From contig NZ_JACHXQ010000004.1 in NCBI RefSeq assembly GCF_014192285.1, forward strand, positions 1 to 64,000: DNA of 64,000 nucleotides, in the 5' to 3' direction. Under the pieces are notes generated by a model that saw nothing but the letters and a program-made list of their open reading frames with translations, did not search any database and had not been told where the DNA came from. The stretch is from Halomonas fontilapidosi (lineage in GTDB: Bacteria > Pseudomonadota > Gammaproteobacteria > Pseudomonadales > Halomonadaceae). The position numbers and the translations under genes are program-made. This document shows positions 1-64,000 of the stretch, piece after piece. Position 1 is the first letter of the stretch, and every line of letters starts with the position of its first letter.

Positions 1-131
1 TGATAGCCCCTCGCTCCCTGATCCGAAGGCATTAAGGACAACCGCATGCAGTAGAGACAACCGAACCCTTGACGGGTCAATCCATACCAGGAGCGCAGCT
101 CGCTGCGCGAACGTGGAGGAAGGCGATACCG

Positions 132-2192
132 ATGTCCATCCAGCAGCGCCTCAACGGCCTCAACTCCCGCCAGCAGGAGGCCGTGCGCTACATCGACGGC
201 CCCTGCCTGGTGCTGGCCGGGGCGGGCTCCGGCAAGACCAGCGTGATCACCACCAAGATCGCCTATCTGGTGCAGGAGTGCGGCATGAGCGCCCGGCGCA
301 TTGCCGCGGTGACCTTCACCAACAAGGCCGCCCGCGAGATGAAGGAGCGCGTGGGCAGCATGCTCAAGGGCAAGGAGGGGCACGGGCTGACCGTCTCCAC
401 CTTCCATACCCTGGGCCTCAACATCATCCGCGGCGAGCTCAAGGCGCTGGGCTACCGGCCGGGTTTCTCGCTGTTCGACCCGGAGGATGCCAAGGCACTG
501 CTGCGCGACCTGATGAACAAGGACGCCCAGGTCGACGCTGATCAGATCAACGCCGTGCAGCACCAGATCTCCCAGTGGAAGAACGACCTGGTGCTGCCCG
601 GCCAGGCCCTCTCGCATGCCGCGGACGACGATGAGCAGTACGCTGCACGGGTCTTTGAAGCCTATGTGCGCCACCTCAAGGCCTACAATGCCGTGGACTT
701 CGATGACCTGATCCTGCTGCCGGTGGTGCTGCTGCGTGACGATCCCGAGGCACTGGCCCGCTGGCGGCGCAAGATCCACTACATGCTGGTGGACGAGTAC
801 CAGGACACCAACATCAGCCAGTACCTGCTGGTGCGGCTGCTGATGGGCGAACGCTCGACCTTCACCGTGGTGGGCGATGACGACCAGTCGATCTATGCCT
901 GGCGCGGGGCGCGCCCCGAGAACCTGGTCACCCTGGGCGAGGACTTCCCGCGTCTCAAGGTGATCAAGCTGGAGCAGAACTACCGCTCCACCGGCACCAT
1001 CCTGCGCGCCGCCAATACGTTGATTGCCAACAACCCCCACGTCTACGACAAGACCCTGTGGTCGGAGATGGGCGAGGGCGCGGCGATACGCGTGGTGGTC
1101 AACCGCCACGAGGAGGCCGAGGCCGAGCGCGTGGCCAGCGAGATCCTCACCCGGCGCATCAAGGAGCGGGCCGAATGGCGTGACTTCGCGGTGCTCTACC
1201 GTGGCAACTTTCAGGCCCGGCTGCTGGAGCTCAAGCTGCAGCACTATCAGATTCCCTACAAGCTCTCTGGCGGCACCTCCTTCTTCTCGCGCAACGAGAT
1301 CAAGGACGCCATGGCCTACCTGCGGCTGCTGATCAATCCGGCCGACGACAACGCCTTCCTGCGCATCGTCAACGTGCCGCGCCGCGAGATCGGTCCCAGC
1401 ACCCTGGAGAAGCTGGCCAACTATGCCAACGACCAGGCCTCCGGGCGCAATATCTCGCTGTTCGCCGCCTGCCATGAGCTGGGTTTGGAGCAGCTGTTGC
1501 CCGCACGCGCGATGGAGCGGCTGTCGCGCTTCACCCACTTCATCGACGGAGTCAGGCGGCGCATGGACCAGGGTGATGCCATCGATGCCATACGCGGCAT
1601 GCTGCACGAGATGGACTATGAAGCCTGGCTCTACCAGAACGCCAGTGCGCCGACCATCGCCGAGCGGCGCATGGCCAACGTCTGGCTGCTGGTCGACCAG
1701 CTCGAGAAGTCCATGGACCGTGACCCCGAGGACACGGCCAGCACAGAGACCGAGACCGATGACGTGGAAGCCGCCATCTCGCGACTGGTACTGCGTGACA
1801 TCCTCGAACAGCAGGCCGAGGAGGACGACTCCGATCGCGTCCAGCTGCTGACCATGCATGCCTCAAAGGGCCTGGAGTTTCCCCACGTCTACCTGATGGG
1901 CCTGGAGGAGGAGCTGCTGCCCCATCGTAACGCCATCGAGGTGGGCACGGTGGAAGAAGAGCGTCGTCTGGCCTACGTGGGCATCACCCGGGCGCGCCGC
2001 ACCCTGACCCTGACGCTGGCGCGCCAGCGCAAGACCTACGGCGAGCTGATGGACTGCACACCCAGCCGCTTCCTCGATGAGCTACCGGAGGGTGATCTCG
2101 AGTGGGAGGGTCGTGCTGATCGTGAGGATCCGGAGAAGAAGCAGGCGCGCGGGCAGGACGCCATCGCCGGGCTGCGCTCTTTATTGGGCTGA
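132..2192 (+). CDS. rep: ATP-dependent DNA helicase Rep
   Basis: Superfamily 1A 3'-5' DNA helicase that removes proteins ahead of replication forks. The protein starts MSIQQRLNGLNSRQQEAV, the usual Rep N-terminus. Visible SF1A motifs are the Q motif (LNSRQQEAV), Walker A (AGAGSGKT), motif Ia (TFTNKAAREMKER), Walker B (LVDEYQDTN), motif III (GDDDQSIYAWRGA), motif IV (LEQNYRST), motif V (LTMHASKGLEFPHVYLMG) and motif VI (YVGITRARRTL). At 686 aa it is close to E. coli Rep (673 aa). I chose the ATG at 132 over the in-frame ATG at 69 because a strong GGAGGAAGG ribosome site precedes it and the extra N-terminal residues are not helicase-like. The C-terminal codons run into a 19-bp tandem repeat. 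UvrD and PcrA are the nearest alternatives, but the start and length favour Rep. Confidence 0.93.
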   Translation: MSIQQRLNGLNSRQQEAVRYIDGPCLVLAGAGSGKTSVITTKIAYLVQECGMSARRIAAVTFTNKAAREMKERVGSMLKGKEGHGLTVSTFHTLGLNIIRGELKALGYRPGFSLFDPEDAKALLRDLMNKDAQVDADQINAVQHQISQWKNDLVLPGQALSHAADDDEQYAARVFEAYVRHLKAYNAVDFDDLILLPVVLLRDDPEALARWRRKIHYMLVDEYQDTNISQYLLVRLLMGERSTFTVVGDDDQSIYAWRGARPENLVTLGEDFPRLKVIKLEQNYRSTGTILRAANTLIANNPHVYDKTLWSEMGEGAAIRVVVNRHEEAEAERVASEILTRRIKERAEWRDFAVLYRGNFQARLLELKLQHYQIPYKLSGGTSFFSRNEIKDAMAYLRLLINPADDNAFLRIVNVPRREIGPSTLEKLANYANDQASGRNISLFAACHELGLEQLLPARAMERLSRFTHFIDGVRRRMDQGDAIDAIRGMLHEMDYEAWLYQNASAPTIAERRMANVWLLVDQLEKSMDRDPEDTASTETETDDVEAAISRLVLRDILEQQAEEDDSDRVQLLTMHASKGLEFPHVYLMGLEEELLPHRNAIEVGTVEEERRLAYVGITRARRTLTLTLARQRKTYGELMDCTPSRFLDELPEGDLEWEGRADREDPEKKQARGQDAIAGLRSLLG

Positions 2193-2252
2193 AGGCTCTT
2201 TACTGGGCTGAAGGCTTTCCATTGGGCTGGGCGCTCACTGCTGGGCCAACGG
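2177..2252. repeat. Four tandem 19-bp units across the rep stop codon
   Basis: Four consecutive 19-bp units begin at 2177, 2196, 2215 and 2234. Units 1 and 2 (CTCTTTAYTGGGCTGAAGG) differ at one base; units 3 and 4 are progressively degenerate but keep the TGGGC core. The rep stop codon (2190-2192) lies inside unit 1, so the repeat appears to have grown from the end of the gene. Confidence 0.8.
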
Positions 2253-2336
2253 TGTTTTGAGCTTTGCCTCCTCCGGTAGCAATGCCGGTGGTGGACTCAG
2301 GCAGCTCCGCTCACTCATCGAGTGACCCAACGCAGC

Positions 2337-2366
2337 GGGGCGCCCGTGGGCGCCCCGTGTGTTTTT
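2337..2366 (+). terminator. Rho-independent terminator after rep
   Basis: A 9-bp GC-rich perfect stem (GGGGCGCCC/GGGCGCCCC) with a 2-nt loop is followed by GTGTGTTTTT. The T run is only on the plus-strand side, so it serves rep rather than the convergent cytochrome gene. Confidence 0.85.
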
Positions 2367-2381
2367 CCTGTCGCCGGAAGC

Positions 2382-3257
2382 TTACTGCACCGGCTCGACC
2401 AGATAGTCGGTAGCGGCCTTCACCTCGTCATCGGAGAGGTTGGGGTTGCCGCCCTTGGCTGGCATGGCGTTGAAACCATTGATGGAGTGCGCGTAGAGGG
2501 TTTCCATGCCTTTTGGCATGCGGTCTGCCCATTGGTCAGCGTTGCCGCGCACCGGGGCCCCAGCGGCGCCAGTCTCATGGCAGGCCATGCAGATCTGGTT
2601 GTAGATCGCCTCGCCATCAATGCCGGCATGGGCCGGTGCATCGCTCATGGCGGCGTCTTGCTCGTCGCCGGAGGCGGCATCCTGCTCGGCGGTAGCAGCT
2701 TGCTCTTCGCTGGAGGAGGTATCTTCCGCGTCGGCGGCTGCTTGCTCTTCACCGGAAGCTGCGGCTTGCTCGTCGGCGCTGGCAGCGGCGTCGCCACCGG
2801 CTTCCGGCACATCCATCACTGGCTCGACCAGATAAGCCGTTGCCGCTCTCATCTCTGCGTCGGAGAGGTTGGGGTTGCCGCCGCGCGCGGGCATGGCGTT
2901 AAAGCCATTGATAGAGTGGCTCAGCAGGGTTTCGAAGCCCTTGCCGGTGCGCTCGTTCCAGGCATCTTCGTTGCCGCGCACGGGGGCGCCGGCGGCACCG
3001 GTCTCATGGCAGGCCATGCAGACATTGTTGTAGATGCCAGCGCCATCGATGTCGCCGCCGCCTCCATCGGAGGTGTCAGCGCCGCCGCCGCTCGCCGCCA
3101 TGGCAGTGCCGCAGTCCTCGCCCTGCAGGCAGAGTTCCCCGACCGGCTTCAGGCGTTCTGCGATAGCCTCACGCTGTGCGTCGTCTTGTGCCATGGCCAC
3201 GCCTGCGGTCAGGCCCAGGGTGGCCAGACACCCTATAATCAGCTTGCTGGATTTCAC
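2382..3257 (-). CDS. Two-haem c5-type cytochrome c with low-complexity linker
   Basis: Periplasmic electron carrier. It has a signal peptide (MKSSKLIIGCLATLGLTAGVAMA, cut after AMA) and two nearly identical cytochrome c5-type domains, each with CMACH for covalent haem and a shared pattern of GAPVRGN, HSINGFNAMPA and GGNPNLSD, which supplies the distal Met ligand in NAMPA. Between them lies a stretch of about 70 residues rich in Ala, Glu, Gln, Asp and Ser, presumably a flexible acidic tether. A Gly/Asp-rich stretch also precedes the first domain. Three GTG codons could start the gene (3266, 3263, 3257). I prefer 3257 because GAGG lies 8 nt upstream and the product then begins with a normal signal peptide. 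The likely partner is a terminal oxidase or reductase, but no oxidase gene is adjacent. Confidence 0.88.
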   Translation of the reverse strand: MKSSKLIIGCLATLGLTAGVAMAQDDAQREAIAERLKPVGELCLQGEDCGTAMAASGGGADTSDGGGGDIDGAGIYNNVCMACHETGAAGAPVRGNEDAWNERTGKGFETLLSHSINGFNAMPARGGNPNLSDAEMRAATAYLVEPVMDVPEAGGDAAASADEQAAASGEEQAAADAEDTSSSEEQAATAEQDAASGDEQDAAMSDAPAHAGIDGEAIYNQICMACHETGAAGAPVRGNADQWADRMPKGMETLYAHSINGFNAMPAKGGNPNLSDDEVKAATDYLVEPVQ

Positions 3258-3480
3258 TCTCACCACCTCTCGACGGTCCTGTCTTCGGAAACACGCTCGG
3301 CATCACGTCAGCCGGTGGACACCATGGCGCGCATGACTGCCGGTCAGTATACCGGCATCACTAACGCCTGGAAAATGCCCACGACTCATACCATGGCGGG
3401 GGGCGAGCGGGATAGCCGCTGGACAGCGCCAGGGCTGGCGGGTACGATGTCGACCGCCTGGCACCCATCGCCAGGCGTTC

Positions 3481-3557
3481 GCGCCCGTAGCTCAGTTGGA
3501 TAGAGTATCGGCCTCCGAAGCCGAGGGTCGCAGGTTCGAATCCTGCCGGGCGCGCCA
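3481..3557 (+). tRNA. tRNA-Arg (anticodon CCG)
   Basis: A complete cloverleaf of 77 nt. The acceptor arms are GCGCCCG and CGGGCGC with discriminator G and an encoded CCA. The anticodon loop is CTCCGAA on a TCGGC/GCCGA stem, and the T arm is GCAGG-TTCGAAT-CCTGC. Anticodon CCG reads CGG arginine codons. Confidence 0.97.
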
Positions 3558-3565
3558 CGAATTTC

Positions 3566-3595
3566 AGGGCCTGCGACGATGTCGTGGGCCCTTTT
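3566..3595 (+). terminator. Terminator after tRNA-Arg
   Basis: An inverted repeat AGGGCC-tg-CGAC / GTCG-t-GGGCCC is followed directly by TTTT. It begins nine bases after the CCA end of the tRNA. Confidence 0.8.
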
Positions 3596-3712
3596 CGCGT
3601 CTGGCGGCCACGCTTTAGGTATACGCTTTCAAGGAGATGGAGCTGTCCATTGAACCGGGCTTTACGTTGCGTGATAGTGGGTCGATGCCCAACGATCACG
3701 GAGATTGACGCG

Positions 3713-6508
3713 ATGCCCGATGATCCCGGCAGAGGTGGCCATTCCCTGCATCAGGCTCATGAGCTGCTCAGCTTCCACCTCGACAACCTGCCCTTGGCCG
3801 TCATCGAATGGGACAGCGACTTTCGCATCGCGCGCTGGTCGAGGCAGGCCGAAATCCTGTTCGGCTGGCCGGCCAAGGCGGTTGTCGGTCTACACCCCTT
3901 CGACTTTGGCTTTGTTCATCCGGAGGACGTCGAGTCTGTCGGTGAGGTCATTCGACGACTCCTCGGCGGAACCGAGCCACAGCACGTCTCGACCAATCGC
4001 AACCTGACCCGGGATGGGACCCTGATCGAATGTGAATGGCACAATTCCATCCAGCTCGATGATCAGGGAAGCGTGGTCTCGGTGCTCTCGGTGGTGAATG
4101 ACGTCACCGAGCGCAATGCCACCGAACGGCGTAATCGCGAGTTGCTGGCCCGTGAGCAGGCCCTGACGTCGCAGTTCCGCGCCATCTTCGAATCCGCCCC
4201 TGGCCTGTATCTGGTCCTGAATGCCGACGATTACCGGATCGTCGGGGTCAGCGATGCCTATCTGCAGACGACCTACACGGACCGCGAGGCCATCCTCGGG
4301 CGCTACCTGTTCGACGTTTTTCCCGTGACGCCCGACCAGTCGAATGCGGCCGGGTTCGAGGAACTGATCGCTTCGCTGGAGCGCGTCAAGCGCTATGGCC
4401 AACCCGATGTCATGCCGGTCCTGCGCTACCCGATTCCCAATCCCGAGACGGGCGACTTCGAGGAGCGCTACTGGAGCCCTATCAATGTCCCGGTCTTCGA
4501 TGAGCACCATCAACTGTCACTGATTCTGCACCGTACCGAGGACGTGACCGAGTATCTCGACGAAGCGCTGGTCATCGAACCGACGCACATGGAGCTGATC
4601 GCCCGTTCCCGTGAACTCAAGACTCTCCTTGAGCGTTATCGCAGCAGCGAAGAGCGCTGGCGCCGCCTCTTCGCCGAGGCCGCGACGGGGATCGTGCAGG
4701 CCGATACCACAGGGCGCTTCCTGTATGCCAATCAGGCCTTTTGCGACATGCTGGGCTATACCGAGGCGTCCCTGACCTCCACCGATTTCCTTTCCCTGAC
4801 GCATCCCGACGACAGGCCGGCCAATCTCGATAAGCTGGCGCGTTTGCTGGCCGGCGAGATGAACGGCTTTATCATCGAGAAGCGCATGCTGGATCGCCAG
4901 GGTGGGATCGTCTGGTGTCGAAACAGTGTCTCCGCTCAGCGCGATATTCACGGCACGATCGTCAGCCTGGTGGCTGTGATCGAGGATATCACCGCCCAGC
5001 ATGAGGCGGAGACGCGGCAGGTGTCACTGGCGCAGCGACTGACCCGAAGTCTCGAGAACATGAGCGATGCCTTCTTCCTGCTCGACGAAGAGTGGCGCTT
5101 CTCCTACCTCAACCAGCAGGCGGAGCGCGTGCTGGAAAGATCCGCCGAGGCACTTCTGGGTCGCAGCATCTGGGACGCCTTTCCCGAGGCCAGGGAGAGC
5201 GAGGCCTGGACCTGTTACCGGGCCGCGGTTGAAACCGGTGAGTCGAAGCACGTCACCTTCTACTATCCGCCCCTGGCCCAGTGGTTCGAGGTCAACGCCT
5301 ATCCGGGTGAGGAGGGCCTGGCCGTCTATTTTCGAACCGTCACCGAGAAAAAACGCCTCGAAGCGCAGCTTCAGGAAGCCCATCGCATGGAAGCCATCGG
5401 CCACCTGACAGGGGGCCTGGCACACGACTTCAACAATCTGCTGACCGTGATGATGGGCAATGCCGACCTGCTCAGCGAGGCACTCTCGGAAGACGCTCGG
5501 CTCAGTCCGCTGATCCAGGCCGTCGTTGACAGCGCCCAGCGAGGTGCCGACCTGACCCAGCGGCTGCTCGCCTTCGCTCGTCGACAGGCGCTGGATCCGC
5601 AACCCACCGACATTAACCGCTTGATCCGTAAGCTGAGCGAGTTGCTGCGGCGAACCCTGGGCGAGCAGATCGAACTGAATTTTCATCCCGGGAGCGACCT
5701 CTGGTCGGCCAATATCGATCCCTCGCAGCTCGAGAGTGCGATCCTCAACCTCTCCATCAACGCCCGTGATGCCATGCCCGATGGCGGGCACTTGACCATC
5801 GAGACCCGCAATGTCTCGCTCCCGGCCCAGTACACCGACGATTATCTCGAGCTGGCGCCGGGTGACTATGTCTGTATCGCGGTAACCGATACCGGCAGGG
5901 GCATTCCGGAGGCTATCCGGCATCGGGTCTTCGAGCCCTTCTTCACCACCAAGGAGAAGGGCAAGGGAACGGGGCTGGGCCTGAGTATGGTGTTCGGTTT
6001 CCTCAAGCAGTCCGCCGGGCACGTCAACCTTTACTCCGAAGCGGATGAAGGCACGACCATCAAGCTCTATCTGCCGCGCATTCGACAAGCCGCGGTGGGT
6101 CCCCGACCTGCTCCAGCGGAAGAGGCGCGTCTTCGGGGGAGCGAGACACTGCTGGTGGTCGAGGATGATGCCATGGTCAGAGGGTATGTCGTGGCACAAC
6201 TGGAGGCGGCAGGGTATGGTGTGCGCCAGGCGAAGGATGGTTCGAGTGCCCTGGCCATGCTTGCCGCTGATACCGCTATCGTGCTGCTCTTTACCGATGT
6301 CATGATGCCAGGGGGCATGACGGGCAGAGAGCTGGCCATTGCCGCACGCGGGCTCAGGCCCGAGCTCAAGGTGGTCTATACCTCCGGCTATACCGAGAAT
6401 GCCATCGTCCACGACGGCAGGTTGGATGAGGGCGTCCGATTCCTCGGCAAGCCCTATCGCCCCGCCGCCCTGTTGAGAATGATCAGAGAGACCCTGGATG
6501 AAGACTGA
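3713..6508 (+). CDS. Multi-PAS hybrid sensor histidine kinase/response regulator
   Basis: A 931-aa cytoplasmic-looking signalling protein; I see no transmembrane segment. The order is four PAS domains (roughly residues 15-130, 155-290, 320-440, 445-560), a HisKA dimerisation helix with GGLAHDFNNLLT (phospho-acceptor His571), an HATPase domain (N box INARDAMPDGG, G1 DTGRGIP, G2 GKGTGLGLSMVFG) and a C-terminal receiver (VVEDDAMVRGY, phospho-Asp862 in FTDVMMP, KPY). I start it at 3713, after GGAG with a 9-nt gap; the frame is open further upstream but runs into the tRNA terminator. It overlaps the next gene by 11 nt, so the two are probably co-translated and act together. The PAS ligands cannot be read from the sequence. 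Confidence 0.9.
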   Translation: MPDDPGRGGHSLHQAHELLSFHLDNLPLAVIEWDSDFRIARWSRQAEILFGWPAKAVVGLHPFDFGFVHPEDVESVGEVIRRLLGGTEPQHVSTNRNLTRDGTLIECEWHNSIQLDDQGSVVSVLSVVNDVTERNATERRNRELLAREQALTSQFRAIFESAPGLYLVLNADDYRIVGVSDAYLQTTYTDREAILGRYLFDVFPVTPDQSNAAGFEELIASLERVKRYGQPDVMPVLRYPIPNPETGDFEERYWSPINVPVFDEHHQLSLILHRTEDVTEYLDEALVIEPTHMELIARSRELKTLLERYRSSEERWRRLFAEAATGIVQADTTGRFLYANQAFCDMLGYTEASLTSTDFLSLTHPDDRPANLDKLARLLAGEMNGFIIEKRMLDRQGGIVWCRNSVSAQRDIHGTIVSLVAVIEDITAQHEAETRQVSLAQRLTRSLENMSDAFFLLDEEWRFSYLNQQAERVLERSAEALLGRSIWDAFPEARESEAWTCYRAAVETGESKHVTFYYPPLAQWFEVNAYPGEEGLAVYFRTVTEKKRLEAQLQEAHRMEAIGHLTGGLAHDFNNLLTVMMGNADLLSEALSEDARLSPLIQAVVDSAQRGADLTQRLLAFARRQALDPQPTDINRLIRKLSELLRRTLGEQIELNFHPGSDLWSANIDPSQLESAILNLSINARDAMPDGGHLTIETRNVSLPAQYTDDYLELAPGDYVCIAVTDTGRGIPEAIRHRVFEPFFTTKEKGKGTGLGLSMVFGFLKQSAGHVNLYSEADEGTTIKLYLPRIRQAAVGPRPAPAEEARLRGSETLLVVEDDAMVRGYVVAQLEAAGYGVRQAKDGSSALAMLAADTAIVLLFTDVMMPGGMTGRELAIAARGLRPELKVVYTSGYTENAIVHDGRLDEGVRFLGKPYRPAALLRMIRETLDED

Positions 6509-8660
6509 CCCATGGGACAGGGGGAAGTCGCCGCGCCTGCTGATCCTCGACGACGAGGCCATGACGGGCGAGACCATTTCCCGTATTGCCGAGTTCGCCG
6601 GCTTCGAGGCGCGACACATCACCTCACCCGCCGCCTTTTTCGAGGAGGCGATGCACTGGCATCCGGATATCCTGGCGCTTGACCTGATCATGCCGGAGAT
6701 GGACGGTGTGGAGGTGATGGCCGAACTGGCCAGGCGGGGCTGTCGGGCACGCTTGATCCTCACCAGCGGCGTAGGCAGCCGGGTCATGGATGCCGCCGCG
6801 CGCTCGGCAAGCGAGCACGGCCTGGATATCGTCGGGGTGATTGCCAAGCCCTTTTCGGCTTCCGCTTTTCGCGAACTGCTCCACAAGGCCTCCGAAAAGG
6901 ACGAGGAGCCGCCCGTCGGTGACTCGCCTGTCGAGATATCTTCCGCTGGGGATGCCAGTGTCGAGGATCTGGAAGAGGCGCTGAACTTTGGTCAGATCGA
7001 GATGGCCTACCAACCCAAGGTGCGTTGCCACACCGGCACCATCGTGGGCTTCGAGGCATTGGCTCGCTGGCACCATTCTCGGCTGGGTTTCGTGCCGCCC
7101 GACATCTTCATCCCGCTGGCCGAAGCCCATGGTTTGATCGATCGTCTCACTCTGCAGGTGAGCGAAAAGGCCCTCGACTGGCTAGCCGAGATGTCATCGG
7201 ATGCAACGGCCAAACGTGTCGGGCAGCATGTCCTTCAGGACATGCTGCTATCGCTGAACATCTCCGCTCGCTCTCTGGGCAACAACGCCCTGTTCGATGC
7301 CATCCTCCAGTGCTGTCGTGAGCATGGAATCAATCCCGAGCGCATCGTGCTCGAGCTCACCGAGTCCAGCGCCATGCAGGATGCCACCACCTCGCTGGAT
7401 ACTCTGACTCGGCTGCGCCTGCAGGGCTTTCAGCTCTCCATCGATGACTTCGGCACCGGCTATTCCTCGATGGTGCAACTGGTGCGATTGCCTTTCACCG
7501 AGATCAAGGTCGACAAGCGTTTCGTGATGACGGCCCCGACGTCGGAAGAGTCGCGGGCGGTGATCAGATCAGTAGTGGAACTTGGTCGTAGCCTGGGGTT
7601 GAGCACCACCGCCGAGGGTGTCGAGGACCAGGAGACGCTGGGTTACCTCGATGAACTGGAATGCGATCTGGCCCAGGGCTATCTGATCTCGCGCCCCCTG
7701 GCGCCGGACGCCGTCCTTGACTGGTTCGCTGCCCGCGAGGCACAGCGAGAGGAGCGCCGGCTGGCGGCGCTGAGCTGCCTTGGCCTGCTGGACACCCCCG
7801 CCGAGGCGCGCTTCGACCGTCTTACCCGGCTGGGGCGTCGGCTCTTCGGCGTTTCCACTGTGCTGATCAGCCTGCTGGATCGTGACCGCCAATGGTTTAA
7901 GTCCCGGCAGGGCCTCGATGTCACGGAGACCTCACGTGACATCGCCTTCTGTCACAAGGCGCTGGAGCGCGATGAGCAGATGGTGGTGCGCGATGCCCGT
8001 GCTCACCCCCTCTTCCATGACTATCCCGGCGTCATTGGCGCCCCCTTCATACGCTTCTATGCCGGGCGGCCTCTTTACCTTCGTGGCGGCGAGAAGGTCG
8101 GCACCCTCTGCCTGGTGGATACCGAGCCTCGGGCCTTCGGAGAAAAGGATGCCGAGATGCTCGATGATCTGGCCAGCATGGTCGAGAATGAACTGGCGCT
8201 TTCCGCCCAGGATGGCCATGATCTTTGCACGGGACTGCTCAGCCGCACGAGCTTCCGTGATCAGGCCGAAGCGGCCTGCCAGTTGGGGCGTCGGCTTGGC
8301 CTTTCCATGGCACTGGTATCGGCGAGACTCGACGAACTCTCCCTCATCAACAAGCGCTTCGGGCGCGACACTGGCGACCGGCAGTTGCAGCACTTGGCCC
8401 GCCTGATGCTGGAAGTGGCCGAGGATGCCGATCTGACCGGCCGCTACCGTGCCACCGAGGTCACCGCCCTGTTGATGGGTGCCGATCTCGACAAGGCAAG
8501 GCAGGTCGCTGAGCGACTGCGTCGAGCCGTCGGACGCAGTAATGATGCCCAGGCTCCCGGTCAAGCGCGACTCTCGCCAAGCATCCGAGTGGCGGAGCTT
8601 GCGCCCGATGAAAGGCCCTTCGAGCAGCGCCTGGAAGAGGCCTGGCAGTTCCTTAGTTGA
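6498..8660 (+). CDS. Response regulator with EAL, GAF and degenerate GGDEF domains
   Basis: A 720-aa c-di-GMP signalling protein and the likely output partner of the overlapping hybrid kinase. An N-terminal receiver (LLILDDEAMTG; phospho-Asp62 in ALDLIMPEMDG; Lys in AKPF) precedes an EAL phosphodiesterase domain with catalytic motifs intact: GFEALARW (Glu186), LNISA, LELTES, IDDFGTGYSS, KVDKRFV, AEGVED and AQGYLISRP. A GAF domain follows (about 415-570, RLAALSCLGLLDTPAEARFD type). Last comes a GGDEF fold in which the active-site loop reads RATEV (residues 651-655), so cyclase activity is not expected. I infer that it lowers c-di-GMP when phosphorylated. It starts at the ATG inside the kinase's last codons. 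Confidence 0.88.
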   Translation: MKTDPWDRGKSPRLLILDDEAMTGETISRIAEFAGFEARHITSPAAFFEEAMHWHPDILALDLIMPEMDGVEVMAELARRGCRARLILTSGVGSRVMDAAARSASEHGLDIVGVIAKPFSASAFRELLHKASEKDEEPPVGDSPVEISSAGDASVEDLEEALNFGQIEMAYQPKVRCHTGTIVGFEALARWHHSRLGFVPPDIFIPLAEAHGLIDRLTLQVSEKALDWLAEMSSDATAKRVGQHVLQDMLLSLNISARSLGNNALFDAILQCCREHGINPERIVLELTESSAMQDATTSLDTLTRLRLQGFQLSIDDFGTGYSSMVQLVRLPFTEIKVDKRFVMTAPTSEESRAVIRSVVELGRSLGLSTTAEGVEDQETLGYLDELECDLAQGYLISRPLAPDAVLDWFAAREAQREERRLAALSCLGLLDTPAEARFDRLTRLGRRLFGVSTVLISLLDRDRQWFKSRQGLDVTETSRDIAFCHKALERDEQMVVRDARAHPLFHDYPGVIGAPFIRFYAGRPLYLRGGEKVGTLCLVDTEPRAFGEKDAEMLDDLASMVENELALSAQDGHDLCTGLLSRTSFRDQAEAACQLGRRLGLSMALVSARLDELSLINKRFGRDTGDRQLQHLARLMLEVAEDADLTGRYRATEVTALLMGADLDKARQVAERLRRAVGRSNDAQAPGQARLSPSIRVAELAPDERPFEQRLEEAWQFLS

Positions 8661-8734
8661 GCCTCGGCGCCTTTTGGGCGCACCTCGCGAGCGTGGCGGG
8701 GTTTCAAGAATCGACAAGACGCTTTGCACGTTTC

Positions 8735-9292
8735 TCAAGCCAACCTGTCGCTGAGGCAGGAGGCATTCGGACACGCGGAGGCGTCCCCGAAGTGCTGACA
8801 GATCAGCGTCTCCTCCCAGGTATCCCAGACTTCCTCGAGCACCCGGCAGGCATTGATTTTCTGTTCGATGACATCGTGGAGTAGTACGTGAAGGTCCGGC
8901 GTGCCGCATGAATCCAGCATCAACTGATAGAACTGCCAGTCGCCATATGAAGCCGCCAACGCTTGACCGAGCGTCAACTGTGCGACGTCATTATCGGCGA
9001 CGAAGAAATGCTGTCGACGCTGCTGTGCTTCCAGGTCGTGAGGCACCGCTGGAGTGCTCAGTTTTCCCGCCAGACCCAGGCCTTCAGCCATGGCCACCAG
9101 GTGCTCCAGCCGTTGCTCGCAATCGATGCCGAATGCCTTCATTAGTCGGCTGATGCAGGGGAAGTGGGGCAGAAAGCTCAGCGCAAACCCGCGATAGCGA
9201 TGCATCTCTTCCGTTTCGTGGACCTGAGCCAGGCGGAACTCTTCCTCGGGGAGACAGCAACGAATCGGGCTATCCAGTATGAAATCAGACAT
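8735..9292 (-). CDS. Small ferritin-like (rubrerythrin-type) protein, paralogue A
   Basis: A 185-aa soluble protein of unknown function. I read four helices of ferritin/rubrerythrin type: helix 1 with HETEEMHRYRGFALSFL, helix 2 with CEQRLEHL, helix 3 with SYGDWQFYQLML, then a SCGTPDL turn, and helix 4 with VIEQKINACRVLEEV. The FYQLML-x-TPDL-x-EQ pattern is what rubrerythrin-like proteins show, but several usual Glu/His ligands are changed, so iron binding is uncertain. It is clearly paralogous to the protein at 10546-11022 (shared LPEE, HET, RGFxLSFL, CExRLE, RRQHxFV, AQ, SCxTP, VEQK), and the two flank ectD on the same strand. An AGAGGTGA ribosome site precedes the ATG. The C-terminal tail of about 25 residues is not shared with the paralogue. 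Confidence 0.6.
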   Translation of the reverse strand: MSDFILDSPIRCCLPEEEFRLAQVHETEEMHRYRGFALSFLPHFPCISRLMKAFGIDCEQRLEHLVAMAEGLGLAGKLSTPAVPHDLEAQQRRQHFFVADNDVAQLTLGQALAASYGDWQFYQLMLDSCGTPDLHVLLHDVIEQKINACRVLEEVWDTWEETLICQHFGDASACPNASCLSDRLA

Positions 9293-9441
9293 GTCACATC
9301 ACCTCTTCCCATAGGGGCTTTCCTGAGCACGATGACCGATGTGGGCGAGAAGCAACCCGAGCCTGTGCAAGGAAATTTTTTCCATCCGACACGACGCTCC
9401 AAGAGGGCCTTTCACCAGGAGCAGTCCTTCCCGTTATCCGG

Positions 9442-10425
9442 TCAGGGTGTCCAGCGTTCTTCGGGCTCATGGGCCAGGAAGCGTGGGCGGGGCTTGGCGG
9501 CAGCGAATGGCTTATGGCAACGATTATCGACCCGGTTATAGACGAAGAAGACGTTGCTTCGTGGATCCGGTGACATGTTGGCATTGGAGGCATGCAGCAC
9601 GTTGCAATCGAAGAGCAGCAGGCCGCCGGCATCTCCTGTTGCCGCCTCGATACCGCCGGCCCTAGTGATCAGTTCCGCCAAGGCCTCCTGGCTGGGCACG
9701 CCGACTTCCTGGTGCTTGAGAGAATTTCGATAGTTGTCCTCTGGTGTTTCTCCCACGCAAGGCACGAAAGTATTCTGAGACCCGGGTACCAACATCAGAG
9801 GGCCGTTGAAGTGGTGATTGTCGGTGAGGATCAGCGAGGCGCTGACGGCATGCATCTTGGGAATGCCGTCTTCCGCATGCCAGGTCTCGAAGTCCGAATG
9901 CCAGTTGAACCCCTTGCCGGCAAAGCCAGGCTTGTAGTTGATGCGGGATTGATGAATATAGGATTTGTTGCCGAGGATCTGGCGGACACGCTCGGTCAGG
10001 CGTTCGTCGTGTGCTAGAGCATTCAGCCGTTCGGAAAGAAAATGCACAGCGAACAGGGAGCGTATCTCCTTACCCTGTGGCTCAGTGATGCTGAAGTCCC
10101 GCCCTATGTACTCTTTTTGCACCATGAGGCGGCGCATTTCTTCCCGCAGGGCCTCGAGTTCTTCTCCCTCGATGAAATGAGGCAGGAAAATAAAACCCTT
10201 CTCCTCGAATTCATCGAGCTGACGCTGGGTAAGAGGGCCAGGGTAGTCCCGGCCCTTGACGACGGGCTCACGACGCTCGATCAACTTCTGTTCGGGTGCA
10301 TAGGTAAAGCGCGTGGGATAGGGATCTGGCACCTGGGTATCCGTCGCCCCGATTCCCGGGAGGTCCGAGGTTTCCGTCAGTTGTTTACGGGTAGAGACCT
10401 CAAGGGAGGATCTTGTCATTGTCAT
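9442..10425 (-). CDS. ectD: Ectoine hydroxylase
   Basis: A non-haem Fe(II)/2-oxoglutarate dioxygenase that converts ectoine to 5-hydroxyectoine, a compatible solute. The EctD signature is present: FNWHSDFETWHAEDGIP with the iron ligands His and Asp of HSD, the third His in FDCNVLHASNANMSPDPRS, and the N-terminal YPTR and FIFLPHFI segments typical of the family. At 327 aa it is about the family length. The start is the first ATG of MTMTRSS, seven bases after AAGGAG. Ectoine synthesis genes (ectABC) are not adjacent, as is usual when ectD stands apart in Halomonas-type genomes. It lies between two paralogous ferritin-like genes in the same orientation. Confidence 0.95.
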   Translation of the reverse strand: MTMTRSSLEVSTRKQLTETSDLPGIGATDTQVPDPYPTRFTYAPEQKLIERREPVVKGRDYPGPLTQRQLDEFEEKGFIFLPHFIEGEELEALREEMRRLMVQKEYIGRDFSITEPQGKEIRSLFAVHFLSERLNALAHDERLTERVRQILGNKSYIHQSRINYKPGFAGKGFNWHSDFETWHAEDGIPKMHAVSASLILTDNHHFNGPLMLVPGSQNTFVPCVGETPEDNYRNSLKHQEVGVPSQEALAELITRAGGIEAATGDAGGLLLFDCNVLHASNANMSPDPRSNVFFVYNRVDNRCHKPFAAAKPRPRFLAHEPEERWTP

Positions 10426-10545
10426 CGTGATGGTCTCCTTTGCGGAGTGAAGTCACTAGAAACGTTTGGCCTATCAGGCATGGCACGTGCCCCGGGGCCG
10501 CGGCGCGTATTGGTATATCCTTTATGTGTCAGTGGCCGGACAGAC

Positions 10546-11022
10546 TCAGCGCTCTCTTAGCTCTTTGATGATTTGATAGGCACAGTGCTTCTGTTCGACA
10601 AACTGTCTGAGCAGGTCAGCCATTGCTGGGGTGCTGCAAGATGTCAACAGCAGCTCCTGGAAGTTCAGGGAATGATCCGCCACTGACAGGGCTTGCGAGA
10701 GCACCTGCTGAGCCTTGTCGTCATTGACGACGAAGGTATGTTGTCGACGTATCTCGGCAGGAATGGCGTTATGGGCTTCGCCGACCCTCACTCCGTCGGA
10801 TATCTGCATCGATGTTGCCGTGCTGGCCAGCCTCTCGAGGCGTTTCTCGCACTCCTTGGACAGTTCTCCCATCACGCCACTCATGGCGGGATCGAGCGTC
10901 AGGAAACTTAGCTGAAAACCGCGGAAATGATGCTTCTGCTGGGTCTCATGATCAGCGGCCAGTATCAACTGCTCTTCCGGCAACAAGCTGTAAATCCGGC
11001 TGTTCGGGATGGCCTGTGGCAT
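10546..11022 (-). CDS. Small ferritin-like (rubrerythrin-type) protein, paralogue B
   Basis: A 158-aa protein, paralogue of the one at 8735-9292 and first in the ferritin-like/ectD/ferritin-like row. It keeps LPEEQL, HETQQKHHFRGF, CEKRLERL, RRQHTFVVND, NFQELLLTSCSTP and FVEQKHCAYQIIKEL, which matches a four-helix ferritin-like fold with weakened metal-site residues. I chose the ATG at 11022, 30 nt inside a longer frame. It follows GGGGGA at a good distance, and the N-terminus then aligns with paralogue A without gaps (14 residues before LPEE in both). A perfect FNR/Anr palindrome lies about 130 bp upstream. The function is unknown; iron storage, iron delivery or stress sensing are possible. 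Confidence 0.6.
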   Translation of the reverse strand: MPQAIPNSRIYSLLPEEQLILAADHETQQKHHFRGFQLSFLTLDPAMSGVMGELSKECEKRLERLASTATSMQISDGVRVGEAHNAIPAEIRRQHTFVVNDDKAQQVLSQALSVADHSLNFQELLLTSCSTPAMADLLRQFVEQKHCAYQIIKELRER

Positions 11023-11148
11023 TGTCGTTGTCCCCCGTATTGCCTGCTTCATGTGCGGGCCCTACGTCGGGACTATAGCGCTGGGCTACGGAAGGGAAAT
11101 TATGGTGGGTTAATGACAATGAGAAATAATCTGAGAAGAGCGATTTGA

Positions 11149-11162
11149 TTGATTCAGATCAA
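11149..11162. promoter_or_regulatory. Perfect FNR/Anr-type palindrome
   Basis: TTGAT-TCAG-ATCAA matches the FNR/Anr consensus TTGAT-N4-ATCAA at every fixed position. It lies between convergently placed sequence: the only gene start nearby is the ferritin-like gene at 11022 on the minus strand, 127 bp away. This suggests oxygen-responsive control of that gene, and perhaps of ectD beyond it. Confidence 0.6.
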
Positions 11163-11239
11163 TACACAGCGACATGTGACGACCACAACGGTCAGGCATT
11201 TCAACTCTTGCCTCGCCGACATGATGTGGCCTGTCGGGG

Positions 11240-12220
11240 TCAGCCGCCCCTCAAGGCAACATCGTTGACCAGATCGATCGGCCGTTCGCCCTTGAGCGCC
11301 AGGATCAGGTTGTCCACGGCGCGCTGGGCCATGGCGGTGCGCGTCTCGTGGGTCGCCGAGCCAATGTGCGGTAGGGCCACCACGTTGGTCATGTGTGGCA
11401 ACGGAGACTCCGGCGAGAGCGGCTCCTGCTCGAAGACGTCAAGGCCGGCGGCGCGAATGCGCCCCATCTCCAGCGCCTCGATGAGTGCGGCCTCGTTGAC
11501 GACCTTGCCGCGGGCGATGTTGACGAAGATCGCCGATGGCTTCATCAGGGCAAACTCTCGCTCGCCGATCAGGTGCTCGGTCTTGGGGGTGAGGGGCACG
11601 GTGACACAGACGAAGTCGGATTCGGCAAGCAGCCTGTCCATCTCGCGCCGCTCCGCCCCCAGTTCGCGCTCGAGCTCGGGCTTGGGGGAGGCATTCGAGT
11701 AGAGGACGCGCATGCCGAAGCCTAGGGCGCCGCGCCGGGCCACGGCGGCGCCGATGCGCCCGAAGCCGATCAGCCCCAGGGTCTTGCCATGCACGTCGCT
11801 GCCGAAGTGTTCGGGACCGATCCCGGCGTTCCAGTCACCGCGCTTGACCAGGTCGGCCAGCTCCAGGGCGCGCCGGGCGGCGGCCATGATCAGCAGGAAG
11901 CCGGTGTCGGCGGTGGTCTCGGTGAGCACGTCGGGGGTATTGCATAGCAGGATGCCGCGGCGGGTCAGCGCCTCTACTGGGTAGTTGTCGTAGCCCACCG
12001 AGATGGTGGCGATGGCTTCGAGCCGGGGCGCGGCATCGAGCAGCTCGGGCGTGATGGCCAGGCCGGCGCCGATCAGTCCGTGGGCGTGGGGTAGTGCGGC
12101 CCGGAAGGCCGGGTCGTCGGCGGAGGCCAGGCCGGGAAAGGTCTGGACCTCGACGTCTTGGCCAAGCTGAGCCAGTTGCTCATCATTCAGGCGGCCATAG
12201 GCGAGGATGCGCTTCTTCAT
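11240..12220 (-). CDS. D-2-hydroxyacid dehydrogenase (glyoxylate/hydroxypyruvate reductase type)
   Basis: A 326-aa NAD(P)-dependent D-isomer 2-hydroxyacid dehydrogenase. Seen: the nucleotide fold LGLIGFGRIGAAVARR, the catalytic Arg in NIARGKVVNEAALIEAL, the Glu in LDVFEQEPL, and the His in LPHIGSATHETR. The HFGSDVHGKTLGLIG segment is typical of GhrB-like glyoxylate/hydroxypyruvate/2-ketogluconate reductases; the precise substrate cannot be told. AAAGGAG precedes the ATG. It is downstream of putA but separated from it by a strong terminator, so it has its own transcription unit. A role in glyoxylate or hydroxypyruvate handling linked to the serine/glycine flow of the betaine cluster is possible but not shown. 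Confidence 0.85.
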   Translation of the reverse strand: MKKRILAYGRLNDEQLAQLGQDVEVQTFPGLASADDPAFRAALPHAHGLIGAGLAITPELLDAAPRLEAIATISVGYDNYPVEALTRRGILLCNTPDVLTETTADTGFLLIMAAARRALELADLVKRGDWNAGIGPEHFGSDVHGKTLGLIGFGRIGAAVARRGALGFGMRVLYSNASPKPELERELGAERREMDRLLAESDFVCVTVPLTPKTEHLIGEREFALMKPSAIFVNIARGKVVNEAALIEALEMGRIRAAGLDVFEQEPLSPESPLPHMTNVVALPHIGSATHETRTAMAQRAVDNLILALKGERPIDLVNDVALRGG

Positions 12221-12298
12221 GGTTCAGGCTCCTTTAGGCGCTAGGCAGGGCGTCGAGTGCGCGGGTTCTTGCGCTAACGCCTCTTGCGACGTTGGCAT

Positions 12299-12340
12299 AA
12301 AAAAGCGAACCGCCCCTGTCATCCTGAAGGGACGGTTCGC
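12299..12340 (-). terminator. Rho-independent terminator after putA
   Basis: Read on the minus strand, GCGAACCG-TCCC and GGGG-CGGTTCGC form a 12-bp stem (8 bp perfect at the base), followed by TTTTTT. It ends the putA message 40 bp after its stop codon. Confidence 0.9.
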
Positions 12341-12349
12341 GGTACCAAA

Positions 12350-12375
12350 CAGCAGTGCCTTCCAGCAGTGCCTTC
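12350..12375. repeat. Exact 13-bp tandem duplication
   Basis: CAGCAGTGCCTTC occurs twice head to tail between the putA stop codon and its terminator. It is a simple local duplication. Confidence 0.7.
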
Positions 12376-12379
12376 GAAG

Positions 12380-15300
12380 CTATTCGGCCGTCGCCAACAG
12401 GCTGGCATTGCCACCCGCGGCGGTGGTGTCGATGCACAAATGACGTTCCACCACGTAGCGTTCCGGTGCGACGGTCTGGGTCTCTAGCGATACGATGGCC
12501 CCGTCGCGCTTGGCGAGTGCCACCCGCAACCCATGAGTCCAGTCGCTGGCACCGGCCGCCGCCACGGCCTCGATGCCCTTGAGCGAGGTCAGCGTTTCGG
12601 CCTCGACGCTGCCCTCGAGCGCGGCGACAGGTGCCCCGGCGTCACTCAGTGGCTGCACGGCCTGCCTTGCCCCCGGTGCGACGACCACCGCCGGGCAGCC
12701 CGCTCCGAGTGCCTGCGCCGCCTGGGCGATGGCGATATCCAGAGTTGGCCCGAGGCACAGCACCGGCCCCTTGGGATAGAGCGCCAGGCGGTTGCTTTCG
12801 CCCGTCGGCCCCGGCAGCGTCTGCGGTGTCATATCCATGGCCGCGGTCTCGGCAAGCGCCTTGCGGACCACGCCACCCTTGCCGGAGAGCGCCTTGCGTA
12901 GCACCTCGACACGATTGGGTCGCGCCGCCCAGTTGCGTGGATCCAGGCCATCGAGGGCCGACTGAAGATCACCCAAGGTCACGGCATTCCCCTTCGGCGC
13001 CTCGTGGCGCTCCTCTTTGGCGGTGCGGCGGAAGCGGTTGACATAGAGGGGGCCGCCGGCCTTGGGCCCGGTGCCCGAGAGGCCCTCGCCGCCAAAGGGC
13101 TGGGAGCCGACGATAGCGCCGATCTGGTTGCGGTTGACGTAGACATTGCCGACATGGACGCGTTCGACGATCTGCTGCACGCGGTCGTCAATCCGCGTAT
13201 GCAGGCCGAAGGTCAGGCCGTAGCCCCTGTCATTGATGGCGTCGACCACCTTGTCGATGTCGCGCGCCTTGAAGGTGGCCACATGCAGGACCGGGCCGAA
13301 GATCTCTCGCTCGAGATCCTCGATGCCCCCGACCTTGACCACGGCCGGGGTGACGAACGTGCCCTCGTCCGGTGCCGGCAATGTTTTCAATACCTTGCCG
13401 GCCTTTTGCTGCGCCGCGACATAGGCGCTGATATCGGCCTGGGCCTCGGCGTCGATCACCGGCGAGACGTCGGTATCAGTATTCCAAGGGTCGCCGATGG
13501 TGAGCGCGTCCATGGCCCCATCAAGCATGTTGAGCAGCCGGTCGCGCGCTTCTTCCTGGACGTACAGCATCCGCAGCGCCGAACAGCGCTGGCCGGCCGA
13601 CTGGAAGGACGAGATCAGGATGTCGCGCACCGCCTGCTCGGTCAGCGCCGTCGAGTCCACGATCATGGCGTTGAGCCCGCCGGTTTCGGCGATCAGCACC
13701 GCATCCGGGCCGGCGTTCTGGGCCAGCGCCTTGTGGATGATCTGCGCCACCTCGGTCGAGCCGGTGAAGCAGACACCGGCGATTCGCGAATCGCTGGTCA
13801 GCGGCCCGCCTACCGTCGGCCCGTCGCCGGGCAGCAGTTGCAGCGCCGCTTCCGGCAGGCCGGCCTCGCGCATCAGCTCGACGGCCCGGGCGGCGATCAT
13901 TGGCGTCTGCTCGGCGGGCTTGGCGAGCACCGCATTGCCGGCCCCCAGTGCGGCCGCGATCTGGCCGGTGAAGATGGCCAGCGGAAAGTTCCAGGGGCTG
14001 ATGCAAACGAAGATGCCGCGGGCGCTGCCGGGCTCTTCCGCGTCCAGCCGTTCGCTCTCGTTGGCATAGAAGCGCAGGAAGTCCACCGCCTCGCGAACCT
14101 CGGCGATGCCATCGAACATCATCTTGCCGGCTTCGCGCGTCGCGATTACGGTCAGCTCGGCGATGTGCTGCTCGTAGAGGTCAGCGGTCTTGCGCAGGAC
14201 CTCGGCCCGCTCTGCCACCGGCCTTGCCGACCAGTCGCGAAAGCCGTCTTCAGCGGCGTCCAGTGCGGCCGCTACCTCGTCCGCGGTCGCCTCATGCACC
14301 TTGCCTACCACTCGCGAACCGTCGGCGGGCGATACGGCATCGCGGCCAGCCCCCTGGGGCGCCGGGTTGCCTGCCAGCATGGGGCCGGCGGTCCAGGTGG
14401 CGTCGGCGAACTCTTCCCGTGCCTTCAGTAGAGGCAGGATCGACGCGGGTTCGTTGATCCGATACCCCCGCGAGTTCTTGCGCTCGGGGGCGAAGAGGTC
14501 AGGCGGCTGGCGGATCGAGGGACTGGGGATGGCGTCCAGGCGCTGCATCTCGGCCACGGGGTCCTTGGAGACATCGCTCGGCGGAATCGTGTCGTCCACC
14601 ACCTGGTTGACGAAGGAGGAGTTGGCGCCGTTCTCGAGCAGGCGGCGCACCAGGTAGGCCAGCAGGTCACGGTGTGCGCCGACGGGGGCATAGATACGGC
14701 AGTGCGTGCTCTCCGACTGCTTGACGATCTGATGCAATGACTCGCCCATGCCGTGCAGGCGCTGGAACTCGTAGCTGTCCTTGTCGTCGCCTGCCATGGC
14801 CACCACGGCGGCGCAGGTATGGGCATTGTGGGTCGCGAACTGCGGATAGATACGGTCACGCCGGTCGAGCAGCAGCTGTGCGCAGGCCATGTAGCTGACA
14901 TCGGTATTGACCTTGCGGGTGAAGACCGGGAAGGTCTCGACCCCCATCTCCTGAGAGAGCTTGATCTCGGTATCCCAGTAGGCGCCCTTGACCAGCCGCA
15001 CCATGATCTTGCGGTCGAAACGTTCGGCGAGCTCGTAGAGCGTCTCGATCATCGGCGCGGCGCGACGTCCGTAGGCCTGCACCACGACCCCGAAGCCGTC
15101 CCAGCCGTCGAGGCTGGGATCGGACATCAGGGCCTCGATCACGTCGAGCGACAGGTCCAGCCGGTCCTGCTCCTCGGCATCGATGTTGAAGCCGATATTG
15201 GCCTTGGCCGCCTGCTTGACCAGTTCCTTCGCGCGCGGCACGAGTTCGGCCATGACCGTGTCGCGGTGGCTGTATTCATAGCGCGGATGCAGCGCCGAGA

Positions 15301-16057
15301 GCTTCACGGAGATCCCTGGGCTTCCGCGCACGTCACCCTTGGCCTGCTTGGCGATCGCCGTGATCGCCTTGGCGTAGGCCTCGTGGTAGCGCACGGCATC
15401 CTCGTCGGTGCGCGCCGCCTCACCCAGCATGTCGTAGGAGTAGGTGTACCCCTGCTTCTCGAGTTCGCGGGCATTCTTCATGCCCTCCTCGATGGTCTGG
15501 CCGAGCACGAACTGGCGACCGAGGATCTTCATCGACTGGCCGACCGCCTTGCGTACCACCGGCTCCCCCATGCGGCGCACCAGACCGCGCAGCGCCCGCG
15601 CCGGCCCCTTGGGATCCTCATCCAGTACCTTGCCGGTCAGCATCAGCGCCCAGGTCGAAGCGTTGACCATCGACGACGAGGACTTGCCCAGGTGCGCACC
15701 CCAGTCGGACGGCTCGATCTTGTCATGAATGAGGTCGTCGATGGTTTCTGCATCGGGCACGCGCAACAGCGCTTCCGCCAGGCACATCAGGCCGACGCCC
15801 TCGGCGGTGGAGAGCCCGTATTCGGCCAGGAATGCCTCCATCATCGAGGGCGACTTTTCCTTGCGCACACGCTCAACATACTTGGCCCCGACGGCTGCCA
15901 CCTTCTCGCGGTCCTTTTCGGAGAGCTTGATACGCTCGACGAGACCGTTCAGTACATCGGCCTCAGCGGCGGCATAGTTGGCGCGGATGCGCGAGCGAAG
16001 CTCGCTCACGTCACTGTTCAGATCAAAGTTCGTCAGGTGAAGGTTGGCTTCATTCAT
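12380..16057 (-). CDS. putA: Bifunctional proline dehydrogenase/P5C dehydrogenase
   Basis: Oxidises proline to glutamate in two steps within one 1225-aa protein. The N-terminal half is an FAD-dependent PRODH barrel (GAYWDTEIKLSQEMG, RLVKGAYWD, YAPVGAHRDLLAYLVRRLLENGANSSF). The second half is an aldehyde dehydrogenase domain with ISPWNFPLAIF, AETGGLNAMIVD (general base Glu) and SAGQRCSALR (catalytic Cys). About 200 further residues form the C-terminal ALDH-like domain found in long PutAs. The N-terminal ribbon-helix-helix DNA-binding domain of E. coli PutA is absent (MNEANLHLTNF then arm helices), so it should not repress its own gene. In a halophile, proline is both an osmolyte and food. The start follows AAAAGG. 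Confidence 0.95.
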   Translation of the reverse strand: MNEANLHLTNFDLNSDVSELRSRIRANYAAAEADVLNGLVERIKLSEKDREKVAAVGAKYVERVRKEKSPSMMEAFLAEYGLSTAEGVGLMCLAEALLRVPDAETIDDLIHDKIEPSDWGAHLGKSSSSMVNASTWALMLTGKVLDEDPKGPARALRGLVRRMGEPVVRKAVGQSMKILGRQFVLGQTIEEGMKNARELEKQGYTYSYDMLGEAARTDEDAVRYHEAYAKAITAIAKQAKGDVRGSPGISVKLSALHPRYEYSHRDTVMAELVPRAKELVKQAAKANIGFNIDAEEQDRLDLSLDVIEALMSDPSLDGWDGFGVVVQAYGRRAAPMIETLYELAERFDRKIMVRLVKGAYWDTEIKLSQEMGVETFPVFTRKVNTDVSYMACAQLLLDRRDRIYPQFATHNAHTCAAVVAMAGDDKDSYEFQRLHGMGESLHQIVKQSESTHCRIYAPVGAHRDLLAYLVRRLLENGANSSFVNQVVDDTIPPSDVSKDPVAEMQRLDAIPSPSIRQPPDLFAPERKNSRGYRINEPASILPLLKAREEFADATWTAGPMLAGNPAPQGAGRDAVSPADGSRVVGKVHEATADEVAAALDAAEDGFRDWSARPVAERAEVLRKTADLYEQHIAELTVIATREAGKMMFDGIAEVREAVDFLRFYANESERLDAEEPGSARGIFVCISPWNFPLAIFTGQIAAALGAGNAVLAKPAEQTPMIAARAVELMREAGLPEAALQLLPGDGPTVGGPLTSDSRIAGVCFTGSTEVAQIIHKALAQNAGPDAVLIAETGGLNAMIVDSTALTEQAVRDILISSFQSAGQRCSALRMLYVQEEARDRLLNMLDGAMDALTIGDPWNTDTDVSPVIDAEAQADISAYVAAQQKAGKVLKTLPAPDEGTFVTPAVVKVGGIEDLEREIFGPVLHVATFKARDIDKVVDAINDRGYGLTFGLHTRIDDRVQQIVERVHVGNVYVNRNQIGAIVGSQPFGGEGLSGTGPKAGGPLYVNRFRRTAKEERHEAPKGNAVTLGDLQSALDGLDPRNWAARPNRVEVLRKALSGKGGVVRKALAETAAMDMTPQTLPGPTGESNRLALYPKGPVLCLGPTLDIAIAQAAQALGAGCPAVVVAPGARQAVQPLSDAGAPVAALEGSVEAETLTSLKGIEAVAAAGASDWTHGLRVALAKRDGAIVSLETQTVAPERYVVERHLCIDTTAAGGNASLLATAE

Positions 16058-16390
16058 GTTCGGTACCTTTTTGCTTCTCGTAACGCACCGCCGATGCTCA
16101 GGCCTGGATGCAATGATTATTTTTTTTAAGTCATCCCTATAGCGTAGGCGTCCTGGCCGGAATTGCGCTTACGGTCTGTGGGTAGACAATCAACGCACGA
16201 CCCACATAGGTGTTGTAGACGGGCTCGATCACCGGGAGAGAACCGGGCTGGCCGGCTACCCAGCCGCTCGCCGGACGCACCATCGGCATATGTCGCTAAG
16301 TGAGCCGCCCTCCCGGGCCCGCGTTGACAGGCTGTTGAGCGACTGGTTTCATTTGAAACCGAATCCGCGAACGCCCCTATGGAGTGCCCC
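16058..16390. promoter_or_regulatory. Divergent putA/Rieske intergenic region with TTGACA promoter and 7-2-7 palindrome
   Basis: The 333-bp gap separates divergent genes. For the plus strand, TTGACA (16324-16329) and TTTCAT (16347-16352) are 17 bp apart and make a good sigma70 promoter. The palindrome GGTTTCA-TT-TGAAACC (16345-16360) overlaps its -10 element, so a dimeric repressor could block it. Near putA an AT-rich stretch at about 16115-16135 could hold the putA promoter. Nothing else is recognisable. Confidence 0.5.
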
Positions 16391-16765
16391 GTGTCCCAAG
16401 CCTGGCAACAGTACCGCAGCGCCCCCGCCCCCGGCACTCGCGTGGTCGAAGTCGACGCCCTGCCCACGCAAGGGCATCTCGGCCTGATGCTGGAAGGCGA
16501 GCGAGGCCGCTTTCCGCTGCTGGTGGTGCGCCTCGGCGACGGCGCGGTCAGGGCCTACGTCAACGCCTGCCCCCACCAGTTCCTGCCCCTGGATCAGCGT
16601 GGCAAGCGAATACTTAGCGAAGACGGCGAGCAGCTGCGCTGCACCAACCACGACGCCGCCTTCTCCGCGCGTACCGGCGAGGGCACCGGTGGCCTGGGGC
16701 TCGGCTGCGCCCTGGATCGGGTTCCCCTGCGCGAGGAAGGCGGCTGGCTGGTGATCGGCGACTGA
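16391..16765 (+). CDS. Rieske-type [2Fe-2S] ferredoxin
   Basis: A stand-alone Rieske protein of 124 aa. The cluster ligands are in ACPHQFLPLD (Cys-x-His) and LRCTNHDAAF (Cys-x2-His), with the GLGLGCALDRVPLREEGGWL end typical of small Rieske ferredoxins. Such proteins pass electrons to Rieske oxygenases or other redox enzymes, but no obvious partner is adjacent. I chose GTG at 16391 (MSQAWQQYRS) because GGAG lies six bases upstream; an ATG 12 nt earlier overlaps that GGAG. The promoter overlaps a palindrome, suggesting repression by an unlinked regulator. Confidence 0.8.
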   Translation: MSQAWQQYRSAPAPGTRVVEVDALPTQGHLGLMLEGERGRFPLLVVRLGDGAVRAYVNACPHQFLPLDQRGKRILSEDGEQLRCTNHDAAFSARTGEGTGGLGLGCALDRVPLREEGGWLVIGD

Positions 16766-17019
16766 CGTCCAGGTGTCGAACTATCGACGCCGACCTCGAT
16801 GCCCATCGCCTTGAGGTGCCTGGCATGGCCATCGAAGCCGCCGCACAGCGAATTCGTGTAGTGGATGGCATCGGCGAGCATGTCCTTGACCCTTGGGTAA
16901 CACCAGGGGTCTAGGCTGTAGGGTAAAGGGAAGGAGAACGGCCAGTGTCAGGGCGTGTCTGTCGGCTGGGTCCTGCAGGCCTCGCGTTCCATCCTGTTAC
17001 CGCCAGGAGGTTGATGACC

Positions 17020-17793
17020 ATGAGCACCGCCACGTCGGCATCTTCTGCACAGCACGAAACGGCTCGCGTCTATCGCATGAAAACGCAAGAGCACCTCTGC
17101 CCGTTCGGCATGAAGACCGTGGATCTTCTCAAGCGCAAGGGCTATGAGGTAGACGACCATCCTCTCACCTCGCGAGACGCCATCGAGCAATTCAAGGAGC
17201 AGGCCGGGGTCGATACGACGCCTCAGGTCTATATCGGCGATACGCGCATCGGCGGCTACGAAGAGGTTCGCGACTATCTGGGATTGAGCGTGCCGGGCGA
17301 GAAAGAGACCTCCTATCAGCCAGTTATCGCTATTTTCGTCACCTCTCTGATGATCGGTCTGGCGGTCAGCTGGGCGGCCAGCGGTACGCTCGTCTCGTTG
17401 CGCATGCCGGAGTACGCGATCGCCACGGCGATGACCCTGCTGGGGCTCCAGAAACTGCAGGATGTCGAGAGCTTTAGCACCATGTTCCTCAACTATGACC
17501 TGCTCGCCCAGCGGCATGTCCGCTATGGCTACGTCTATCCTTTCGCCGAGACTCTGGCCGGCCTGCTGATGCTGGCTGGCGCCTTGATATGGCTCGCCGC
17601 CCCCTTGGCGCTGTTCATCGGCACGGTGGGCGCGATCTCGGTCTTCAAGGCCGTCTATATCGACAAGCGTGAGCTGAAGTGCGCCTGCGTGGGGGGCAAC
17701 AGCAATGTGCCGCTGGGGTTCGTGTCCTTGAGCGAGAACCTGATCATGATGGCCATGGGGATCTGGATGCCGATTAAACCGTTCATTCTGTGA
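17020..17793 (+). CDS. Glutaredoxin-MauE (DoxX-like) membrane fusion protein
   Basis: A 257-aa inner-membrane protein. Residues 10-95 form a glutaredoxin fold (VYRMKTQEHLCPFGMKTVDLL, cis-Pro region TTPQVYIGD, GGYEEVRDYL). The active site reads CPFG, with one Cys and no second Cys of a CPYC type, so monothiol chemistry is likely. A four-helix MauE/DoxX-like membrane part follows (IAIFVTSLMIGLAVSW, YAIATAMTLLGLQKLQ, AETLAGLLMLAGALIWL, LIMMAMGIWM), with a CACVGGNSNVPLG motif between the third and fourth helices. ATG 17020 is nine bases after AGGAGG; the ATG at 17014 is too close. MauE proteins help form disulphides in methylamine dehydrogenase, but no mau genes are here, so the client is unknown. 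Confidence 0.75.
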   Translation: MSTATSASSAQHETARVYRMKTQEHLCPFGMKTVDLLKRKGYEVDDHPLTSRDAIEQFKEQAGVDTTPQVYIGDTRIGGYEEVRDYLGLSVPGEKETSYQPVIAIFVTSLMIGLAVSWAASGTLVSLRMPEYAIATAMTLLGLQKLQDVESFSTMFLNYDLLAQRHVRYGYVYPFAETLAGLLMLAGALIWLAAPLALFIGTVGAISVFKAVYIDKRELKCACVGGNSNVPLGFVSLSENLIMMAMGIWMPIKPFIL

Positions 17794-18160
17794 CGTCGCG
17801 GCACCCGGCATGACGAGCGCTTGAGCGCAGGATCGCCGCTCTCCGCCGGGAGCGGCGATCCTCAGCACAACTGCCACGATCCGGGCCGGCATCACCCCGT
17901 TTTCCTGCAGTGCTGAGCCTCGATCAGCTGCTGGTGGCCAGTACCATGCCTGTCAGCGACACCCCTCTCCCTAAGCGCGACAGCATTGTCGTCATCATCT
18001 GGCGTCCTAGCGGTTGTTGGGTAATTGTGACATGCCAGATCACGACGCCTTGCGGTACCTTTCGAGACAGACTTGCCTGATCACGACAGCTAAACCCCAG
18101 CGGGCGTCCTGATACCGACATAACAACAACCTGTGTAAGACCCCGTAAAGGAGTCCCCCC
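17794..18160. promoter_or_regulatory. Intergenic region before gbdR-like gene: hairpin and direct repeats
   Basis: A 12-bp perfect inverted repeat GGATCGCCGCTC/GAGCGGCGATCC (17830-17861) without a T run probably ends or attenuates the upstream transcript. Further on, TGCCAGATCACGAC (18033-18046) and TGCCTGATCACGAC (18074-18087) are direct repeats 41 bp apart, differing at one base. A related sequence in inverted orientation lies at about 17988-18003. They sit 75-130 bp before the regulator's ATG and are candidate autoregulatory sites. Confidence 0.45.
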
Positions 18161-19300
18161 ATGACGACCCCTTCCCAGGCGCCGAAAAAGTCAGCGGCCC
18201 CCCAGGCCATCGGCTTCCTGCTGCTGGAAAACTTCACCCTCTTCTCGCTGGCCTCGGCCATCGAACCGCTGCGCATGGCCAACCAGTTGGCCGGGCGGGA
18301 GCTCTATCGCTGGTTCACTTTGAGCCTCGACGGCGAGCCGATCTCTGCCAGCGATGGCCTCAAGGTCACGCCGGATACGGCGATCACCGTGCCGCTGGCG
18401 CTGGACATGGTGGTGGTCTGCGGCGGGGTGGGGCCGGCGCGCGCGGTGCAGCGCGAGCATGTCGCCTGGCTGCAAGGCCAGGCACGCCTGTCGCGTCGGC
18501 TGGGCGGTATCTGCACCGGCAGCTGGGCGCTGGCCAAGGCGGGGTTGCTGGATGGCTACGAGGCGAGTGTTCACTGGGAGTGCCTGGCCGCCATGCAGGA
18601 GTCCTTCCCCCGCGCCCTGCTGACCACCCGGCTGTTCTCCATCGACCGTGAAAGGGCCACCGCCTCGGGAGGGACCGCGCCCCTCGACATGATGCTCACC
18701 CTGATCGGACGCGACCATGGCCGCGAGCTCGCGGCGGGCATTTCCGAGATGTTCATCTGTGATCGCGTGCGCGGCGAGCAGGACCAGCAGCGCGTGCCGC
18801 TCAAGCATATCCTCGGTACGACCCAGCCCAAGCTGCTGGAGATCGTGGCCCTCATGGAGGCCAACCTGGAGGAGCCCATCGGGCTCGAGGAACTGGCGGC
18901 CTATGTCGATGTGTCGCGCCGTCAGCTGGAACGGCTCTTCCAGCGATATTTGCTCTGCTCGCCGTCGCGCTACTACCTCAAGCTGCGGCTGACACGCGCC
19001 CGACAGCTGCTCAAGCAGACCTCGATCTCGATCATCGAGGTGGCCTCTGCCTGCGGCTTCGTCTCCACCCCGCACTTCTCGAAGTGCTACCGCGAGTTCT
19101 TCGGCCAGCCACCACGGGACGAGCGACTGGGCGCAAGCGCGATCCGGTTGCCGGTGCCGCGGGCCTGTGACGAGGTGGGCGCCAATCTGGAGCTGCTGAC
19201 CTTCGAGGCCTATCCGGTCGAGCCCGTCTCCGCGGCCATGATGGCTCTCGACCAGGCGCGTGGCGAGCCGACCTACGCCAGCGTCCTGCTGCACTCCTGA
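18161..19300 (+). CDS. gbdR: GbdR-like AraC/GlxA-family regulator of glycine betaine catabolism
   Basis: A 379-aa transcription factor. The N-terminal DJ-1/PfpI-like domain (AIGFLLLENFTLFSLASAIEP, GICTGSWALAKAGLLDG, SVHWE) binds the effector. The C-terminal AraC domain has two helix-turn-helices (LEELAAYVDVSRRQLERLF and IIEVASACGFVSTPHFSKCYREFFG). The opening resembles Pseudomonas GbdR, which activates gbc, dgc and sox genes in response to glycine betaine or dimethylglycine. Its position right before the dgc operon supports this. AAAGGAG lies before the ATG and a strong terminator follows. Other GlxA-type members (CdhR for carnitine, ArgR) are the main alternatives. Confidence 0.85.
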   Translation: MTTPSQAPKKSAAPQAIGFLLLENFTLFSLASAIEPLRMANQLAGRELYRWFTLSLDGEPISASDGLKVTPDTAITVPLALDMVVVCGGVGPARAVQREHVAWLQGQARLSRRLGGICTGSWALAKAGLLDGYEASVHWECLAAMQESFPRALLTTRLFSIDRERATASGGTAPLDMMLTLIGRDHGRELAAGISEMFICDRVRGEQDQQRVPLKHILGTTQPKLLEIVALMEANLEEPIGLEELAAYVDVSRRQLERLFQRYLLCSPSRYYLKLRLTRARQLLKQTSISIIEVASACGFVSTPHFSKCYREFFGQPPRDERLGASAIRLPVPRACDEVGANLELLTFEAYPVEPVSAAMMALDQARGEPTYASVLLHS

Positions 19301-19336
19301 CCCTTGCCTTACCGATACTTCCTGCCGACCTGATCA

Positions 19337-19370
19337 GCATGCCGGCCCCTTCCGGGGCCGGCATGCTTTT
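19337..19370 (+). terminator. Terminator after the gbdR-like gene
   Basis: A 13-bp perfect stem (GCATGCCGGCCCC/GGGGCCGGCATGC) with a TTCC loop is followed by TTTTG. It separates the regulator from the dgc operon. Confidence 0.9.
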
Positions 19371-19377
19371 GTGGCCC

Positions 19378-19391
19378 GTCGTGGCCACGAC
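19378..19391. promoter_or_regulatory. Perfect 14-bp palindrome upstream of the dgc operon
   Basis: GTCGTGGCCACGAC is its own reverse complement and lies 105 bp before the first gene of the dgc operon. Its CACGAC half recurs in the direct repeats before gbdR, and GGCCGCGAC in the gbcA-gbcB gap is similar. It is a candidate activator site, unproven. Confidence 0.35.
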
Positions 19392-19495
19392 AGACATGAC
19401 GTTTTTGGAATTCTCGTCGTCGCTTCCAGGCGCCGAGCCGGGGTGGGCCAGCGCTATGCTGCCGTCGAGTCGAACACACCCCCGGAGCGGCAACC

Positions 19496-20473
19496 ATGAC
19501 CCCAAGAGAGCTGCACGACGACGCCATCGTCATCGATGGCCTGATCATCGCCAAGTGGAACCGCGAGTTGTTCGAGGACATGCGGCGCGGTGGCCTGACG
19601 GCGGCCAACTGCACGGTGTCCGTCTGGGAAGGGTTCCAGGCCACCGTCGACAATATCGTCAGGTCCAATCAGCTGATGGCCGAGTGCAGCGACCTGGTGC
19701 GCCCGGTGCGTACCACCGCCGACATCACTCGGGCCAAGGAAGAGGGCAAGACCGGCATCCTCTACGGGTTCCAGAACGCCCATGCCTTCGAGGACCAGAT
19801 CGGCTATGTCGAGGTCTTCAAGCAGCTCGGCGTGGGGATCGTGCAGATGTGCTACAACACCCAGAACCTGGTCGGCACCGGCTGCTATGAGCGCGACGGT
19901 GGGCTTTCCGGTTTCGGTCGCGAGATCGTTGCCGAGATGAATCGCGTCGGCATCATGTGTGACCTCTCCCACGTCGGCGAGACCACCTCCCGGGAGGTCA
20001 TCGAGACCTCTGAGAAGCCGGTTTGTTACTCCCACTGCCTGCCCTCCGGCCTCAAGGAACACCCGCGCAACAAGTCCGACGCCGAGCTCAAGTTCATCGC
20101 CGACCGCGGCGGCTTCGTCGGCGTGACCATGTTCACTCCCTTCCTGCGCGCCGGCATCGACGCCACCGTTGACGACTACGTCGAGGCCATCGAGTACGTG
20201 ATGAACATCGTCGGTGAAGACGCCATCGGCATCGGCACCGACTTCACCCAGGGGCATGGCCAGGACTTCTTCGAGTGGCTCACCCACGACAAGGGCTACG
20301 CCCGTCGGCTGACCCGCTTCGGCAAGATCATCAATCCCGAGGGCATCCGCACCATCGGCGAGTTTCCCAACCTCACCGAGGCGCTGCTGCGTCGCGGCTT
20401 TAGCGAATCCCAGGTGCGCAAGATCATGGGCGACAACTGGGTACGCGTCCTCCGCGATGTGTGGGGCGTCTGA
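19496..20473 (+). CDS. M19 (renal dipeptidase-like) amidohydrolase of the dgc operon, non-canonical metal site
   Basis: A 325-aa protein of the membrane-dipeptidase fold, first gene of the dgc operon, as in Pseudomonas clusters where a 'dipeptidase' precedes dgcAB. It keeps the later metal ligands (CDLSHVG and CYSHCLPSG His residues; Asp in GIGTDFTQG) and the C-terminal FPNLTEALLRRGFSESQVRKI helices of M19. However, the His-x-Asp of the usual DGHND motif is replaced (DGLII, residues 14-18), and the bridging Glu of the EGGH segment is Gln (FQNAH). A normal dinuclear zinc site is therefore not possible, and plain dipeptidase activity is doubtful. I infer an accessory role in methylated-glycine metabolism. 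A paralogue with the same changes is at 32018. Confidence 0.8.
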   Translation: MTPRELHDDAIVIDGLIIAKWNRELFEDMRRGGLTAANCTVSVWEGFQATVDNIVRSNQLMAECSDLVRPVRTTADITRAKEEGKTGILYGFQNAHAFEDQIGYVEVFKQLGVGIVQMCYNTQNLVGTGCYERDGGLSGFGREIVAEMNRVGIMCDLSHVGETTSREVIETSEKPVCYSHCLPSGLKEHPRNKSDAELKFIADRGGFVGVTMFTPFLRAGIDATVDDYVEAIEYVMNIVGEDAIGIGTDFTQGHGQDFFEWLTHDKGYARRLTRFGKIINPEGIRTIGEFPNLTEALLRRGFSESQVRKIMGDNWVRVLRDVWGV

Positions 20474-20526
20474 CGGCGCGCAGTCCGCAGCCCAATAACA
20501 ATCAGCAAGCTTCGAGGAATACGACC

Positions 20527-21072
20527 GTGACGCAGATGGCCCCTGAACTGCCCATCGAGGTGGATGCCGATACCGGCGTCTGGACCACCGACGCCCTGCC
20601 GATGCTCTACGTGCCCCGGCACTTCTTCATCAACAACCACGTGGCCGTGGAAGAGGCGCTGGGCGCCGAGCAGTACGCCGAGATTCTCTATCACGCCGGC
20701 TACAAGAGCGCCTGGCACTGGTGCGAGAAGGAGGCCGAGTGCCATGGCCTCGAGGGGGTGGACGTCTTCGAGCACTACATGAAGCGTCTCTCGCAGCGCG
20801 GCTGGGGCCACTTCATCACCGAAGCCATCGATCTTGACGCCGGCACCTGCACCGTGCGCCTCGAGCACAGCGCCTTCGTCTATCAGCTGGGCCAGGTGGG
20901 ACGGAAGGTCGAGTACATGTTCACCGGCTGGTTCGCCGGCGCCATGGACCAGATTCTCGCCGCGCGCGGCAGCTCGCTGCGTACCGTCGCCGAGCAGACC
21001 CAGAGTGCGGCCGAGCACGGCTGCGATGTGGGCCGCTTCATTACCCGTCCGCTCGATACCCCCCGCGGCTGA
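20527..21072 (+). CDS. DUF5943 (V4R-like) protein of the dgc operon
   Basis: A 181-aa protein that accompanies dgcA in betaine-degrading bacteria; its role is unknown. I see a small-molecule-binding V4R-like fold: YVPRHFFINNHVAVEEALG, YAEILYHAGYKSAWHWCEKEA, RLSQRGWGHFITEAIDLDAG, VGRKVEYMFTGWFAGAMDQIL. Cys and His residues are scattered rather than in a clear metal motif. I start at GTG 20527 (MTQMAPELPIEV), seven bases after GAGG; an upstream ATG overlaps the previous gene and gives an unlikely N-terminus. The gap to dgcA is only 12 bp, so it is co-transcribed. Confidence 0.75.
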   Translation: MTQMAPELPIEVDADTGVWTTDALPMLYVPRHFFINNHVAVEEALGAEQYAEILYHAGYKSAWHWCEKEAECHGLEGVDVFEHYMKRLSQRGWGHFITEAIDLDAGTCTVRLEHSAFVYQLGQVGRKVEYMFTGWFAGAMDQILAARGSSLRTVAEQTQSAAEHGCDVGRFITRPLDTPRG

Positions 21073-21084
21073 GGAGTCACCACC

Positions 21085-23157
21085 ATGGCATTCGATGCGA
21101 TCTTTCAGCCGATCGAGATCGGCAATCTCACCATCCGCAACCGGGTGGTCAGCACCGCCCACGCCGAGGTGCACGCCACTGACGGGGGCATGACCACCGA
21201 GCGCTACGTCAGGTATTACGAGGAGAAGGCCAAGGGCGGCTGCGGTCTGTGTATCTGCGGCGGCTCCTCGGTGGTCTCCATCGACAGCCCTCAGGGCTGG
21301 TGGAGCTCGGTGAGCCTCGCCACCGACCGGATCATCCCGCATTTCCAGAATCTGGCGGATGCCGTCCACAAGCATGGCGGCAAGATCATGATCCAGATTA
21401 CCCACATGGGGCGCCGCTCCCGCTGGGACGGTTTCAACTGGACGACCCTGCTGTCGCCTTCGGGTATCCGCGAACCGGTGCACCGCTCCACCTGCAAGAC
21501 CATCGAGGAGGAGGAGATCTGGCGCATCATCGGCGATTTCGCCCAGGCCGCGCGCCGTGCCAAGGAAGGCGGCCTCGACGGCGTCGAGCTCTCCGCCGTG
21601 CACCAGCACCTGATCGACCAGTTCTGGAGTCCGCGCGTCAACAAGCGCGAGGACCAGTGGGGCGGCAGCTTCGAGAACCGCATGCGCTTCGGCATGGAGG
21701 TGCTCAAGGCGGTGCGTGCCGAGGTCGGCGACGACTTCGTGGTGGGCATGCGCATCTGCGGGGATGAGTTCCACCCGGACGGCCTCTCTCATGACGACAT
21801 GAAGCAGATCGCCGCCTATTACGATGCCACCGGCCAGGTCGACTTCTTCGGCGTGGTCGGTTCGGGCTGCGATACCCACAATTCGCTGGCCAATGTCATT
21901 CCCAACATGTCTTATCCGCCGGAGCCCTTCCTGCACCTGGCCGCGGGCATCAAGGAAGTGGTCAGCGTGCCGGTTATCCACGCCCAGAACATCAAGGATC
22001 CCAACCAGGCGCAACGCATCCTGGAAGGCGGGTATGTGGATCTGGTGGGCATGACCCGGGCGCATATCGCCGACCCCCACCTGATCGCCAAGATCAAAAT
22101 GGGTCAGGTCGACCAGATCAAGCAGTGCGTGGGCGCCAACTACTGCATCGACCGCCAGTATCAGGGCCTGGATGTGCTGTGCATTCAGAACGCCGCGACG
22201 TCGCGCGAGTACCTGGGGCTGCCGCATATCATCGAGAAGGCGGAAGGGGCCAGGCGCAAGGTCGTGGTGGTAGGCGGTGGCCCCGGCGGCATGGAGTCGG
22301 CTCGCGTCGCCGCCGAGCGCGGTCACGATGTCACGCTGTTCGAGGCCGCGGAGCAGCTCGGAGGACAGATCACCATCGCCGCCCAGGCGCCGCAGCGCGA
22401 CCAGATCGCCGGCATCACCCGTTGGTATCAGCTGGAACTGGCGCGCCTCGGCGTCGACCTGCGCCTGGGCACTCGCGCCGACGAGGCGACTCTGCTCGAT
22501 CTGCGTCCCGATATCGTGGTGCTGGCCACCGGCGGTCAACCGTTCCTCAGCCAGGTCCCGGAATGGGGCTATGCGGAGAATGGCGAGGAGAGCCTGGTGG
22601 TCAGCACCTGGGACATCCTCTCGGGCAAGGTGGCGCCGGGCAAGAACGTGCTGATCTACGACGCCATCTGCGAGTTCTCCGGTGTCTCGGCCGCCGACTA
22701 CCTGGCCGACAAGGGCGCCAAGGTGGAGATCGTCACCGACGACATCAAGCCCGGTGCGGCGGTGGGTGGCACCACCTTCCCCACCTACTACCGCAGTCTC
22801 TACGAGAAGGAGGTGATCATGACCTCCGACCTCGCGCTTCATAAGGTCTACCGCGAAGGCGACGGCCTGGTGGCGGTGCTCGAGAACGAGTACACCGGTG
22901 CTCTGGAGGAGCGGGTGGTCGACCAGGTCGTGGTAGAGAATGGCGTGCGTCCCGACGAGGCCCTCTACTACGCCCTCAAGGCACAGTCTCGCAACAAGGG
23001 GCAGGTGGATCTGGAGGCGCTCTACGCCATCCAGCCTCAGCCCTGCCTGAGCGAAGAAGGTGACGGCTTCCTGCTGTTCCGACTGGGCGACTGCACGGCG
23101 CCGCGCAATACCCATGCGGCTATCTATGACGCCCTGCGGATCTGCAAGGACTTTTAA
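21085..23157 (+). CDS. dgcA: Dimethylglycine dehydrogenase subunit DgcA (OYE-type flavoprotein)
   Basis: A 690-aa flavoprotein that demethylates dimethylglycine to sarcosine, working with DgcB and the operon's ETF. The N-terminal half is an old-yellow-enzyme/trimethylamine-dehydrogenase barrel (FDAIFQPIEIGNLTIRNR, VQHT-type segment QITHMGRRSRWDGFNW, VELSAVHQHLIDQFWSPRVN). A Cys-rich segment for an iron-sulphur cluster follows (QCVGANYC, LCIQNAA). The C-terminal half has a dinucleotide fold (VVVVGGGPGGMESARVAAERG, LATGGQPF). Operon order and sequence match Pseudomonas dgcA, so I prefer dimethylglycine over trimethylamine or 2,4-dienoyl-CoA substrates. Between this gene and dgcB lies a long inverted repeat. 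Confidence 0.88.
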   Translation: MAFDAIFQPIEIGNLTIRNRVVSTAHAEVHATDGGMTTERYVRYYEEKAKGGCGLCICGGSSVVSIDSPQGWWSSVSLATDRIIPHFQNLADAVHKHGGKIMIQITHMGRRSRWDGFNWTTLLSPSGIREPVHRSTCKTIEEEEIWRIIGDFAQAARRAKEGGLDGVELSAVHQHLIDQFWSPRVNKREDQWGGSFENRMRFGMEVLKAVRAEVGDDFVVGMRICGDEFHPDGLSHDDMKQIAAYYDATGQVDFFGVVGSGCDTHNSLANVIPNMSYPPEPFLHLAAGIKEVVSVPVIHAQNIKDPNQAQRILEGGYVDLVGMTRAHIADPHLIAKIKMGQVDQIKQCVGANYCIDRQYQGLDVLCIQNAATSREYLGLPHIIEKAEGARRKVVVVGGGPGGMESARVAAERGHDVTLFEAAEQLGGQITIAAQAPQRDQIAGITRWYQLELARLGVDLRLGTRADEATLLDLRPDIVVLATGGQPFLSQVPEWGYAENGEESLVVSTWDILSGKVAPGKNVLIYDAICEFSGVSAADYLADKGAKVEIVTDDIKPGAAVGGTTFPTYYRSLYEKEVIMTSDLALHKVYREGDGLVAVLENEYTGALEERVVDQVVVENGVRPDEALYYALKAQSRNKGQVDLEALYAIQPQPCLSEEGDGFLLFRLGDCTAPRNTHAAIYDALRICKDF

Positions 23158-23161
23158 CCCC

Positions 23162-23231
23162 AGCCGTAAGCTGTAAGCCGGAAGCGGTAAGTGGAGGATA
23201 ACTTACCGCTTACCGCTTAAGACTTACGGCT
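23162..23231. repeat. Long inverted repeat of heptad units between dgcA and dgcB
   Basis: The outer arms AGCCGTAAG/CTTACGGCT (23162-23170, 23223-23231) and inner arms AGCGGTAAGT/ACTTACCGCT (23183-23192, 23201-23210) pair around GGAGGATA, with a partly paired middle. Each arm consists of about four 7-bp units of the type CCGTAAG. In RNA this would be a strong hairpin ending 20 bp before dgcB's start codon. Confidence 0.75.
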
Positions 23232-23250
23232 CCTCACCGAGGAAGCCGAG

Positions 23251-25227
23251 ATGCTCGAGACCCTCCTGCCGATATTGATCTTCGCCGCTCTGGGCGTGGC
23301 GGTGGTCGGCGCCTGGCGGCGTGTTCGCCTGTGGCGCCAGGGGCGGCCCTCTGCCGTGCCGCTGCTCAAGGGGCTGGCGGCCTTGCCGCGCCGCTACCTG
23401 GTGGATCTGCACCATGTGGTGGGGCGCGACAAGGTCATCTCCAACACGCATGTGGCCACCGCCGGCGGCTTCGTGGCCGCCGCCGTGCTGATGATCCTGG
23501 TGCATGGCCTGGACCTGGGCGCTTCAGAAGGATGGGGGGGCGTGCTGGGTTGGCTGCTGCTGGCAGCGAGCGCCTGCATGTTCATGGGCAGCCTGTTCGT
23601 GGCCCGTCGCCGTCGCCATCCGCCTGCTCGGCTCTCCAAGGGCCCCTGGATGCGCCTGCCGAAGAGCCTGATGGCCTTCTCCCTGGGCGTCTTTCTGGTC
23701 ACGCTGCCGACGGTGGGCATTCTGCCCGCCGGCTTCGGCAGTTGGGTCCTGGCTCTCGCACTGGCTGCCGTGGTGGGTTGGGGCCTGGCCGAGATGGTGG
23801 TCGGCATGACCTGGGGCGGGCCCATGAAGCATGCCTTTGCCGGCGCGCTGCATCTGGCCTTCCACCGTCGCGCCGAGCGCTTCGGTGAGGGTAACCGTTC
23901 CACCGGCCTCAAGGCACTGGACCTGGAGAACGAGGCGGCCTCGCTGGGCGTCGAGACGCCTGCCGATTTCACCTGGAATCAGCTGCTCGGCTTCGACGCC
24001 TGCGTGCAGTGCGGTCGCTGCGAAGCGGTATGCCCGGCCTTCGCCGCCGGTCAGCCGCTCAACCCCAAGAAGCTGATCCAGGACATGGTGGTGGGCCTCG
24101 CCGGCGGCAGCGATGCCGGCTATGCCGGTTCCCCGTACCCCGGCAAGCCGGTGGGCGAACACCATGGCTCTCCCCATGGCCCGATCGTGGGCCGCGGCGG
24201 CAAGGCGCTGGTGGATGCCGAGACACTTTGGTCCTGCACCACCTGCCGCGCCTGCGTGGAGGAGTGCCCGATGATGATCGAGCATGTGGATGCCATCGTC
24301 GACATGCGCCGTTTCCTGACGCTTGAGCGCGGCGAGACCCCTAACAAGGCACCCGAGGTGCTCGACAACCTGATTGCCACCGACAATCCTGGTGGTTTCG
24401 CCCCCGGCGCTCGCATGCACTGGGCCGCCGACCTCAATCTGCCGCTGATGGCCGACCTGCAACAGGTCGATGTCCTGCTGTGGCTCGGCGATGGCGCCTT
24501 CGACATGCGCAACCAGCGCACGCTGCGTGCGCTGGTCAAGGTGCTGCGTGCGGCAAAGGTCGATTTCGCGGTGCTCGGCAACGAGGAGAGGGACAGCGGC
24601 GATGTGGCCAGGCGACTGGGCGACGAGGCGACCTTCCAGTCCCTGGCCAGGCGCAATATCGCGACCCTGGCCAAGTACCACTTCCAGCACATCCTGACCT
24701 GCGATCCGCACAGTTTCCATGTGCTGGGCAACGAGTACGGTGAGCTCGGTGGCGATTACCGCGTCTATCACCACAGCACCTATATCGCCGAGCTCCATGA
24801 TGCCGGTCGGCTGACCTTCGCGCCCTGGAAAGGGGGCAGCGTCACCTATCACGATCCCTGTTATCTGGGACGCTACAACGGCGAATACGAGGCGCCACGC
24901 CGCGTCCTCGAGGCACTGGGCATCACACTCAACGAGATGCAACGCTCCGGCTTCCGCTCGCGCTGCTGCGGCGGCGGGGGCGGCGCGCCGATCACCGATA
25001 TTCCCGGTGAACGGCGGATTCCCGATATGCGCATGAACGACGTCAAGGAGAGCGGCGCCGGGCTGGTGGCGGTGGGCTGTCCCCAGTGCACGGCCATGCT
25101 GGAAGGCGTCGTCGATGCCAGCGCCGAGGTGCGCGATATCGCCGAGCTGGTGGCCGACGCCCTGGTGGCAGCGCCCAGCGAAGAAACCGCAGCACGACAT
25201 CGGCCTCGAGCCGTAGAGGTAGCGTGA
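23251..25227 (+). CDS. dgcB: DgcB: membrane-associated Fe-S/CCG-domain subunit of dimethylglycine dehydrogenase
   Basis: A 658-aa protein that carries electrons from dimethylglycine oxidation. Membrane helices occupy the first 200 residues (LLPILIFAALGVAVVGAW, FVAAAVLMILVHGL, WLLLAASACMFMGSLFVA, LMAFSLGVFLVTLPTVGIL, WVLALALAAVVGWGLAEMVV). Two ferredoxin-type motifs follow (CVQCGRCEAVCP and CTTCRACVEECP), then two CCG-type metal motifs (YHDPCYLGRYNG with RSRCCGGGGGAP, and VGCPQCTAML). This is the heterodisulphide-reductase/GlpC-like arrangement of DgcB. Its last codon overlaps etfA (TGATG), so translation is coupled. ETF partners encoded directly downstream suggest electrons pass to a quinone pool. 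Confidence 0.88.
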   Translation: MLETLLPILIFAALGVAVVGAWRRVRLWRQGRPSAVPLLKGLAALPRRYLVDLHHVVGRDKVISNTHVATAGGFVAAAVLMILVHGLDLGASEGWGGVLGWLLLAASACMFMGSLFVARRRRHPPARLSKGPWMRLPKSLMAFSLGVFLVTLPTVGILPAGFGSWVLALALAAVVGWGLAEMVVGMTWGGPMKHAFAGALHLAFHRRAERFGEGNRSTGLKALDLENEAASLGVETPADFTWNQLLGFDACVQCGRCEAVCPAFAAGQPLNPKKLIQDMVVGLAGGSDAGYAGSPYPGKPVGEHHGSPHGPIVGRGGKALVDAETLWSCTTCRACVEECPMMIEHVDAIVDMRRFLTLERGETPNKAPEVLDNLIATDNPGGFAPGARMHWAADLNLPLMADLQQVDVLLWLGDGAFDMRNQRTLRALVKVLRAAKVDFAVLGNEERDSGDVARRLGDEATFQSLARRNIATLAKYHFQHILTCDPHSFHVLGNEYGELGGDYRVYHHSTYIAELHDAGRLTFAPWKGGSVTYHDPCYLGRYNGEYEAPRRVLEALGITLNEMQRSGFRSRCCGGGGGAPITDIPGERRIPDMRMNDVKESGAGLVAVGCPQCTAMLEGVVDASAEVRDIAELVADALVAAPSEETAARHRPRAVEVA

Positions 25228-26522
25228 TGACCAAGATGTTGCGTCGTGACCCGCGTCGCGAGTGGATCGCCCGTAATCGCCTGCACCCCGAGCACGCCAG
25301 TGTGCTCCGCGAGCAGGGCGAGGGTGCCGTCAGTGAGTGGCTGGGTCCCAGCGGAGTGATACGCAAGAACCCCCGCGCGATCGGTTTTATCGGCCCCAGT
25401 GGCATCAAGCGCATCGACCGTAGCGGTGCTCAGCAGGGCGGTCAGGCCACGGGTTCTAGCCACCAGGCAGCCCAGGATAGCCGCCGCACCGTCACCATCG
25501 AGGCTCCGGCCTTTCTGGTGGCGGTGGTGCCCGAGCTGACCGGCGGCCGCCTCTCCGGCCATGACAAGGACCTGCTGGGCCTGGCGCGGCGCCTGGCCGA
25601 TGCCGACCCCGAGCGCCCCGGTGCCGTGCTGGCCGTGATATTTGGGCAGCACAAGGGCGAGGGGGGCGGCGAGCTTAAGGAGCAGGCCTTCGGCGAGGCG
25701 GGCATCGACCGTCTGCTGCACCTGGAAGATGACGCCTATGTCGGCTTTGCCCCCGAAGCACGCCTGGCCGCGCTCTCCACGGTGGAGCGCGAGTTGGCGC
25801 CGCGTCACTGGCTGCTTCCCGACTCGCCGCTGGGCGGTGCCGATCTGGGGCGGCGCCTGGCGTTGCGCCTTGGGGAGCGCCCCGCCACCGGGGTCTGGCA
25901 GATCGAGAGCGACACTGAGGCGCTCTCGGGATGGCGCTGCACGGCGCGTGGCGCGGCGGAGAGCCTGGATATCCAGCGCCAGCTGCCGCGCGTCGCCCTG
26001 GCGCTCGCCGAGTGCGCCGAGCCAGTGGACGAGACGCGCCACGCGGCTGAGCCGCTGAGCCTGACGACCGCGGTCCCCCGTGCCCTGTCGCGCATCGAGG
26101 ACCTGGGCCAGGTGGCGGTGGACCCCGCCGGCGTGGCCCTGGCCGAGGCGGAGTTCATCCTCTCGGGGGGCAATGGCGTCAAGGATTGGGACGGCTTCCA
26201 TCATGCCGCCAAGGTGCTCGGGGCGACCGAAGGCGCCTCACGCGTGGCGGTGGATGACGGTTACATGGCTCGCGACCGCCAGGTGGGGGCGACCGGCACC
26301 TGGGTCACGGCGCGGGTCTATCTGGCGGTGGGTATCTCGGGAGCCATCCAGCACCTGCAGGGCATTCAGAGCTGCGACAAGGTGGTGGCCATCAACATGG
26401 ATCCCGGCTGCGACATGATCAAGCGCGCCGACCTCGCGGTGATCGGCGAGGCCGCCGAGATCCTCGCCGCCCTGGTCGCCAAGGTGGAGCAGCAGCGAGG
26501 AGGGCAACGCGATGCAGCCTGA
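25227..26522 (+). CDS. etfA: Electron transfer flavoprotein alpha subunit of the dgc operon
   Basis: A 431-aa ETF-alpha. The C-terminal FAD domain shows VAVDDGYMARDRQVGATG, VYLAVGISGAIQHLQGIQ, IVAINMDP-type (VVAINMDPGCDMIKRADL) and the closing AEILAALVAKV helix. It is about 100 residues longer than housekeeping ETF-alpha because of an N-terminal extension rich in Arg and Asn (MTKMLRRDPRREWIARNRLHP) that is typical of the dgc-linked form. The start overlaps the dgcB stop by one base. The partner EtfB overlaps its end by 11 nt. It presumably serves dimethylglycine and possibly sarcosine oxidation rather than fatty acid oxidation. Confidence 0.87.
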   Translation: MTKMLRRDPRREWIARNRLHPEHASVLREQGEGAVSEWLGPSGVIRKNPRAIGFIGPSGIKRIDRSGAQQGGQATGSSHQAAQDSRRTVTIEAPAFLVAVVPELTGGRLSGHDKDLLGLARRLADADPERPGAVLAVIFGQHKGEGGGELKEQAFGEAGIDRLLHLEDDAYVGFAPEARLAALSTVERELAPRHWLLPDSPLGGADLGRRLALRLGERPATGVWQIESDTEALSGWRCTARGAAESLDIQRQLPRVALALAECAEPVDETRHAAEPLSLTTAVPRALSRIEDLGQVAVDPAGVALAEAEFILSGGNGVKDWDGFHHAAKVLGATEGASRVAVDDGYMARDRQVGATGTWVTARVYLAVGISGAIQHLQGIQSCDKVVAINMDPGCDMIKRADLAVIGEAAEILAALVAKVEQQRGGQRDAA

Positions 26523-27333
26523 GCATCAGGGAGTCGCCGTTACGGTACTGGTCTCGGTGGGGCGCCACCCGCTCACCGGGCGCGCCCGCCGTGCCGACCA
26601 GGACGCCCGGGGCCTGGAGCTGGCGCTGGGCCTGGAGGAGCGACTGCCCGGCAGTCGGATCAACTTGCTGCACGCTGGCCCACGTTGCGAGGAGAGCGAA
26701 TCCGCCCTGCGCGGCTACCTGGGCATGGGGGCGGGCACCGGGCTGGAACACCTGACGCTGCTGGAGCAGCCCGAGGGGGCGGATGCCATTCCGGCCCTGG
26801 CCGAGCATCTGGCCTCGGCAACCCCGCAGCTGGTGATCACCGGTGCCCGCGCGGAGCGGGGCGAAGGCTCGGGGCTGCTGCCCTATGCCCTCGCCGAGCA
26901 TCTTGGCTGGCCACTGGTCAACGGTCTGGCCGCGGTGGAAAAGGTCGAGCACGGGGTGGCCACGCTGCTTCAGGCGTTGCCGCGTGGCCAGCGTCGGCGC
27001 CTGCAGGTGCGACTGCCGGCTATCGTCAGCGTGGACGGCGCCGCCCCGGCACCGCGCCAGAGCGCCTTCGGTCCGGCCCGCCGCGCTCAGCTCGAGGTGA
27101 CCCCGTTGGCGGCCGAGAGAGATCACGAGCTTGCCGAGTGGGCGATGGCGCCGGCCCGCAAGCGGCCCAAGCGCCTGAAGATCATCAAGTCGGCCTCGGC
27201 GAGGGATCGCTTCAAGGCGGCCGCCGCCAAGGCAGAGGGCGGCAGCGGGCAGGTCTTGGAGGGCGTCAGCAGTGAGCAAGGGGCGGACGCGATCCTCAAG
27301 TTGCTGCGCGAGGAGGGCGTCCTGCCCCGCTGA
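26512..27333 (+). CDS. etfB: Electron transfer flavoprotein beta subunit of the dgc operon
   Basis: A 273-aa ETF-beta-like protein (AMP-binding subunit). Seen: VTVLVSVGRHPLTGRARRADQDARGLELALGLEE, VITGARAERGEGSGLLPYALAEHLGWPLVNGLAAVE and LQVRLPAIVSVDGAAPAPRQ. The last third is divergent and basic (ARKRPKRLKIIKSASARDRFKAA) compared with housekeeping ETF-beta. It overlaps etfA by 11 nt and ends the operon; a hairpin follows. Confidence 0.83.
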   Translation: MQPEHQGVAVTVLVSVGRHPLTGRARRADQDARGLELALGLEERLPGSRINLLHAGPRCEESESALRGYLGMGAGTGLEHLTLLEQPEGADAIPALAEHLASATPQLVITGARAERGEGSGLLPYALAEHLGWPLVNGLAAVEKVEHGVATLLQALPRGQRRRLQVRLPAIVSVDGAAPAPRQSAFGPARRAQLEVTPLAAERDHELAEWAMAPARKRPKRLKIIKSASARDRFKAAAAKAEGGSGQVLEGVSSEQGADAILKLLREEGVLPR

Positions 27334-27355
27334 TCATGCCGCCAGCCAGACGACG

Positions 27356-27382
27356 ACAGCCCCGGCCGAGTGCCGGGGCTGT
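27356..27382. terminator. Bidirectional hairpin between etfB and the IalB-type gene
   Basis: An 11-bp inverted repeat ACAGCCCCGGC/GCCGGGGCTGT lies between convergent genes, without a clear T run on either side. It is probably a shared terminator or RNA-stabilising stem. Confidence 0.6.
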
Positions 27383-27407
27383 CCTTCATGCGGGGCCGGT
27401 GCGACCG

Positions 27408-27932
27408 TCAGGGCGCGATGCGCTGGCTGGCGTCGGTGAAGCCCATCAGCGAAATGTCCAGGTCCATGCGGTTGCCACGCGGCCCTATCAGACTGAGGGT
27501 CGCGGTGGTACCGCTGCGTAGCGCCTGCAGCATGGAGGCGTCGAGGGGTAGGTCGGCCCGGCAGCTCTGTTCCAGGCAGACCTGGTAGGGGAACTGGGTC
27601 GGCTCGCCCCCGCCCACGCTCAGCTGCAGGCCCGGGGCGAGACGCACGCCCAGCGGCAGCAGGAAGGTCATCGCCGGCCGGCCCTCGAGCTCGGGAGGAT
27701 AGCCGACAATCACCCGCATCAGCGGATCATTGCTGTTGGGGTTGGTGACCAGCTGGCTCATGGTACAGGCCCCCTGGCTGCGCTCGGGCGGGCAGATCAC
27801 TTCCCAGTCGCGGAACTGTTCGGTGCGGGCCTCGGCACCCGGTGATGCCTGCTGGGCGACGGCCTGGGAGGCCACGGCCAGCAGCGATAACAGGGCGGTC
27901 ATGCACAGGCGTTTTGCGAGGCTATTCGACAT
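27408..27932 (-). CDS. IalB-family periplasmic protein
   Basis: A 174-aa exported protein of the invasion-associated locus B family, named from Bartonella but widespread in free-living proteobacteria, where the role is unknown. The signal peptide is LAKRLCMTALLSLLAVASQAVAQ. The mature part has the family pattern FRDWEVICPP, CTMSQLV, MRVIVGYPPE, FLLPLGVRLAPGLQL and YQVCLEQSCRADLPLD, with two Cys pairs likely to form disulphides. ATG 27932 is preferred over 27947 because GGAGGAA is eight bases upstream of it and overlaps the earlier ATG. It is convergent with the dgc operon and probably unrelated to it. Confidence 0.82.
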   Translation of the reverse strand: MSNSLAKRLCMTALLSLLAVASQAVAQQASPGAEARTEQFRDWEVICPPERSQGACTMSQLVTNPNSNDPLMRVIVGYPPELEGRPAMTFLLPLGVRLAPGLQLSVGGGEPTQFPYQVCLEQSCRADLPLDASMLQALRSGTTATLSLIGPRGNRMDLDISLMGFTDASQRIAP

Positions 27933-27982
27933 CGGTAGTTCCTCCATGGTCTCAGGGGCCGTGACGGGATATAGAGCACAAC

Positions 27983-28069
27983 CATGCCTGTTCGACTGCG
28001 CGAGGTCGACCCCCGCGTCCGGGGGACCGACGCCTTCATGATCGGGAGGCCATGTCTCGAACAGGCATG
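27983..28069. repeat. Compound inverted repeat upstream of fdhA
   Basis: CATGCCTGTTCGA (27983-27995) and TCGAACAGGCATG (28057-28069) are exact 13-bp reverse complements 61 bp apart. Inside them is a second stem, GTCG-a-CCCCCG with CGGGGG-ac-CGAC. The structure resembles intergenic REP-type palindromes and lies about 110 bp before fdhA. Confidence 0.6.
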
Positions 28070-28180
28070 CGGGTGCCTCTGTTGGACAAGTGGGCCACGT
28101 TGGAGAGAGCTTAGGCTAGAGCGGTGGTATTTACCCGCCCCCGCCACGCTGTCCGTTACAACAACATCGAGGAGCCAGCC

Positions 28181-29374
28181 ATGAGTGCAGCCAACCGCGG
28201 CGTCGTCTACAAGGGCCCTGGCCAGGTCGCCGTCGAATCCATCCCCTATCCGGAACTCGCGCTCGGCAATCGCAAATGCGACCACGGCGTGATCCTGAAG
28301 GTTGTCACCACCAATATCTGCGGCAGCGACCAGCACATGGTACGTGGGCGGACCACCGCGCCTTCCGGCCTGGTGCTGGGTCACGAGATCACCGGGCTGG
28401 TGGCCGAGTGCGGTCGCGACGTCGAGTTCATCAAGCCGGGTGACCTGGTCTCCGTGCCATTCAATATCGCCTGTGGCCGCTGCCGCAACTGCAAGGAGGG
28501 CCGGACCGGGATCTGTCTCAACGTCAATCCGTCGCGCCCGGGGGCGGCCTACGGCTACGTGGATATGGGTGGCTGGGCCGGGGGCCAGACCGAATACGTC
28601 ATGGTGCCCTATGCGGACTTCAACCTGCTGAAGTTCCCGGATGCCGATCAGGCCATGGAGAAGATTCGTGACCTGACCCTGCTCTCCGACATCTTTCCCA
28701 CCGGCTTCCATGGCTGCGTGACGGCGGGCGTCGGGCCGGGCAGCACGGTGTACATTGCGGGTGCCGGGCCGGTGGGCCTTGCCGCCGCGGTGTCTGCCCA
28801 GCTGCTGGGGGCCGCCTGCGTGATCGTTGGCGACATGATCGAAGAGCGTCTGGCGCAGGCCCGCAGCTTCGGTTGCGAGACCCTCGACCTGACCCAGGAA
28901 GGCGACATGGCCGACAGGATCGAGGAGATCCTCGGCGAGCGCGAGGTCGATGCCTTCGTCGACTGTGTCGGCTTCGAAGCCCATGCCTGCGGCTGTAACC
29001 ACGGCAAGGAGGCCCCCGCCACCGTGCTGAACTCTGCCATGTCGCTGACGCGTGCCGGTGGCCAGATCGGTATCCCGGGCCTCTATGTCACCGAAGACCC
29101 CGGCGCGGCCGACGATGCGGCCAAACAGGGGGCCTTGAGCATGCGCTTCGGCCTAGGTTGGGCGAAGTCCCACAGCTTCCATACCGGTCAGTGCCCGGTG
29201 ATGGCCTACCATCGTCCGCTGATGCAGGCGATCCTCTTCGGCAAGGTGAATATCGCCGACGCGGTCAATGTCCAGATGATCACGCTGGACCAGGCGCCCA
29301 AGGGCTATGCCGATTTCGATGGCGGAGCAGCGAAGAAATTCGTCATCGACCCCCACGGCAGCGTGGCCGCTTAA
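28181..29374 (+). CDS. fdhA: Glutathione-independent formaldehyde dehydrogenase
   Basis: A zinc- and NAD-dependent enzyme that oxidises formaldehyde to formate without glutathione; 397 aa against 399 for the Pseudomonas enzyme. Seen: the catalytic zinc ligands ICGSDQHMV and VLGHEITG, the structural zinc Cys cluster CGRCRNCKEGRTGIC, the nucleotide-binding segment YIAGAGPVGLAAAVSAQ, and family-specific FHGCVTAGVGPGSTV, CVGFEAHACGC and FIDPHGSVAA-like end. It starts after GAGGAGCC. It would detoxify formaldehyde released by GbcAB, DgcAB and SoxBDAG, feeding formate to the dehydrogenase at 37.7-42.6 kb. Confidence 0.93.
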   Translation: MSAANRGVVYKGPGQVAVESIPYPELALGNRKCDHGVILKVVTTNICGSDQHMVRGRTTAPSGLVLGHEITGLVAECGRDVEFIKPGDLVSVPFNIACGRCRNCKEGRTGICLNVNPSRPGAAYGYVDMGGWAGGQTEYVMVPYADFNLLKFPDADQAMEKIRDLTLLSDIFPTGFHGCVTAGVGPGSTVYIAGAGPVGLAAAVSAQLLGAACVIVGDMIEERLAQARSFGCETLDLTQEGDMADRIEEILGEREVDAFVDCVGFEAHACGCNHGKEAPATVLNSAMSLTRAGGQIGIPGLYVTEDPGAADDAAKQGALSMRFGLGWAKSHSFHTGQCPVMAYHRPLMQAILFGKVNIADAVNVQMITLDQAPKGYADFDGGAAKKFVIDPHGSVAA

Positions 29375-29462
29375 GCGGCACCGATGAAGGATGCCCCGCC
29401 GCCAGGGCAATCGCAGTTCCCCGAAGCGAGAGGCGCCGGGGACAGGTCGAAGGGGAGGTCCT

Positions 29463-29530
29463 ATGCCAGGGATGGCATCGGTAGCGCCCAAGGATGGGTT
29501 CACAGCGCCTCCCCGCAGAGCTGTCGCCGG
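29463..29530 (+). repeat. Dispersed intergenic repeat, copy 1, with GGA-loop hairpins
   Basis: Two hairpins in a row, ATGCCA-GGGA-TGGCAT (29463-29478) and CCCA-AGGA-TGGG (29487-29498), are followed by a conserved TTCACAGCGCCTCC block, an ACAGC/GCTGT stem (29502-29524) and TGTCGCCGG. Positions 29477-29530 match 63897-63950 (minus strand) at 45 of 54 bases. It fills the gap between fdhA and the lysR gene. Confidence 0.8.
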
Positions 29531-29585
29531 AAGAGCCGCAAGCGTTACTTCCATCTGCGATAGCCTTGGCCCCGTTCTCCCTCCC

Positions 29586-30473
29586 TCACGTTCCTTGTTC
29601 TCTCAGCAAGGCCATCACGTGTCGCTGCATGGCCGCTGCTGCCGGCGACAGGCTGACGCCGGCCCGAAAGATCAGGCCGATCCGGCGCTCCAGGCGGGGT
29701 TCCGCCAGCGGCACAAAGCGCAGCCGGACATGCTCCTCCTGGAACGCCAGGCGCGGCAGGGTCGTGATGCCGATGCCGGCTTCCAGCATCGCGGTCAGCG
29801 AGATCATGTTGGAGATGTATAGGGCACTGCGCTCGATCAGCCCGGCGGCGGGTGAGCCCTCGAGCAGTCGCGAGGTGCCGTTGCGAATCAGCGGGTGCCC
29901 GGCCAACTCGCGCCAGTGCAGGCTCTGGTGGTCGGCAAGCGGATGGTCGTCCCGACATACCACGCCGATGTCATCATGCAGCAGCGGGACGAAGTCCAGC
30001 CCCTGCTCGGGTTGCCAGAGACTGGTGATGCCCAGCTCTACTTCGCCGCTCAACACCATCTGGCTGACCAGTTCGGAGTGGCCATCCTGCAGGTTGATCT
30101 CGATCCCTGGATAGTCGGTCACGAAGCCCGCCAGGATACCGGGCATCAGGCGGCTGGCGACCGAGGGTACCGTGGCGATGTCCACGCGACCGGCCCGGTG
30201 GCAGGCCATGGCCACGGCATCGCGGCTCACCCGGTCATGGTGGGCGACCAGTTCGCGAAAGCGCGGCAGGCACCATTGCCCGAAGGGTGTCAGGGCGGCC
30301 TTGCCATTGCCCTTCTCGAAGAGCGGCTGGCCGAGGCGTTCCTCGAGCTCGCGTACCGCCATGGAGATCGCCGGCTGGCTGCGATGCAGATGCCTGGCCG
30401 CCGCATGGAAGCCGCCCTGGTCGGTAATGGCCAGCACGCAGCGCAGCGGCTGGAGCTTCAGTTCGGGTAGCAA
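29586..30473 (-). CDS. LysR-family regulator, divergent from the ALDH/BCCT operon
   Basis: A 295-aa LysR regulator. The N-terminal winged helix (FHAAARHLHRSQPAISMAVRELEERLGQPLFEK) is followed by a LysR substrate-binding domain (VDIATVPSVASRLMPGILAGF, SELVSQMVLSGEVELGIT, MLEAGIGITTLPRLAF). It is transcribed away from the aldehyde dehydrogenase at 30568 across a 94-bp gap, the standard layout for a LysR protein controlling its neighbour. The gap holds an AT-rich patch (about 30495-30525) with repeated TTATC/GATTATC words that could be the binding site. The effector is unknown. Confidence 0.85.
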   Translation of the reverse strand: MLPELKLQPLRCVLAITDQGGFHAAARHLHRSQPAISMAVRELEERLGQPLFEKGNGKAALTPFGQWCLPRFRELVAHHDRVSRDAVAMACHRAGRVDIATVPSVASRLMPGILAGFVTDYPGIEINLQDGHSELVSQMVLSGEVELGITSLWQPEQGLDFVPLLHDDIGVVCRDDHPLADHQSLHWRELAGHPLIRNGTSRLLEGSPAAGLIERSALYISNMISLTAMLEAGIGITTLPRLAFQEEHVRLRFVPLAEPRLERRIGLIFRAGVSLSPAAAAMQRHVMALLREQGT

Positions 30474-30567
30474 GGTAAGGCTTCCTGATCATTTTATCTG
30501 TTTTATTGATTATCCTTATCATGGCCACTCTCCTAGGATGCCGTCAACGCTATCCAGGAGGTTCCCC

Positions 30568-32007
30568 ATGTCACATTCCTATCCGCTTTTCATCGCCGGT
30601 CAGTGGTGCGAGGGCGAGAGCACCATCGCTAACCACAACCCCTCGGACACCAATGACCTGATCGGCCACTACGCCCAGGCCAGCACTGCCCAGGTCGGCG
30701 AAGCCATCGCGTCGGCACGTCTGGGCCAGCGCGAATGGGCCACAAGTGGCCTGGAACAGCGCTATGCCGTGCTGATGGCCATCGGCGACGAGCTGGTCGC
30801 CCGCAAGGACGAGCTGGGCTACCTGCTCGCCCGCGAGGAGGGCAAGCCGCTGGCCGAAGGTGTGGGCGAGGTCTACCGCTCGGCTCAGTTCTTTCATTAC
30901 TACGCTGCCGAGGTGCTGCGCCAGATCGACGAGCGGGTGGACTCCGTGCGACCCGGGGTCGAGGTGGAAACCCGCCGCGAGCCGGTCGGCGTGGTGGGCG
31001 TGATCAGCCCCTGGAACTTCCCCATGGCCACGGCGGTATGGAAGATCGCCCCGGCGCTGGCCTTCGGCAACGCGGTGGTCTTCAAGCCGGCCAACCTGGT
31101 GCCGGCCAGTGCCTGGGCGCTGACCGAGATCATCAGCCGTCAGGCGCTGCCTGCCGGCACTTTCAACCTGCTGATGGGGCCGGGTGGCAGCGTCGGCGAT
31201 GCCCTGATCTCCAGCCCACAGATCGATGCCCTGAGCTTCACCGGCTCGCTGGATGTGGGGCGTCGCGTAGCGGCTGCCACCGCCGGCAACCTGGTCAAGT
31301 GCCAGCTGGAGATGGGCTCCAAGAACGCGTTGATCGTGGCCGATGATGCCGACCTCGACCTCGCCGTGGAGGCGGCCTACGCCGGTGCCTATTCCGGGAC
31401 CGGGCAGAAGTGCACGGCCTCTTCGCGGTTGATCGTCACCGAGGCGGTTCACGACGCCTTTGTCGAGAAGCTCATCGCCCGGCTGGACCGGGCGACGGTG
31501 GGCCATGCCCTGGCAGAGGGCGTGCAGATCGGCCCGGTGGCCGATGCCCGCCAGCTCGAATCCAACCTGGCATGGATCGAGCGGGCCCGCGAGCAGGGCG
31601 CCGTCCTGGCCTACGGTGGCGAGCGTCTCGAACGCCAGACGCCGGGCTACTTCATGGCGCCGACCCTGTTCACCGACACGACCAATGACATGGCGATCAA
31701 TCGCGAGGAAGTCTTCGGCCCGATCGCCTGCGTGATCAAGGTTGCGGATGCCGAGACGGCCATCGAGACCCTCAACGACACCAACTTCGGCCTGACCGCC
31801 GGCATCATCACCGACTCCCTGAAACTGGCCAATGCCTTCAAGGCGCGTGCCGAGACCGGCTGCGTGATGGTCAACCTGGCCACCGCCGGCACCGATTATC
31901 ACGTGCCGTTCGGCGGCCGCAAGGACTCCAGCTTCGGTCCGCGCGAGCAGGGTCGCTATGCCCGCGAGTTCTACACCGTGGTCAAGACCTGCTACGTCAA
32001 GGCCTGA
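30568..32007 (+). CDS. NAD(P)-dependent aldehyde dehydrogenase, 2-oxoglutarate semialdehyde-like
   Basis: A 479-aa aldehyde dehydrogenase. Catalytic Cys lies in GTGQKCTASSRLIV, the general base Glu in LEMGSKNALIV, and the nucleotide region is VISPWNFPMATAVWKIAPAL. The C-terminal PFGGRKDSSFGPREQGRYA pattern is typical of alpha-ketoglutaric semialdehyde dehydrogenases, so the substrate may be a 2-oxo- or 5-carbon semialdehyde. It is first in the operon with the M19-like protein, BCCT carrier, unknown 586-aa protein, DUF3726 protein and RidA. GGAGG precedes the ATG; the long upstream extension of the frame overlaps lysR antisense and is not used. Succinic semialdehyde dehydrogenase is the alternative. 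Confidence 0.83.
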   Translation: MSHSYPLFIAGQWCEGESTIANHNPSDTNDLIGHYAQASTAQVGEAIASARLGQREWATSGLEQRYAVLMAIGDELVARKDELGYLLAREEGKPLAEGVGEVYRSAQFFHYYAAEVLRQIDERVDSVRPGVEVETRREPVGVVGVISPWNFPMATAVWKIAPALAFGNAVVFKPANLVPASAWALTEIISRQALPAGTFNLLMGPGGSVGDALISSPQIDALSFTGSLDVGRRVAAATAGNLVKCQLEMGSKNALIVADDADLDLAVEAAYAGAYSGTGQKCTASSRLIVTEAVHDAFVEKLIARLDRATVGHALAEGVQIGPVADARQLESNLAWIERAREQGAVLAYGGERLERQTPGYFMAPTLFTDTTNDMAINREEVFGPIACVIKVADAETAIETLNDTNFGLTAGIITDSLKLANAFKARAETGCVMVNLATAGTDYHVPFGGRKDSSFGPREQGRYAREFYTVVKTCYVKA

Positions 32008-32017
32008 GGAGCGCTCC

Positions 32018-33010
32018 ATGTCCAAGCAAATGCTGACCATCGACGGCCTGCAGTACTCGAACTGGTCACGGGAAATCTTCGAGCAGATGCAGGCAGGCGG
32101 TCTCGACGCGGTGCATGCGACGCTCGTCTATCACGAGAACACCCGCGAGACCCTGTCGCGCCTCGGCGAGTGGAATCGACGCTTCGAGCAGCATCACGAC
32201 CTGATCATGCCGGTACGCGAGCCGGGCGACATCGAGCAGGCGCGAGCCGCCGGCAAGGTGGGCATCTTTCTCGGCGCCCAGAACTGTTCGCCGATCGAGG
32301 ATGACATCGACATGGTGGCGGTGATGCGCCGGCTCGGCCTGATGATCATGCAGCTGACCTACAATAATCAGAGCCTGCTCGCCTGTGGCTGCTACGAGAA
32401 CGAGGACAGCGGCATCACGCGCTTCGGTCGGCAGGTGATTCGCGAGATGAACCGGGTCGGCATGGTCATCGACATGTCCCATAGTGCCGAGCGGTCCACA
32501 CTGGAGGCCATCGAGCTCTCCGAGCGACCGGTGATCATTTCCCATGCCAACCCCGAGTTCTTTCACCCGGCCAAGCGCAACAAGTCGAATCGTGTGCTCG
32601 CGGCGATTGCCGAGTGCGATGGCCTGCTGGGCTTCTCGGCCTATCCCTTCCACCTCAAGGATGGCCCGGACTGCACCCTCGAGGCCTACTGCGAGATGAT
32701 CGCGCGAACCGTCGACCTGATGGGAATCGAGCACGTAGGCATGGGCACCGACCTCTGCCAGGAACAGCCCGTCGCGGTGCTGGAATGGATGCGCAACGGG
32801 CGCTGGTCCAAGGACATGGACTACGGCGAGGGCAGCGCGAGCAATGCCGGCTGGCCGCGCCCGCTTTCCTGGCTGCGCGACAGCCGGGATTTCCCCAACC
32901 TGATCGACGGCCTGCGCCAGCGCGGCTTCGACGACGACGAAGTTGAACGCATCATGGGCCGCAACTGGGTGGCACTGCTTGAGCGTGCCGCCGTTCCCCT
33001 TTCGTCCTGA
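32018..33010 (+). CDS. M19-like amidohydrolase with non-canonical metal site
   Basis: A 330-aa paralogue of the dgc-operon M19 protein at 19496. It shares FGRQVIREMNRVGMVIDMSHS, ISHANPEF, MGTDLCQEQP and FPNLIDGLRQRGFDDDEVERIMGRNW. As in the paralogue, the usual DGHND metal motif is DGLQY (residues 9-13) and the bridging Glu is Gln (GAQNC). Only the second-site His residues and the late Asp remain, so dipeptidase activity is doubtful. It starts 8 bp after the ALDH stop and 53 bp precede the BCCT gene, so it belongs to the operon. I infer a hydrolase or lyase acting on a methylated amino-acid derivative. Confidence 0.8.
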   Translation: MSKQMLTIDGLQYSNWSREIFEQMQAGGLDAVHATLVYHENTRETLSRLGEWNRRFEQHHDLIMPVREPGDIEQARAAGKVGIFLGAQNCSPIEDDIDMVAVMRRLGLMIMQLTYNNQSLLACGCYENEDSGITRFGRQVIREMNRVGMVIDMSHSAERSTLEAIELSERPVIISHANPEFFHPAKRNKSNRVLAAIAECDGLLGFSAYPFHLKDGPDCTLEAYCEMIARTVDLMGIEHVGMGTDLCQEQPVAVLEWMRNGRWSKDMDYGEGSASNAGWPRPLSWLRDSRDFPNLIDGLRQRGFDDDEVERIMGRNWVALLERAAVPLSS

Positions 33011-33063
33011 CGTCCACTACGCCAGCTATTCCAGCCTAATAACGACATAACGAGGCACCCCTC

Positions 33064-34650
33064 ATGAGCTCTCCCTCCCACTCTTCAAAGCCCCGTGCCG
33101 ACCAGCGTCGCCATTCCCTGGGTGACCCCGTCGTGCTGGGCTTGAGCGCCGGCTTCATCGTGCTGTTCGTCGTGCTGTCGCTCTACGACAGCGAGGCCGT
33201 GGCCAGCACCATCGGTGCCGGCTTTGCCTGGACCGCCGCCATGCTCGGCTCCTATTTCCAGCTGTTGCTGCTGCTGACGTTCTTTATCGCCATGGGACTC
33301 GCCATCTCACCGGCGGCCAGCGCCAAGGTAGGCAACCTCGACAAGCCCGAGCTGAGCACCTTCAAGTGGCTGTCGATCATCCTGTGCACCCTGCTGGCCG
33401 GGGGCGGCGTGTTCTTCGCCGCCGGCGAGCCGGTTTACCATTTCGTGGTCACGCCGCCGGCCTTCGACACCGAGCCGGGGACCGTGGAGGCGGTGGCCGG
33501 CGCATTGGCGCAGTCGTTCATGCACTGGGGCTTCCTGGCCTGGGCCGTGCTGGGCTCGCTGACCGCCGTGGTGCTGGCTCACTGGCACTACGACAAGGGC
33601 TTTCCGCTGCAGCCTCGCACCCTGCTATATCCGGTGTTCGGCGAGCGCCTGCTGCAGGGCTGGATCGGCGGTGTGGTCGATGCCTGCTGCGTGATTGCCG
33701 TGGTGGCGGGGACCGTCGGCCCGATCGGCTTCCTGGCCACCCAGGTCAGCTTCGGCCTGCATGAACTGGTCGGTTTCGCCGAGGGCTATACCACCCAGCT
33801 GGTGATCCTGGTGGTGCTCGGGGCGGTGTACGTCACCTCGGCCGCCACCGGCATCAACAGGGGCATCCAACTGCTCAGCCGCTTCAATGTCTTTCTGGCG
33901 CTGGCCATTGCCATCATCATCTTCGTGTTCGGGCCTACCCTGTTCCTCACCAACGCCTACCTGCAGGGATTCGGCGAATACGTGAGCTCCTTCCTGGCCA
34001 TGGCCACCATGACCTCGGAAACCGCGCCTGCCTGGTGGATGCAGTGGTGGACGGTGTTCTTTTTCGCCTGGTTCATCGGCTATGGCCCGCTGATGGCGAT
34101 CTTCGTGGCGCGCATCTCGCGGGGTCGCACCATCCGCCAGATGATCCTTGCCGTCGCGGTCATGGCGCCCATTGCCACCACCGTGTGGTTTACCCTGCTC
34201 GGTGGTTCGGGGATTCACTTCCAGTTGACCGGCGCCATCGACCTCGGCGAAGCCCTCAATAACTTCCAGTTCGACGTGGCGACGCTCACCGTGGCCCAGG
34301 CCCTGCCGGGCGGTACGCTGATGGCGCTGGCCATCCTGCTGTTGACCACCATCTTCGTTGCCACCACCGGCGACTCCATGAGCTACGCCATTGCCGTGGT
34401 CTGCACCGGGCATGATCGGCCGCATACCGGCGTGCGGATCTTCTGGGGCATCGCGATGGCATTGATGGCGGCCATCCTGCTCAACATGGGCGCCGGCCAG
34501 ATCAGTGTGCTCCAGCAATTCATCGTGATCACCGCCATCCCCGTCTCCCTGATACTCCTGCCGTCGCTGTGGACCGGCCCTCAGGCGGCCTACGCCATGG
34601 CGCGTCAGCAGGGCCTCACCACCCGCCCCAAGGTGATCGTCAATGACTAA
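33064..34650 (+). CDS. BCCT-family transporter with altered substrate-site aromatics
   Basis: A 528-aa, about 12-helix carrier of the betaine/carnitine/choline family. The signature is TVFFFAWFIGYGPLMAIFVARISRGRTIRQMI. The N- and C-terminal tails are short, so it lacks the long osmosensing tail of BetP-type carriers and is more likely a catabolic importer. Aligned by eye to BetP, Trp189 and Trp194 (FMHWGFLAWAVL) and Trp373 are kept, but Tyr197 is Leu, Trp374 is Phe and Trp377 is Tyr. The Gly-rich TM3 stretch is LLAGGGVFFAAGEP rather than GMGIG. The substrate is therefore probably a cation or zwitterion other than glycine betaine. The ORF overlaps the next gene by 8 nt. Confidence 0.85.
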   Translation: MSSPSHSSKPRADQRRHSLGDPVVLGLSAGFIVLFVVLSLYDSEAVASTIGAGFAWTAAMLGSYFQLLLLLTFFIAMGLAISPAASAKVGNLDKPELSTFKWLSIILCTLLAGGGVFFAAGEPVYHFVVTPPAFDTEPGTVEAVAGALAQSFMHWGFLAWAVLGSLTAVVLAHWHYDKGFPLQPRTLLYPVFGERLLQGWIGGVVDACCVIAVVAGTVGPIGFLATQVSFGLHELVGFAEGYTTQLVILVVLGAVYVTSAATGINRGIQLLSRFNVFLALAIAIIIFVFGPTLFLTNAYLQGFGEYVSSFLAMATMTSETAPAWWMQWWTVFFFAWFIGYGPLMAIFVARISRGRTIRQMILAVAVMAPIATTVWFTLLGGSGIHFQLTGAIDLGEALNNFQFDVATLTVAQALPGGTLMALAILLLTTIFVATTGDSMSYAIAVVCTGHDRPHTGVRIFWGIAMALMAAILLNMGAGQISVLQQFIVITAIPVSLILLPSLWTGPQAAYAMARQQGLTTRPKVIVND

Positions 34651-36403
34651 CGCGGATCTCATCTCGGTCTCGCCGTCCGGTTTGCGTCCCGCCGACGAGG
34701 TGATGCGGCTCGAGCGGCTCGGCAGCCTGCATGCCACCCGGCTGAGCTTCGTGCGCAGCCTGGTACGCCAGATGGCCCGCCAGCGGTGGCAGATCAGCCG
34801 GGTGCGCTTCGACCTGGACGCCAACGGCCATGGGTCGGCCATCTACCGCCTGCAGACGCCGCATGGTCGCTATCACGGCGTGATGTTCGCCCAGCCGCTG
34901 GACGACGCGAAGCGCTCCGACCGGGTCATCGCCGAGGCCTGGGACGTGACCTTCGGCCTGGTCGAGGGTGACGTCGATGACAGCCTGCTGGCGCAGATGG
35001 CGGCCAACGTGCCGCTGCAGGAGGCAGGGCGTCAGCACCCCCGGGTGCTGGTGCTGTCGCGGGCCAACAAGAGCCTGCGCAACTTTGCCCACTTCGTCGA
35101 CGCCCTGGCGGATGGCGAGCAGCCCGATCCCGCCTGGTTGACCCGGGTCGGCTATCTGTACCGGACCACCGCCGTCTACGGTAACGGCAAGTTTGGACTC
35201 GCCGACTTCGCCCGTCTGCTGGACAACCCCGACTTTCGGCGCCCCTTCTCGGCGCAGATGGCCGGCGTCTACCTGCTGCGGCATTTTTCCATCGAGCAGG
35301 TGGAACACCTCGCGGCCTGCCGCTCACCGGATACCGCCTGCCCGCTGGCGCCCGAACTGCGGCGTTACCTGGGTATCGGCAATTCCACGGGACTCGGCAT
35401 GGCCCCCTTCCTGATCCACCATCCGCAGCTGATTGCGCAGTGGATTACCCAGCGTGAGACGGCCCTGGCGCTGGCCCTGCGTCAGGTGCCGACGGAAACC
35501 GATCGCCTGGCGCTGATCGCATTGACGCGGCGCGCCATGCGCCATCTCGACGAGACCGTGACCGAGGATGCCGAGCAGACCGAGCGCAATGCGGCCACGG
35601 TGGCGGCACTGCCCGATGTGCTGACCTGGCTGGCCAGCGTGCCCCTCGAAGCGGACATCTGGCAGCAGCTGGTGGAGTGGAGTGCCCGGACGCTGCCGCT
35701 GGAGGCCCAGGAGCTGATCAATACGCTGCTGATCGAGCTCTATCCTGATCAGGTCGATGCGCTGGAGGACCAGATGGGGGTGGCGGAGAACCTCGATCTC
35801 GAGCCCGACATGCCGCTGATGCGGTTTCGACAGCTGGTCGAGACCCACTACGAATGGGCGCTGGCCCATGATTACCAGAGCCGCGAGGGCGCCTACTGGT
35901 TCTGGTATCGCTCCGCCGACAAGGAGGAGCCAAGGCTGGGGGTGCGTCATGCCGAGCCCGGTGCAGAGAAGGAGATGCCGATCGCCATCGGCCCGCGCGT
36001 GGCACACACTCACCAGGCGGTCTGCGAATTCCTCGTGGAGCAGCCGCGTGCCACGGTGGTCGACTTCCTGCTCGAGCATCCCCGTCACAAGGAGGTGGTG
36101 CGACGCGTCCAGTCGCTGGTCAAGGCGCCCTATGGTGATATCCACACCAACCTCTGGCATCGCGACATGAAGCCGATGCACCTGCTGCGCACCAAGCTCT
36201 CCTTCTTCGGGGCCAGTCGCTTCGACCCCAAGTCGGATCGCTGGGTGCGGATCACCCTCTTCCAGGGCGCGCCGCTGGTCGAGGAACTCAATGCCGAGCC
36301 ACAGGATCTTGCCGAGTTCGACGACTGGAGCTTTCCCCTCGAGCCTCATCGCGAGGGAGAGGCAAGATCCTTGCAGGCGCGTTCGAGAGGAGTCGCCGGA
36401 TGA
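34643..36403 (+). CDS. Unrecognised 586-aa protein of the BCCT operon
   Basis: I do not recognise this family. It is a soluble protein with no signal peptide or membrane helix. The N-terminal third is mixed alpha/beta (RQRWQISRVRFDLDANGHGSAIYRL), the middle is helical (LAQWITQRETALALALRQV; ALIALTRRAMRHLDETV), and the C-terminal third is rich in Trp and His (YWFWYRSADKEEPRLGVRH, APYGDIHTNLWHRDMKP). Conserved-looking single residues (GDIHTNLWHRD, GVYLLRHFSIEQ) could be functional. It overlaps both the BCCT gene (8 nt) and the DUF3726 gene (4 nt), so strong translational coupling ties it to this pathway. A new catabolic enzyme or a scaffold are both possible. Confidence 0.75.
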   Translation: MTNADLISVSPSGLRPADEVMRLERLGSLHATRLSFVRSLVRQMARQRWQISRVRFDLDANGHGSAIYRLQTPHGRYHGVMFAQPLDDAKRSDRVIAEAWDVTFGLVEGDVDDSLLAQMAANVPLQEAGRQHPRVLVLSRANKSLRNFAHFVDALADGEQPDPAWLTRVGYLYRTTAVYGNGKFGLADFARLLDNPDFRRPFSAQMAGVYLLRHFSIEQVEHLAACRSPDTACPLAPELRRYLGIGNSTGLGMAPFLIHHPQLIAQWITQRETALALALRQVPTETDRLALIALTRRAMRHLDETVTEDAEQTERNAATVAALPDVLTWLASVPLEADIWQQLVEWSARTLPLEAQELINTLLIELYPDQVDALEDQMGVAENLDLEPDMPLMRFRQLVETHYEWALAHDYQSREGAYWFWYRSADKEEPRLGVRHAEPGAEKEMPIAIGPRVAHTHQAVCEFLVEQPRATVVDFLLEHPRHKEVVRRVQSLVKAPYGDIHTNLWHRDMKPMHLLRTKLSFFGASRFDPKSDRWVRITLFQGAPLVEELNAEPQDLAEFDDWSFPLEPHREGEARSLQARSRGVAG

Positions 36404-37167
36404 AGGTGTCCTACAACGAACTTCAGGGCCTGTGCCGCAAGGCATTCAGCGGGGTCGGCTTCGAGGAGGGGGATGCCGCCGACGCCGCCGACATGGTCGC
36501 CTGGATGCAGTGTCACGGTTTGCACGGCGTCGAGCAGCTCAACCGGGGCCTGGACTACCTGCTCGAGGAGTCTCACGAGGCACGGCCCCGAGTGATCTAC
36601 CAGGACGGTGATCTGGCGGTGCTCGATGGCCTGGGCCACAGCGTGCTGCGCAGCATCAGCCTGGCCACCGAGCTTGGCTTTGCCAAGGCGCGGGCCCGCG
36701 GCCTATCGGTGGTCAAGATCCGTCGTTGCCACAATCGCCAGCTGATCATGGGCTACCTGTCACGACTGGCCGGGCGGGGCATGAACATCACCGCCTTCTG
36801 GCGCAATGCCCAGGTGCCCCTTACCGAGCAGGTGGTGGGCTTCCGCGCGGGGCATACCACGCCGGAGGTGCGCGTCTATTCGGTACGCGATGTGCCCGAG
36901 GAGAACGAGCCCAACGACGGCATCACCCTGGTGATGGCCAATCACGTGGAGCTGTTGCCATCGCTGGGCGCCGACCATGACCTCGACCTGCTGGCCCATC
37001 ATCCCGAGTCGGAGCTGCTGGCCTGCCGACAGCTGGCCCTCGAGGAAGGCATCGAGGTGGATGATGCCATCTGGGCGCGTCTCAAGACGTTGGCGCATCG
37101 CATCCTGGTGGAGTCCAGCGAGGCCTCGCGGGGCGGTGCCGGTGCTGGCGACAACGACAATGACTGA
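36400..37167 (+). CDS. DUF3726 protein
   Basis: A 255-aa protein of unknown function that I place in DUF3726 by its opening (MKVSYNELQGLCRKAFSGVG). The N-terminal half, with EEGDAADAADMVAWMQCHGLHGVEQL and GDLAVLDGLGHSVLRSISLATELGFAKARARG, resembles the substrate domain of the LDH2/malate dehydrogenase (YlbC/ureidoglycolate) family. The NAD-binding core is not complete, so it may be a shortened relative. It starts with ATGA inside the previous stop codon. In this operon I infer a role in binding or rearranging the carrier's substrate. Confidence 0.65.
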   Translation: MKVSYNELQGLCRKAFSGVGFEEGDAADAADMVAWMQCHGLHGVEQLNRGLDYLLEESHEARPRVIYQDGDLAVLDGLGHSVLRSISLATELGFAKARARGLSVVKIRRCHNRQLIMGYLSRLAGRGMNITAFWRNAQVPLTEQVVGFRAGHTTPEVRVYSVRDVPEENEPNDGITLVMANHVELLPSLGADHDLDLLAHHPESELLACRQLALEEGIEVDDAIWARLKTLAHRILVESSEASRGGAGAGDNDND

Positions 37168-37191
37168 CTCACCTTTTGACGAGATGCTGCC

Positions 37192-37590
37192 ATGATCCAA
37201 CCTGTCGCTACCGGCCTGTATGCCGCCAAGGCCCCGCTGGAGTGGGCCGTGATCGGCAACGGCATCCTGTTCACCGCCCAGATTCCGATCGGCGCCGATG
37301 GCGCTGTCGTCGAGGGTGGCATCGAGGCCCAGACCCGCCAGACCCTGGAGAACCTGCGCCACACCCTCGAGTGTGCCGGGGGTGGCATGTCCAGCCTGAC
37401 TCAGGTGCTGATCTATGTGACGCGACGCGACGACCTGGCCACGGTCAATCGCCTCTATGCCGAGGCCGTCAGCGCGCCCTACCCCAATCGCGCCGCGATC
37501 ATCGTATCGGGATTTGCCCGGGAAGAGATGCTCGTCGAGATGGTGGCCTATGCTGCCCTGCAGGAGACCATTGACGGCGAGGCGTGCTGA
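37192..37590 (+). CDS. RidA-family (YjgF/YER057c/UK114) protein
   Basis: A 132-aa RidA-fold protein. It has the family pattern NGILFTAQIPIGADGAVVEGG, QTRQTLENLRHTLECAGGG, LTQVLIYVTRRDDLATVNRLY and PYPNRAAIIVSGF. RidA deaminates reactive enamines/imines, using the Arg in the PxRxxxxV region; here the motif reads PNRAAIIV, which keeps the Arg. It is the last gene of the operon starting at 30568, 24 bp after the DUF3726 gene. Its presence suggests that an imine or enamine intermediate is formed by this pathway. Confidence 0.82.
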   Translation: MIQPVATGLYAAKAPLEWAVIGNGILFTAQIPIGADGAVVEGGIEAQTRQTLENLRHTLECAGGGMSSLTQVLIYVTRRDDLATVNRLYAEAVSAPYPNRAAIIVSGFAREEMLVEMVAYAALQETIDGEAC

Positions 37591-37749
37591 GAGCGACATC
37601 CTCATATCCATTTGCCCACCGCTGCGATGTCCAAATATTGTCCTGATGGGGGGCGGGTGACACCATGCCGAAGATGCCCCTCGGTGCCTGTGAAAAGGCC
37701 GTCAGCCATCCCTTGCGTTCCACCTCACCAGCACAATAACGAGCCCGCC

Positions 37750-39468
37750 ATGACCGTCGAGACCGTCTCCCCTCAGCGCCGTTTCCGCGGCAGGCCCCGT
37801 GGCCGTGACCTGCCCCCCGTTGCCCTGGCCTCGTTGCGCCAACTCCTGGGTGACGAGCGCAGCGACCCGGAGCTGCGGCGCCGTGACCTGCTGATCGAGC
37901 ATCTGCACCTCATTCAGGATGCTCACGGCCATCTGCCGCTGGTGGCGCTTCGGGCGCTGGCCGCCTACATGAACCTGCCCATGGCCACGGTCTACGAGAC
38001 GGCGACCTTCTACGCTCACTTCGACGTGGTGCATGACGACCAGGCACCGCCGCCGGCGGTGACCGTGCGCGTCTGCGACTCGCTCTCCTGCCAGCTGGCC
38101 GGGGCCGCGACGCTCAAGGCGCAACTGGAAGCCGGGCTCGACCCGCAGGCGGTACGGGTGGTGCGGGCGCCCTGCATGGGCCGCTGCGACACCGCGCCGG
38201 TGGTGGAGGTGGGGCATCACCATCTGTCGTTCGCCACCGCCGAGGGCGTGGAGGCCGTGGTGGATACCGGCCATTTCCATCCCGAGGCGATCGTCTGGCA
38301 GCGCCTGGCGGACTATCGTGCCGCGGGCGGTTATGCGCTGCTTGCTGATTGCCGCGCGGGAGGTGTCACGGTCGAGTCGCTGATGGCGACGCTCGAACGA
38401 GCCAACCTGCGCGGCCTGGGCGGCGCCGGCTTCCCCACGTTCAAGAAGTGGCACTTCGTGCGCCAGGAGCCGGGGCCACGCTATTGCGCGATCAACGCCG
38501 ACGAGGGCGAACCCGGCACCTTCAAGGATCGCTACTACCTCGAACGTTCGCCGCACCGCTTCCTCGAGGGTGCCCTGGTCAGCGCCTGGGCGGTGGAGGC
38601 CGAGGCGCTTTACCTCTATCTGCGTGACGAGTACCCGGGCCTGCACCGGGTGCTGCGTGCGGCGATCCATGAGCTCGAGACGGCAGGCCTGGTGCCGGCG
38701 GGCTATATCGTGCTGCGCCGCGGGGCCGGCGCCTACATCTGCGGCGAGGAGTCAGCGATGATCGAATCGCTGGAGGGCAAGCCCGGCAAGCCGCGCCATC
38801 GCCCCCCCTTCGTCGCCCAGAAGGGGCTCTTCGGCCAGCCGACCCTGGTCAACAACGTCGAGACCGTCTACTGGATTCCCGAGATCTGGCAGAAGGGCGC
38901 CGAGTGGTTCGCGGGCCACGGCCGCCATGGCCGGACGGGCCTACGCAGCTTCTCGCTCTCCGGCCGGGTGCGACGCCCCGGCGTCCACCTGGCGCCTGCC
39001 GGCATCACCTTGAGCGAGCTGGTCGAGGAGTATGGCGGCGGCATGGCCGACGGCCATCGCCTGGCCGGCTATCTGCCGGGCGGTGCCTCCGGCGGGATCC
39101 TGCCCGCCAGCAAGGCCGATCTCCCGCTGGACTTCGACACCCTGCAGGCCGAGGGCTGTTTTATCGGCTCGGCGGCGATCATCGTGCTTTCCGACCAGGA
39201 TGACCTGAAGGCGGTGGCCACCAACCTGCTGGCCTTCTTCGCCGACGAATCCTGCGGCCAGTGCACGCCCTGCCGAGTCGGCACCGAGAAGATGCTCAGC
39301 CTGCTCGAGCGTGATGAATGGCAGGTCGAGGAACTCGAGCGACTCTCGCAGGTGATGATGGACGCCTCCATCTGTGGCCTGGGGCAGGCGGCGCCCAATC
39401 CGGTGCTGGGGTTGCTCAAGGATTTCCGCGGCGAACTCGCCGCCCAGAACGTGATCGTGAAAGGGTAG
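37750..39468 (+). CDS. NAD-dependent formate dehydrogenase, fused gamma-beta subunit
   Basis: A 572-aa diaphorase subunit of soluble formate dehydrogenase. Residues 1-165 are NuoE/FdsG-like: helical bundle (LLIEHLHLIQDAHGHLPL, MATVYETATFYAHF), then [2Fe-2S] Cys in VCDSLSC and APCMGRC. The rest is NuoF/FdsB-like: GLGGAGFPTFKKW, NADEGEPGTFKDR (FMN/NAD sites), GAGAYICGEESAMIESLEG and the [4Fe-4S] CGQCTPCRVG. In the usual fds operons gamma and beta are separate, and beta has its own N-terminal thioredoxin-like domain; here gamma is fused directly to the flavin part. The ATG lies in AATAACGAGCCCGCC ATG context without a strong ribosome site. It feeds electrons from the Mo/W subunit to NAD. Confidence 0.87.
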   Translation: MTVETVSPQRRFRGRPRGRDLPPVALASLRQLLGDERSDPELRRRDLLIEHLHLIQDAHGHLPLVALRALAAYMNLPMATVYETATFYAHFDVVHDDQAPPPAVTVRVCDSLSCQLAGAATLKAQLEAGLDPQAVRVVRAPCMGRCDTAPVVEVGHHHLSFATAEGVEAVVDTGHFHPEAIVWQRLADYRAAGGYALLADCRAGGVTVESLMATLERANLRGLGGAGFPTFKKWHFVRQEPGPRYCAINADEGEPGTFKDRYYLERSPHRFLEGALVSAWAVEAEALYLYLRDEYPGLHRVLRAAIHELETAGLVPAGYIVLRRGAGAYICGEESAMIESLEGKPGKPRHRPPFVAQKGLFGQPTLVNNVETVYWIPEIWQKGAEWFAGHGRHGRTGLRSFSLSGRVRRPGVHLAPAGITLSELVEEYGGGMADGHRLAGYLPGGASGGILPASKADLPLDFDTLQAEGCFIGSAAIIVLSDQDDLKAVATNLLAFFADESCGQCTPCRVGTEKMLSLLERDEWQVEELERLSQVMMDASICGLGQAAPNPVLGLLKDFRGELAAQNVIVKG

Positions 39469-39476
39469 GGAGACAG

Positions 39477-42329
39477 ATGATGGCACACGAGACCTTTACC
39501 CTGACCCTGGATGGCGCCGAGGTCGACGCCCTCCCCGGCGAGACCCTCTGGCAGGTCGCCAAGCGCGCCGGCGAGACCATTCCGCACCTCTGCTTCAAGG
39601 ACGCGCCGGGCTACCGCAGCGACGGCAACTGCCGCGCCTGCATGGTCGAGGTCGAGGGCGAGCGGGTGTTGGCGGCGAGCTGCCTGCGCGAGGCGACCCC
39701 CGGCATGGTGGTCAAGAGCGCCACCTCCGAGCGCGCCCGTGTCTCCCGCGAAGGCGTCATGGAGTTGCTGATCGCCGACCAGCCCGACCGCCACGACGGC
39801 CCGGACCGCTCGAGCCACTTCTGGGCCATGGCCGACCAGCTTGCCATCGATGCCACCGCCGTGCGCGAGCGCCTGCCCTCACGGGCCGAGCGTGCGACGC
39901 CCACGGTACACCACGTCGCCGAACGCTCGGCGTCGCTGCCCCATGCCGGGGGCCATGACGCCACGCACTCGGCAATGAACGTCAATCTCGATGCCTGCAT
40001 CGAGTGCAATCTCTGCGTGCGCGCCTGTCGCGAGGTCCAGGGCAACGACGTCATCGGCCTAGCTCACCGCGGCGCCGCGGCGAAGATCGTCTTCGACTTC
40101 GATGACCCCATGGGCGCAAGCACCTGCGTGGCCTGCGGCGAGTGCGTCCAGGCCTGTCCTACCGGGGCGCTAATGCCGGCGACCCTGGTCGACGCCGAGG
40201 GGCGTGGCGACTCCCGAGTCGCCGATCGCCGCGTGGATTCGGTGTGTCCCTACTGCGGGGTGGGCTGTCAGCTCACCTACCACATCAAGGACGAGAAGAT
40301 CCTGTTCGTCGAGGGCCGCGACGGCCCCTCCAACCAGAACCGGCTGTGCGTCAAGGGGCGTTTCGGCTTCGACTACCCCTATCATCCCTCGCGGCTCACC
40401 CGCCCGCTGATCCGCCGGCCGGGCATGCCCAAGGGGCTTGATCCCGACTTCGACCCGGCCACGCCGCTGACGCATTTCCGCGAGGCGAGCTGGGAGGAGG
40501 CACTGGACCTCGCCGCCGCGGGGCTTGCCGAGCTCAAGGCGGCTCATGGTCCCGATGCGCTGGCCGGTTTTGGCAGCGCCAAGTGCTCCAACGAGGAGGC
40601 CTGGCTGTTCCAGAAGCTGGTGCGTACCGGCTTCGGCAGCAACCATGTCGATCACTGCACCCGGCTCTGTCACGCCAGCTCCGTGGCGGCACTGATGGAG
40701 TGCATCGGCTCGGGGGGTGTGACGGCCTCCTTCATGCAGGCCCTAGAGGCCGAGGTGGTGATCCTGACCGGCTGCAACCCGGCGATTAACCATCCGGTCG
40801 CGGCCACCTACTTCAAGCAGGCGGCCCGCAACGGCACCAAGCTGATCATCCTCGATCCCCGCGGCCAGGCGCTGGACGCCTACGCGCATCGCAGCGTTCG
40901 CTTCACGCCCGGCGGTGACGTCTCGCTCTACAACGCCATGCTCAACGTCATCGTCAGCGAGGGGCTGTACGACCAGGCCTACATCGAGGCCCACACCGAG
41001 GGCTTCGAGGCGCTCAAGGCGCATGTGCATGAGCTGACCCCCGAGGCGCTGTCACCGGCCTGTGGCGTCGCCCCCGAGCAGATCCGCGAGCTCGCACGGC
41101 TTTATGCCACCGCCGACAAGGCGATGATCTTCTGGGGCATGGGCATTTCCCAGCACGTGCATGGCACCGACAACGCCCGCTGCCTGATCTCGCTGGCGCT
41201 GGCCTGCGGTCATACCGGCCGCCCCGGCACCGGCCTGCACCCGCTGCGCGGCCAGAACAACGTCCAGGGCGCCTCCGATGCCGGGCTGATCCCCATGGTA
41301 CTGCCCGACTACCAGCCGGTGACCGATGCCCAGATACGTGCGGCCTTCGAGGAGCTGTGGAACACTCCGCTCGACGCCACGCCGGGGCTTACCGTGGTGG
41401 AAATCATGGACGCCATTGCGGCCGGGACCATCAAGGGCATGTACATCCTCGGCGAGAACCCGGCGATGTCCGACCCCGACCTCGCGCATGCCCGAGCGGC
41501 CCTGGCCCGACTCGAGCACCTGGTGGTACAGGACCTGTTCGTCACCGAGACCGCCCAGTTCGCCGATGTCATCCTGCCGGCCTCCGCCTGGCCGGAGAAG
41601 GACGGCAGCGTGACCAACACCAATCGCCAGGTGCAGCTGGGGCGTGCTGCCGTGCCGTTGCCGGGGGAGGCGCGTACCGACTGGTGGATCATCCAGCAGA
41701 TCGCCAATCGCCTGGGCCTGGACTGGGCCTACGGCCATCCGCGCGAGGTCTTCGCCGAGATGAAGCAGGGCATGGCCTCGCTCGACCATATCTCCTGGGA
41801 GCGCCTCGAGCGCGAGAGCTCGGTGACCTATCCCTGCCCCGCCGACGACGCCCCCGGCACCGACGTGGTGTTCTCGGATGCCTTCCCGACCGCGACCGGG
41901 CGGGCAAAATTTGCCCCGACCCGCCCGCTGCCGCCCGATGAGCCTATCGACGGCGACTATCCCACGGTGCTGATCACGGGCCGCCAGCTGGAGCACTGGC
42001 ATACCGGCTCCATGACCCGTCGCAGCCGGGTGCTCGATGAGCTTGAGCCCGAGGCGGTAGCGAGCCTGGCACCGGCGGAGCTGGTGCGTCTGCGCGTGAC
42101 CCCGGGCGAGCCGATCACCATCACCACCCGGCGCGGGACGATCACCCTGAAGGCGCGGGTCGACCCGCTGATGGTCGAGGGCATCGTCTTCGTGCCCTTC
42201 TGCTACGTGGAGGCGGCGGCCAACATCCTGACCAACCCGGCGCTCGACCCCGACGGCAAGATCCCCGAGTTCAAGTATGCCGCCTGCCGCCTGGGCCGTG
42301 CGGAAGCGGCGCTGGCAGAGAGCGATTGA
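39477..42329 (+). CDS. fdsA: Formate dehydrogenase alpha (molybdopterin) subunit
   Basis: A 950-aa catalytic subunit that oxidises formate to CO2. The N-terminus carries a [2Fe-2S] ferredoxin domain (GETLWQVAKRAGETIPHLC, CRACMVEVEGERV). Two [4Fe-4S] motifs follow (CIECNLCVRACREVQG, CVACGECVQACPTGA), then the molybdopterin-oxidoreductase part with its own cluster (CPYCGVGCQL) and NRLCVKGRFGFDY. The metal ligand is Cys, not selenocysteine, in VDHCTRLCHASSV, followed by the conserved His. The C-terminal dinucleotide-binding domain has GRQLEHWHTGSMTRRS. It starts nine bases after the beta subunit; ATG codons at 39477 and 39480 are both possible. It removes formate made from betaine methyl groups and gains NADH. 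Confidence 0.92.
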   Translation: MMAHETFTLTLDGAEVDALPGETLWQVAKRAGETIPHLCFKDAPGYRSDGNCRACMVEVEGERVLAASCLREATPGMVVKSATSERARVSREGVMELLIADQPDRHDGPDRSSHFWAMADQLAIDATAVRERLPSRAERATPTVHHVAERSASLPHAGGHDATHSAMNVNLDACIECNLCVRACREVQGNDVIGLAHRGAAAKIVFDFDDPMGASTCVACGECVQACPTGALMPATLVDAEGRGDSRVADRRVDSVCPYCGVGCQLTYHIKDEKILFVEGRDGPSNQNRLCVKGRFGFDYPYHPSRLTRPLIRRPGMPKGLDPDFDPATPLTHFREASWEEALDLAAAGLAELKAAHGPDALAGFGSAKCSNEEAWLFQKLVRTGFGSNHVDHCTRLCHASSVAALMECIGSGGVTASFMQALEAEVVILTGCNPAINHPVAATYFKQAARNGTKLIILDPRGQALDAYAHRSVRFTPGGDVSLYNAMLNVIVSEGLYDQAYIEAHTEGFEALKAHVHELTPEALSPACGVAPEQIRELARLYATADKAMIFWGMGISQHVHGTDNARCLISLALACGHTGRPGTGLHPLRGQNNVQGASDAGLIPMVLPDYQPVTDAQIRAAFEELWNTPLDATPGLTVVEIMDAIAAGTIKGMYILGENPAMSDPDLAHARAALARLEHLVVQDLFVTETAQFADVILPASAWPEKDGSVTNTNRQVQLGRAAVPLPGEARTDWWIIQQIANRLGLDWAYGHPREVFAEMKQGMASLDHISWERLERESSVTYPCPADDAPGTDVVFSDAFPTATGRAKFAPTRPLPPDEPIDGDYPTVLITGRQLEHWHTGSMTRRSRVLDELEPEAVASLAPAELVRLRVTPGEPITITTRRGTITLKARVDPLMVEGIVFVPFCYVEAAANILTNPALDPDGKIPEFKYAACRLGRAEAALAESD

Positions 42330-42347
42330 GATGGAGGAGGGCCGGCC

Positions 42348-42587
42348 ATGATGATCGTCGAACTGATCGATGGCGATGATTTCCGTGATCGCCTGATCGC
42401 ACTGGGCATCCGTATCCCGGCGGGCGCCTCTCCTGAAACCTGCGCGCGCATGGCGCGATGCAAGCTCAGGGACGTGGGGGTGCCGGGGCTTGCGGAAACG
42501 GTGCGCGAGCTGATGGCACGCACCGATATCATGCTGCCCTCGGTGCGTGACGCCATCGAGCGCTTCCTGCTGCCCGAGTTGCGTTAG
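42348..42587 (+). CDS. fdsD: Formate dehydrogenase delta subunit
   Basis: A 79-aa FdsD-like subunit (pattern LARCKLRDVGVPGLAETVRELM type helices) that ends fds operons and helps assemble the enzyme. It begins 18 bp after fdsA, following GGAGGAGGG. The FdhD-like chaperone gene fdsC that usually lies between alpha and delta is missing here, so that function must be supplied elsewhere in the genome. Confidence 0.8.
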   Translation: MMIVELIDGDDFRDRLIALGIRIPAGASPETCARMARCKLRDVGVPGLAETVRELMARTDIMLPSVRDAIERFLLPELR

Positions 42588-42612
42588 GCCAGTGCCACCC
42601 TGCCAAGCTTCA

Positions 42613-42648
42613 CCTTTCTCCCTACGCATTCACGCGGAGGGAGAAAGG
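42613..42648 (+). terminator. Hairpin after the formate dehydrogenase operon
   Basis: CCTTTCTCCCT (42613-42623) and AGGGAGAAAGG (42638-42648) are perfect 11-bp complements. No T run follows, so termination efficiency is uncertain. Confidence 0.6.
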
Positions 42649-42774
42649 GCCGGTGTCATCATGTACGTCATGCATGATTCGCAACGTCGAGTCCGGTGTG
42701 TCTAGACTGAAAGAAAAGAGAGAAGTACGCATTCGCCCGCTTGGACGGATGCCTCTCAAATCAGGAGGTGTCGT

Positions 42775-43119
42775 ATGAAACACCAAGACGCGCTGAAGAG
42801 GATGGCAATTCTCGGTATATCGCTCGGCCTGGTTGCCGGCCCGTTGGCCTTTGCGGCAGATGACCCGGCGGCAAAGGCGACGGATTCAGCGACTAATCCC
42901 ATCGAACAGGGTGATCTGGCCGATACGCTGGGTCCGGATGGTGAAGCACTGAGCGAGGACGAGGTGCCGCCCCGGGTCAAGGCCACGGATTCGGACGCCA
43001 ATCCGGTGGCGGGGGGTGATCTCGCCGATACCTTGGAACCGGATGATGAAACGCTGAACGAAGACGAGGTGCCCGAACGGGTCGAGGCCACGGGGTCGGC
43101 GGCTAACCCGCTGGAATAA
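42775..43119 (+). CDS. Secreted acidic protein of 35-residue repeats
   Basis: A 114-aa protein with a signal peptide (MAILGISLGLVAGPLAFAA) and a mature part of two full 35-residue repeats plus a short third start: unit 1 begins ATDSATNPIEQGDLADTLG, unit 2 ATDSDANPVAGGDLADTLE, unit 3 ATGSAANPLE. Each full unit ends in a strongly acidic EDEVPxRV stretch. There are no Cys or obvious catalytic residues. CAGGAGGTG precedes the ATG. I do not recognise the family. A periplasmic or extracellular acidic, possibly disordered or cation-binding protein fits a halophile. Confidence 0.7.
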   Translation: MKHQDALKRMAILGISLGLVAGPLAFAADDPAAKATDSATNPIEQGDLADTLGPDGEALSEDEVPPRVKATDSDANPVAGGDLADTLEPDDETLNEDEVPERVEATGSAANPLE

Positions 43120-43187
43120 GGCGATCTTGCCGGCCCCGAGGCGTCAGGGTCTCCTGATCCTCGGACGATAAAGCCAACCTAGCTATC

Positions 43188-43216
43188 CGCCCCCGTCGCA
43201 CGGGGGCGTTCTCTTT
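43188..43216 (+). terminator. Terminator after the acidic repeat gene
   Basis: CGCCCCCGT-cgc-ACGGGGGCG is followed by TTCTCTTT, a fair T-rich tail on the plus strand. It lies between the acidic repeat gene and the convergent gbcA. Confidence 0.75.
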
Positions 43217-43226
43217 CCACAGGGGC

Positions 43227-44513
43227 TCAGCCCTCTACGACCTTCAGCTGCGGGGCGGTATGGCCGAGGTTCTCGAGCAGGCTCTCGCTGTACCAGTCGA
43301 TGAAGTCGATCACGCCGAATTCGTAGGTCTCCGAGTAGGGGCCGGGCTCGTAGCCCCGGGAGTTGATGCCGCGCTGGTTCTCCTCCGCCAGGCGACGGTC
43401 CTGCTCATTGGTGGCATCCCAGACGCGGCGCAGATGGGTCGGGTCGTAATCGACGCCCTCCACGGCATCCTTGTGGACCAGCCACTTGGTGGTCACCACC
43501 GTCTGCTGGGGCCCTAGCGGCATTACCCGAAACACCACGGCGTGATCGCCCATGAAGTGATTCCAGGAGTTGGGCAGGTGCAGGATGCGCAGGGCCCCGA
43601 GATCAGCGCTGGGAATCCGGCCCATCAGCTTGCGGCATCCCGGCTGGCCATCGATGGTCATCGAGACGGTGCCCTCCAGCAGCGGCGTGCGGGTCAGGCG
43701 GTTGCGCTTGCCCAGACGCTTCAGCTGCCAGGGCACGCCCATTCCCTCCCACTGCTGCTGCTTGCGCGCCACCAGCGCCTTATAGGCCGGGGAGGCGCGC
43801 GGGTCATCGCTGTCGTCGAATTCCTGCAATGAGTTGAGCAGCTCCGGATGGGCGCCGTTGCAGTGGTAGCACTCGCGGTTGTTCTCGATCACCAGCTTCC
43901 AGTTGGCCTGCTCGACGATGCTCGACTCCACCGCCACCTTGACATTCTCCATGTCGTAGGGGGCGAGGTAGTGCTCTAGGCTGTCGAGGAAGTCGTCGAT
44001 GGCCGGGGGCGCCTCGGCCAGGCTGACGAAGAGATAGCCTCCGGCGCTGCGCACGTTCACCGGCTTGAGCCCGTAGGCATCGAGATCGAAGTTCGTCCCC
44101 ATGTCGCTGCCGGCGAACAGCAGCCTGCCGTCCAGTTCGTACGTCCACTGGTGGTAGGGACAGACCAGCTTGGCCACCTTGCCCTTGTCGCTGACGCACA
44201 GCCGCGAGCCGCGATGCCGGCACACGTTATGGAAGGCATGGATGCTGCCCTTGTCGCCCCGCACGATGACCACCGGGTTGTCGCCCACCTCCAGGGTCAT
44301 GAAGTTGCCCTTGGCGGGAATCTCGCAGGTCATGCCGGCGAACAGCCACTCCTTCTCGAAGATCTCCTGCATGTCCAGGGCGAACAGTCGGGCATCGTTA
44401 TAGAAAGGCTGCGGCAGCGAGAAGTGTCGACGGCGTTGGGTCAGCAGCTCGGCGGTGGCTTCGCGTGCCAATGCCAGTGGGTCATCCAGGCGGGCGGGAG
44501 ACATGGGGTCCAT
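43227..44513 (-). CDS. gbcA: Glycine betaine demethylase, Rieske oxygenase subunit GbcA
   Basis: A 428-aa ring-hydroxylating-type oxygenase that demethylates glycine betaine to dimethylglycine and formaldehyde. The Rieske centre is in CRHRGSRLC and CPYHQWTYELDG. The mononuclear iron site lies in ENNRECYHCNGAHPELLNS. The HFMGDHAVVFRVMPLGPQ stretch and length match Pseudomonas GbcA; the plant choline monooxygenase family is the nearest alternative. It is divergent from its reductase gbcB, sharing a 329-bp control region. The start is MDPMSPARL, with AGAGGA upstream; MSPARL three codons later is also possible. Confidence 0.92.
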   Translation of the reverse strand: MDPMSPARLDDPLALAREATAELLTQRRRHFSLPQPFYNDARLFALDMQEIFEKEWLFAGMTCEIPAKGNFMTLEVGDNPVVIVRGDKGSIHAFHNVCRHRGSRLCVSDKGKVAKLVCPYHQWTYELDGRLLFAGSDMGTNFDLDAYGLKPVNVRSAGGYLFVSLAEAPPAIDDFLDSLEHYLAPYDMENVKVAVESSIVEQANWKLVIENNRECYHCNGAHPELLNSLQEFDDSDDPRASPAYKALVARKQQQWEGMGVPWQLKRLGKRNRLTRTPLLEGTVSMTIDGQPGCRKLMGRIPSADLGALRILHLPNSWNHFMGDHAVVFRVMPLGPQQTVVTTKWLVHKDAVEGVDYDPTHLRRVWDATNEQDRRLAEENQRGINSRGYEPGPYSETYEFGVIDFIDWYSESLLENLGHTAPQLKVVEG

Positions 44514-44842
44514 GGCGATACATCCTCTTGCTGGGCCGCTCGAGCGGCCTCGGGGTTGTTAAGGGAAATCCGGGATCCTGTCGATGGCCGCTCACGGGCA
44601 ATGGCGGTAGCGGGTTGCGGCGAGTGTGGATCAGCGTCCGGGGGGGCGGTTGTCTGGCCGCGACGCCCGGTGATGCGGCAGCGACGCGACGCTCATCAAT
44701 AGACACCCGGGTCGGAGGCCACGGGCATGTCCGTGTCGCTGGCAGGCAAGTCGAGGCGCATCAGCCTGCGCAGAATGCGCTCAACGGCAGGCGGCAGTAC
44801 CGCTGCCGGAGGCCTTCATGCTGCAGCCCGGGCGATACGATA
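44514..44842. promoter_or_regulatory. gbcA-gbcB divergent control region with 21-bp-spaced repeats
   Basis: TCTGGCCGCGACGC (44653-44666) and TGCGGCAGCGACGC (44674-44687) are direct repeats offset by exactly 21 bp, identical at 11 of 14 bases. Two helical turns is the usual spacing for AraC-family activators such as GbdR. A third CGCGAC follows at once. No other gene is seen in the gap. Confidence 0.45.
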
Positions 44843-45949
44843 ATGACAATGAGCTTTCTCAATCCCGTCACAACCCAGACCTGGACCAACGGCCGTCACC
44901 TGGTGCGCTGCGTCAAGGTGATCCAGGAAACCTGGGATACCCGCACTTTCTGCTTCATGGCCGAGCAGCCGGTGATGTTCTTCTTCAAGCCCGGGCAGTT
45001 CGTGACGCTGGAGCTGGAGATCGATGGCCAGCAGGTGATGCGCTCCTACACCATCTCCAGCTCGCCGTCCGTGCCCTACAGCTTCTCGATCACCGTCAAG
45101 CGCATTCCCGGTGGCATGGTCTCTAACTGGCTGCACGAGAACCTGGGCGTCAATGACGAACTGGCGGTGCATGGGCCAGTCGGCAACTTCAACGTCATCG
45201 ACTACCCCGCCGACAAGGTGTTGATGCTGTCCGGCGGCGTCGGGATCACGCCGCTGATGTCGATGGCGCGTTGGTTCTTCGACACCAACGCGGCCGTGGA
45301 CCTGCAGTTCGTGCACAGCGCGCGGACGCCGCGCGACATCATCTTCCATCGTGAACTCGAGCACATCTTCTCGCGGATTCCCGAATTCGGGCTGCATATC
45401 GTCTGCGAGCGCAGCGACCAGCTGGGCGACGCCTGGGCCGGTTTTCGCGGCTACCTCGGCCTGCCGATGCTCGAACTCATGGTGCCGGACCTGATGGAGC
45501 GCGAGATCTTCTGCTGTGGCCCCACGCCCTACATGGCCGCCATCAAGCAGCTGCTTCGGGGCAAGGGCTTCGACATGAGCCACTACCACGAGGAGTCGTT
45601 CGGCGCCACGCCGTTGGCGGTTCAGGAGACGGTGATCGAACACGTCGAGCAGGCCGAGGCCGAGGCCGAGGAACTCGATGTCGCCGACATGATCAGCGTC
45701 GAGTTCCGCCAGTCCGGCAAGAGCGTGCGCATTCAGCCGGGCGACACGGTGCATACCGCGGCGGCCAAGCTGGGCCTGCACATTCCCAAGGCCTGCGGCA
45801 TGGGGATCTGCGGCACCTGCCGGGTGCCGCTGACCGCCGGCCAGGTCGATATGGATCATAACGGCGGCATCACCGATGACGACGTGGCCGAGGGCTACAT
45901 CCTCTCCTGCTGCAGCAAGCCGCTGGGTGATGTGGTGGTGGAATATTGA
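44843..45949 (+). CDS. gbcB: Glycine betaine demethylase, reductase subunit GbcB
   Basis: A 368-aa ferredoxin-NAD reductase that feeds electrons to GbcA. The FAD domain shows RSYTISSSPS, the NAD domain VLMLSGGVGITPLMSMARWF and EIFCCGPTPYM, and the C-terminal plant-type [2Fe-2S] domain has ACGMGICGTCRVPLTAG and SCCSKPLG. Between them is an acidic linker EQAEAEAEELDVADM. The N-terminus MTMSFLNPVTTQTW matches GbcB-type proteins. The ribosome site is weak, so the second ATG at 44849 is possible. Confidence 0.9.
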   Translation: MTMSFLNPVTTQTWTNGRHLVRCVKVIQETWDTRTFCFMAEQPVMFFFKPGQFVTLELEIDGQQVMRSYTISSSPSVPYSFSITVKRIPGGMVSNWLHENLGVNDELAVHGPVGNFNVIDYPADKVLMLSGGVGITPLMSMARWFFDTNAAVDLQFVHSARTPRDIIFHRELEHIFSRIPEFGLHIVCERSDQLGDAWAGFRGYLGLPMLELMVPDLMEREIFCCGPTPYMAAIKQLLRGKGFDMSHYHEESFGATPLAVQETVIEHVEQAEAEAEELDVADMISVEFRQSGKSVRIQPGDTVHTAAAKLGLHIPKACGMGICGTCRVPLTAGQVDMDHNGGITDDDVAEGYILSCCSKPLGDVVVEY

Positions 45950-45961
45950 CCGCGCCGTGCT

Positions 45962-45983
45962 CCGCCGGCGCGTCATCCGGCGG
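45962..45983. terminator. Hairpin after gbcB
   Basis: CCGCCGG/CCGGCGG form a 7-bp GC stem 13 bp after the gbcB stop codon, without a T run. It may end the gbcB message before glyA. Confidence 0.35.
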
Positions 45984-46097
45984 CGCTTCACCTCCATGGC
46001 GGATCGCTGTCTCGCGCAATGACGGCGGTGTCGTTTCCAGAATACCTCGCGCGTCGCTTTCTCTTAACGTAACGAAGCCAACCACCAGGGTGATGTC

Positions 46098-47402
46098 ATG
46101 AACGCCAACAACCTTACAACGACCGACCCGCAGATCGCCGCCGCCATCGCCGACGAGGTGGCTCGCCAGGAAGCGCACATCGAGCTGATCGCCTCGGAGA
46201 ACTACGCCAGCCCCCAGGTCATGGAAGCCCAGGGCACCCAGCTGACCAACAAGTATGCCGAGGGTTACCCCGGCAAGCGCTACTACGGCGGCTGCGAGCA
46301 CGTCGACGTGGTCGAGCAGCTGGCCATCGATCGGGCCTGTGACCTGTTCGGCGCCGACTACGCCAACGTTCAGCCGCACTCCGGCGCCCAGGCCAATGCG
46401 GCGGCCTTCATGGCGCTTGTCTCGCCGGGCGATACGGTGCTGGGCATGAGCCTGGCCCACGGCGGCCACCTGACCCACGGCGCCGCCCCCAATTTCTCCG
46501 GCAAGTACTACAAGGCGGTGCAGTACGGACTGAACGCGGAAACCGGCGAAATCGACTACGCCGAGGTCGAGCGCCTGGCCCACGAGCACCAGCCCAAGCT
46601 GATCATCGCCGGTTTCTCGGCCTACTCGCGCGTTATCAACTGGCGTCGCTTCCGCGATATCGCCGACGCCGTTGGCGCCTGGCTGCTGGTGGACATGGCC
46701 CACGTCGCCGGACTGGTCGCTGCCGGCCACTATCCCAGCCCGCTGCCCCATGCCCACGTGGTGACCACCACCACTCACAAGACCCTGCGCGGTCCGCGCG
46801 GCGGCCTGATCATCTCCGCCAGCGGCGACGAGGCCCTCTACAAGAAGCTCAACGGCGCGGTCTTTCCGGGTCAGCAGGGCGGCCCGCTGATGCACGTCAT
46901 CGCCGCCAAGGCTGTGGCGTTTCGCGAGGCCATGAGTCAGGACTTCGTGCGCTATCAGCGGCAGGTGATCGACAACGCGCGGCGCATGGCGAACGTCTTC
47001 ATCGAGCGCGGCTTCGATGTGGTCTCCGGCGGAACCGACGACCATCTCTTTCTGGTCTCGCTGATCCGCCAGGGCGTCACCGGCAAGGACGCGGATGCCG
47101 CGCTGGGCCGGGCGCATATCACGGTCAACAAGAATGCCGTGCCCAATGACCCCCAGAGCCCCTTCGTGACCTCGGGACTGCGGATTGGCACCCCGGCCGT
47201 CACCACCCGCGGCTTCGGTGAGGAAGAGTGCGAAGCGCTGGCCGGCTGGATCTGCGACATCCTCGACGCCTTGGCGGCCGGTCGTGACAGCGCCGCCGTG
47301 GAAGCCGAGGTGAAGGCCAAGGTCGCCGAGGTGTGTGCGCGTCATCCGGTCTATGGATCGGCCATCGCCGACGTCGAGACTGGCGTCGAAACCATCGCTT
47401 GA
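46098..47402 (+). CDS. glyA: Serine hydroxymethyltransferase
   Basis: A 434-aa PLP enzyme that joins glycine and 5,10-methylene-THF to make serine. Seen: [52 protein letters not shown], the PLP lysine in [14 protein letters not shown], and [17 protein letters not shown]. It heads the sox operon and probably is the catabolic copy (glyA1-type), which uses both the glycine and the methylene-THF made by sarcosine oxidase. A second, housekeeping copy likely exists elsewhere. It is 47 bp upstream of soxB. Confidence 0.94.
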
Positions 47403-47449
47403 ACCGGCCGCCGGGCACGGCCCGGCGATGCCGAGCTGAGGAGACCCCT

Positions 47450-48700
47450 ATGCAACGTTATTCAGGCTTCGGGCTGGTCAAGCACGCGCTGAGCCATCAT
47501 GAGAACTGGCAGCGTCAGTGGCGCAACCCCGTGCCCAAGAAACAGTACGACGTGATCATCGTCGGCGGCGGCGGCCATGGCCTGGCCACCGCCTACTATC
47601 TGGCCAAGGAGTTCGGCGTCAAGAACGTGGCAGTGATCGAGAAGGGCTGGCTGGGCGGGGGCAATACCGCCCGCAACACCACCATCGTGCGTTCCAACTA
47701 CCTGTGGGACGAGGCCGCCGCCCTCTATGAGCACTCCATGAAGCTGTGGGAGGGCCTCTCCCAGGACCTGAACTACAACGTCATGTTCTCCCAGCGCGGC
47801 GTGCTGAACCTGGGCCACACCCTGCAGGACATGCGGGATATCCAGCGTCGGGTCAACGCCAACCGCCTCAATGGCATCGACGGGGAAGTGCTGGACGCCA
47901 AGGGCGTTCAGGCCCTGGTGCCGATCATGGACTGCTCCAAGAACGCTCGCTATCCGGTGCTCGGTGCCTCCTGGCAGCCCCGCGCCGGGGTGGCGCGTCA
48001 CGATGCCGTCGCCTGGGGATTCGCCCGAGCGGCCGACGCCCATGGCGTGGATATCCTCCAGCAGACCGAGGTCACCGGCTTCAAGATCCGCGATGGCCAG
48101 ATCCACGGGGTGCATACCAACCGGGGTGACATCGAGGCCAAGACGGTAGGCTGCGTGACCGCCGGCAACTCCGGCGTGCTGGCCAAGATGGCCGGTATCA
48201 AGCTGCCGCTGGAATCGCATCCCCTCCAGGCGCTGGTCTCCGAACCGATCAAGCCGGTGCTCGACACCGTGGTGATGTCCAACCATGTACACGGCTACAT
48301 CAGCCAGTCCGACAAGGGCGACCTGGTGATCGGCGCCGGGATCGACGGCTATAACGGCTACGGTCAACGCGGCAGCTACCCCACCATCGAGCACACGCTG
48401 CAGGCCATCGTCGAGATGTTCCCGATCTTCTCGCGGGTGCGCATGAATCGCCAGTGGGGCGGGATCGTCGATACCTGTCCGGATGCCTGCCCGATTCTCT
48501 CCAAGACCCGGGTCAAGGGACTCTATTTCAACTGCGGCTGGGGAACCGGCGGCTTCAAGGCCACGCCGGGGTCGGGGCATGTCTTCGCGGCCAGCCTTGC
48601 CAAGGGTGAGATGCACTCGATTGCCGCGCCGTTTTCCATCGACCGCTTCCATACCGGGGCGCTGGTCGATGAGCACGGTGCCGCCGGCGTGGCCCACTAA
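47450..48700 (+). CDS. soxB: Sarcosine oxidase beta subunit
   Basis: A 416-aa flavoprotein of the heterotetrameric sarcosine oxidase. The FAD fold is [23 protein letters not shown]; the family pattern includes [41 protein letters not shown] and [20 protein letters not shown]. The known enzyme oxidises sarcosine to glycine with 5,10-methylene-THF and H2O2. The ATG follows GAGGAGACC. It is the first of soxBDAG, all tightly spaced or overlapping. Confidence 0.93.
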
Positions 48701-48712
48701 GGAGATTTCGCC

Positions 48713-49069
48713 ATGTTCAATATCCACTGTCCCTACTGCGGCGAGCTCCGAGAAGAGGAGGAATTTCATCCCAAGGGTCAGGCGCATATCGCCCGCCCGG
48801 CGGACCCCGCCGCCTGCACCGACGAGGAGTGGGGCGACTACCTGTTCTTCCGTGACAACCCGCGCGGCATCCACCATGAGCTGTGGGTTCACGCCGTGGG
48901 CTGTCGCAAGTTCTTCAACATCACACGGCATACCGTGAGTTACGAGATCCTCGAGACCTACAAGATGGGCGAGCAGCCGTCATTCACCGCCGAGTATCCC
49001 CAGGGCGGCAGCGACGCAGCGGCGATGCACCCGGCACAGGTCGCGCAACAGGCAGGAGTCCACGCATGA
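48713..49069 (+). CDS. soxD: Sarcosine oxidase delta subunit
   Basis: A 118-aa delta subunit. The N-terminal CPYCGELREEEEFHPKGQA is the zinc-binding pattern of SoxD, followed by RDNPRGIHHELWVHAVGCRKFFNITR. It overlaps soxA by four bases (ATGA). Confidence 0.92.
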   Translation: MFNIHCPYCGELREEEEFHPKGQAHIARPADPAACTDEEWGDYLFFRDNPRGIHHELWVHAVGCRKFFNITRHTVSYEILETYKMGEQPSFTAEYPQGGSDAAAMHPAQVAQQAGVHA

Positions 49070-52000
49070 GCCAACCCAATCGCCTCAGCCAGGGCGGACG
49101 CATCGACCGTTCCCGCAAGCTGCACTTCACCTTCAACGGCAAGCGCTATCAGGGCCATGCCGGTGACACCCTGGCCGCTGCGCTGCTGGCCAACGGCGTG
49201 GATATCGTCAACCGCAGCTTCAAGTACTCCCGCCCGCGCGGCATCGTGGCCGCCGGTGCCGAGGAGCCCAATGCCGTGGTCCAGCTCGGCAGCAGTGAAG
49301 CGGGGCAGGTGCCCAACGTGCGTGCCACCCAGCAGGCACTGTTCGATGGCCTGGTGGCGCGCAGTACCAACGGCTGGCCGAATGTCCAGCGTGACATGAT
49401 GAGCCTGGTCGGCAAGCTGGGCGGCCAGTTCATGCCGCCCGGGTTCTACTACAAGACCTTCATGGCGCCGGCGTCGCTGTGGATGACCTACGAGAAGTTC
49501 ATTCGCAAGGGAGCGGGCCTGGGGCGCAGCCCCACGGAGCAGGATCCGGACATCTACGATCATCTGCATCAGCACTGCGATGTGCTGGTAATCGGCGCCG
49601 GTCCTGCGGGATTGGCGGCCACGCTGGCCGCGGCACGCAGCGGCGCTCGGGTGATCCTCTGCGACGAGCAGGAGGAGATGGGCGGCTCGCTGCTGGATGC
49701 GCGTGAGCGCCTCGACGGCAAGCCGGCGTCTCAGTGGGTGGCAGAAGCTCTCGCCACGCTGGCCGGTATGGAGAACGTGACCCTGCTGCCGCGCACCACG
49801 GCCAACGGCTACCACGATCACCACTTCGTGACGCTGCATGAACGGCGCACCGAGCACCTCGGCGAGACGGCCCCGCTGCGCGATGGTCATCGTCAGGTAC
49901 GTTCACGCATGCACCGCGTGCGGGCTGGCCGGGTGGTACTGGCGACGGGAACCCATGAGCGTCCGCTGGTCTATGCCAACAATGACGTGCCGGGCAACCT
50001 GGTGGCCGGCGCGGTGTCGACCTATGTCCGCCGCTACGGAGTTGTGCCCGGCCAGCGACTGGTGCTCTCCACCAGCAACGATCACGCCTACCGTGCCGCC
50101 CTGGACTGGCTGGAGAGCGGGCGCGAGGTGGTGGCCATCGCCGATGCGCGCGCCAACCCCGACGGCGAACTGGTCGAGCAGGCCCGAGCCCAGGGTATTC
50201 GCATCATGACCGGCAGCGCGGTGGTCGAGGCCAAGGGTGACACGCGAGTCACTGGTGCGCGGGTGGCGAAGGTCGATCTGGACGGTTTTCGGGTCGTCGG
50301 AAAGGCCGAGACCCTCGACTGTGACACCATTGCCAGTTCCGGCGGCTATAGCCCGGTCATCCACCTGGCCTCCCACACAGGGGGGCGGCCGACCTGGCGC
50401 GATGACCTGCTGGCCTTCGTTCCGACCCTGGTAAAGGGCGTGAGCGCGGCCGGCGGTGCCCACGGCATCTATGCCACCGCCGAGGTGCTGGCGGACGGTC
50501 AGCACGCGGGCGGCCAGGCGGCCAGCGAGCTCGGCTTCCAGGCGGTCTCGATCGAGCTGCCGAAGGTCGCCGCGCGTCGCGATGGCCCTGCCTGCGCGCT
50601 CTATCAGGTTCCCCACGAGAAGCCGACGCTGCGGGCCCCCAAGCAGTTTGTCGACCTGCAGAACGACGTCACCGCGGCGGGGATCGAACTGGCCACGCGC
50701 GAGGGGTTCGAGTCCATCGAGCACGTCAAGCGCTACACAGCCATGGGCTTCGGCACCGACCAGGGCAAGCTCGGCAACATCAATGGCATGGCCATTGCCG
50801 CGCGCTGCCTGAACAAGTCGATTCCGGAAGTGGGCACCACGGTGTTCCGCCCCAACTACACCCCGGTGACCTTCGGCGCCATCGTCGGCCGTCACTGTCG
50901 GGAACTGTTCGACCCCGAGCGCTACACCGCCATGCATCAGTGGCACGTGGAGCACGGCGCCGAGTTCGAGGACGTGGGCCAGTGGAAGCGGCCCTGGTAC
51001 TTTCCACAAGTACGCGCGGATGCCGTCAACGGCGAACTCGAGAGTATGGCGGAGGCGGTGGCCCGCGAGTGCCGTGCCGTGCGTGAGGCGATCGGCATCC
51101 TCGATGCCTCGACGCTGGGCAAGATCGATATCCAGGGCCCCGACGCCCGTGAGTTCCTGGGGCGGGTCTACACCAACAAGTGGGCCAAGCTGGCCCCCGG
51201 TCGTGTGCGCTATGGCCTGATGTGCAAGGACGACGGCATGGTGTTCGATGACGGCACCACCAGCTGCCTGGGCGAGAACCACTTCCTGATGACCACCACC
51301 ACCGGCGGCGCGGCCGGCGTGCTGGAGTGGCTGGAGCTTTGGCATCAGACCGAGTGGCCCGAGCTGCAGGTCTATTTCACATCGGTGACCGACCACTGGG
51401 CGACCATGACCATCACCGGGCCCGAGGCCCGCAAGCTGCTGGCCGAGCTCACCGACATCGACCTGGACCGCGAGGCCTTCCAGTTCATGGACTGGCGCGA
51501 GGGCAAGGTGGCCGACGTCCCCGCCCGCGTGTTCCGCATCTCGTTTACCGGCGAGCTCGCCTACGAGATCAACGTCCAGGCCAACTATGCCCAGCACGTA
51601 TGGGATGCGCTGTTCGCCCATGGCGAGAAATACGGCCTGACGCCCTACGGCACGGAAACGATGCATGTGCTTCGCGCGGAAAAGGGCTTCATCATCGCCG
51701 GCCAGGAGACCGATGGCTCGGTGACGCCGGAAGACCTCGGCATGCAGTGGTGCGTGGGCTACGACAAGCCGTTTTCCTGGATCGGCCAGCGAGCGCTGAC
51801 GCGCGAGGACACGAAACGCGAAGGTCGCAAGCAGCTGGTGGGCCTCAAGCCCAAGGATGCCAAGGTGGTGCTGGAGGAGGGGGCGCAGATCGTCCTTGAT
51901 CCGACGCATGCGATTCCCATGCCGATGGTGGGCCACGTGACCTCGAGCTATTACAGCCCGACCCTGGATTCAGGCTTTGCCCTGGCCGTGATCAAGGGCG

Positions 52001-52116
52001 GTCAACAGCGCATGGGCGAAACCGTTTATCTGCCCATGGCCGATGGTCAGACCCACGAAGCCGAAATTGTCAGCCCGATCTTCGTCGATCCCAAGGGAGA
52101 GCGTCAGAATGTCTAA
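49066..52116 (+). CDS. soxA: Sarcosine oxidase alpha subunit
   Basis: A 1016-aa alpha subunit. In order: an N-terminal ferredoxin-like domain (SRKLHFTFNGKRYQGHAGDT, NRSFKYSRPRGIV), a dinucleotide-binding domain (VLVIGAGPAGLAATLAAARSG), and a C-terminal GcvT-type folate-binding domain (GILDASTLGKIDIQGPDA, SFTGELAYEINVQANYA, PYGTETMHVLRAEKGF). The alpha subunit binds NAD and the folate that takes the methyl carbon. It starts in the soxD stop and overlaps soxG by 8 nt. Confidence 0.94.
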   Translation: MSQPNRLSQGGRIDRSRKLHFTFNGKRYQGHAGDTLAAALLANGVDIVNRSFKYSRPRGIVAAGAEEPNAVVQLGSSEAGQVPNVRATQQALFDGLVARSTNGWPNVQRDMMSLVGKLGGQFMPPGFYYKTFMAPASLWMTYEKFIRKGAGLGRSPTEQDPDIYDHLHQHCDVLVIGAGPAGLAATLAAARSGARVILCDEQEEMGGSLLDARERLDGKPASQWVAEALATLAGMENVTLLPRTTANGYHDHHFVTLHERRTEHLGETAPLRDGHRQVRSRMHRVRAGRVVLATGTHERPLVYANNDVPGNLVAGAVSTYVRRYGVVPGQRLVLSTSNDHAYRAALDWLESGREVVAIADARANPDGELVEQARAQGIRIMTGSAVVEAKGDTRVTGARVAKVDLDGFRVVGKAETLDCDTIASSGGYSPVIHLASHTGGRPTWRDDLLAFVPTLVKGVSAAGGAHGIYATAEVLADGQHAGGQAASELGFQAVSIELPKVAARRDGPACALYQVPHEKPTLRAPKQFVDLQNDVTAAGIELATREGFESIEHVKRYTAMGFGTDQGKLGNINGMAIAARCLNKSIPEVGTTVFRPNYTPVTFGAIVGRHCRELFDPERYTAMHQWHVEHGAEFEDVGQWKRPWYFPQVRADAVNGELESMAEAVARECRAVREAIGILDASTLGKIDIQGPDAREFLGRVYTNKWAKLAPGRVRYGLMCKDDGMVFDDGTTSCLGENHFLMTTTTGGAAGVLEWLELWHQTEWPELQVYFTSVTDHWATMTITGPEARKLLAELTDIDLDREAFQFMDWREGKVADVPARVFRISFTGELAYEINVQANYAQHVWDALFAHGEKYGLTPYGTETMHVLRAEKGFIIAGQETDGSVTPEDLGMQWCVGYDKPFSWIGQRALTREDTKREGRKQLVGLKPKDAKVVLEEGAQIVLDPTHAIPMPMVGHVTSSYYSPTLDSGFALAVIKGGQQRMGETVYLPMADGQTHEAEIVSPIFVDPKGERQNV

Positions 52117-52744
52117 CGTCGCCATCTTCGATACTCGCACCGATGCCAAGATTCCCCTGGAATCGCCGCTGGCTTACGCCTATCGACGCTTCGGGGCGCC
52201 GGCCGCCACGGCCAGAAGTCGCGTGACGCTGCGCGAGCGGCCGTTTCTGGGCCACCTGATCCTGCGCGGCGGCGCCATCGTCCTCGACGAGGCGGTTCGC
52301 GAGGTGCTGGGTATCTCGCTGCCCGGTGAGCCGCAGGGCCTTGTCCTTGATGCCGAGGGCGAGCGTTCCATCCAGTGGCTCTCTCCCGATGAGTGGCTGG
52401 TGATCGTGCCCGGTGGCGAGGAGTTCACGCTGGAGAACCGGTTGCGGGAGGCCCTGGCCGGTGCCCACTTCGCCATCAGCAACGTCAGCGGCGGCCAGAC
52501 CCTGGTCGAGCTGGAAGGCGAGGCCGCCCGCGAGCTGCTGATGAAGTCGGTGATCTACGATGTGCATCCCAGCCATTTCCCGGTCGGCAAGGGCGTCACC
52601 ACGGTCTTTGCCAAGACCACGGTGATCCTGCGCCGCCCCTCCGACGCTCGCTGGGAGCTGGTCGTACGCCGCAGCTTCGCAGATTACACCTATCGCTGGC
52701 TGCTGGACGCCGGTGAAGCGCACGACATCGGCGTCGAGCGCTGA
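52109..52744 (+). CDS. soxG: Sarcosine oxidase gamma subunit
   Basis: A 211-aa gamma subunit with the GcvT-related pattern IQWLSPDEWLVIVPGGEE, ISNVSGGQTLVELEGEAARELLMKS, DVHPSHFPVGKG and RRSFADYTYRWLLDAG. It overlaps soxA by 8 nt and closes the oxidase operon; a hairpin separates it from purU. Confidence 0.9.
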   Translation: MSNVAIFDTRTDAKIPLESPLAYAYRRFGAPAATARSRVTLRERPFLGHLILRGGAIVLDEAVREVLGISLPGEPQGLVLDAEGERSIQWLSPDEWLVIVPGGEEFTLENRLREALAGAHFAISNVSGGQTLVELEGEAARELLMKSVIYDVHPSHFPVGKGVTTVFAKTTVILRRPSDARWELVVRRSFADYTYRWLLDAGEAHDIGVER

Positions 52745-52771
52745 CCCCCGCCTTTCCTTCCACAGAGTTTA

Positions 52772-52794
52772 CAGGCCGGGGCTCGCCCCGGCCT
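52772..52794 (+). terminator. Hairpin between soxG and purU
   Basis: CAGGCCGGGGC-tc-GCCCCGGCCTG (11-bp stem) is followed by CTTCGT, not a T run. It lies 22 bp before purU, so it may attenuate rather than end the message. Confidence 0.6.
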
Positions 52795-52815
52795 GCTTCG
52801 TCAGGAGACAACCCC

Positions 52816-53682
52816 ATGAGCCATCTGGCCGATACCTGGACTCTCACGGCCCAGTGCCCCAGCCGACTGGGGACCGTGGATGTGGTGACCCGCTTTCTCA
52901 AGGAGAATGGCTGCTACATCACCGAACAGCAGTCCTTCGACGATCGTCTTGCCGACCGCTTCTTCATCCGCACCGAGTTTACGCCGCAGCTCACCGCCTT
53001 CGATGCCGAGGCCTTTGAGGCCGCCTTCGCGGATCGGGCCGGCGAGTTCGAGATGGTCTTCGAACTCGCCGCACCGGGCGCGCGCATTCCGGTGGTGATC
53101 ATGGTCTCCAGGGCGGATCATTGCCTGAATGATCTCTTGTACCGCTATCGGACCGGCCAGCTGCCGATCGAGATTCGTGCCATCGTCTCCAACCACCCGG
53201 ACCTGGCGAACCTGGCGGAGTGGCACGGCATCCCCTATTACCATTTTCCGATCACGCCCGAGACCAAGCCCGAACAGGAAGCGCAGGTGGCAAAGGTCAT
53301 CGAGGAGACCGGCGCGGAACTGGTGATTCTGGCCCGCTACATGCAGGTGCTCTCGAGCCGGATGTGCGAGCAGCTCAGCGGCCGTGCCATCAATATTCAC
53401 CATTCGCTGCTGCCGGGCTTCAAGGGAGCGAAGCCCTATCATCAGGCCTACGAGAAGGGCGTGAAGCTGGTCGGTGCCACGGCTCACTACATCAATGACG
53501 ACCTGGACGAGGGACCGATCATCACCCAGGCGGTAGAGTCGGTCAGCCATGCCGATTACCCCGAGGACCTGGTGGCCAAGGGCAGGGATATCGAATGTCT
53601 GGCCCTGGCGAGAGCGGTGGCCCTGCACGTGGAGCGGCGCGTCTTCCTGCATGCAAGGCGCACCGTGATCTTCGAGCGTTAG
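52816..53682 (+). CDS. purU: Formyltetrahydrofolate deformylase
   Basis: A 288-aa enzyme that hydrolyses 10-formyl-THF to formate and THF. N-terminal ACT domain (WTLTAQCPSRLGTVDVVTRFL); C-terminal formyltransferase domain with VVIMVSRADHCLNDLLYR, IVSNHPDLANLAEWHGIPY, INIHHSLLPGFKGAKPYHQA and the catalytic Asp region ATAHYINDDLDEGPI. In this cluster it recycles THF from sarcosine demethylation and passes formate to formate dehydrogenase. GGAGA precedes the ATG. Confidence 0.94.
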   Translation: MSHLADTWTLTAQCPSRLGTVDVVTRFLKENGCYITEQQSFDDRLADRFFIRTEFTPQLTAFDAEAFEAAFADRAGEFEMVFELAAPGARIPVVIMVSRADHCLNDLLYRYRTGQLPIEIRAIVSNHPDLANLAEWHGIPYYHFPITPETKPEQEAQVAKVIEETGAELVILARYMQVLSSRMCEQLSGRAINIHHSLLPGFKGAKPYHQAYEKGVKLVGATAHYINDDLDEGPIITQAVESVSHADYPEDLVAKGRDIECLALARAVALHVERRVFLHARRTVIFER

Positions 53683-53746
53683 CCGTTGCCGCTGATGAGC
53701 GAGATGCCGGCCGCATCGGCCACCTGCTTCAGCGTGGGCTGATCGG

Positions 53747-53797
53747 AGCCTCGGCGCCGTCGATATCTTCGTCAAGGATCTCAACATCGTCCACTAG
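53747..53797 (+). pseudogene. Fragment resembling the C-terminal part of an L-threonate dehydrogenase-type protein
   Basis: The 17 codons read SLGAVDIFVKDLNIVH and stop. GAVDIFVKDLGIVL is a hallmark of the C-terminal domain of LtnD/2-hydroxy-3-oxopropionate-reductase-like proteins. No start or upstream domain exists here, so this is a short remnant if the match is real. Confidence 0.35.
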
Positions 53798-53799
53798 AC

Positions 53800-54019
53800 T
53801 TGGCCTTGCCGACCCCGGTAGCCTCTTCGGCACTGCAGCAGTTCACCGCGGCCAAGGGCGTTCGCAGCGGCCAGGTCTTCGTCAACAACTATGGTGCCGC
53901 CGGCGGGATCGAGTTACCGTTCGGCGGCGTCGGCCGCTCCGGGCATGGTCGCATAAAGGGCTTCGAGGGGCTGCGCAGCTATAACACGCATCAAGACCGT
54001 GGCGATCCACCACGGATGA
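53800..54019 (+). pseudogene. Aldehyde dehydrogenase C-terminal remnant with a frameshift
   Basis: The frame reads RSGQVFVNNYGAAGGIELPF then GGVGRSGHGRIKGFEGLRSY, the last part of an aldehyde dehydrogenase. It then continues out of frame as NTHQDRGDPPR. The neighbouring frame restores the expected end (TRIKTVAIHHG and a stop at 54017-54019), so a frameshift of one base is visible. The catalytic Cys and NAD-binding parts are missing. It is a decayed piece of a gene once next to purU. Confidence 0.75.
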
Positions 54020-54033
54020 GCAGGGAGGCAAGC

Positions 54034-54177
54034 ATGACACAGACACCGCGTATCGGCCTGGCCGAGGCCGCGGATGCGGTGCTGGCCGATGCGGTGGAGG
54101 CACTGCATGTGGGGATCGACGACCAGGGCCTGACGGTGCCGGAAGTCATCCGTGTCCTGGAGGGGAGGAAAGCGTGA
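54034..54177 (+). CDS. Possible 47-aa small protein
   Basis: An ORF starting ATG after GGGAGGCAAGC, product MTQTPRIGLAEAADAVLADA then VEALHVGIDDQGLTVPEVIR and VLEGRKA. It is acidic with Leu/Ala/Val-rich helices. I do not recognise it. It follows the frameshifted aldehyde dehydrogenase fragment and ends just before the EamA gene. It could be a genuine small protein or part of the same gene graveyard. Confidence 0.35.
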   Translation: MTQTPRIGLAEAADAVLADAVEALHVGIDDQGLTVPEVIRVLEGRKA

Positions 54178-54190
54178 GAGAGGCACGCCT

Positions 54191-55114
54191 ATGATGTTGG
54201 GGAGGTCGGATGCCGGTCTCTCCCACCGTCAGCAGGGCCTGCTGCTGACCGGGGGCGGGGCGCTGATCATGTCGCCGGATGCGCTGCTGATCAAGCTGGC
54301 GGCCCTGCCGGACGCCGAGATCTTGATGTGGCGGGGCTTCCTTTCGGCGTTGGGCTTTCTGGTGATCGCGCTGGCGCGCTACGGCCGAGGCACCTTGGCA
54401 GCCTATCGGCGCAGCGGTGGCACCGGCATCGCCGTGGCACTGCTTTTCAGTCTGACGACCTGCGGCTTCGTGCTGGGCAACCAGTACACCAAGGCGGGTA
54501 ATGTTCTTTTGATCCTGGCGGGAGCGCCGCTGATTGCCGCCCTGCTGTCCCGCGCGATCCTTGCCGAGCGGTTGCCGTGCCGTACCTGGCTGTCGATCGC
54601 GCTCTGCATGCTGGGGATCGGGATGATCGTGATCGACGATACCGGGGCGGGCTCCTGGGTGGGTAATGCCTTTGCCCTTATGGCGGCTACCACCCTGGCG
54701 CTCAATTTCACGCTTTGCCGTCGGCGTCCCGGCGTGGACATGAGTCCGATGCTGGTGTTCAACGGCCTCATCGTGGGGTGTGGCGCTGCTCTGTTCCTGC
54801 TTCTGGGCGATGGCGGGATCGACATGCCGCCGATCGATCGCTGGTTGCTGGTCGTGTTGTTATGTCTGTTCATCGTGCCGACGGGGGTAACCCTGCTGCA
54901 GCGCGGGCCCCTCTATTTGCCCGCTGCCGAGGTCGGCCTGCTGCTGCTGCTGGAGGTCGTGGTCGGCACTCTCTGGGCATGGTGGTTGCTGGGCGAGACG
55001 CCGGCACCGATCGCGCTGGTTGGTGGCGGGCTGGTACTGGGCACCTTGGTGACCAAGGGACTCTATGAGCGGCGCCTGGAGCTCCGATTGCGTTCTGCAG
55101 TGGCATCTCGCTGA
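54191..55114 (+). CDS. EamA-family (DMT superfamily) permease
   Basis: A 307-aa inner-membrane protein with about ten helices in two EamA halves (GLLLTGGGALIMSPDALLI, ILMWRGFLSALGFLVIAL, LLFSLTTCGFVLGNQYT, LLILAGAPLIAALLSR, WLSIALCMLGIGMIVIDD, LLLLLEVVVGTLWAWWLLGE). Members export amino acids, metabolites or drugs; the substrate is unknown. ATG codons at 54191 and 54194 follow GAGAGAGG; an upstream ATG at 54152 overlaps the small ORF and is less likely. Confidence 0.82.
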   Translation: MMLGRSDAGLSHRQQGLLLTGGGALIMSPDALLIKLAALPDAEILMWRGFLSALGFLVIALARYGRGTLAAYRRSGGTGIAVALLFSLTTCGFVLGNQYTKAGNVLLILAGAPLIAALLSRAILAERLPCRTWLSIALCMLGIGMIVIDDTGAGSWVGNAFALMAATTLALNFTLCRRRPGVDMSPMLVFNGLIVGCGAALFLLLGDGGIDMPPIDRWLLVVLLCLFIVPTGVTLLQRGPLYLPAAEVGLLLLLEVVVGTLWAWWLLGETPAPIALVGGGLVLGTLVTKGLYERRLELRLRSAVASR

Positions 55115-55260
55115 CAGTGGCTGGTCATTAGGGGTAGCGGACATTCGCCGGCGCTCCGAAACGTGATCTGGGTCGCATGGGCGACGAAACGCTCTTTTCG
55201 AAGCGGGGCCGGCCCGTTACGCTGCCTGCCAATACACCGTCCCGACCCGAAGGAGTGCCC

Positions 55261-55653
55261 GTGGCCATTTCCTGTTTTGCCGATCTGCTGGATGAGGCGC
55301 GTGCCCAGGCAGAGCCGCAGCGCCTGCTGTTCGTCTTCACCCGTGCCGAGTTACCGGACCATCCCAGTGAGGAGCAGCGCCGTCGCTTCGAACAGGGCGA
55401 GGGTGGCGTGCTGACGCCGGTGGTCTGCGTCGACAAGGCCCCCGAGGAGCTCTCCGACATGGCGGCGCTAGTGGAAGAGTCCCGGCAGGCCGGGGCCGAC
55501 TGGGACATCGTCTTCGTGGCGGCTCTCGCCGGTGAGGACGCCGAGGCCCAGGCCGAGCAGCACCTCAACCGCATGGTGGAATCGCTCAAGATGGGCAATA
55601 TCGCGCAGTTCCTGGCGTTCGACCGTCAGGGCGAGGCGGTAAGCATCGGCTGA
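55261..55653 (+). CDS. Small conserved protein of unknown function
   Basis: A 130-aa soluble protein starting at GTG, eight bases after GAAGGAG. Motifs: CFADLLDEARAQAEPQRLLF, VFTRAELPDHPSEEQRRRFE, LTPVVCVDKAPEELSDMAAL, WDIVFVAALAGEDAE and HLNRMVESLKMGNIAQFLAF. Proteins of this type are sometimes labelled ribonucleotide reductase subunit alpha in databases, which I consider a mislabel: no reductase motif is present and the length is far too short. The role is unknown. It lies upstream of ahpC but in a separate unit. Confidence 0.65.
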   Translation: MAISCFADLLDEARAQAEPQRLLFVFTRAELPDHPSEEQRRRFEQGEGGVLTPVVCVDKAPEELSDMAALVEESRQAGADWDIVFVAALAGEDAEAQAEQHLNRMVESLKMGNIAQFLAFDRQGEAVSIG

Positions 55654-55790
55654 CCCGGAATCGTCATCTCCATAGGGTTGAATTATCAGGGTGATGACGC
55701 CATTCAATTTACGCTATCAGGAGATGCGGGCTACCATGCGCCTCGTATCGCCGCCATGTATTCAACGAAAGTCGAAAGGAGCACTACCGA

Positions 55791-56354
55791 ATGTCGCTGC
55801 TGAACACCGAAGTCAAGCCGTTCAAGGCCACCGCCTATTACAACGGCGAGTTCATCGACGTCTCCGAGGAGAGCCTGAAGGGTCAGTGGAACATCTTCTT
55901 CTTCTATCCGGCCGACTTCACCTTCGTCTGCCCCACCGAACTGGGTGACCTGGCCGACAACTACGAAGCGTTCAAGAAGCTCGGCGTCGAGATCTACAGT
56001 GTCTCCACCGACACCCACTTCACCCACAAGGCGTGGCACGACAGCTCCGAGACCATCAACAAGCTGCAGTATCCGATGCTGGCCGACCCGACTCACGCCA
56101 TCTCGCGCAACTTCGAGGTGCTGATCGAGGAAGATGGCGTCGCCGAGCGCGGCACCTTCGTGGTCGACCCCGATGGCAAGATCCAGATCATCGAGCTGAA
56201 CGCCGGCAACATCGGCCGTAACGCCGAAGAGCTGCTGCGCAAGGTCAAGGCCGCCCAGTACGTGCGTGCCAACCCCAACGAAGTCTGCCCGGCCAAGTGG
56301 GAAGAGGGCGAAGAGACCCTGGCCCCGTCCCTGGACCTGGTCGGCAAGATCTAA
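55791..56354 (+). CDS. ahpC: Alkyl hydroperoxide reductase subunit C (peroxiredoxin)
   Basis: A 187-aa typical 2-Cys peroxiredoxin that reduces H2O2 and organic peroxides. Peroxidatic Cys in [17 protein letters not shown], resolving Cys in [11 protein letters not shown], and the C-terminal YF-region is replaced by SLDLVGKI, the bacterial AhpC form. It fits removal of H2O2 made by sarcosine oxidase next door. The promoter region contains ATAG and CTAT half-sites (55672-55740) that loosely resemble OxyR spacing. Its partner AhpF follows. Confidence 0.95.
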
Positions 56355-56370
56355 GCGATCCGCTCCTGCC

Positions 56371-56423
56371 GGTGAGGCCTGCCATGGCCTCACCTGTTCC
56401 CGCCCGGGCATCCTCTGCCCGGG
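56371..56423 (+). terminator. Two hairpins between ahpC and ahpF
   Basis: GGTGAGGCC/GGCCTCACC (56371-56394) and CCCGGGC/GCCCGGG (56403-56423) are consecutive perfect stems without T runs. They could lower ahpF expression relative to ahpC. Confidence 0.5.
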
Positions 56424-56535
56424 TGGTCGAGTCAACCTCGATCCCCGCAAGCATGAGCTCCCGCGACACCTGTCGGTGAGCGCACGTCGAGCCCATGTCT
56501 TACTCAGCACCCGAACATGAAGGAATCTCGCTGTC

Positions 56536-58089
56536 ATGTTGGACGACAACCTGAAAACTCAGCTCAAGGCCTATCTGGCCAAGGTCACTCAGCCCTTCGA
56601 GATCGTTGCGTCCCTCGATGACGGCGCCAAGTCGAAGGAGCTGCATGGCCTGCTCACCGATATTGTCGGCCTGACCGACAAGATCACCCTGAAGCTCGAT
56701 GGTCAGGACGCGCGCCGCCCCTCCTTCGCGCTCAATCGCCCCGGCGAGGAGACCGGTGTGGTGTTCGCCGGCCTGCCGATGGGTCACGAGTTCACCTCTC
56801 TGGTACTGGCGCTGCTGCAGGTGGGCGGCCACCCCCCCAAGGCGTCCGATGAGGTGGTCGAGCAGATCAAGGGACTCGAGGGCGAGCTGCGCTTCGAGAC
56901 CTATTTCTCGCTCTCCTGCCAGAACTGCCCGGATGTGGTTCAGGCGCTCAACCTGATGGCCATCCTCAACCCGGGCGTCCACCACGTGGCGATCGACGGC
57001 GCGCTGTTCAAGGACGAGGTGGAGGAACGCCAGGTGATGTCGGTGCCCAGCATCTACCTCAACGGCGAGCCCTTCGACCAGGGCCGCATGAGCCTGGAGC
57101 AGATCCTGGCCAAGGTGGATACCGGCGCCGCTGAGCGCGAGGCCGCCAAGCTCGGCGAGAAGCCGGCCTTCGATACGCTGATGATCGGCGGTGGTCCTGC
57201 CGGTGCCGCGGCGGCGGTCTATGCCGCGCGCAAGGGCATCCGCACTGGGGTGGCCGCCGAACGCTTCGGGGGCCAGGTGCTCGATACCATGGGCATCGAG
57301 AATCTCATCTCCGTGCCCCACACCGAGGGCCCCAAGCTGGCCGCGGCGCTGGAAGAGCACGTCAAGGAGTATGAGGTCGACATCATGAACCTGCAGCGTG
57401 CGGTCACGTTGCTGCCCGGCCAGCCTGGCGAAGAGCATGAAGTGCGGTTCGCCTCCGGCGCCAGCCTGAAAAGCAAGACCCTGGTGCTGGCCACCGGCGC
57501 CCGCTGGCGCGAGATGGGCGTACCCGGTGAGGCCGAGTACCGCAACAAGGGCGTGGCCTACTGCCCCCACTGTGACGGGCCGCTGTTCAAGGGCAAGCGC
57601 GTGGCAGTGATCGGCGGCGGTAACTCCGGCGTTGAGGCGGCCATCGATCTGGCCGGCATCGTCGGCCACGTCACCCTGGTCGAGTTCATGGACGAGATGC
57701 GCGCCGACGCGGTGCTGCAGAAGAAGCTGCGCAGCATGCCCAACGTGGAGATTATCCTCGGCGCGCGTACGACCGAGGTGAATGGCGACGGCACGCGCGT
57801 TAACGGCCTCACCTACGAGGAGCGGACCAGCGGCGAGATCCGCCGTCTCGAGCTCGAGGGGGTGTTTGTGCAGATCGGCCTGGTACCCAATACCGAGTGG
57901 CTGCAGGACTCGCCCATCGAACTTTCCGAGCGCGGCGAGATCGTGGTCGACGCCCACGGCATGACCTCGGTGCCCGGCATCTTCGCGGCCGGTGACGTGA
58001 CCACCGTTCCCTACAAGCAGATCGTGATTGCCATGGGCGAGGGCTCCAAGGCCGCGCTGGGCGCCTTCGACTACCTCATTCGTCAGTGA
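56536..58089 (+). CDS. ahpF: Alkyl hydroperoxide reductase subunit F
   Basis: A 517-aa NADH-peroxiredoxin reductase. N-terminal double-thioredoxin domain with the CQNCPDVV active site (CxxC), then a thioredoxin-reductase-like flavoprotein: [42 protein letters not shown] (redox CxxC) and [21 protein letters not shown]. It passes electrons from NADH to AhpC. It starts 182 bp after ahpC, with AAGGAATCTCGCTGTC upstream. Confidence 0.95.
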
Positions 58090-58095
58090 TCCGAC

Positions 58096-58118
58096 GCCGG
58101 GCGGCGACGACGCCCGGC
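58096..58118 (+). terminator. Hairpin after ahpF
   Basis: GCCGGGCG-gcgacga-CGCCCGGC lies seven bases after the ahpF stop; no T run follows. Confidence 0.5.
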
Positions 58119-58291
58119 GCGGTCAGCCCCCTCATCTGGCGCTGCCTTTCACGCTTACCGAGCGACCCGGTGATTGCGCCATCCTGGCGCGCTTGGGATA
58201 GTATTGCGGTTCGTGCCTGCTCTCGGCCAGGCCGACAGCTTCCCGCAACGGTTGCCGGGAAAGATCGACAAGCACTGACAAGGAGTCGCCG

Positions 58292-59083
58292 ATGTCGAGC
58301 TGTGCGCGCGTCGCGGGGTACTGCGGCCGCTGCGAAGGGGAACTGCCCTTCGACTTCACCATGGCCTTCCAGCCGATCGTCGATGTAGAGGCGGCAAGCA
58401 TCACCACCTACGAAGCACTGGTCAGAGGGCCGGCGGGAGAGTCGGCCTGGAGCGTCCTTTCCCAGGTCACCGATGACCTGCTCTATCGCTTCGACCAGGC
58501 GTGCCGGGTGCGAGCCATCGAGATGGCCAGCGCGCTGGGCATGCGCGAGAACCTGTCGATCAACTTCCTGCCCAATGCGGTCTATGAGCCCGAGGCCTGT
58601 ATCCAGGCGACTCTGGATGTCTCGGCGCGGGTCGGCTGGCCTACCGAGCGCATCGTCTTCGAGATTACCGAGACCGAACGGGTCCGCGACCGTCAGCACC
58701 TGCGCAGCATCATCGACGCCTACCGTGCCATGGGCTTCGCCACGGCGCTGGACGATTTCGGCAACGGCTACGCCAACCTCGACCTCTTGACCGACCTGAC
58801 GCCCGACCGCCTCAAGGTCGACCGCGAACTGATCACGGGGTGCGACGGAGACCGTCGCCGCCAAGTGCTGCTCGAGGCCGTGAAGCGACTGGCCGACGAA
58901 CTCGACATCCGGCTGATTGCCGAGGGTGTCGAGACCCGCAAGGAGGCCCTGTGGCTGGCGCGCGCCGGCATCAACCACCAGCAGGGCTATTTCCATGCGC
59001 GGCCGGCGGTGGGCGCGCTGGCCGAGGACATGGAGCCGGCACTGGCGGCATTGCGCGACGAGAGCCGTCGGGCACGCGACTGA
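58292..59083 (+). CDS. Single-domain EAL c-di-GMP phosphodiesterase
   Basis: A 263-aa EAL protein with a short Cys-rich start (SSCARVAGYCGRCEGELPFD). All catalytic motifs are present: TYEALVRG, SINFLPNAV, FEITETE, ALDDFGNGYANLD, LKVDREL, IAEGVET and HQQGYFHARP. It should hydrolyse c-di-GMP. The three N-terminal Cys residues could bind metal or sense redox state. AAGGAG is nine bases before the ATG. It has no partner domain and sits alone between ahpF and the minus-strand nos-side genes. Confidence 0.87.
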   Translation: MSSCARVAGYCGRCEGELPFDFTMAFQPIVDVEAASITTYEALVRGPAGESAWSVLSQVTDDLLYRFDQACRVRAIEMASALGMRENLSINFLPNAVYEPEACIQATLDVSARVGWPTERIVFEITETERVRDRQHLRSIIDAYRAMGFATALDDFGNGYANLDLLTDLTPDRLKVDRELITGCDGDRRRQVLLEAVKRLADELDIRLIAEGVETRKEALWLARAGINHQQGYFHARPAVGALAEDMEPALAALRDESRRARD

Positions 59084-59109
59084 GGCGGCGTCAGTCGGTC
59101 AGCCACACC

Positions 59110-59475
59110 TCAGTCGGTCAGCCACACAAAGGGCACTAGCGACAAGGCCAGCACGGCGGCGGCGAGCAGGGCGAACAGCAGCGTGCGGATCGGCTGGCGC
59201 ATCAGGCGCCGCCACAGGGTGGGCGCCTCGCCACGCTCGACGAGGGCATCATGCTCGCGCCGCACCTGCTCGCCGAGTGTCTGCTGGTAGTCATCGATCA
59301 GGGCGCGGGCCTGCGGCAGCTCGTCCGAGTCACGCAGCCAGATCGCGGCCACCCCCAGCCCCCAGAAGCCCGCTCGAGTCTCGAAGGTCGCCAGGCCATG
59401 CTCGTCGAGCAGCCGGCGAACCGCCTCGGCTTCCTCCTCGGGCACGTTGCGTAGATGGAACAGCAGCACGGCCAC
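59110..59475 (-). CDS. DUF6164 small membrane-anchored protein
   Basis: A 121-aa protein. N-terminal LLFHLRNVPEEEAEAVRRLLDEHGLATFET, a compact alpha/beta segment FWGLGVAAIWL, then a coiled helical part and a C-terminal membrane helix (TLLFALLAAAVLALSLVPFVWL). I place it in DUF6164 by overall pattern; the role is unknown. It lies downstream of the nos-linked genes on the same strand. Confidence 0.7.
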   Translation of the reverse strand: MAVLLFHLRNVPEEEAEAVRRLLDEHGLATFETRAGFWGLGVAAIWLRDSDELPQARALIDDYQQTLGEQVRREHDALVERGEAPTLWRRLMRQPIRTLLFALLAAAVLALSLVPFVWLTD

Positions 59476-59529
59476 GCCTTACCTCCTATCGATCACGGTA
59501 TCGATCACTGCGAATGCTGCCCGCGCCGC

Positions 59530-60084
59530 TCAGCGCTCGGTCGCGTTGCACAGGCGATGCAGGCGTTCGATCGCCTCGCCGGCGCCTGCCAGGTCGAACA
59601 CCATGAACCAGGGGTCGTCCTCGCTGCGCATCATGCGCAGGCGCAGCAGTTTGCCGTTGGCCATCTCCTCGAACAGCAATTCGAGGTCAGGGAGTGCGAA
59701 GCGCACGTAGAAGCCCTTGTCACCACGCTCGGTGATGAAGGCGGCACTGCCGCTGTGGATGGTCGCCTGATCGACGCGCAGGTCGGCCGGCACGCGGTTC
59801 ACCGTGGCGCTCCTGGCCTGATTCTCGGCGAGTTCCACCCGCAGCTCCAGCCAGGGCAGGTCGCAGGCGCCGGCACTGGCGTTGACGCTGAAGATGGCGT
59901 CGCTGTAGCTCTGCTGGTCGATGGCGCGGAAGTGGCGCTCCTCGCCCAGCGACAGGACCAAGGAGTGCCAGCCGCCATGGGCCCGCACGTCGCCGATATT
60001 GTAGTCGGTGGCCGACGCGGCCCCGGCAAGCAGCAGGCACAACGGCAGCAGCAGCGATGCGGCGAATCGGGATAGGCAGGGCAT
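59530..60084 (-). CDS. Secreted protein linked to nosL
   Basis: A 184-aa protein with a signal peptide (LLLPLCLLLAGAASA, cleaved before TDYNIG). The mature part is predicted beta-rich (WHSLVLSLGEERHFRAIDQQ, LELRVELAENQ, GFYVRFALPDLELLFEEMAN), with Cys at ACDLPW and LCNATER that may pair. ATG 60084 follows GAGGACTCGCC. I do not recognise the family. It is 79 bp after nosL and co-directional, so it may be part of the nos unit. Confidence 0.6.
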   Translation of the reverse strand: MPCLSRFAASLLLPLCLLLAGAASATDYNIGDVRAHGGWHSLVLSLGEERHFRAIDQQSYSDAIFSVNASAGACDLPWLELRVELAENQARSATVNRVPADLRVDQATIHSGSAAFITERGDKGFYVRFALPDLELLFEEMANGKLLRLRMMRSEDDPWFMVFDLAGAGEAIERLHRLCNATER

Positions 60085-60163
60085 GGCGAGTCCTCGGGCC
60101 GGGGTGCGCCCGAGGCTATCACGCCGGAGAGGGCTGGCCCATCCCTGGCCAGCCATGCTGTCG

Positions 60164-60715
60164 CTAGTCGTGGCCGGACATCTCGTCCATCCGCCCGTCG
60201 CTATTACCTCCCAGTTCGCCGCGGCCCAGGCGACCCAACAGCTCGAGGTCGATCTCATCAAAGCTCACCAGCTCACCGCCGTGGGGCTCGCGAAACGCCT
60301 CGGCGTCGGCCTGTTCGGCAAACGACGCCAGGGTATGGCCCATGGCGCCACGCCGGTCATGGCCGACCACATAGACGGCCTCGCTGGCCAGGATGAAGGC
60401 CTCGTCCGAGGGCCTGCCCCAGGACGTTACCCCTACGTCGTGGACATAGGCGTGGGAGAGACGCGTCTCGTTTTCGGGCTGCTTGAGGAAGGCGAAGAGG
60501 TCCATGGTGGAGCAGAACTTCAGCGCTTCGCCCTGCTTGTCCAGGAACGCCTCGCCCTTGGGGCCGGGGTGCTCGCTGATCAGCATGCCGCAGACATGGC
60601 AACTGTCGCCGGACTCGATGGGGACAGGGGCCGCCAGGGTCTCGGGCTCGGATTCGCCGCAGCCGGCCAGCAGTAGACCGACGAGCAGGGCGAACAAGAG
60701 GGCGAATCGGGTCAT
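60164..60715 (-). CDS. nosL: NosL, copper chaperone lipoprotein for nitrous-oxide reductase
   Basis: A 183-aa lipoprotein. The lipobox is VGLLLAGCGE. The mature part has the NosL CHVCGMLISEHPGPKGEAF motif for Cu(I), then FCSTMDLFAFLKQPENE and AIYVVGHDRRGAMGHTL-like segments. NosL delivers copper to NosZ. ATG 60715 (MTRFALLFAL) follows GAGAGAG; an ATG five codons earlier overlaps that site. The C-terminal GGELVSFDEIDLELLGRL extension is slightly long. Confidence 0.9.
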   Translation of the reverse strand: MTRFALLFALLVGLLLAGCGESEPETLAAPVPIESGDSCHVCGMLISEHPGPKGEAFLDKQGEALKFCSTMDLFAFLKQPENETRLSHAYVHDVGVTSWGRPSDEAFILASEAVYVVGHDRRGAMGHTLASFAEQADAEAFREPHGGELVSFDEIDLELLGRLGRGELGGNSDGRMDEMSGHD

Positions 60716-60747
60716 GACGGTCTCTCTCATGGCGTGGACACGGTGGC

Positions 60748-61572
60748 TCAGGCGGCGCGGTGGCGGAAGCGCAGCAGCGCCAGCCCCAGCGGCACCAGGA
60801 TCCAGGCCACCAGCAGGGTGGTGACGATGGCCGGGCGAAAGGCGCTGCCCTCGGCGATGGAGGTCAGGCCGCTGTAGCTGCGGGCGGCCTCGAAGCCGGC
60901 CAGGTTGATCAGCCGGAAGCATTCGGTGGGGTTGAGCAGCAGCAGCCACGGCAACCAGTCGCCGCCTCGCTCGACGCTGACCAGCAGCGCCAGTAGCCCC
61001 AGGTCGAAGACCAGCACGAACAGGAACCACACCACCAGCGCCAGGCCGGCGGCGCGGGCCTTTTCGGTGACCCACACGCTGATCAGGTAGGCGAAGGCGA
61101 TGAATACCCAGCCCAGCAGGATGCTGCTGCCGATCAACAGACCCATGCCGGCAGCCAACTCGGCGAGCGGCACGCCCTCGGCGCCTACCGCGATCACCAC
61201 GCCGGCCACGCCGAAGCCCAACAGCGTGGCGGCAGCGAGGATCAGGCCGTGGCCGAGGAACTTGCCCAGCAGTAGCTGGGTGCGGCTGATCGGATAGGTG
61301 AGCAGCAGCAGCAGGGTGCCCGCCTCCTGCTCGCCGACCACGGCGTCGTAGGCCAGCAGCAGGGCGATCAGCGGAATCAGGAACACGGCGAGTGTCGCCA
61401 GGCTGACCAGGGTGGTGGCCAGCGAGGTGAAGCCCAGGCCACCACTGGCGGCGGCGCCGAACCCGGCGATGCCCACGGCGAGGAAGGCCAGTACCAGGGC
61501 GATGGCCAGCACCCAGCGGTTACGCAGGCCGTCGCGGAACTCCTTGCCGGCGATGGTCAGGATGGCGTTCAT
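60748..61572 (-). CDS. nosY: NosY, membrane subunit of the Nos ABC transporter
   Basis: A 274-aa, six-helix ABC permease (KEFRDGLRNRWVLAIALVLA, FLIPLIALLLAYDAVVGEQEAG, LLLLTYPISRTQLLLGKFLG, FIAFAYLISVWV, LVVWFLFVLVFDLGLL, LLLNPTECFRLINL). It works with NosF and NosD to mature the copper sites of NosZ. Its ATG overlaps the nosF stop by four bases. Confidence 0.92.
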   Translation of the reverse strand: MNAILTIAGKEFRDGLRNRWVLAIALVLAFLAVGIAGFGAAASGGLGFTSLATTLVSLATLAVFLIPLIALLLAYDAVVGEQEAGTLLLLLTYPISRTQLLLGKFLGHGLILAAATLLGFGVAGVVIAVGAEGVPLAELAAGMGLLIGSSILLGWVFIAFAYLISVWVTEKARAAGLALVVWFLFVLVFDLGLLALLVSVERGGDWLPWLLLLNPTECFRLINLAGFEAARSYSGLTSIAEGSAFRPAIVTTLLVAWILVPLGLALLRFRHRAA

Positions 61573-62513
61573 CGGGCGTCTCCTCGTTGCGCGGGCGAGA
61601 GGCCGGCGGAGAAGTGGGTGTAGAGGTGTTCCAGGGTGGGCGGCAGCAGCTCGATGTCTTCGATGCCTGGGGTGTCGGTCAGCCGGCGCAGCACCGCGAG
61701 CTTGGCGTCTGCGGGCACCGTCAGTTCCACTTCGTGGCCGTTGACCGCCCGCGCCTCGATGCGTGGGTCATCCCACTTGCCCAGGTGGTGAGCCAGGTTG
61801 GCCTCGGCGCTGTGTCCACGCGCCTGCACGATGAGCGGTAGCGCGGCCTGCTGGCGCAGGTCGTCCAGGCTGCCCAGTGCCAGCCGCTTGCCCCCCCCGA
61901 GGATCAGCGCACGGTCGATATAGGGTTCGACGCCGGGCAGCACGTGGGAGGAGAGCAGCACCGTGCAGCCGCGCTCGCGCAGGCGACGCACCGTATCGAA
62001 GAAGGCGCGGGTGGCGGCCGGGTCGAGGCCGGTGGTGGGTTCGTCGAGCAGCAGCAGGCGCGGGTCGCCGAGCAGCGCCTGGGCCAGTCCGAGGCGCTGG
62101 CGCATGCCCTTGGAATAGGTCTTCACCCGCTGCGAGGCGGCGTGGCCGAGACCCACCTGGTCCAGCAGTTCGTTCACCTGGCGGCGATCGACCCGCTTGA
62201 GCCGGGCGAAATAGTCGAGAACCTCGCGGCCGCTGAGCTGCTCGTAGAAGCGCACGTTCTCCGGCAGGTAGCCCAGGCGGCGGCGCAGCGTCTCGGCGTG
62301 GGTACCGTCGGGTGCGCCACCCAGCACCGTCACGCGTCCCGCGCTGGGCGAGAGCAGCCCGAGGATGAGGTGCATGGTAGTGGTCTTGCCGGCGCCATTG
62401 TGGCCGAGCAGGGCCAGTACCTCGCCCTCGCTTACCTGGAGGTCGAGGGCGTCGAGGCGCACCAGCTCAGCGTCGCGGCGGGTGACGCCCTGGAAATCGA
62501 TTACCGCGGTCAT
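61569..62513 (-). CDS. nosF: NosF, ATPase of the Nos ABC transporter
   Basis: A 314-aa ABC ATPase. Walker A is LGHNGAGKTTTM, Q-loop YLPENVRFYEQLSG, signature TYSKGMRQRLGLAQALLG, Walker B LLLLDEPTTGLDP, and switch His in LLSSHVLPGVE. NosF pairs with NosY. The start overlaps nosD's stop (ATGA) and its own stop overlaps nosY, so translation is coupled. Confidence 0.93.
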   Translation of the reverse strand: MTAVIDFQGVTRRDAELVRLDALDLQVSEGEVLALLGHNGAGKTTTMHLILGLLSPSAGRVTVLGGAPDGTHAETLRRRLGYLPENVRFYEQLSGREVLDYFARLKRVDRRQVNELLDQVGLGHAASQRVKTYSKGMRQRLGLAQALLGDPRLLLLDEPTTGLDPAATRAFFDTVRRLRERGCTVLLSSHVLPGVEPYIDRALILGGGKRLALGSLDDLRQQAALPLIVQARGHSAEANLAHHLGKWDDPRIEARAVNGHEVELTVPADAKLAVLRRLTDTPGIEDIELLPPTLEHLYTHFSAGLSPAQRGDAR

Positions 62514-63826
62514 GCGTCGGCCTCGTCGAAGTCGGGTTCGTTCATCAGCGGATGGCTGTCCTTGACGCCCTGGGGTCGGAACACCGGGAACTGGCGCTGC
62601 ACCCAGCGCAGGGCCAGCACCGCCGGGCTGTGCATCAGCAGCCGCGCCACCGGATAGCGCCACAGCAGGCGGTCCATGGCATCGTTGGGCTCGTAGGCGG
62701 TGTCGCCGATGCCGTCGCCGTCCAGGTCCCATCCCAGGTAGTCGCTCCAGTAGTTGCCGCGCCCCTCCACCGACCATTCCTGGGCGCGGGTGGCGACGTA
62801 CATCACCTGCTGGCGGTTGCCGACGAAGGCGTTGCCTACCAGCGTGTTGTCCTCGGAGCCGGCGGTGAGGTGGATGCCGATATCGCTCCCGGCGAAGCGG
62901 TTGGCCGCGAAGCGATTGTACTGGGCGTTATAGACGAACAGTGCCTTGCCCTCGCCGCCGCTGATCAGCCCCTGGCCCTGCGCGTCGCGACGCTGCTCGA
63001 TGCCGGTGATGCGGTTGCCGCGCAGGATTGAGTCGGTGATGTTGTTCATCAGGATGCCGTAGCGACGGTCGTCTTCCGAGCGGTTGTCGATCACCTCGAG
63101 CCGCTTGGACTGCATCAGCGCGTAGCCGGTGCGGGTGTGGCGGGTGGTGTTGCCCTCCAGGCGATTGTCGTGGGCATACATGTAGTGCACGCCGTAGCGC
63201 AGGTCCTGCATGTGGTTGCCGCGCAGCAAGCTCTGGCTGCTGGTGTCGATATAGATGCCGTCGCGGGTGTGGCGAATATCGTTGCCGGCCACCGTCACGT
63301 TGCGGACGTTGAACAGGTGCACGCCGTTGCCGCGATCCTGGGAGCGCAGCGCGGCGTCGCCGCGGATCACGTTGTCGAGCACCTGCACGTCACTGACGGC
63401 ATCGAGCCAGATGCCGAAGCCGGGGCCACTCAGCCGCGAGTCGCGGATCACGCTGCCGGTGGCGTTCTCCTCGACAAAGATGCCGGCATCCATGTCGGTG
63501 AGGTTGGCGCCCCAGTTCTCGATGGTCAGGTCCTGGATCACAATGTCGGGGGCCTCGAGCACCATGGCGTGGCCGATGCCGCCGGCGTCGATCACCGCGC
63601 CCGGCTCGCCCTGCAGGGTGAGCGAGCGGTCGATGGTCAGCGAGCCGGGGTAACGGCCCTCGGGCAGCATCAGGCGGTCGCCGTCGCTGGCCTGGTCGAT
63701 CAGCGGCTGCAGCGATTCGCCGGGGCTGGCCGTCCAGTCGGCGGCCAGCAGGTCGCCGGGTAGCCACGTGAGCCACCAGGCGACAAGAATCAGTCGGGGG
63801 ACGACGCGAAACTGTCGTCGAGTCAT
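62510..63826 (-). CDS. nosD: NosD, periplasmic copper-site maturation protein
   Basis: A 438-aa exported right-handed beta-helix protein. Signal peptide LILVAWWLTWLPGDLLA; mature part of CASH/PbH1 repeats (RDSRLSGPGFGIWLDAVSDV, TVAGNDIRHTRDGIYIDTSS, GNHMQDLRYGVHYMYAHDNR) and the NosD C-terminal YWSDYLGWDLDGDGIGDTAY. NosD receives copper/sulphur cargo for NosZ's CuZ site. ATG 63826 follows GGAGAG; the longer open frame to 63970 is the dispersed repeat and is not coding. nosZ and nosR are expected to the right of the window. Confidence 0.93.
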   Translation of the reverse strand: MTRRQFRVVPRLILVAWWLTWLPGDLLAADWTASPGESLQPLIDQASDGDRLMLPEGRYPGSLTIDRSLTLQGEPGAVIDAGGIGHAMVLEAPDIVIQDLTIENWGANLTDMDAGIFVEENATGSVIRDSRLSGPGFGIWLDAVSDVQVLDNVIRGDAALRSQDRGNGVHLFNVRNVTVAGNDIRHTRDGIYIDTSSQSLLRGNHMQDLRYGVHYMYAHDNRLEGNTTRHTRTGYALMQSKRLEVIDNRSEDDRRYGILMNNITDSILRGNRITGIEQRRDAQGQGLISGGEGKALFVYNAQYNRFAANRFAGSDIGIHLTAGSEDNTLVGNAFVGNRQQVMYVATRAQEWSVEGRGNYWSDYLGWDLDGDGIGDTAYEPNDAMDRLLWRYPVARLLMHSPAVLALRWVQRQFPVFRPQGVKDSHPLMNEPDFDEADA

Positions 63827-63896
63827 GCGTCTCTCCGCGAAAAAGCGGGGGAATTCCGAGGGGCAGTAGGGTTGGCTTTCATCGTTCGAGGCTGAC

Positions 63897-63976
63897 CCGG
63901 CGACAAGCCTGCGAGGAGGCGCTGTGAATACATCCTTGTACGCTACCGACGCCCTGCGGCGCTCTCGCATCCTGCG
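63897..63976 (-). repeat. Dispersed intergenic repeat, copy 2, with a CsrA-consensus hairpin
   Basis: On the minus strand CGCA-GGA-TGCG (63966-63976), then TACA-AGGA-TGTA (63929-63940), then the conserved TTCACAGCGCCTCC block and TGTCGCCGG. Positions 63897-63950 match copy 1 (29477-29530) at 45 of 54 bases. GTACAAGGATGT (63930-63941, minus strand) fits the CsrA SELEX consensus RUACARGGAUGU at every position. It lies 71-150 bp upstream of nosD. Confidence 0.8.
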
Positions 63977-64000
63977 CCGCTTGCAGGGCCGGTGCGGGCC

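Follow-up and report, generated by a model that had tools for sequence, protein, structure and literature searches.

A divergent extra ectoine hydroxylase gene between two predicted ferritin-fold paralogs, behind a FNR/ANR-type box in Halomonas fontilapidosi

Described relatives and layout of the locus

Ferritin L chains carry a lysine in a dismantled ferroxidase site, and the FNR/ANR motif is TTGAT-N4-ATCAA. In metal-free R2, three metal-binding glutamates are replaced, one of them by lysine, and no metal is held (from a section of PMC11846895). The ftnA gene of P. aeruginosa is reported to be under Anr in a passage of PMC8945002. With respect to ectoine hydroxylase (EctD), the portions of PMC3979721 drawn on here place the facial triad of the V. 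salexigens enzyme at His146, Asp148 and His248 and its 17-residue signature at Phe143-Pro159; they also state that the enzyme requires O2 and that obligate anaerobes are without ectD. The presence of multiple ectD-type genes in one genome is reported to be not unusual (excerpt of PMC5924519). Part of PMC9006882 reports that H. elongata raises ectD only at high salt, a condition in which ANR drops sharply.

The window, i.e., the whole stretch of DNA that was analyzed, represents 64,000 nt of the H. fontilapidosi genome, which is 3.6 Mb in 23 contigs. The window copy of ectD differs from known ectD genes in that it sits behind a FNR/ANR-type box and between two genes of predicted ferritin fold. 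The features are as follows.

8735..9292, minus strand: A185, an ORF of 185 aa; third gene of the cluster; predicted ferritin-fold protein that has no ExxH in either helix 2 or helix 4
9442..10425, minus strand: ectD, an ORF of 327 aa; middle gene; predicted ectoine hydroxylase, extra divergent copy
10546..11022, minus strand: B158, first gene of the cluster; an ORF of 158 aa when counted from the ATG at 11022; predicted ferritin-fold protein (an alternative start, the ATG at 11052, gives 168 aa)
11149..11162, minus strand: FNR/ANR-type box TTGATCTGAATCAA, -140 to -127 from the B start, in the presumed promoter region of the cluster
8701..11400, no strand: GC-poor stretch with B, ectD and A, seen in a composition profile and in gene-by-gene GC and GC3

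The order of transcription on the minus strand is B158, ectD, A185, with intergenic gaps of about 120 bp (B-ectD) and about 150 bp (ectD-A). No terminator-like site was found in either gap on the minus strand, and separate promoters could be present inside both. A sequence-only reading of this DNA had described 158- and 185-aa paralogs on either side of ectD, all on the minus strand. The ORFs are confirmed, and A and B align without gaps over 157 residues with 38% identity (E 1e-34, single comparison). The middle gene was also named correctly: its translated aa sequence scores 346.5 bits with NCBIfam TIGR02408 (ectoine hydroxylase), where the cut-off is 336.5.

Three TIGR02408 proteins are encoded in the genome (346.5, 360.8 and 368.4 bits), together with two ectoine-synthase-type matches. 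The HxD...H facial triad is present: across the six EctDs compared, the HSD sequence lines up, as does the histidine of the later LHAS/LHGS. At the 17-residue signature, the alignment to five other EctDs shows FNWHSDFETWHAEDGIP in the window copy, with I at the position where the five others have M; the signature is otherwise the same, with the exception of D for N in the copy on contig C11. The window protein is predicted to hydroxylate ectoine.

In an EctD tree of 94 rows, where the window copy is entered twice, the window EctD groups with that of a relative, G011, and with a metagenome contig (support 99/86), and the genome's own copy on contig C8 falls in a separate clade with the genus relatives G013, G101 and G015. 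GC3 of the window ectD is 0.67 vs 0.86 and 0.88 in the other two copies of the genome. The low values extend to the neighbors A and B: GC is 0.555-0.582 across 8701..11400 in 600-base windows, with flanks mostly at 0.60-0.70, and GC3 is 0.67-0.69 in B, ectD and A vs 0.75-0.88 in six neighboring genes. GC3 of the B-ectD pair of G011 is also low, 0.64. Inspection by eye of repeats around the three genes showed no clear insertion scar. In a check for the empty site, rep and the cytochrome c gene were found retained in five relatives; in the stretches compared, G039 is the only relative with a close putA (about 2.2 kb from the cytochrome c gene), and no match to a protein of the trio lies between the two genes there. 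The site in relatives is only partly documented. The window ectD is a divergent, GC-poor, extra copy that was probably acquired, and the B-ectD-A cluster as a whole was probably acquired horizontally.

Predicted fold and metal site of A and B

Neither A nor B has a Pfam or NCBIfam family above cut-off. The Rubrerythrin family (PF02915) gave no match to A or B at E up to 1, its gathering score not being reached, and matched two of 32 members of the family to which A and B belong (E up to 1; best 0.058). Searches of Pfam, NCBIfam and PDB sequences, for which A, B and the family served as queries, gave weak results or none, and no DUF2383 protein was found in the H. fontilapidosi genome itself.

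The structure models are more informative. The AlphaFold2 model of A185 (pLDDT 88.5, pTM 0.81; 32-sequence alignment) has helices at 15-40, 45-71, 101-128 and 132-167, and that of B158 has pLDDT 86.1 and pTM 0.79 (26-sequence alignment). Both are four-helix models with ferritin-like proteins as best structural matches, which bears out the earlier suggestion of a rubrerythrin-like helix pattern with partly lost ligands. Foldseek matches are mostly ferritins, Dps-like proteins and manganese catalase, with prob 0.92-1.00, TM mostly 0.5-0.7 and weak E-values (0.0063 or worse); the best match of B158 is a FtnA variant (E 6.3e-3, prob 1.00). In VIA-align, A185 reaches Z up to 16.8 against ferritins, with rmsd 2.1 over 137 residues, which is above, not far above, the best Z of 14 that is typical for mostly helical models without a clear match. 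FtnA, bacterioferritin and the animal ferritin L chain are among the best structural matches of the two models. In contrast to FtnA and bacterioferritin, the family is without the diiron motif pair, and AlphaFold2 predicts no fifth helix in B.

A sequence bridge to the Rubrerythrin proteins, with which the four-helix ferritin-like fold appears to be held in common, is provided by three proteins (L101, L102 and L200), encoded in two genomes of the order and in a further genome of the class. These exceed the Pfam Rubrerythrin cut-off and can be aligned to the family profile across most of the profile, with E of 1.4e-4, 2.4e-4 and 5.5e-9. A and B are predicted from the models to be four-helix bundles of ferritin topology.

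Conservation was assessed in 97 distinct family sequences from the loci fetched, which cover part of the 122 matches known. Conserved residues are H25 (88%), E26 (99%), E29 (91%), R32 (95%), Y33 (97%), R34 (95%), E59 (85%), R61 (95%), K145 (87%) and E148 (77%). Scanned for ExxH starting within the helix-2 stretch 54-63 or the helix-4 stretch 139-151, none of the 97 sequences has the motif in both, 92 have it in neither, and five have one in either stretch. Three sequences of another genus (G162, G243) retain E57xxH60 in helix 2, and one family sequence has ExxH at 63/66. B158 displays E143xxH146 in helix 4, out of register with the family pattern; it has K145 as well and no helix-2 ExxH. In the alignment to L102, which is of the Rubrerythrin type, K145 and E148 fall on the E and the H, respectively, of its helix-4 ExxH, and E26 aligns with a helix-1 Glu. 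Most members have K145xxE148 where the bridge protein has ExxH, and no member has both ExxH motifs. Position 115 in helix 3 is Ala in 80 of the 97 sequences and Glu in 11. The three sequences with E57xxH60 suggest that helix 2 originally had its ligands at 57/60 and gained E59 later; the helix-2 ligand may therefore be E57 rather than E59.

On models and alignments together, the family is one that keeps a ferritin fold without the diiron motif pair. Thus, where the sequence-only reading had left a diiron site to be looked for in a ferritin-like structure, the predicted fold agrees, and the ExxH pair in helices 2 and 4 is absent. We infer a Lys-Glu bridge in place of the iron site. The likeness to metal-free R2 is in the exchange of a ligand for lysine only; no sequence relation is claimed and radical chemistry is not implied. 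If correct, the pattern adds a case to the metal-free ferritin-fold proteins.

An alternative is that the family may be degenerate and still bind metal, through a mononuclear or altered site formed from E26, E57 or E59, E148 and H25, or, specifically in B, from E143 and H146. The conservation of E26, H25 and E148, the E57xxH60 of three members and the E143xxH146 of B are what such a site would call for. Against these stands the lysine that occupies a likely ligand position in 87% of sequences. E59 and K145 also tend to be kept or lost together, as expected of a charge pair (both kept in 81 of 97, both lost in 12, mixed in four), although this argues weakly against a metal site because the 12 double losses are one branch. 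A retained, altered metal site is regarded as quite unlikely, and a metal-free protein is the reading followed below.

Family distribution and the FNR/ANR-type box

Four family members are found in this genome. In the genus, 122 matches are distributed over 57 of 90 genomes, with 0 to 5 per genome. In wider samples, it is found in seven of 293 genomes of an order sample, two of these with only weak Rubrerythrin-type matches, and in nine of 369 genomes of a class sample at E up to 0.01, among them one strong match outside the family (G393, 1e-18), the Rubrerythrin-type L200 and five partial matches with E >0.001. The family is an uncharacterised one, mainly of Halomonadaceae. Searches of plasmid and phage records gave no relatives of B at the limits used, and a contig search with B alone gave 47 pattern matches and no relatives.

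Family genes recur in several genomic slots, the neighbors of which are labeled here as read from sequence. In slot S1 the gene adjoins fumC and a phasin gene; in S2, an enoyl-CoA hydratase-like or helicase-like gene and a purL-like gene; in S3, a Crp-type regulator gene and msrA; and in S4, a FIST protein gene and pgi. The other two members in this genome adjoin genes read as pgi and crp/msrA, and not ectD. In the family tree, A groups with two stand-alone genes of G054 and G070 (support 100/97). The partner of B is the ectD-linked gene of G011 (100/100), to which B is 57% identical; support for grouping A with B is only 95/43. A recent local duplication of A and B was considered and rejected, as the tree places them in different branches. 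Thus of the duplication around ectD proposed from the sequence alone, the paralogy stands and the local copying does not.

A perfect FNR/ANR box, TTGATCTGAATCAA, is found upstream of B, the first gene of the cluster, and is the only perfect TTGATNNNNATCAA in the window. The next gene upstream, a 2-hydroxyacid dehydrogenase gene (11240-12220), is on the minus strand like B, and no divergent gene therefore shares the box. Genome-wide there are 28 TTGAYNNNNRTCAA sites, vs three for the reversed pattern. The surroundings of 15 of the 28 were read: one site has a cytochrome gene on one side and nirS (Cytochrom_D1) on the other, one precedes a CCP_MauG protein (di-haem peroxidase), one an arsenite-oxidase-type Rieske protein (TIGR02694), and one B. 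Most other sites among the 15 are without a nameable low-oxygen link, and some may be chance occurrences. A second Fnr-like gene has a further site some 70 bp upstream. Of the genome's four family genes, two are each preceded by one of the 28 sites; the rough Poisson chance of this is 2e-5, a figure that ignores kinship.

An Fnr is present in the genome: the L301 protein scores 287.6 bits with NF008365 (cut-off 228), and the L302 protein, with 227.6 bits, is just under that cut-off. On inspection by eye, a CxxCxxxxxC pattern is seen close to the N-terminus of both. The genome thus has the box, the regulators and some classical-looking targets of a FNR/ANR regulon, and from these sequences the cluster is predicted to be switched on by an Fnr-type regulator when oxygen falls.

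The box is also found before many other family genes. Within 250 bp of the profile-aligned start, 60 of 91 family upstream sequences contain it with one mismatch or fewer (6 of the 97 were skipped for a short locus or upstream), vs seven of 537 neighboring genes, for which gene-finder starts were used; the reversed pattern occurs in neither set. Many rows are related and the Fisher figure, like the Poisson one, ignores this, so that a p-value overstates the case; the sound statement is that several separate genomic places each carry the box. By slot, the counts at one mismatch or fewer are 17/25 in S1, 22/26 in S2, 1/13 in S3, 11/11 in S4 and 2/4 in S5; both of A's kin have it (2/2), as do the B gene of the trio and 4/7 others. 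The 250 bp before A185 itself contain no box at this level of mismatch.

With gene-finder starts the counts are lower, as several starts are set too far upstream and the boxes are hidden: 21 of 92 family upstreams vs 23 of 626 with the strict pattern at one mismatch or fewer in 300 bp, and 45 of 87 family upstreams with the YR pattern in 250 bp. Conservation of upstream windows, also taken from gene-finder starts, ranks the box first of 504 in S4 and fifth of 686 in S2, where the higher ranks overlap the box or the start codon. For S1, the upstream block with the highest conservation overlaps the box and has an imperfect box as its majority sequence. In S1, S2 and S4 the box sits between divergent genes and may partly serve the neighbor.

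Neighborhood of ectD and readings of the cluster

The flanks of ectD genes were scanned over 1.5 kb for 30 loci, up to 5 kb for 80 and 9-10 kb for three, some ending at contig ends. Within these flanks a family member lies near ectD in two of 93 distinct ectD sequences, that of this genome, the only one with the full B-ectD-A trio, and that of G011, which has the B-ectD pair (57% identity for B and 83% for EctD to the window pair). The other two family genes of G011 are on another contig, and thus no A is found beside its ectD. The other two EctDs of the H. fontilapidosi genome have no family member in flanks of 9-10 kb. A conserved trio, the presence of which in other Halomonadaceae had been left to be checked, was rejected as far as the search extends; the B-ectD pair is what recurs, in one relative.

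These counts bear on the earlier proposal that A and B are iron donors or buffers for the Fe(II) enzyme EctD, or guards against its oxidation. A ferritin-like fold on either side of a Fe(II)/2-oxoglutarate enzyme, with E26 and helix-2 glutamates retained in most members, is suggestive of such a role, and a passage on salexigens (in PMC6104435) favors the general idea. However, the ExxH pair is absent throughout the family, lysine stands at a likely ligand position, family members are near ectD in so few cases, and in this genome the remaining family genes and the remaining ectD genes lie apart. The iron role is not supported and is considered highly unlikely; with a FNR/ANR box before B, a regulatory link fits better.

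We regard it as fairly probable that B-ectD-A is an acquired cluster behind a FNR/ANR box, that the family consists of metal-free ferritin-fold proteins of the low-oxygen regulon, and that this EctD is an extra hydroxylase within it. The three genes would be transcribed from the promoter region bearing the box, and an Fnr-type regulator of the genome would turn them on at a fall in oxygen or in denitrification. A and B would have kept the four-helix bundle and lost the diiron site, with lysine and glutamates at the ligand positions, and their most likely role would be that of metal-free scaffolds or partners of other proteins at low oxygen or in the stationary state, for example as non-catalytic subunits comparable to the L chain beside the H chain in ferritin. 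The extra EctD, under oxygen control, would make hydroxyectoine from scarce O2, outside the usual high-salt induction.

A different view is that the neighborhood is accidental: B and a mobile ectD came together, A landed beside them, and the box serves B alone, with ectD on its own salt-controlled promoter. Such an origin would agree with a trio in one genome and a B-ectD pair in two, with the GC-poor stretch, with the different branches of A and B, with gaps of 120-150 bp, and with family genes that number 0 to 5 per genome and lie at unrelated places. It would also agree with the upstream sequence of B in G011, where there is no box within two mismatches (best 3); low-oxygen control is therefore not fixed in the lineage of the window ectD. 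On the other hand, B, ectD and A share strand and low GC, no terminator-like site interrupts them on the minus strand, and the B-ectD pair has been retained in G011 at the identities given above. An accident is thought unlikely, though less so than the two alternatives already discussed, and the oxygen-regulated cluster is preferred.

What is new here is that a nameless family of ferritin-fold proteins, the metal site of which is dismantled, has a FNR/ANR-type box, and that the family is combined with an extra ectD. In the open-licence literature, as far as its accessible portions go, no report was found of such a ferritin-fold family or of ectD in a FNR/ANR regulon. A wider proposal is put forward tentatively, as possible and somewhat doubtful: that halomonads have a family of low-oxygen-induced, metal-free ferritin-fold proteins with a Lys-Glu bridge in the iron site, like the ferritin L chain, and that two of these proteins here captured an imported ectD and tied hydroxyectoine to oxygen shortage instead of, or besides, salt. 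If true, this would equip a nameless protein family with a fold, a probable regulator and a role open to testing, and hydroxyectoine synthesis can be wired to oxygen status, which would be useful to makers of hydroxyectoine in halomonads. Such wiring would be unexpected for an O2-dependent enzyme that is reported, in part of PMC9006882, as salt-induced in H. elongata.

The box pattern was also sought before ectD genes in general. Among 93 ectD upstream sequences (400 bp, aligned start) there are no exact boxes and 11 with one mismatch, a share that exceeds the seven of 537 in the control, with a longer stretch and related genes. Some other ectD genes may also carry imperfect boxes.

Boxes upstream of ectD and of other genes

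Sites resembling the FNR/ANR-type box are also found in front of other ectD genes. Of the 93 distinct ectD sequences, 11 (for example at loci L279, L282, L290 and L291) have a TTGAYNNNNRTCAA-like site, one mismatch away from the pattern, within 400 bp upstream. Such sites are commoner here than in front of neighbouring control genes, of which 7/537 carry a site with at most one mismatch in a shorter stretch of 250 bp, although the ectD genes are related to one another. Two boxes in the H. fontilapidosi genome (G000) lie as follows:

G000:C7:65576-65589, box ~70 bp upstream of a second Fnr-like gene (L302)
G000:C1 521690-521703, strict TTGATGCATATCAA ~80 bp upstream of the gene for a 153-aa protein (L212)

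The protein encoded at L302 scores 227.6 bits, marginally below the cut-off of the Fnr family model NF008365 (228 bits), and the position of the box upstream of its gene suggests a regulator cascade. The 153-aa protein displays a weak likeness to Ferritin_2 (E 0.0037, under the cut-off) and is a candidate second ferritin-like protein, different from the A/B family, behind the same type of box. A strict box is also found at L214 (G000:C1, site 617631), upstream of a gene whose product is a Rieske protein resembling the small subunit of arsenite oxidase (TIGR02694).

Surroundings of the trio and a second EctC-type match

In the window, two genes separate the cytochrome c gene from A; in the relative G011, the cytochrome c gene is followed directly by ectD.

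3713-8657, PAS/histidine-kinase gene and response-regulator/EAL-type gene
G000:C5:38946-39314, the second of two EctC-type matches of this genome; its reported open frame contains a TAA

Divergent members of the ferritin-fold family

Both E59 and K145 are lost in one branch of 12 family members (L010, L114 with two genes, L142, L144, L146, L154, L155, L169, L176, L191 and L195). Most adjoin a Crp-type regulator and msrA, and no box with at most one mismatch is found in this branch. The helix-2 motif E57xxH60 is kept in three members from another genus (L118, L100; genomes G243, G162), where it is perhaps a remnant of the former metal site. Genes for Rubrerythrin-domain proteins at L101, L102 and L200 adjoin apparent 2-oxoacid:acceptor oxidoreductase subunit genes.
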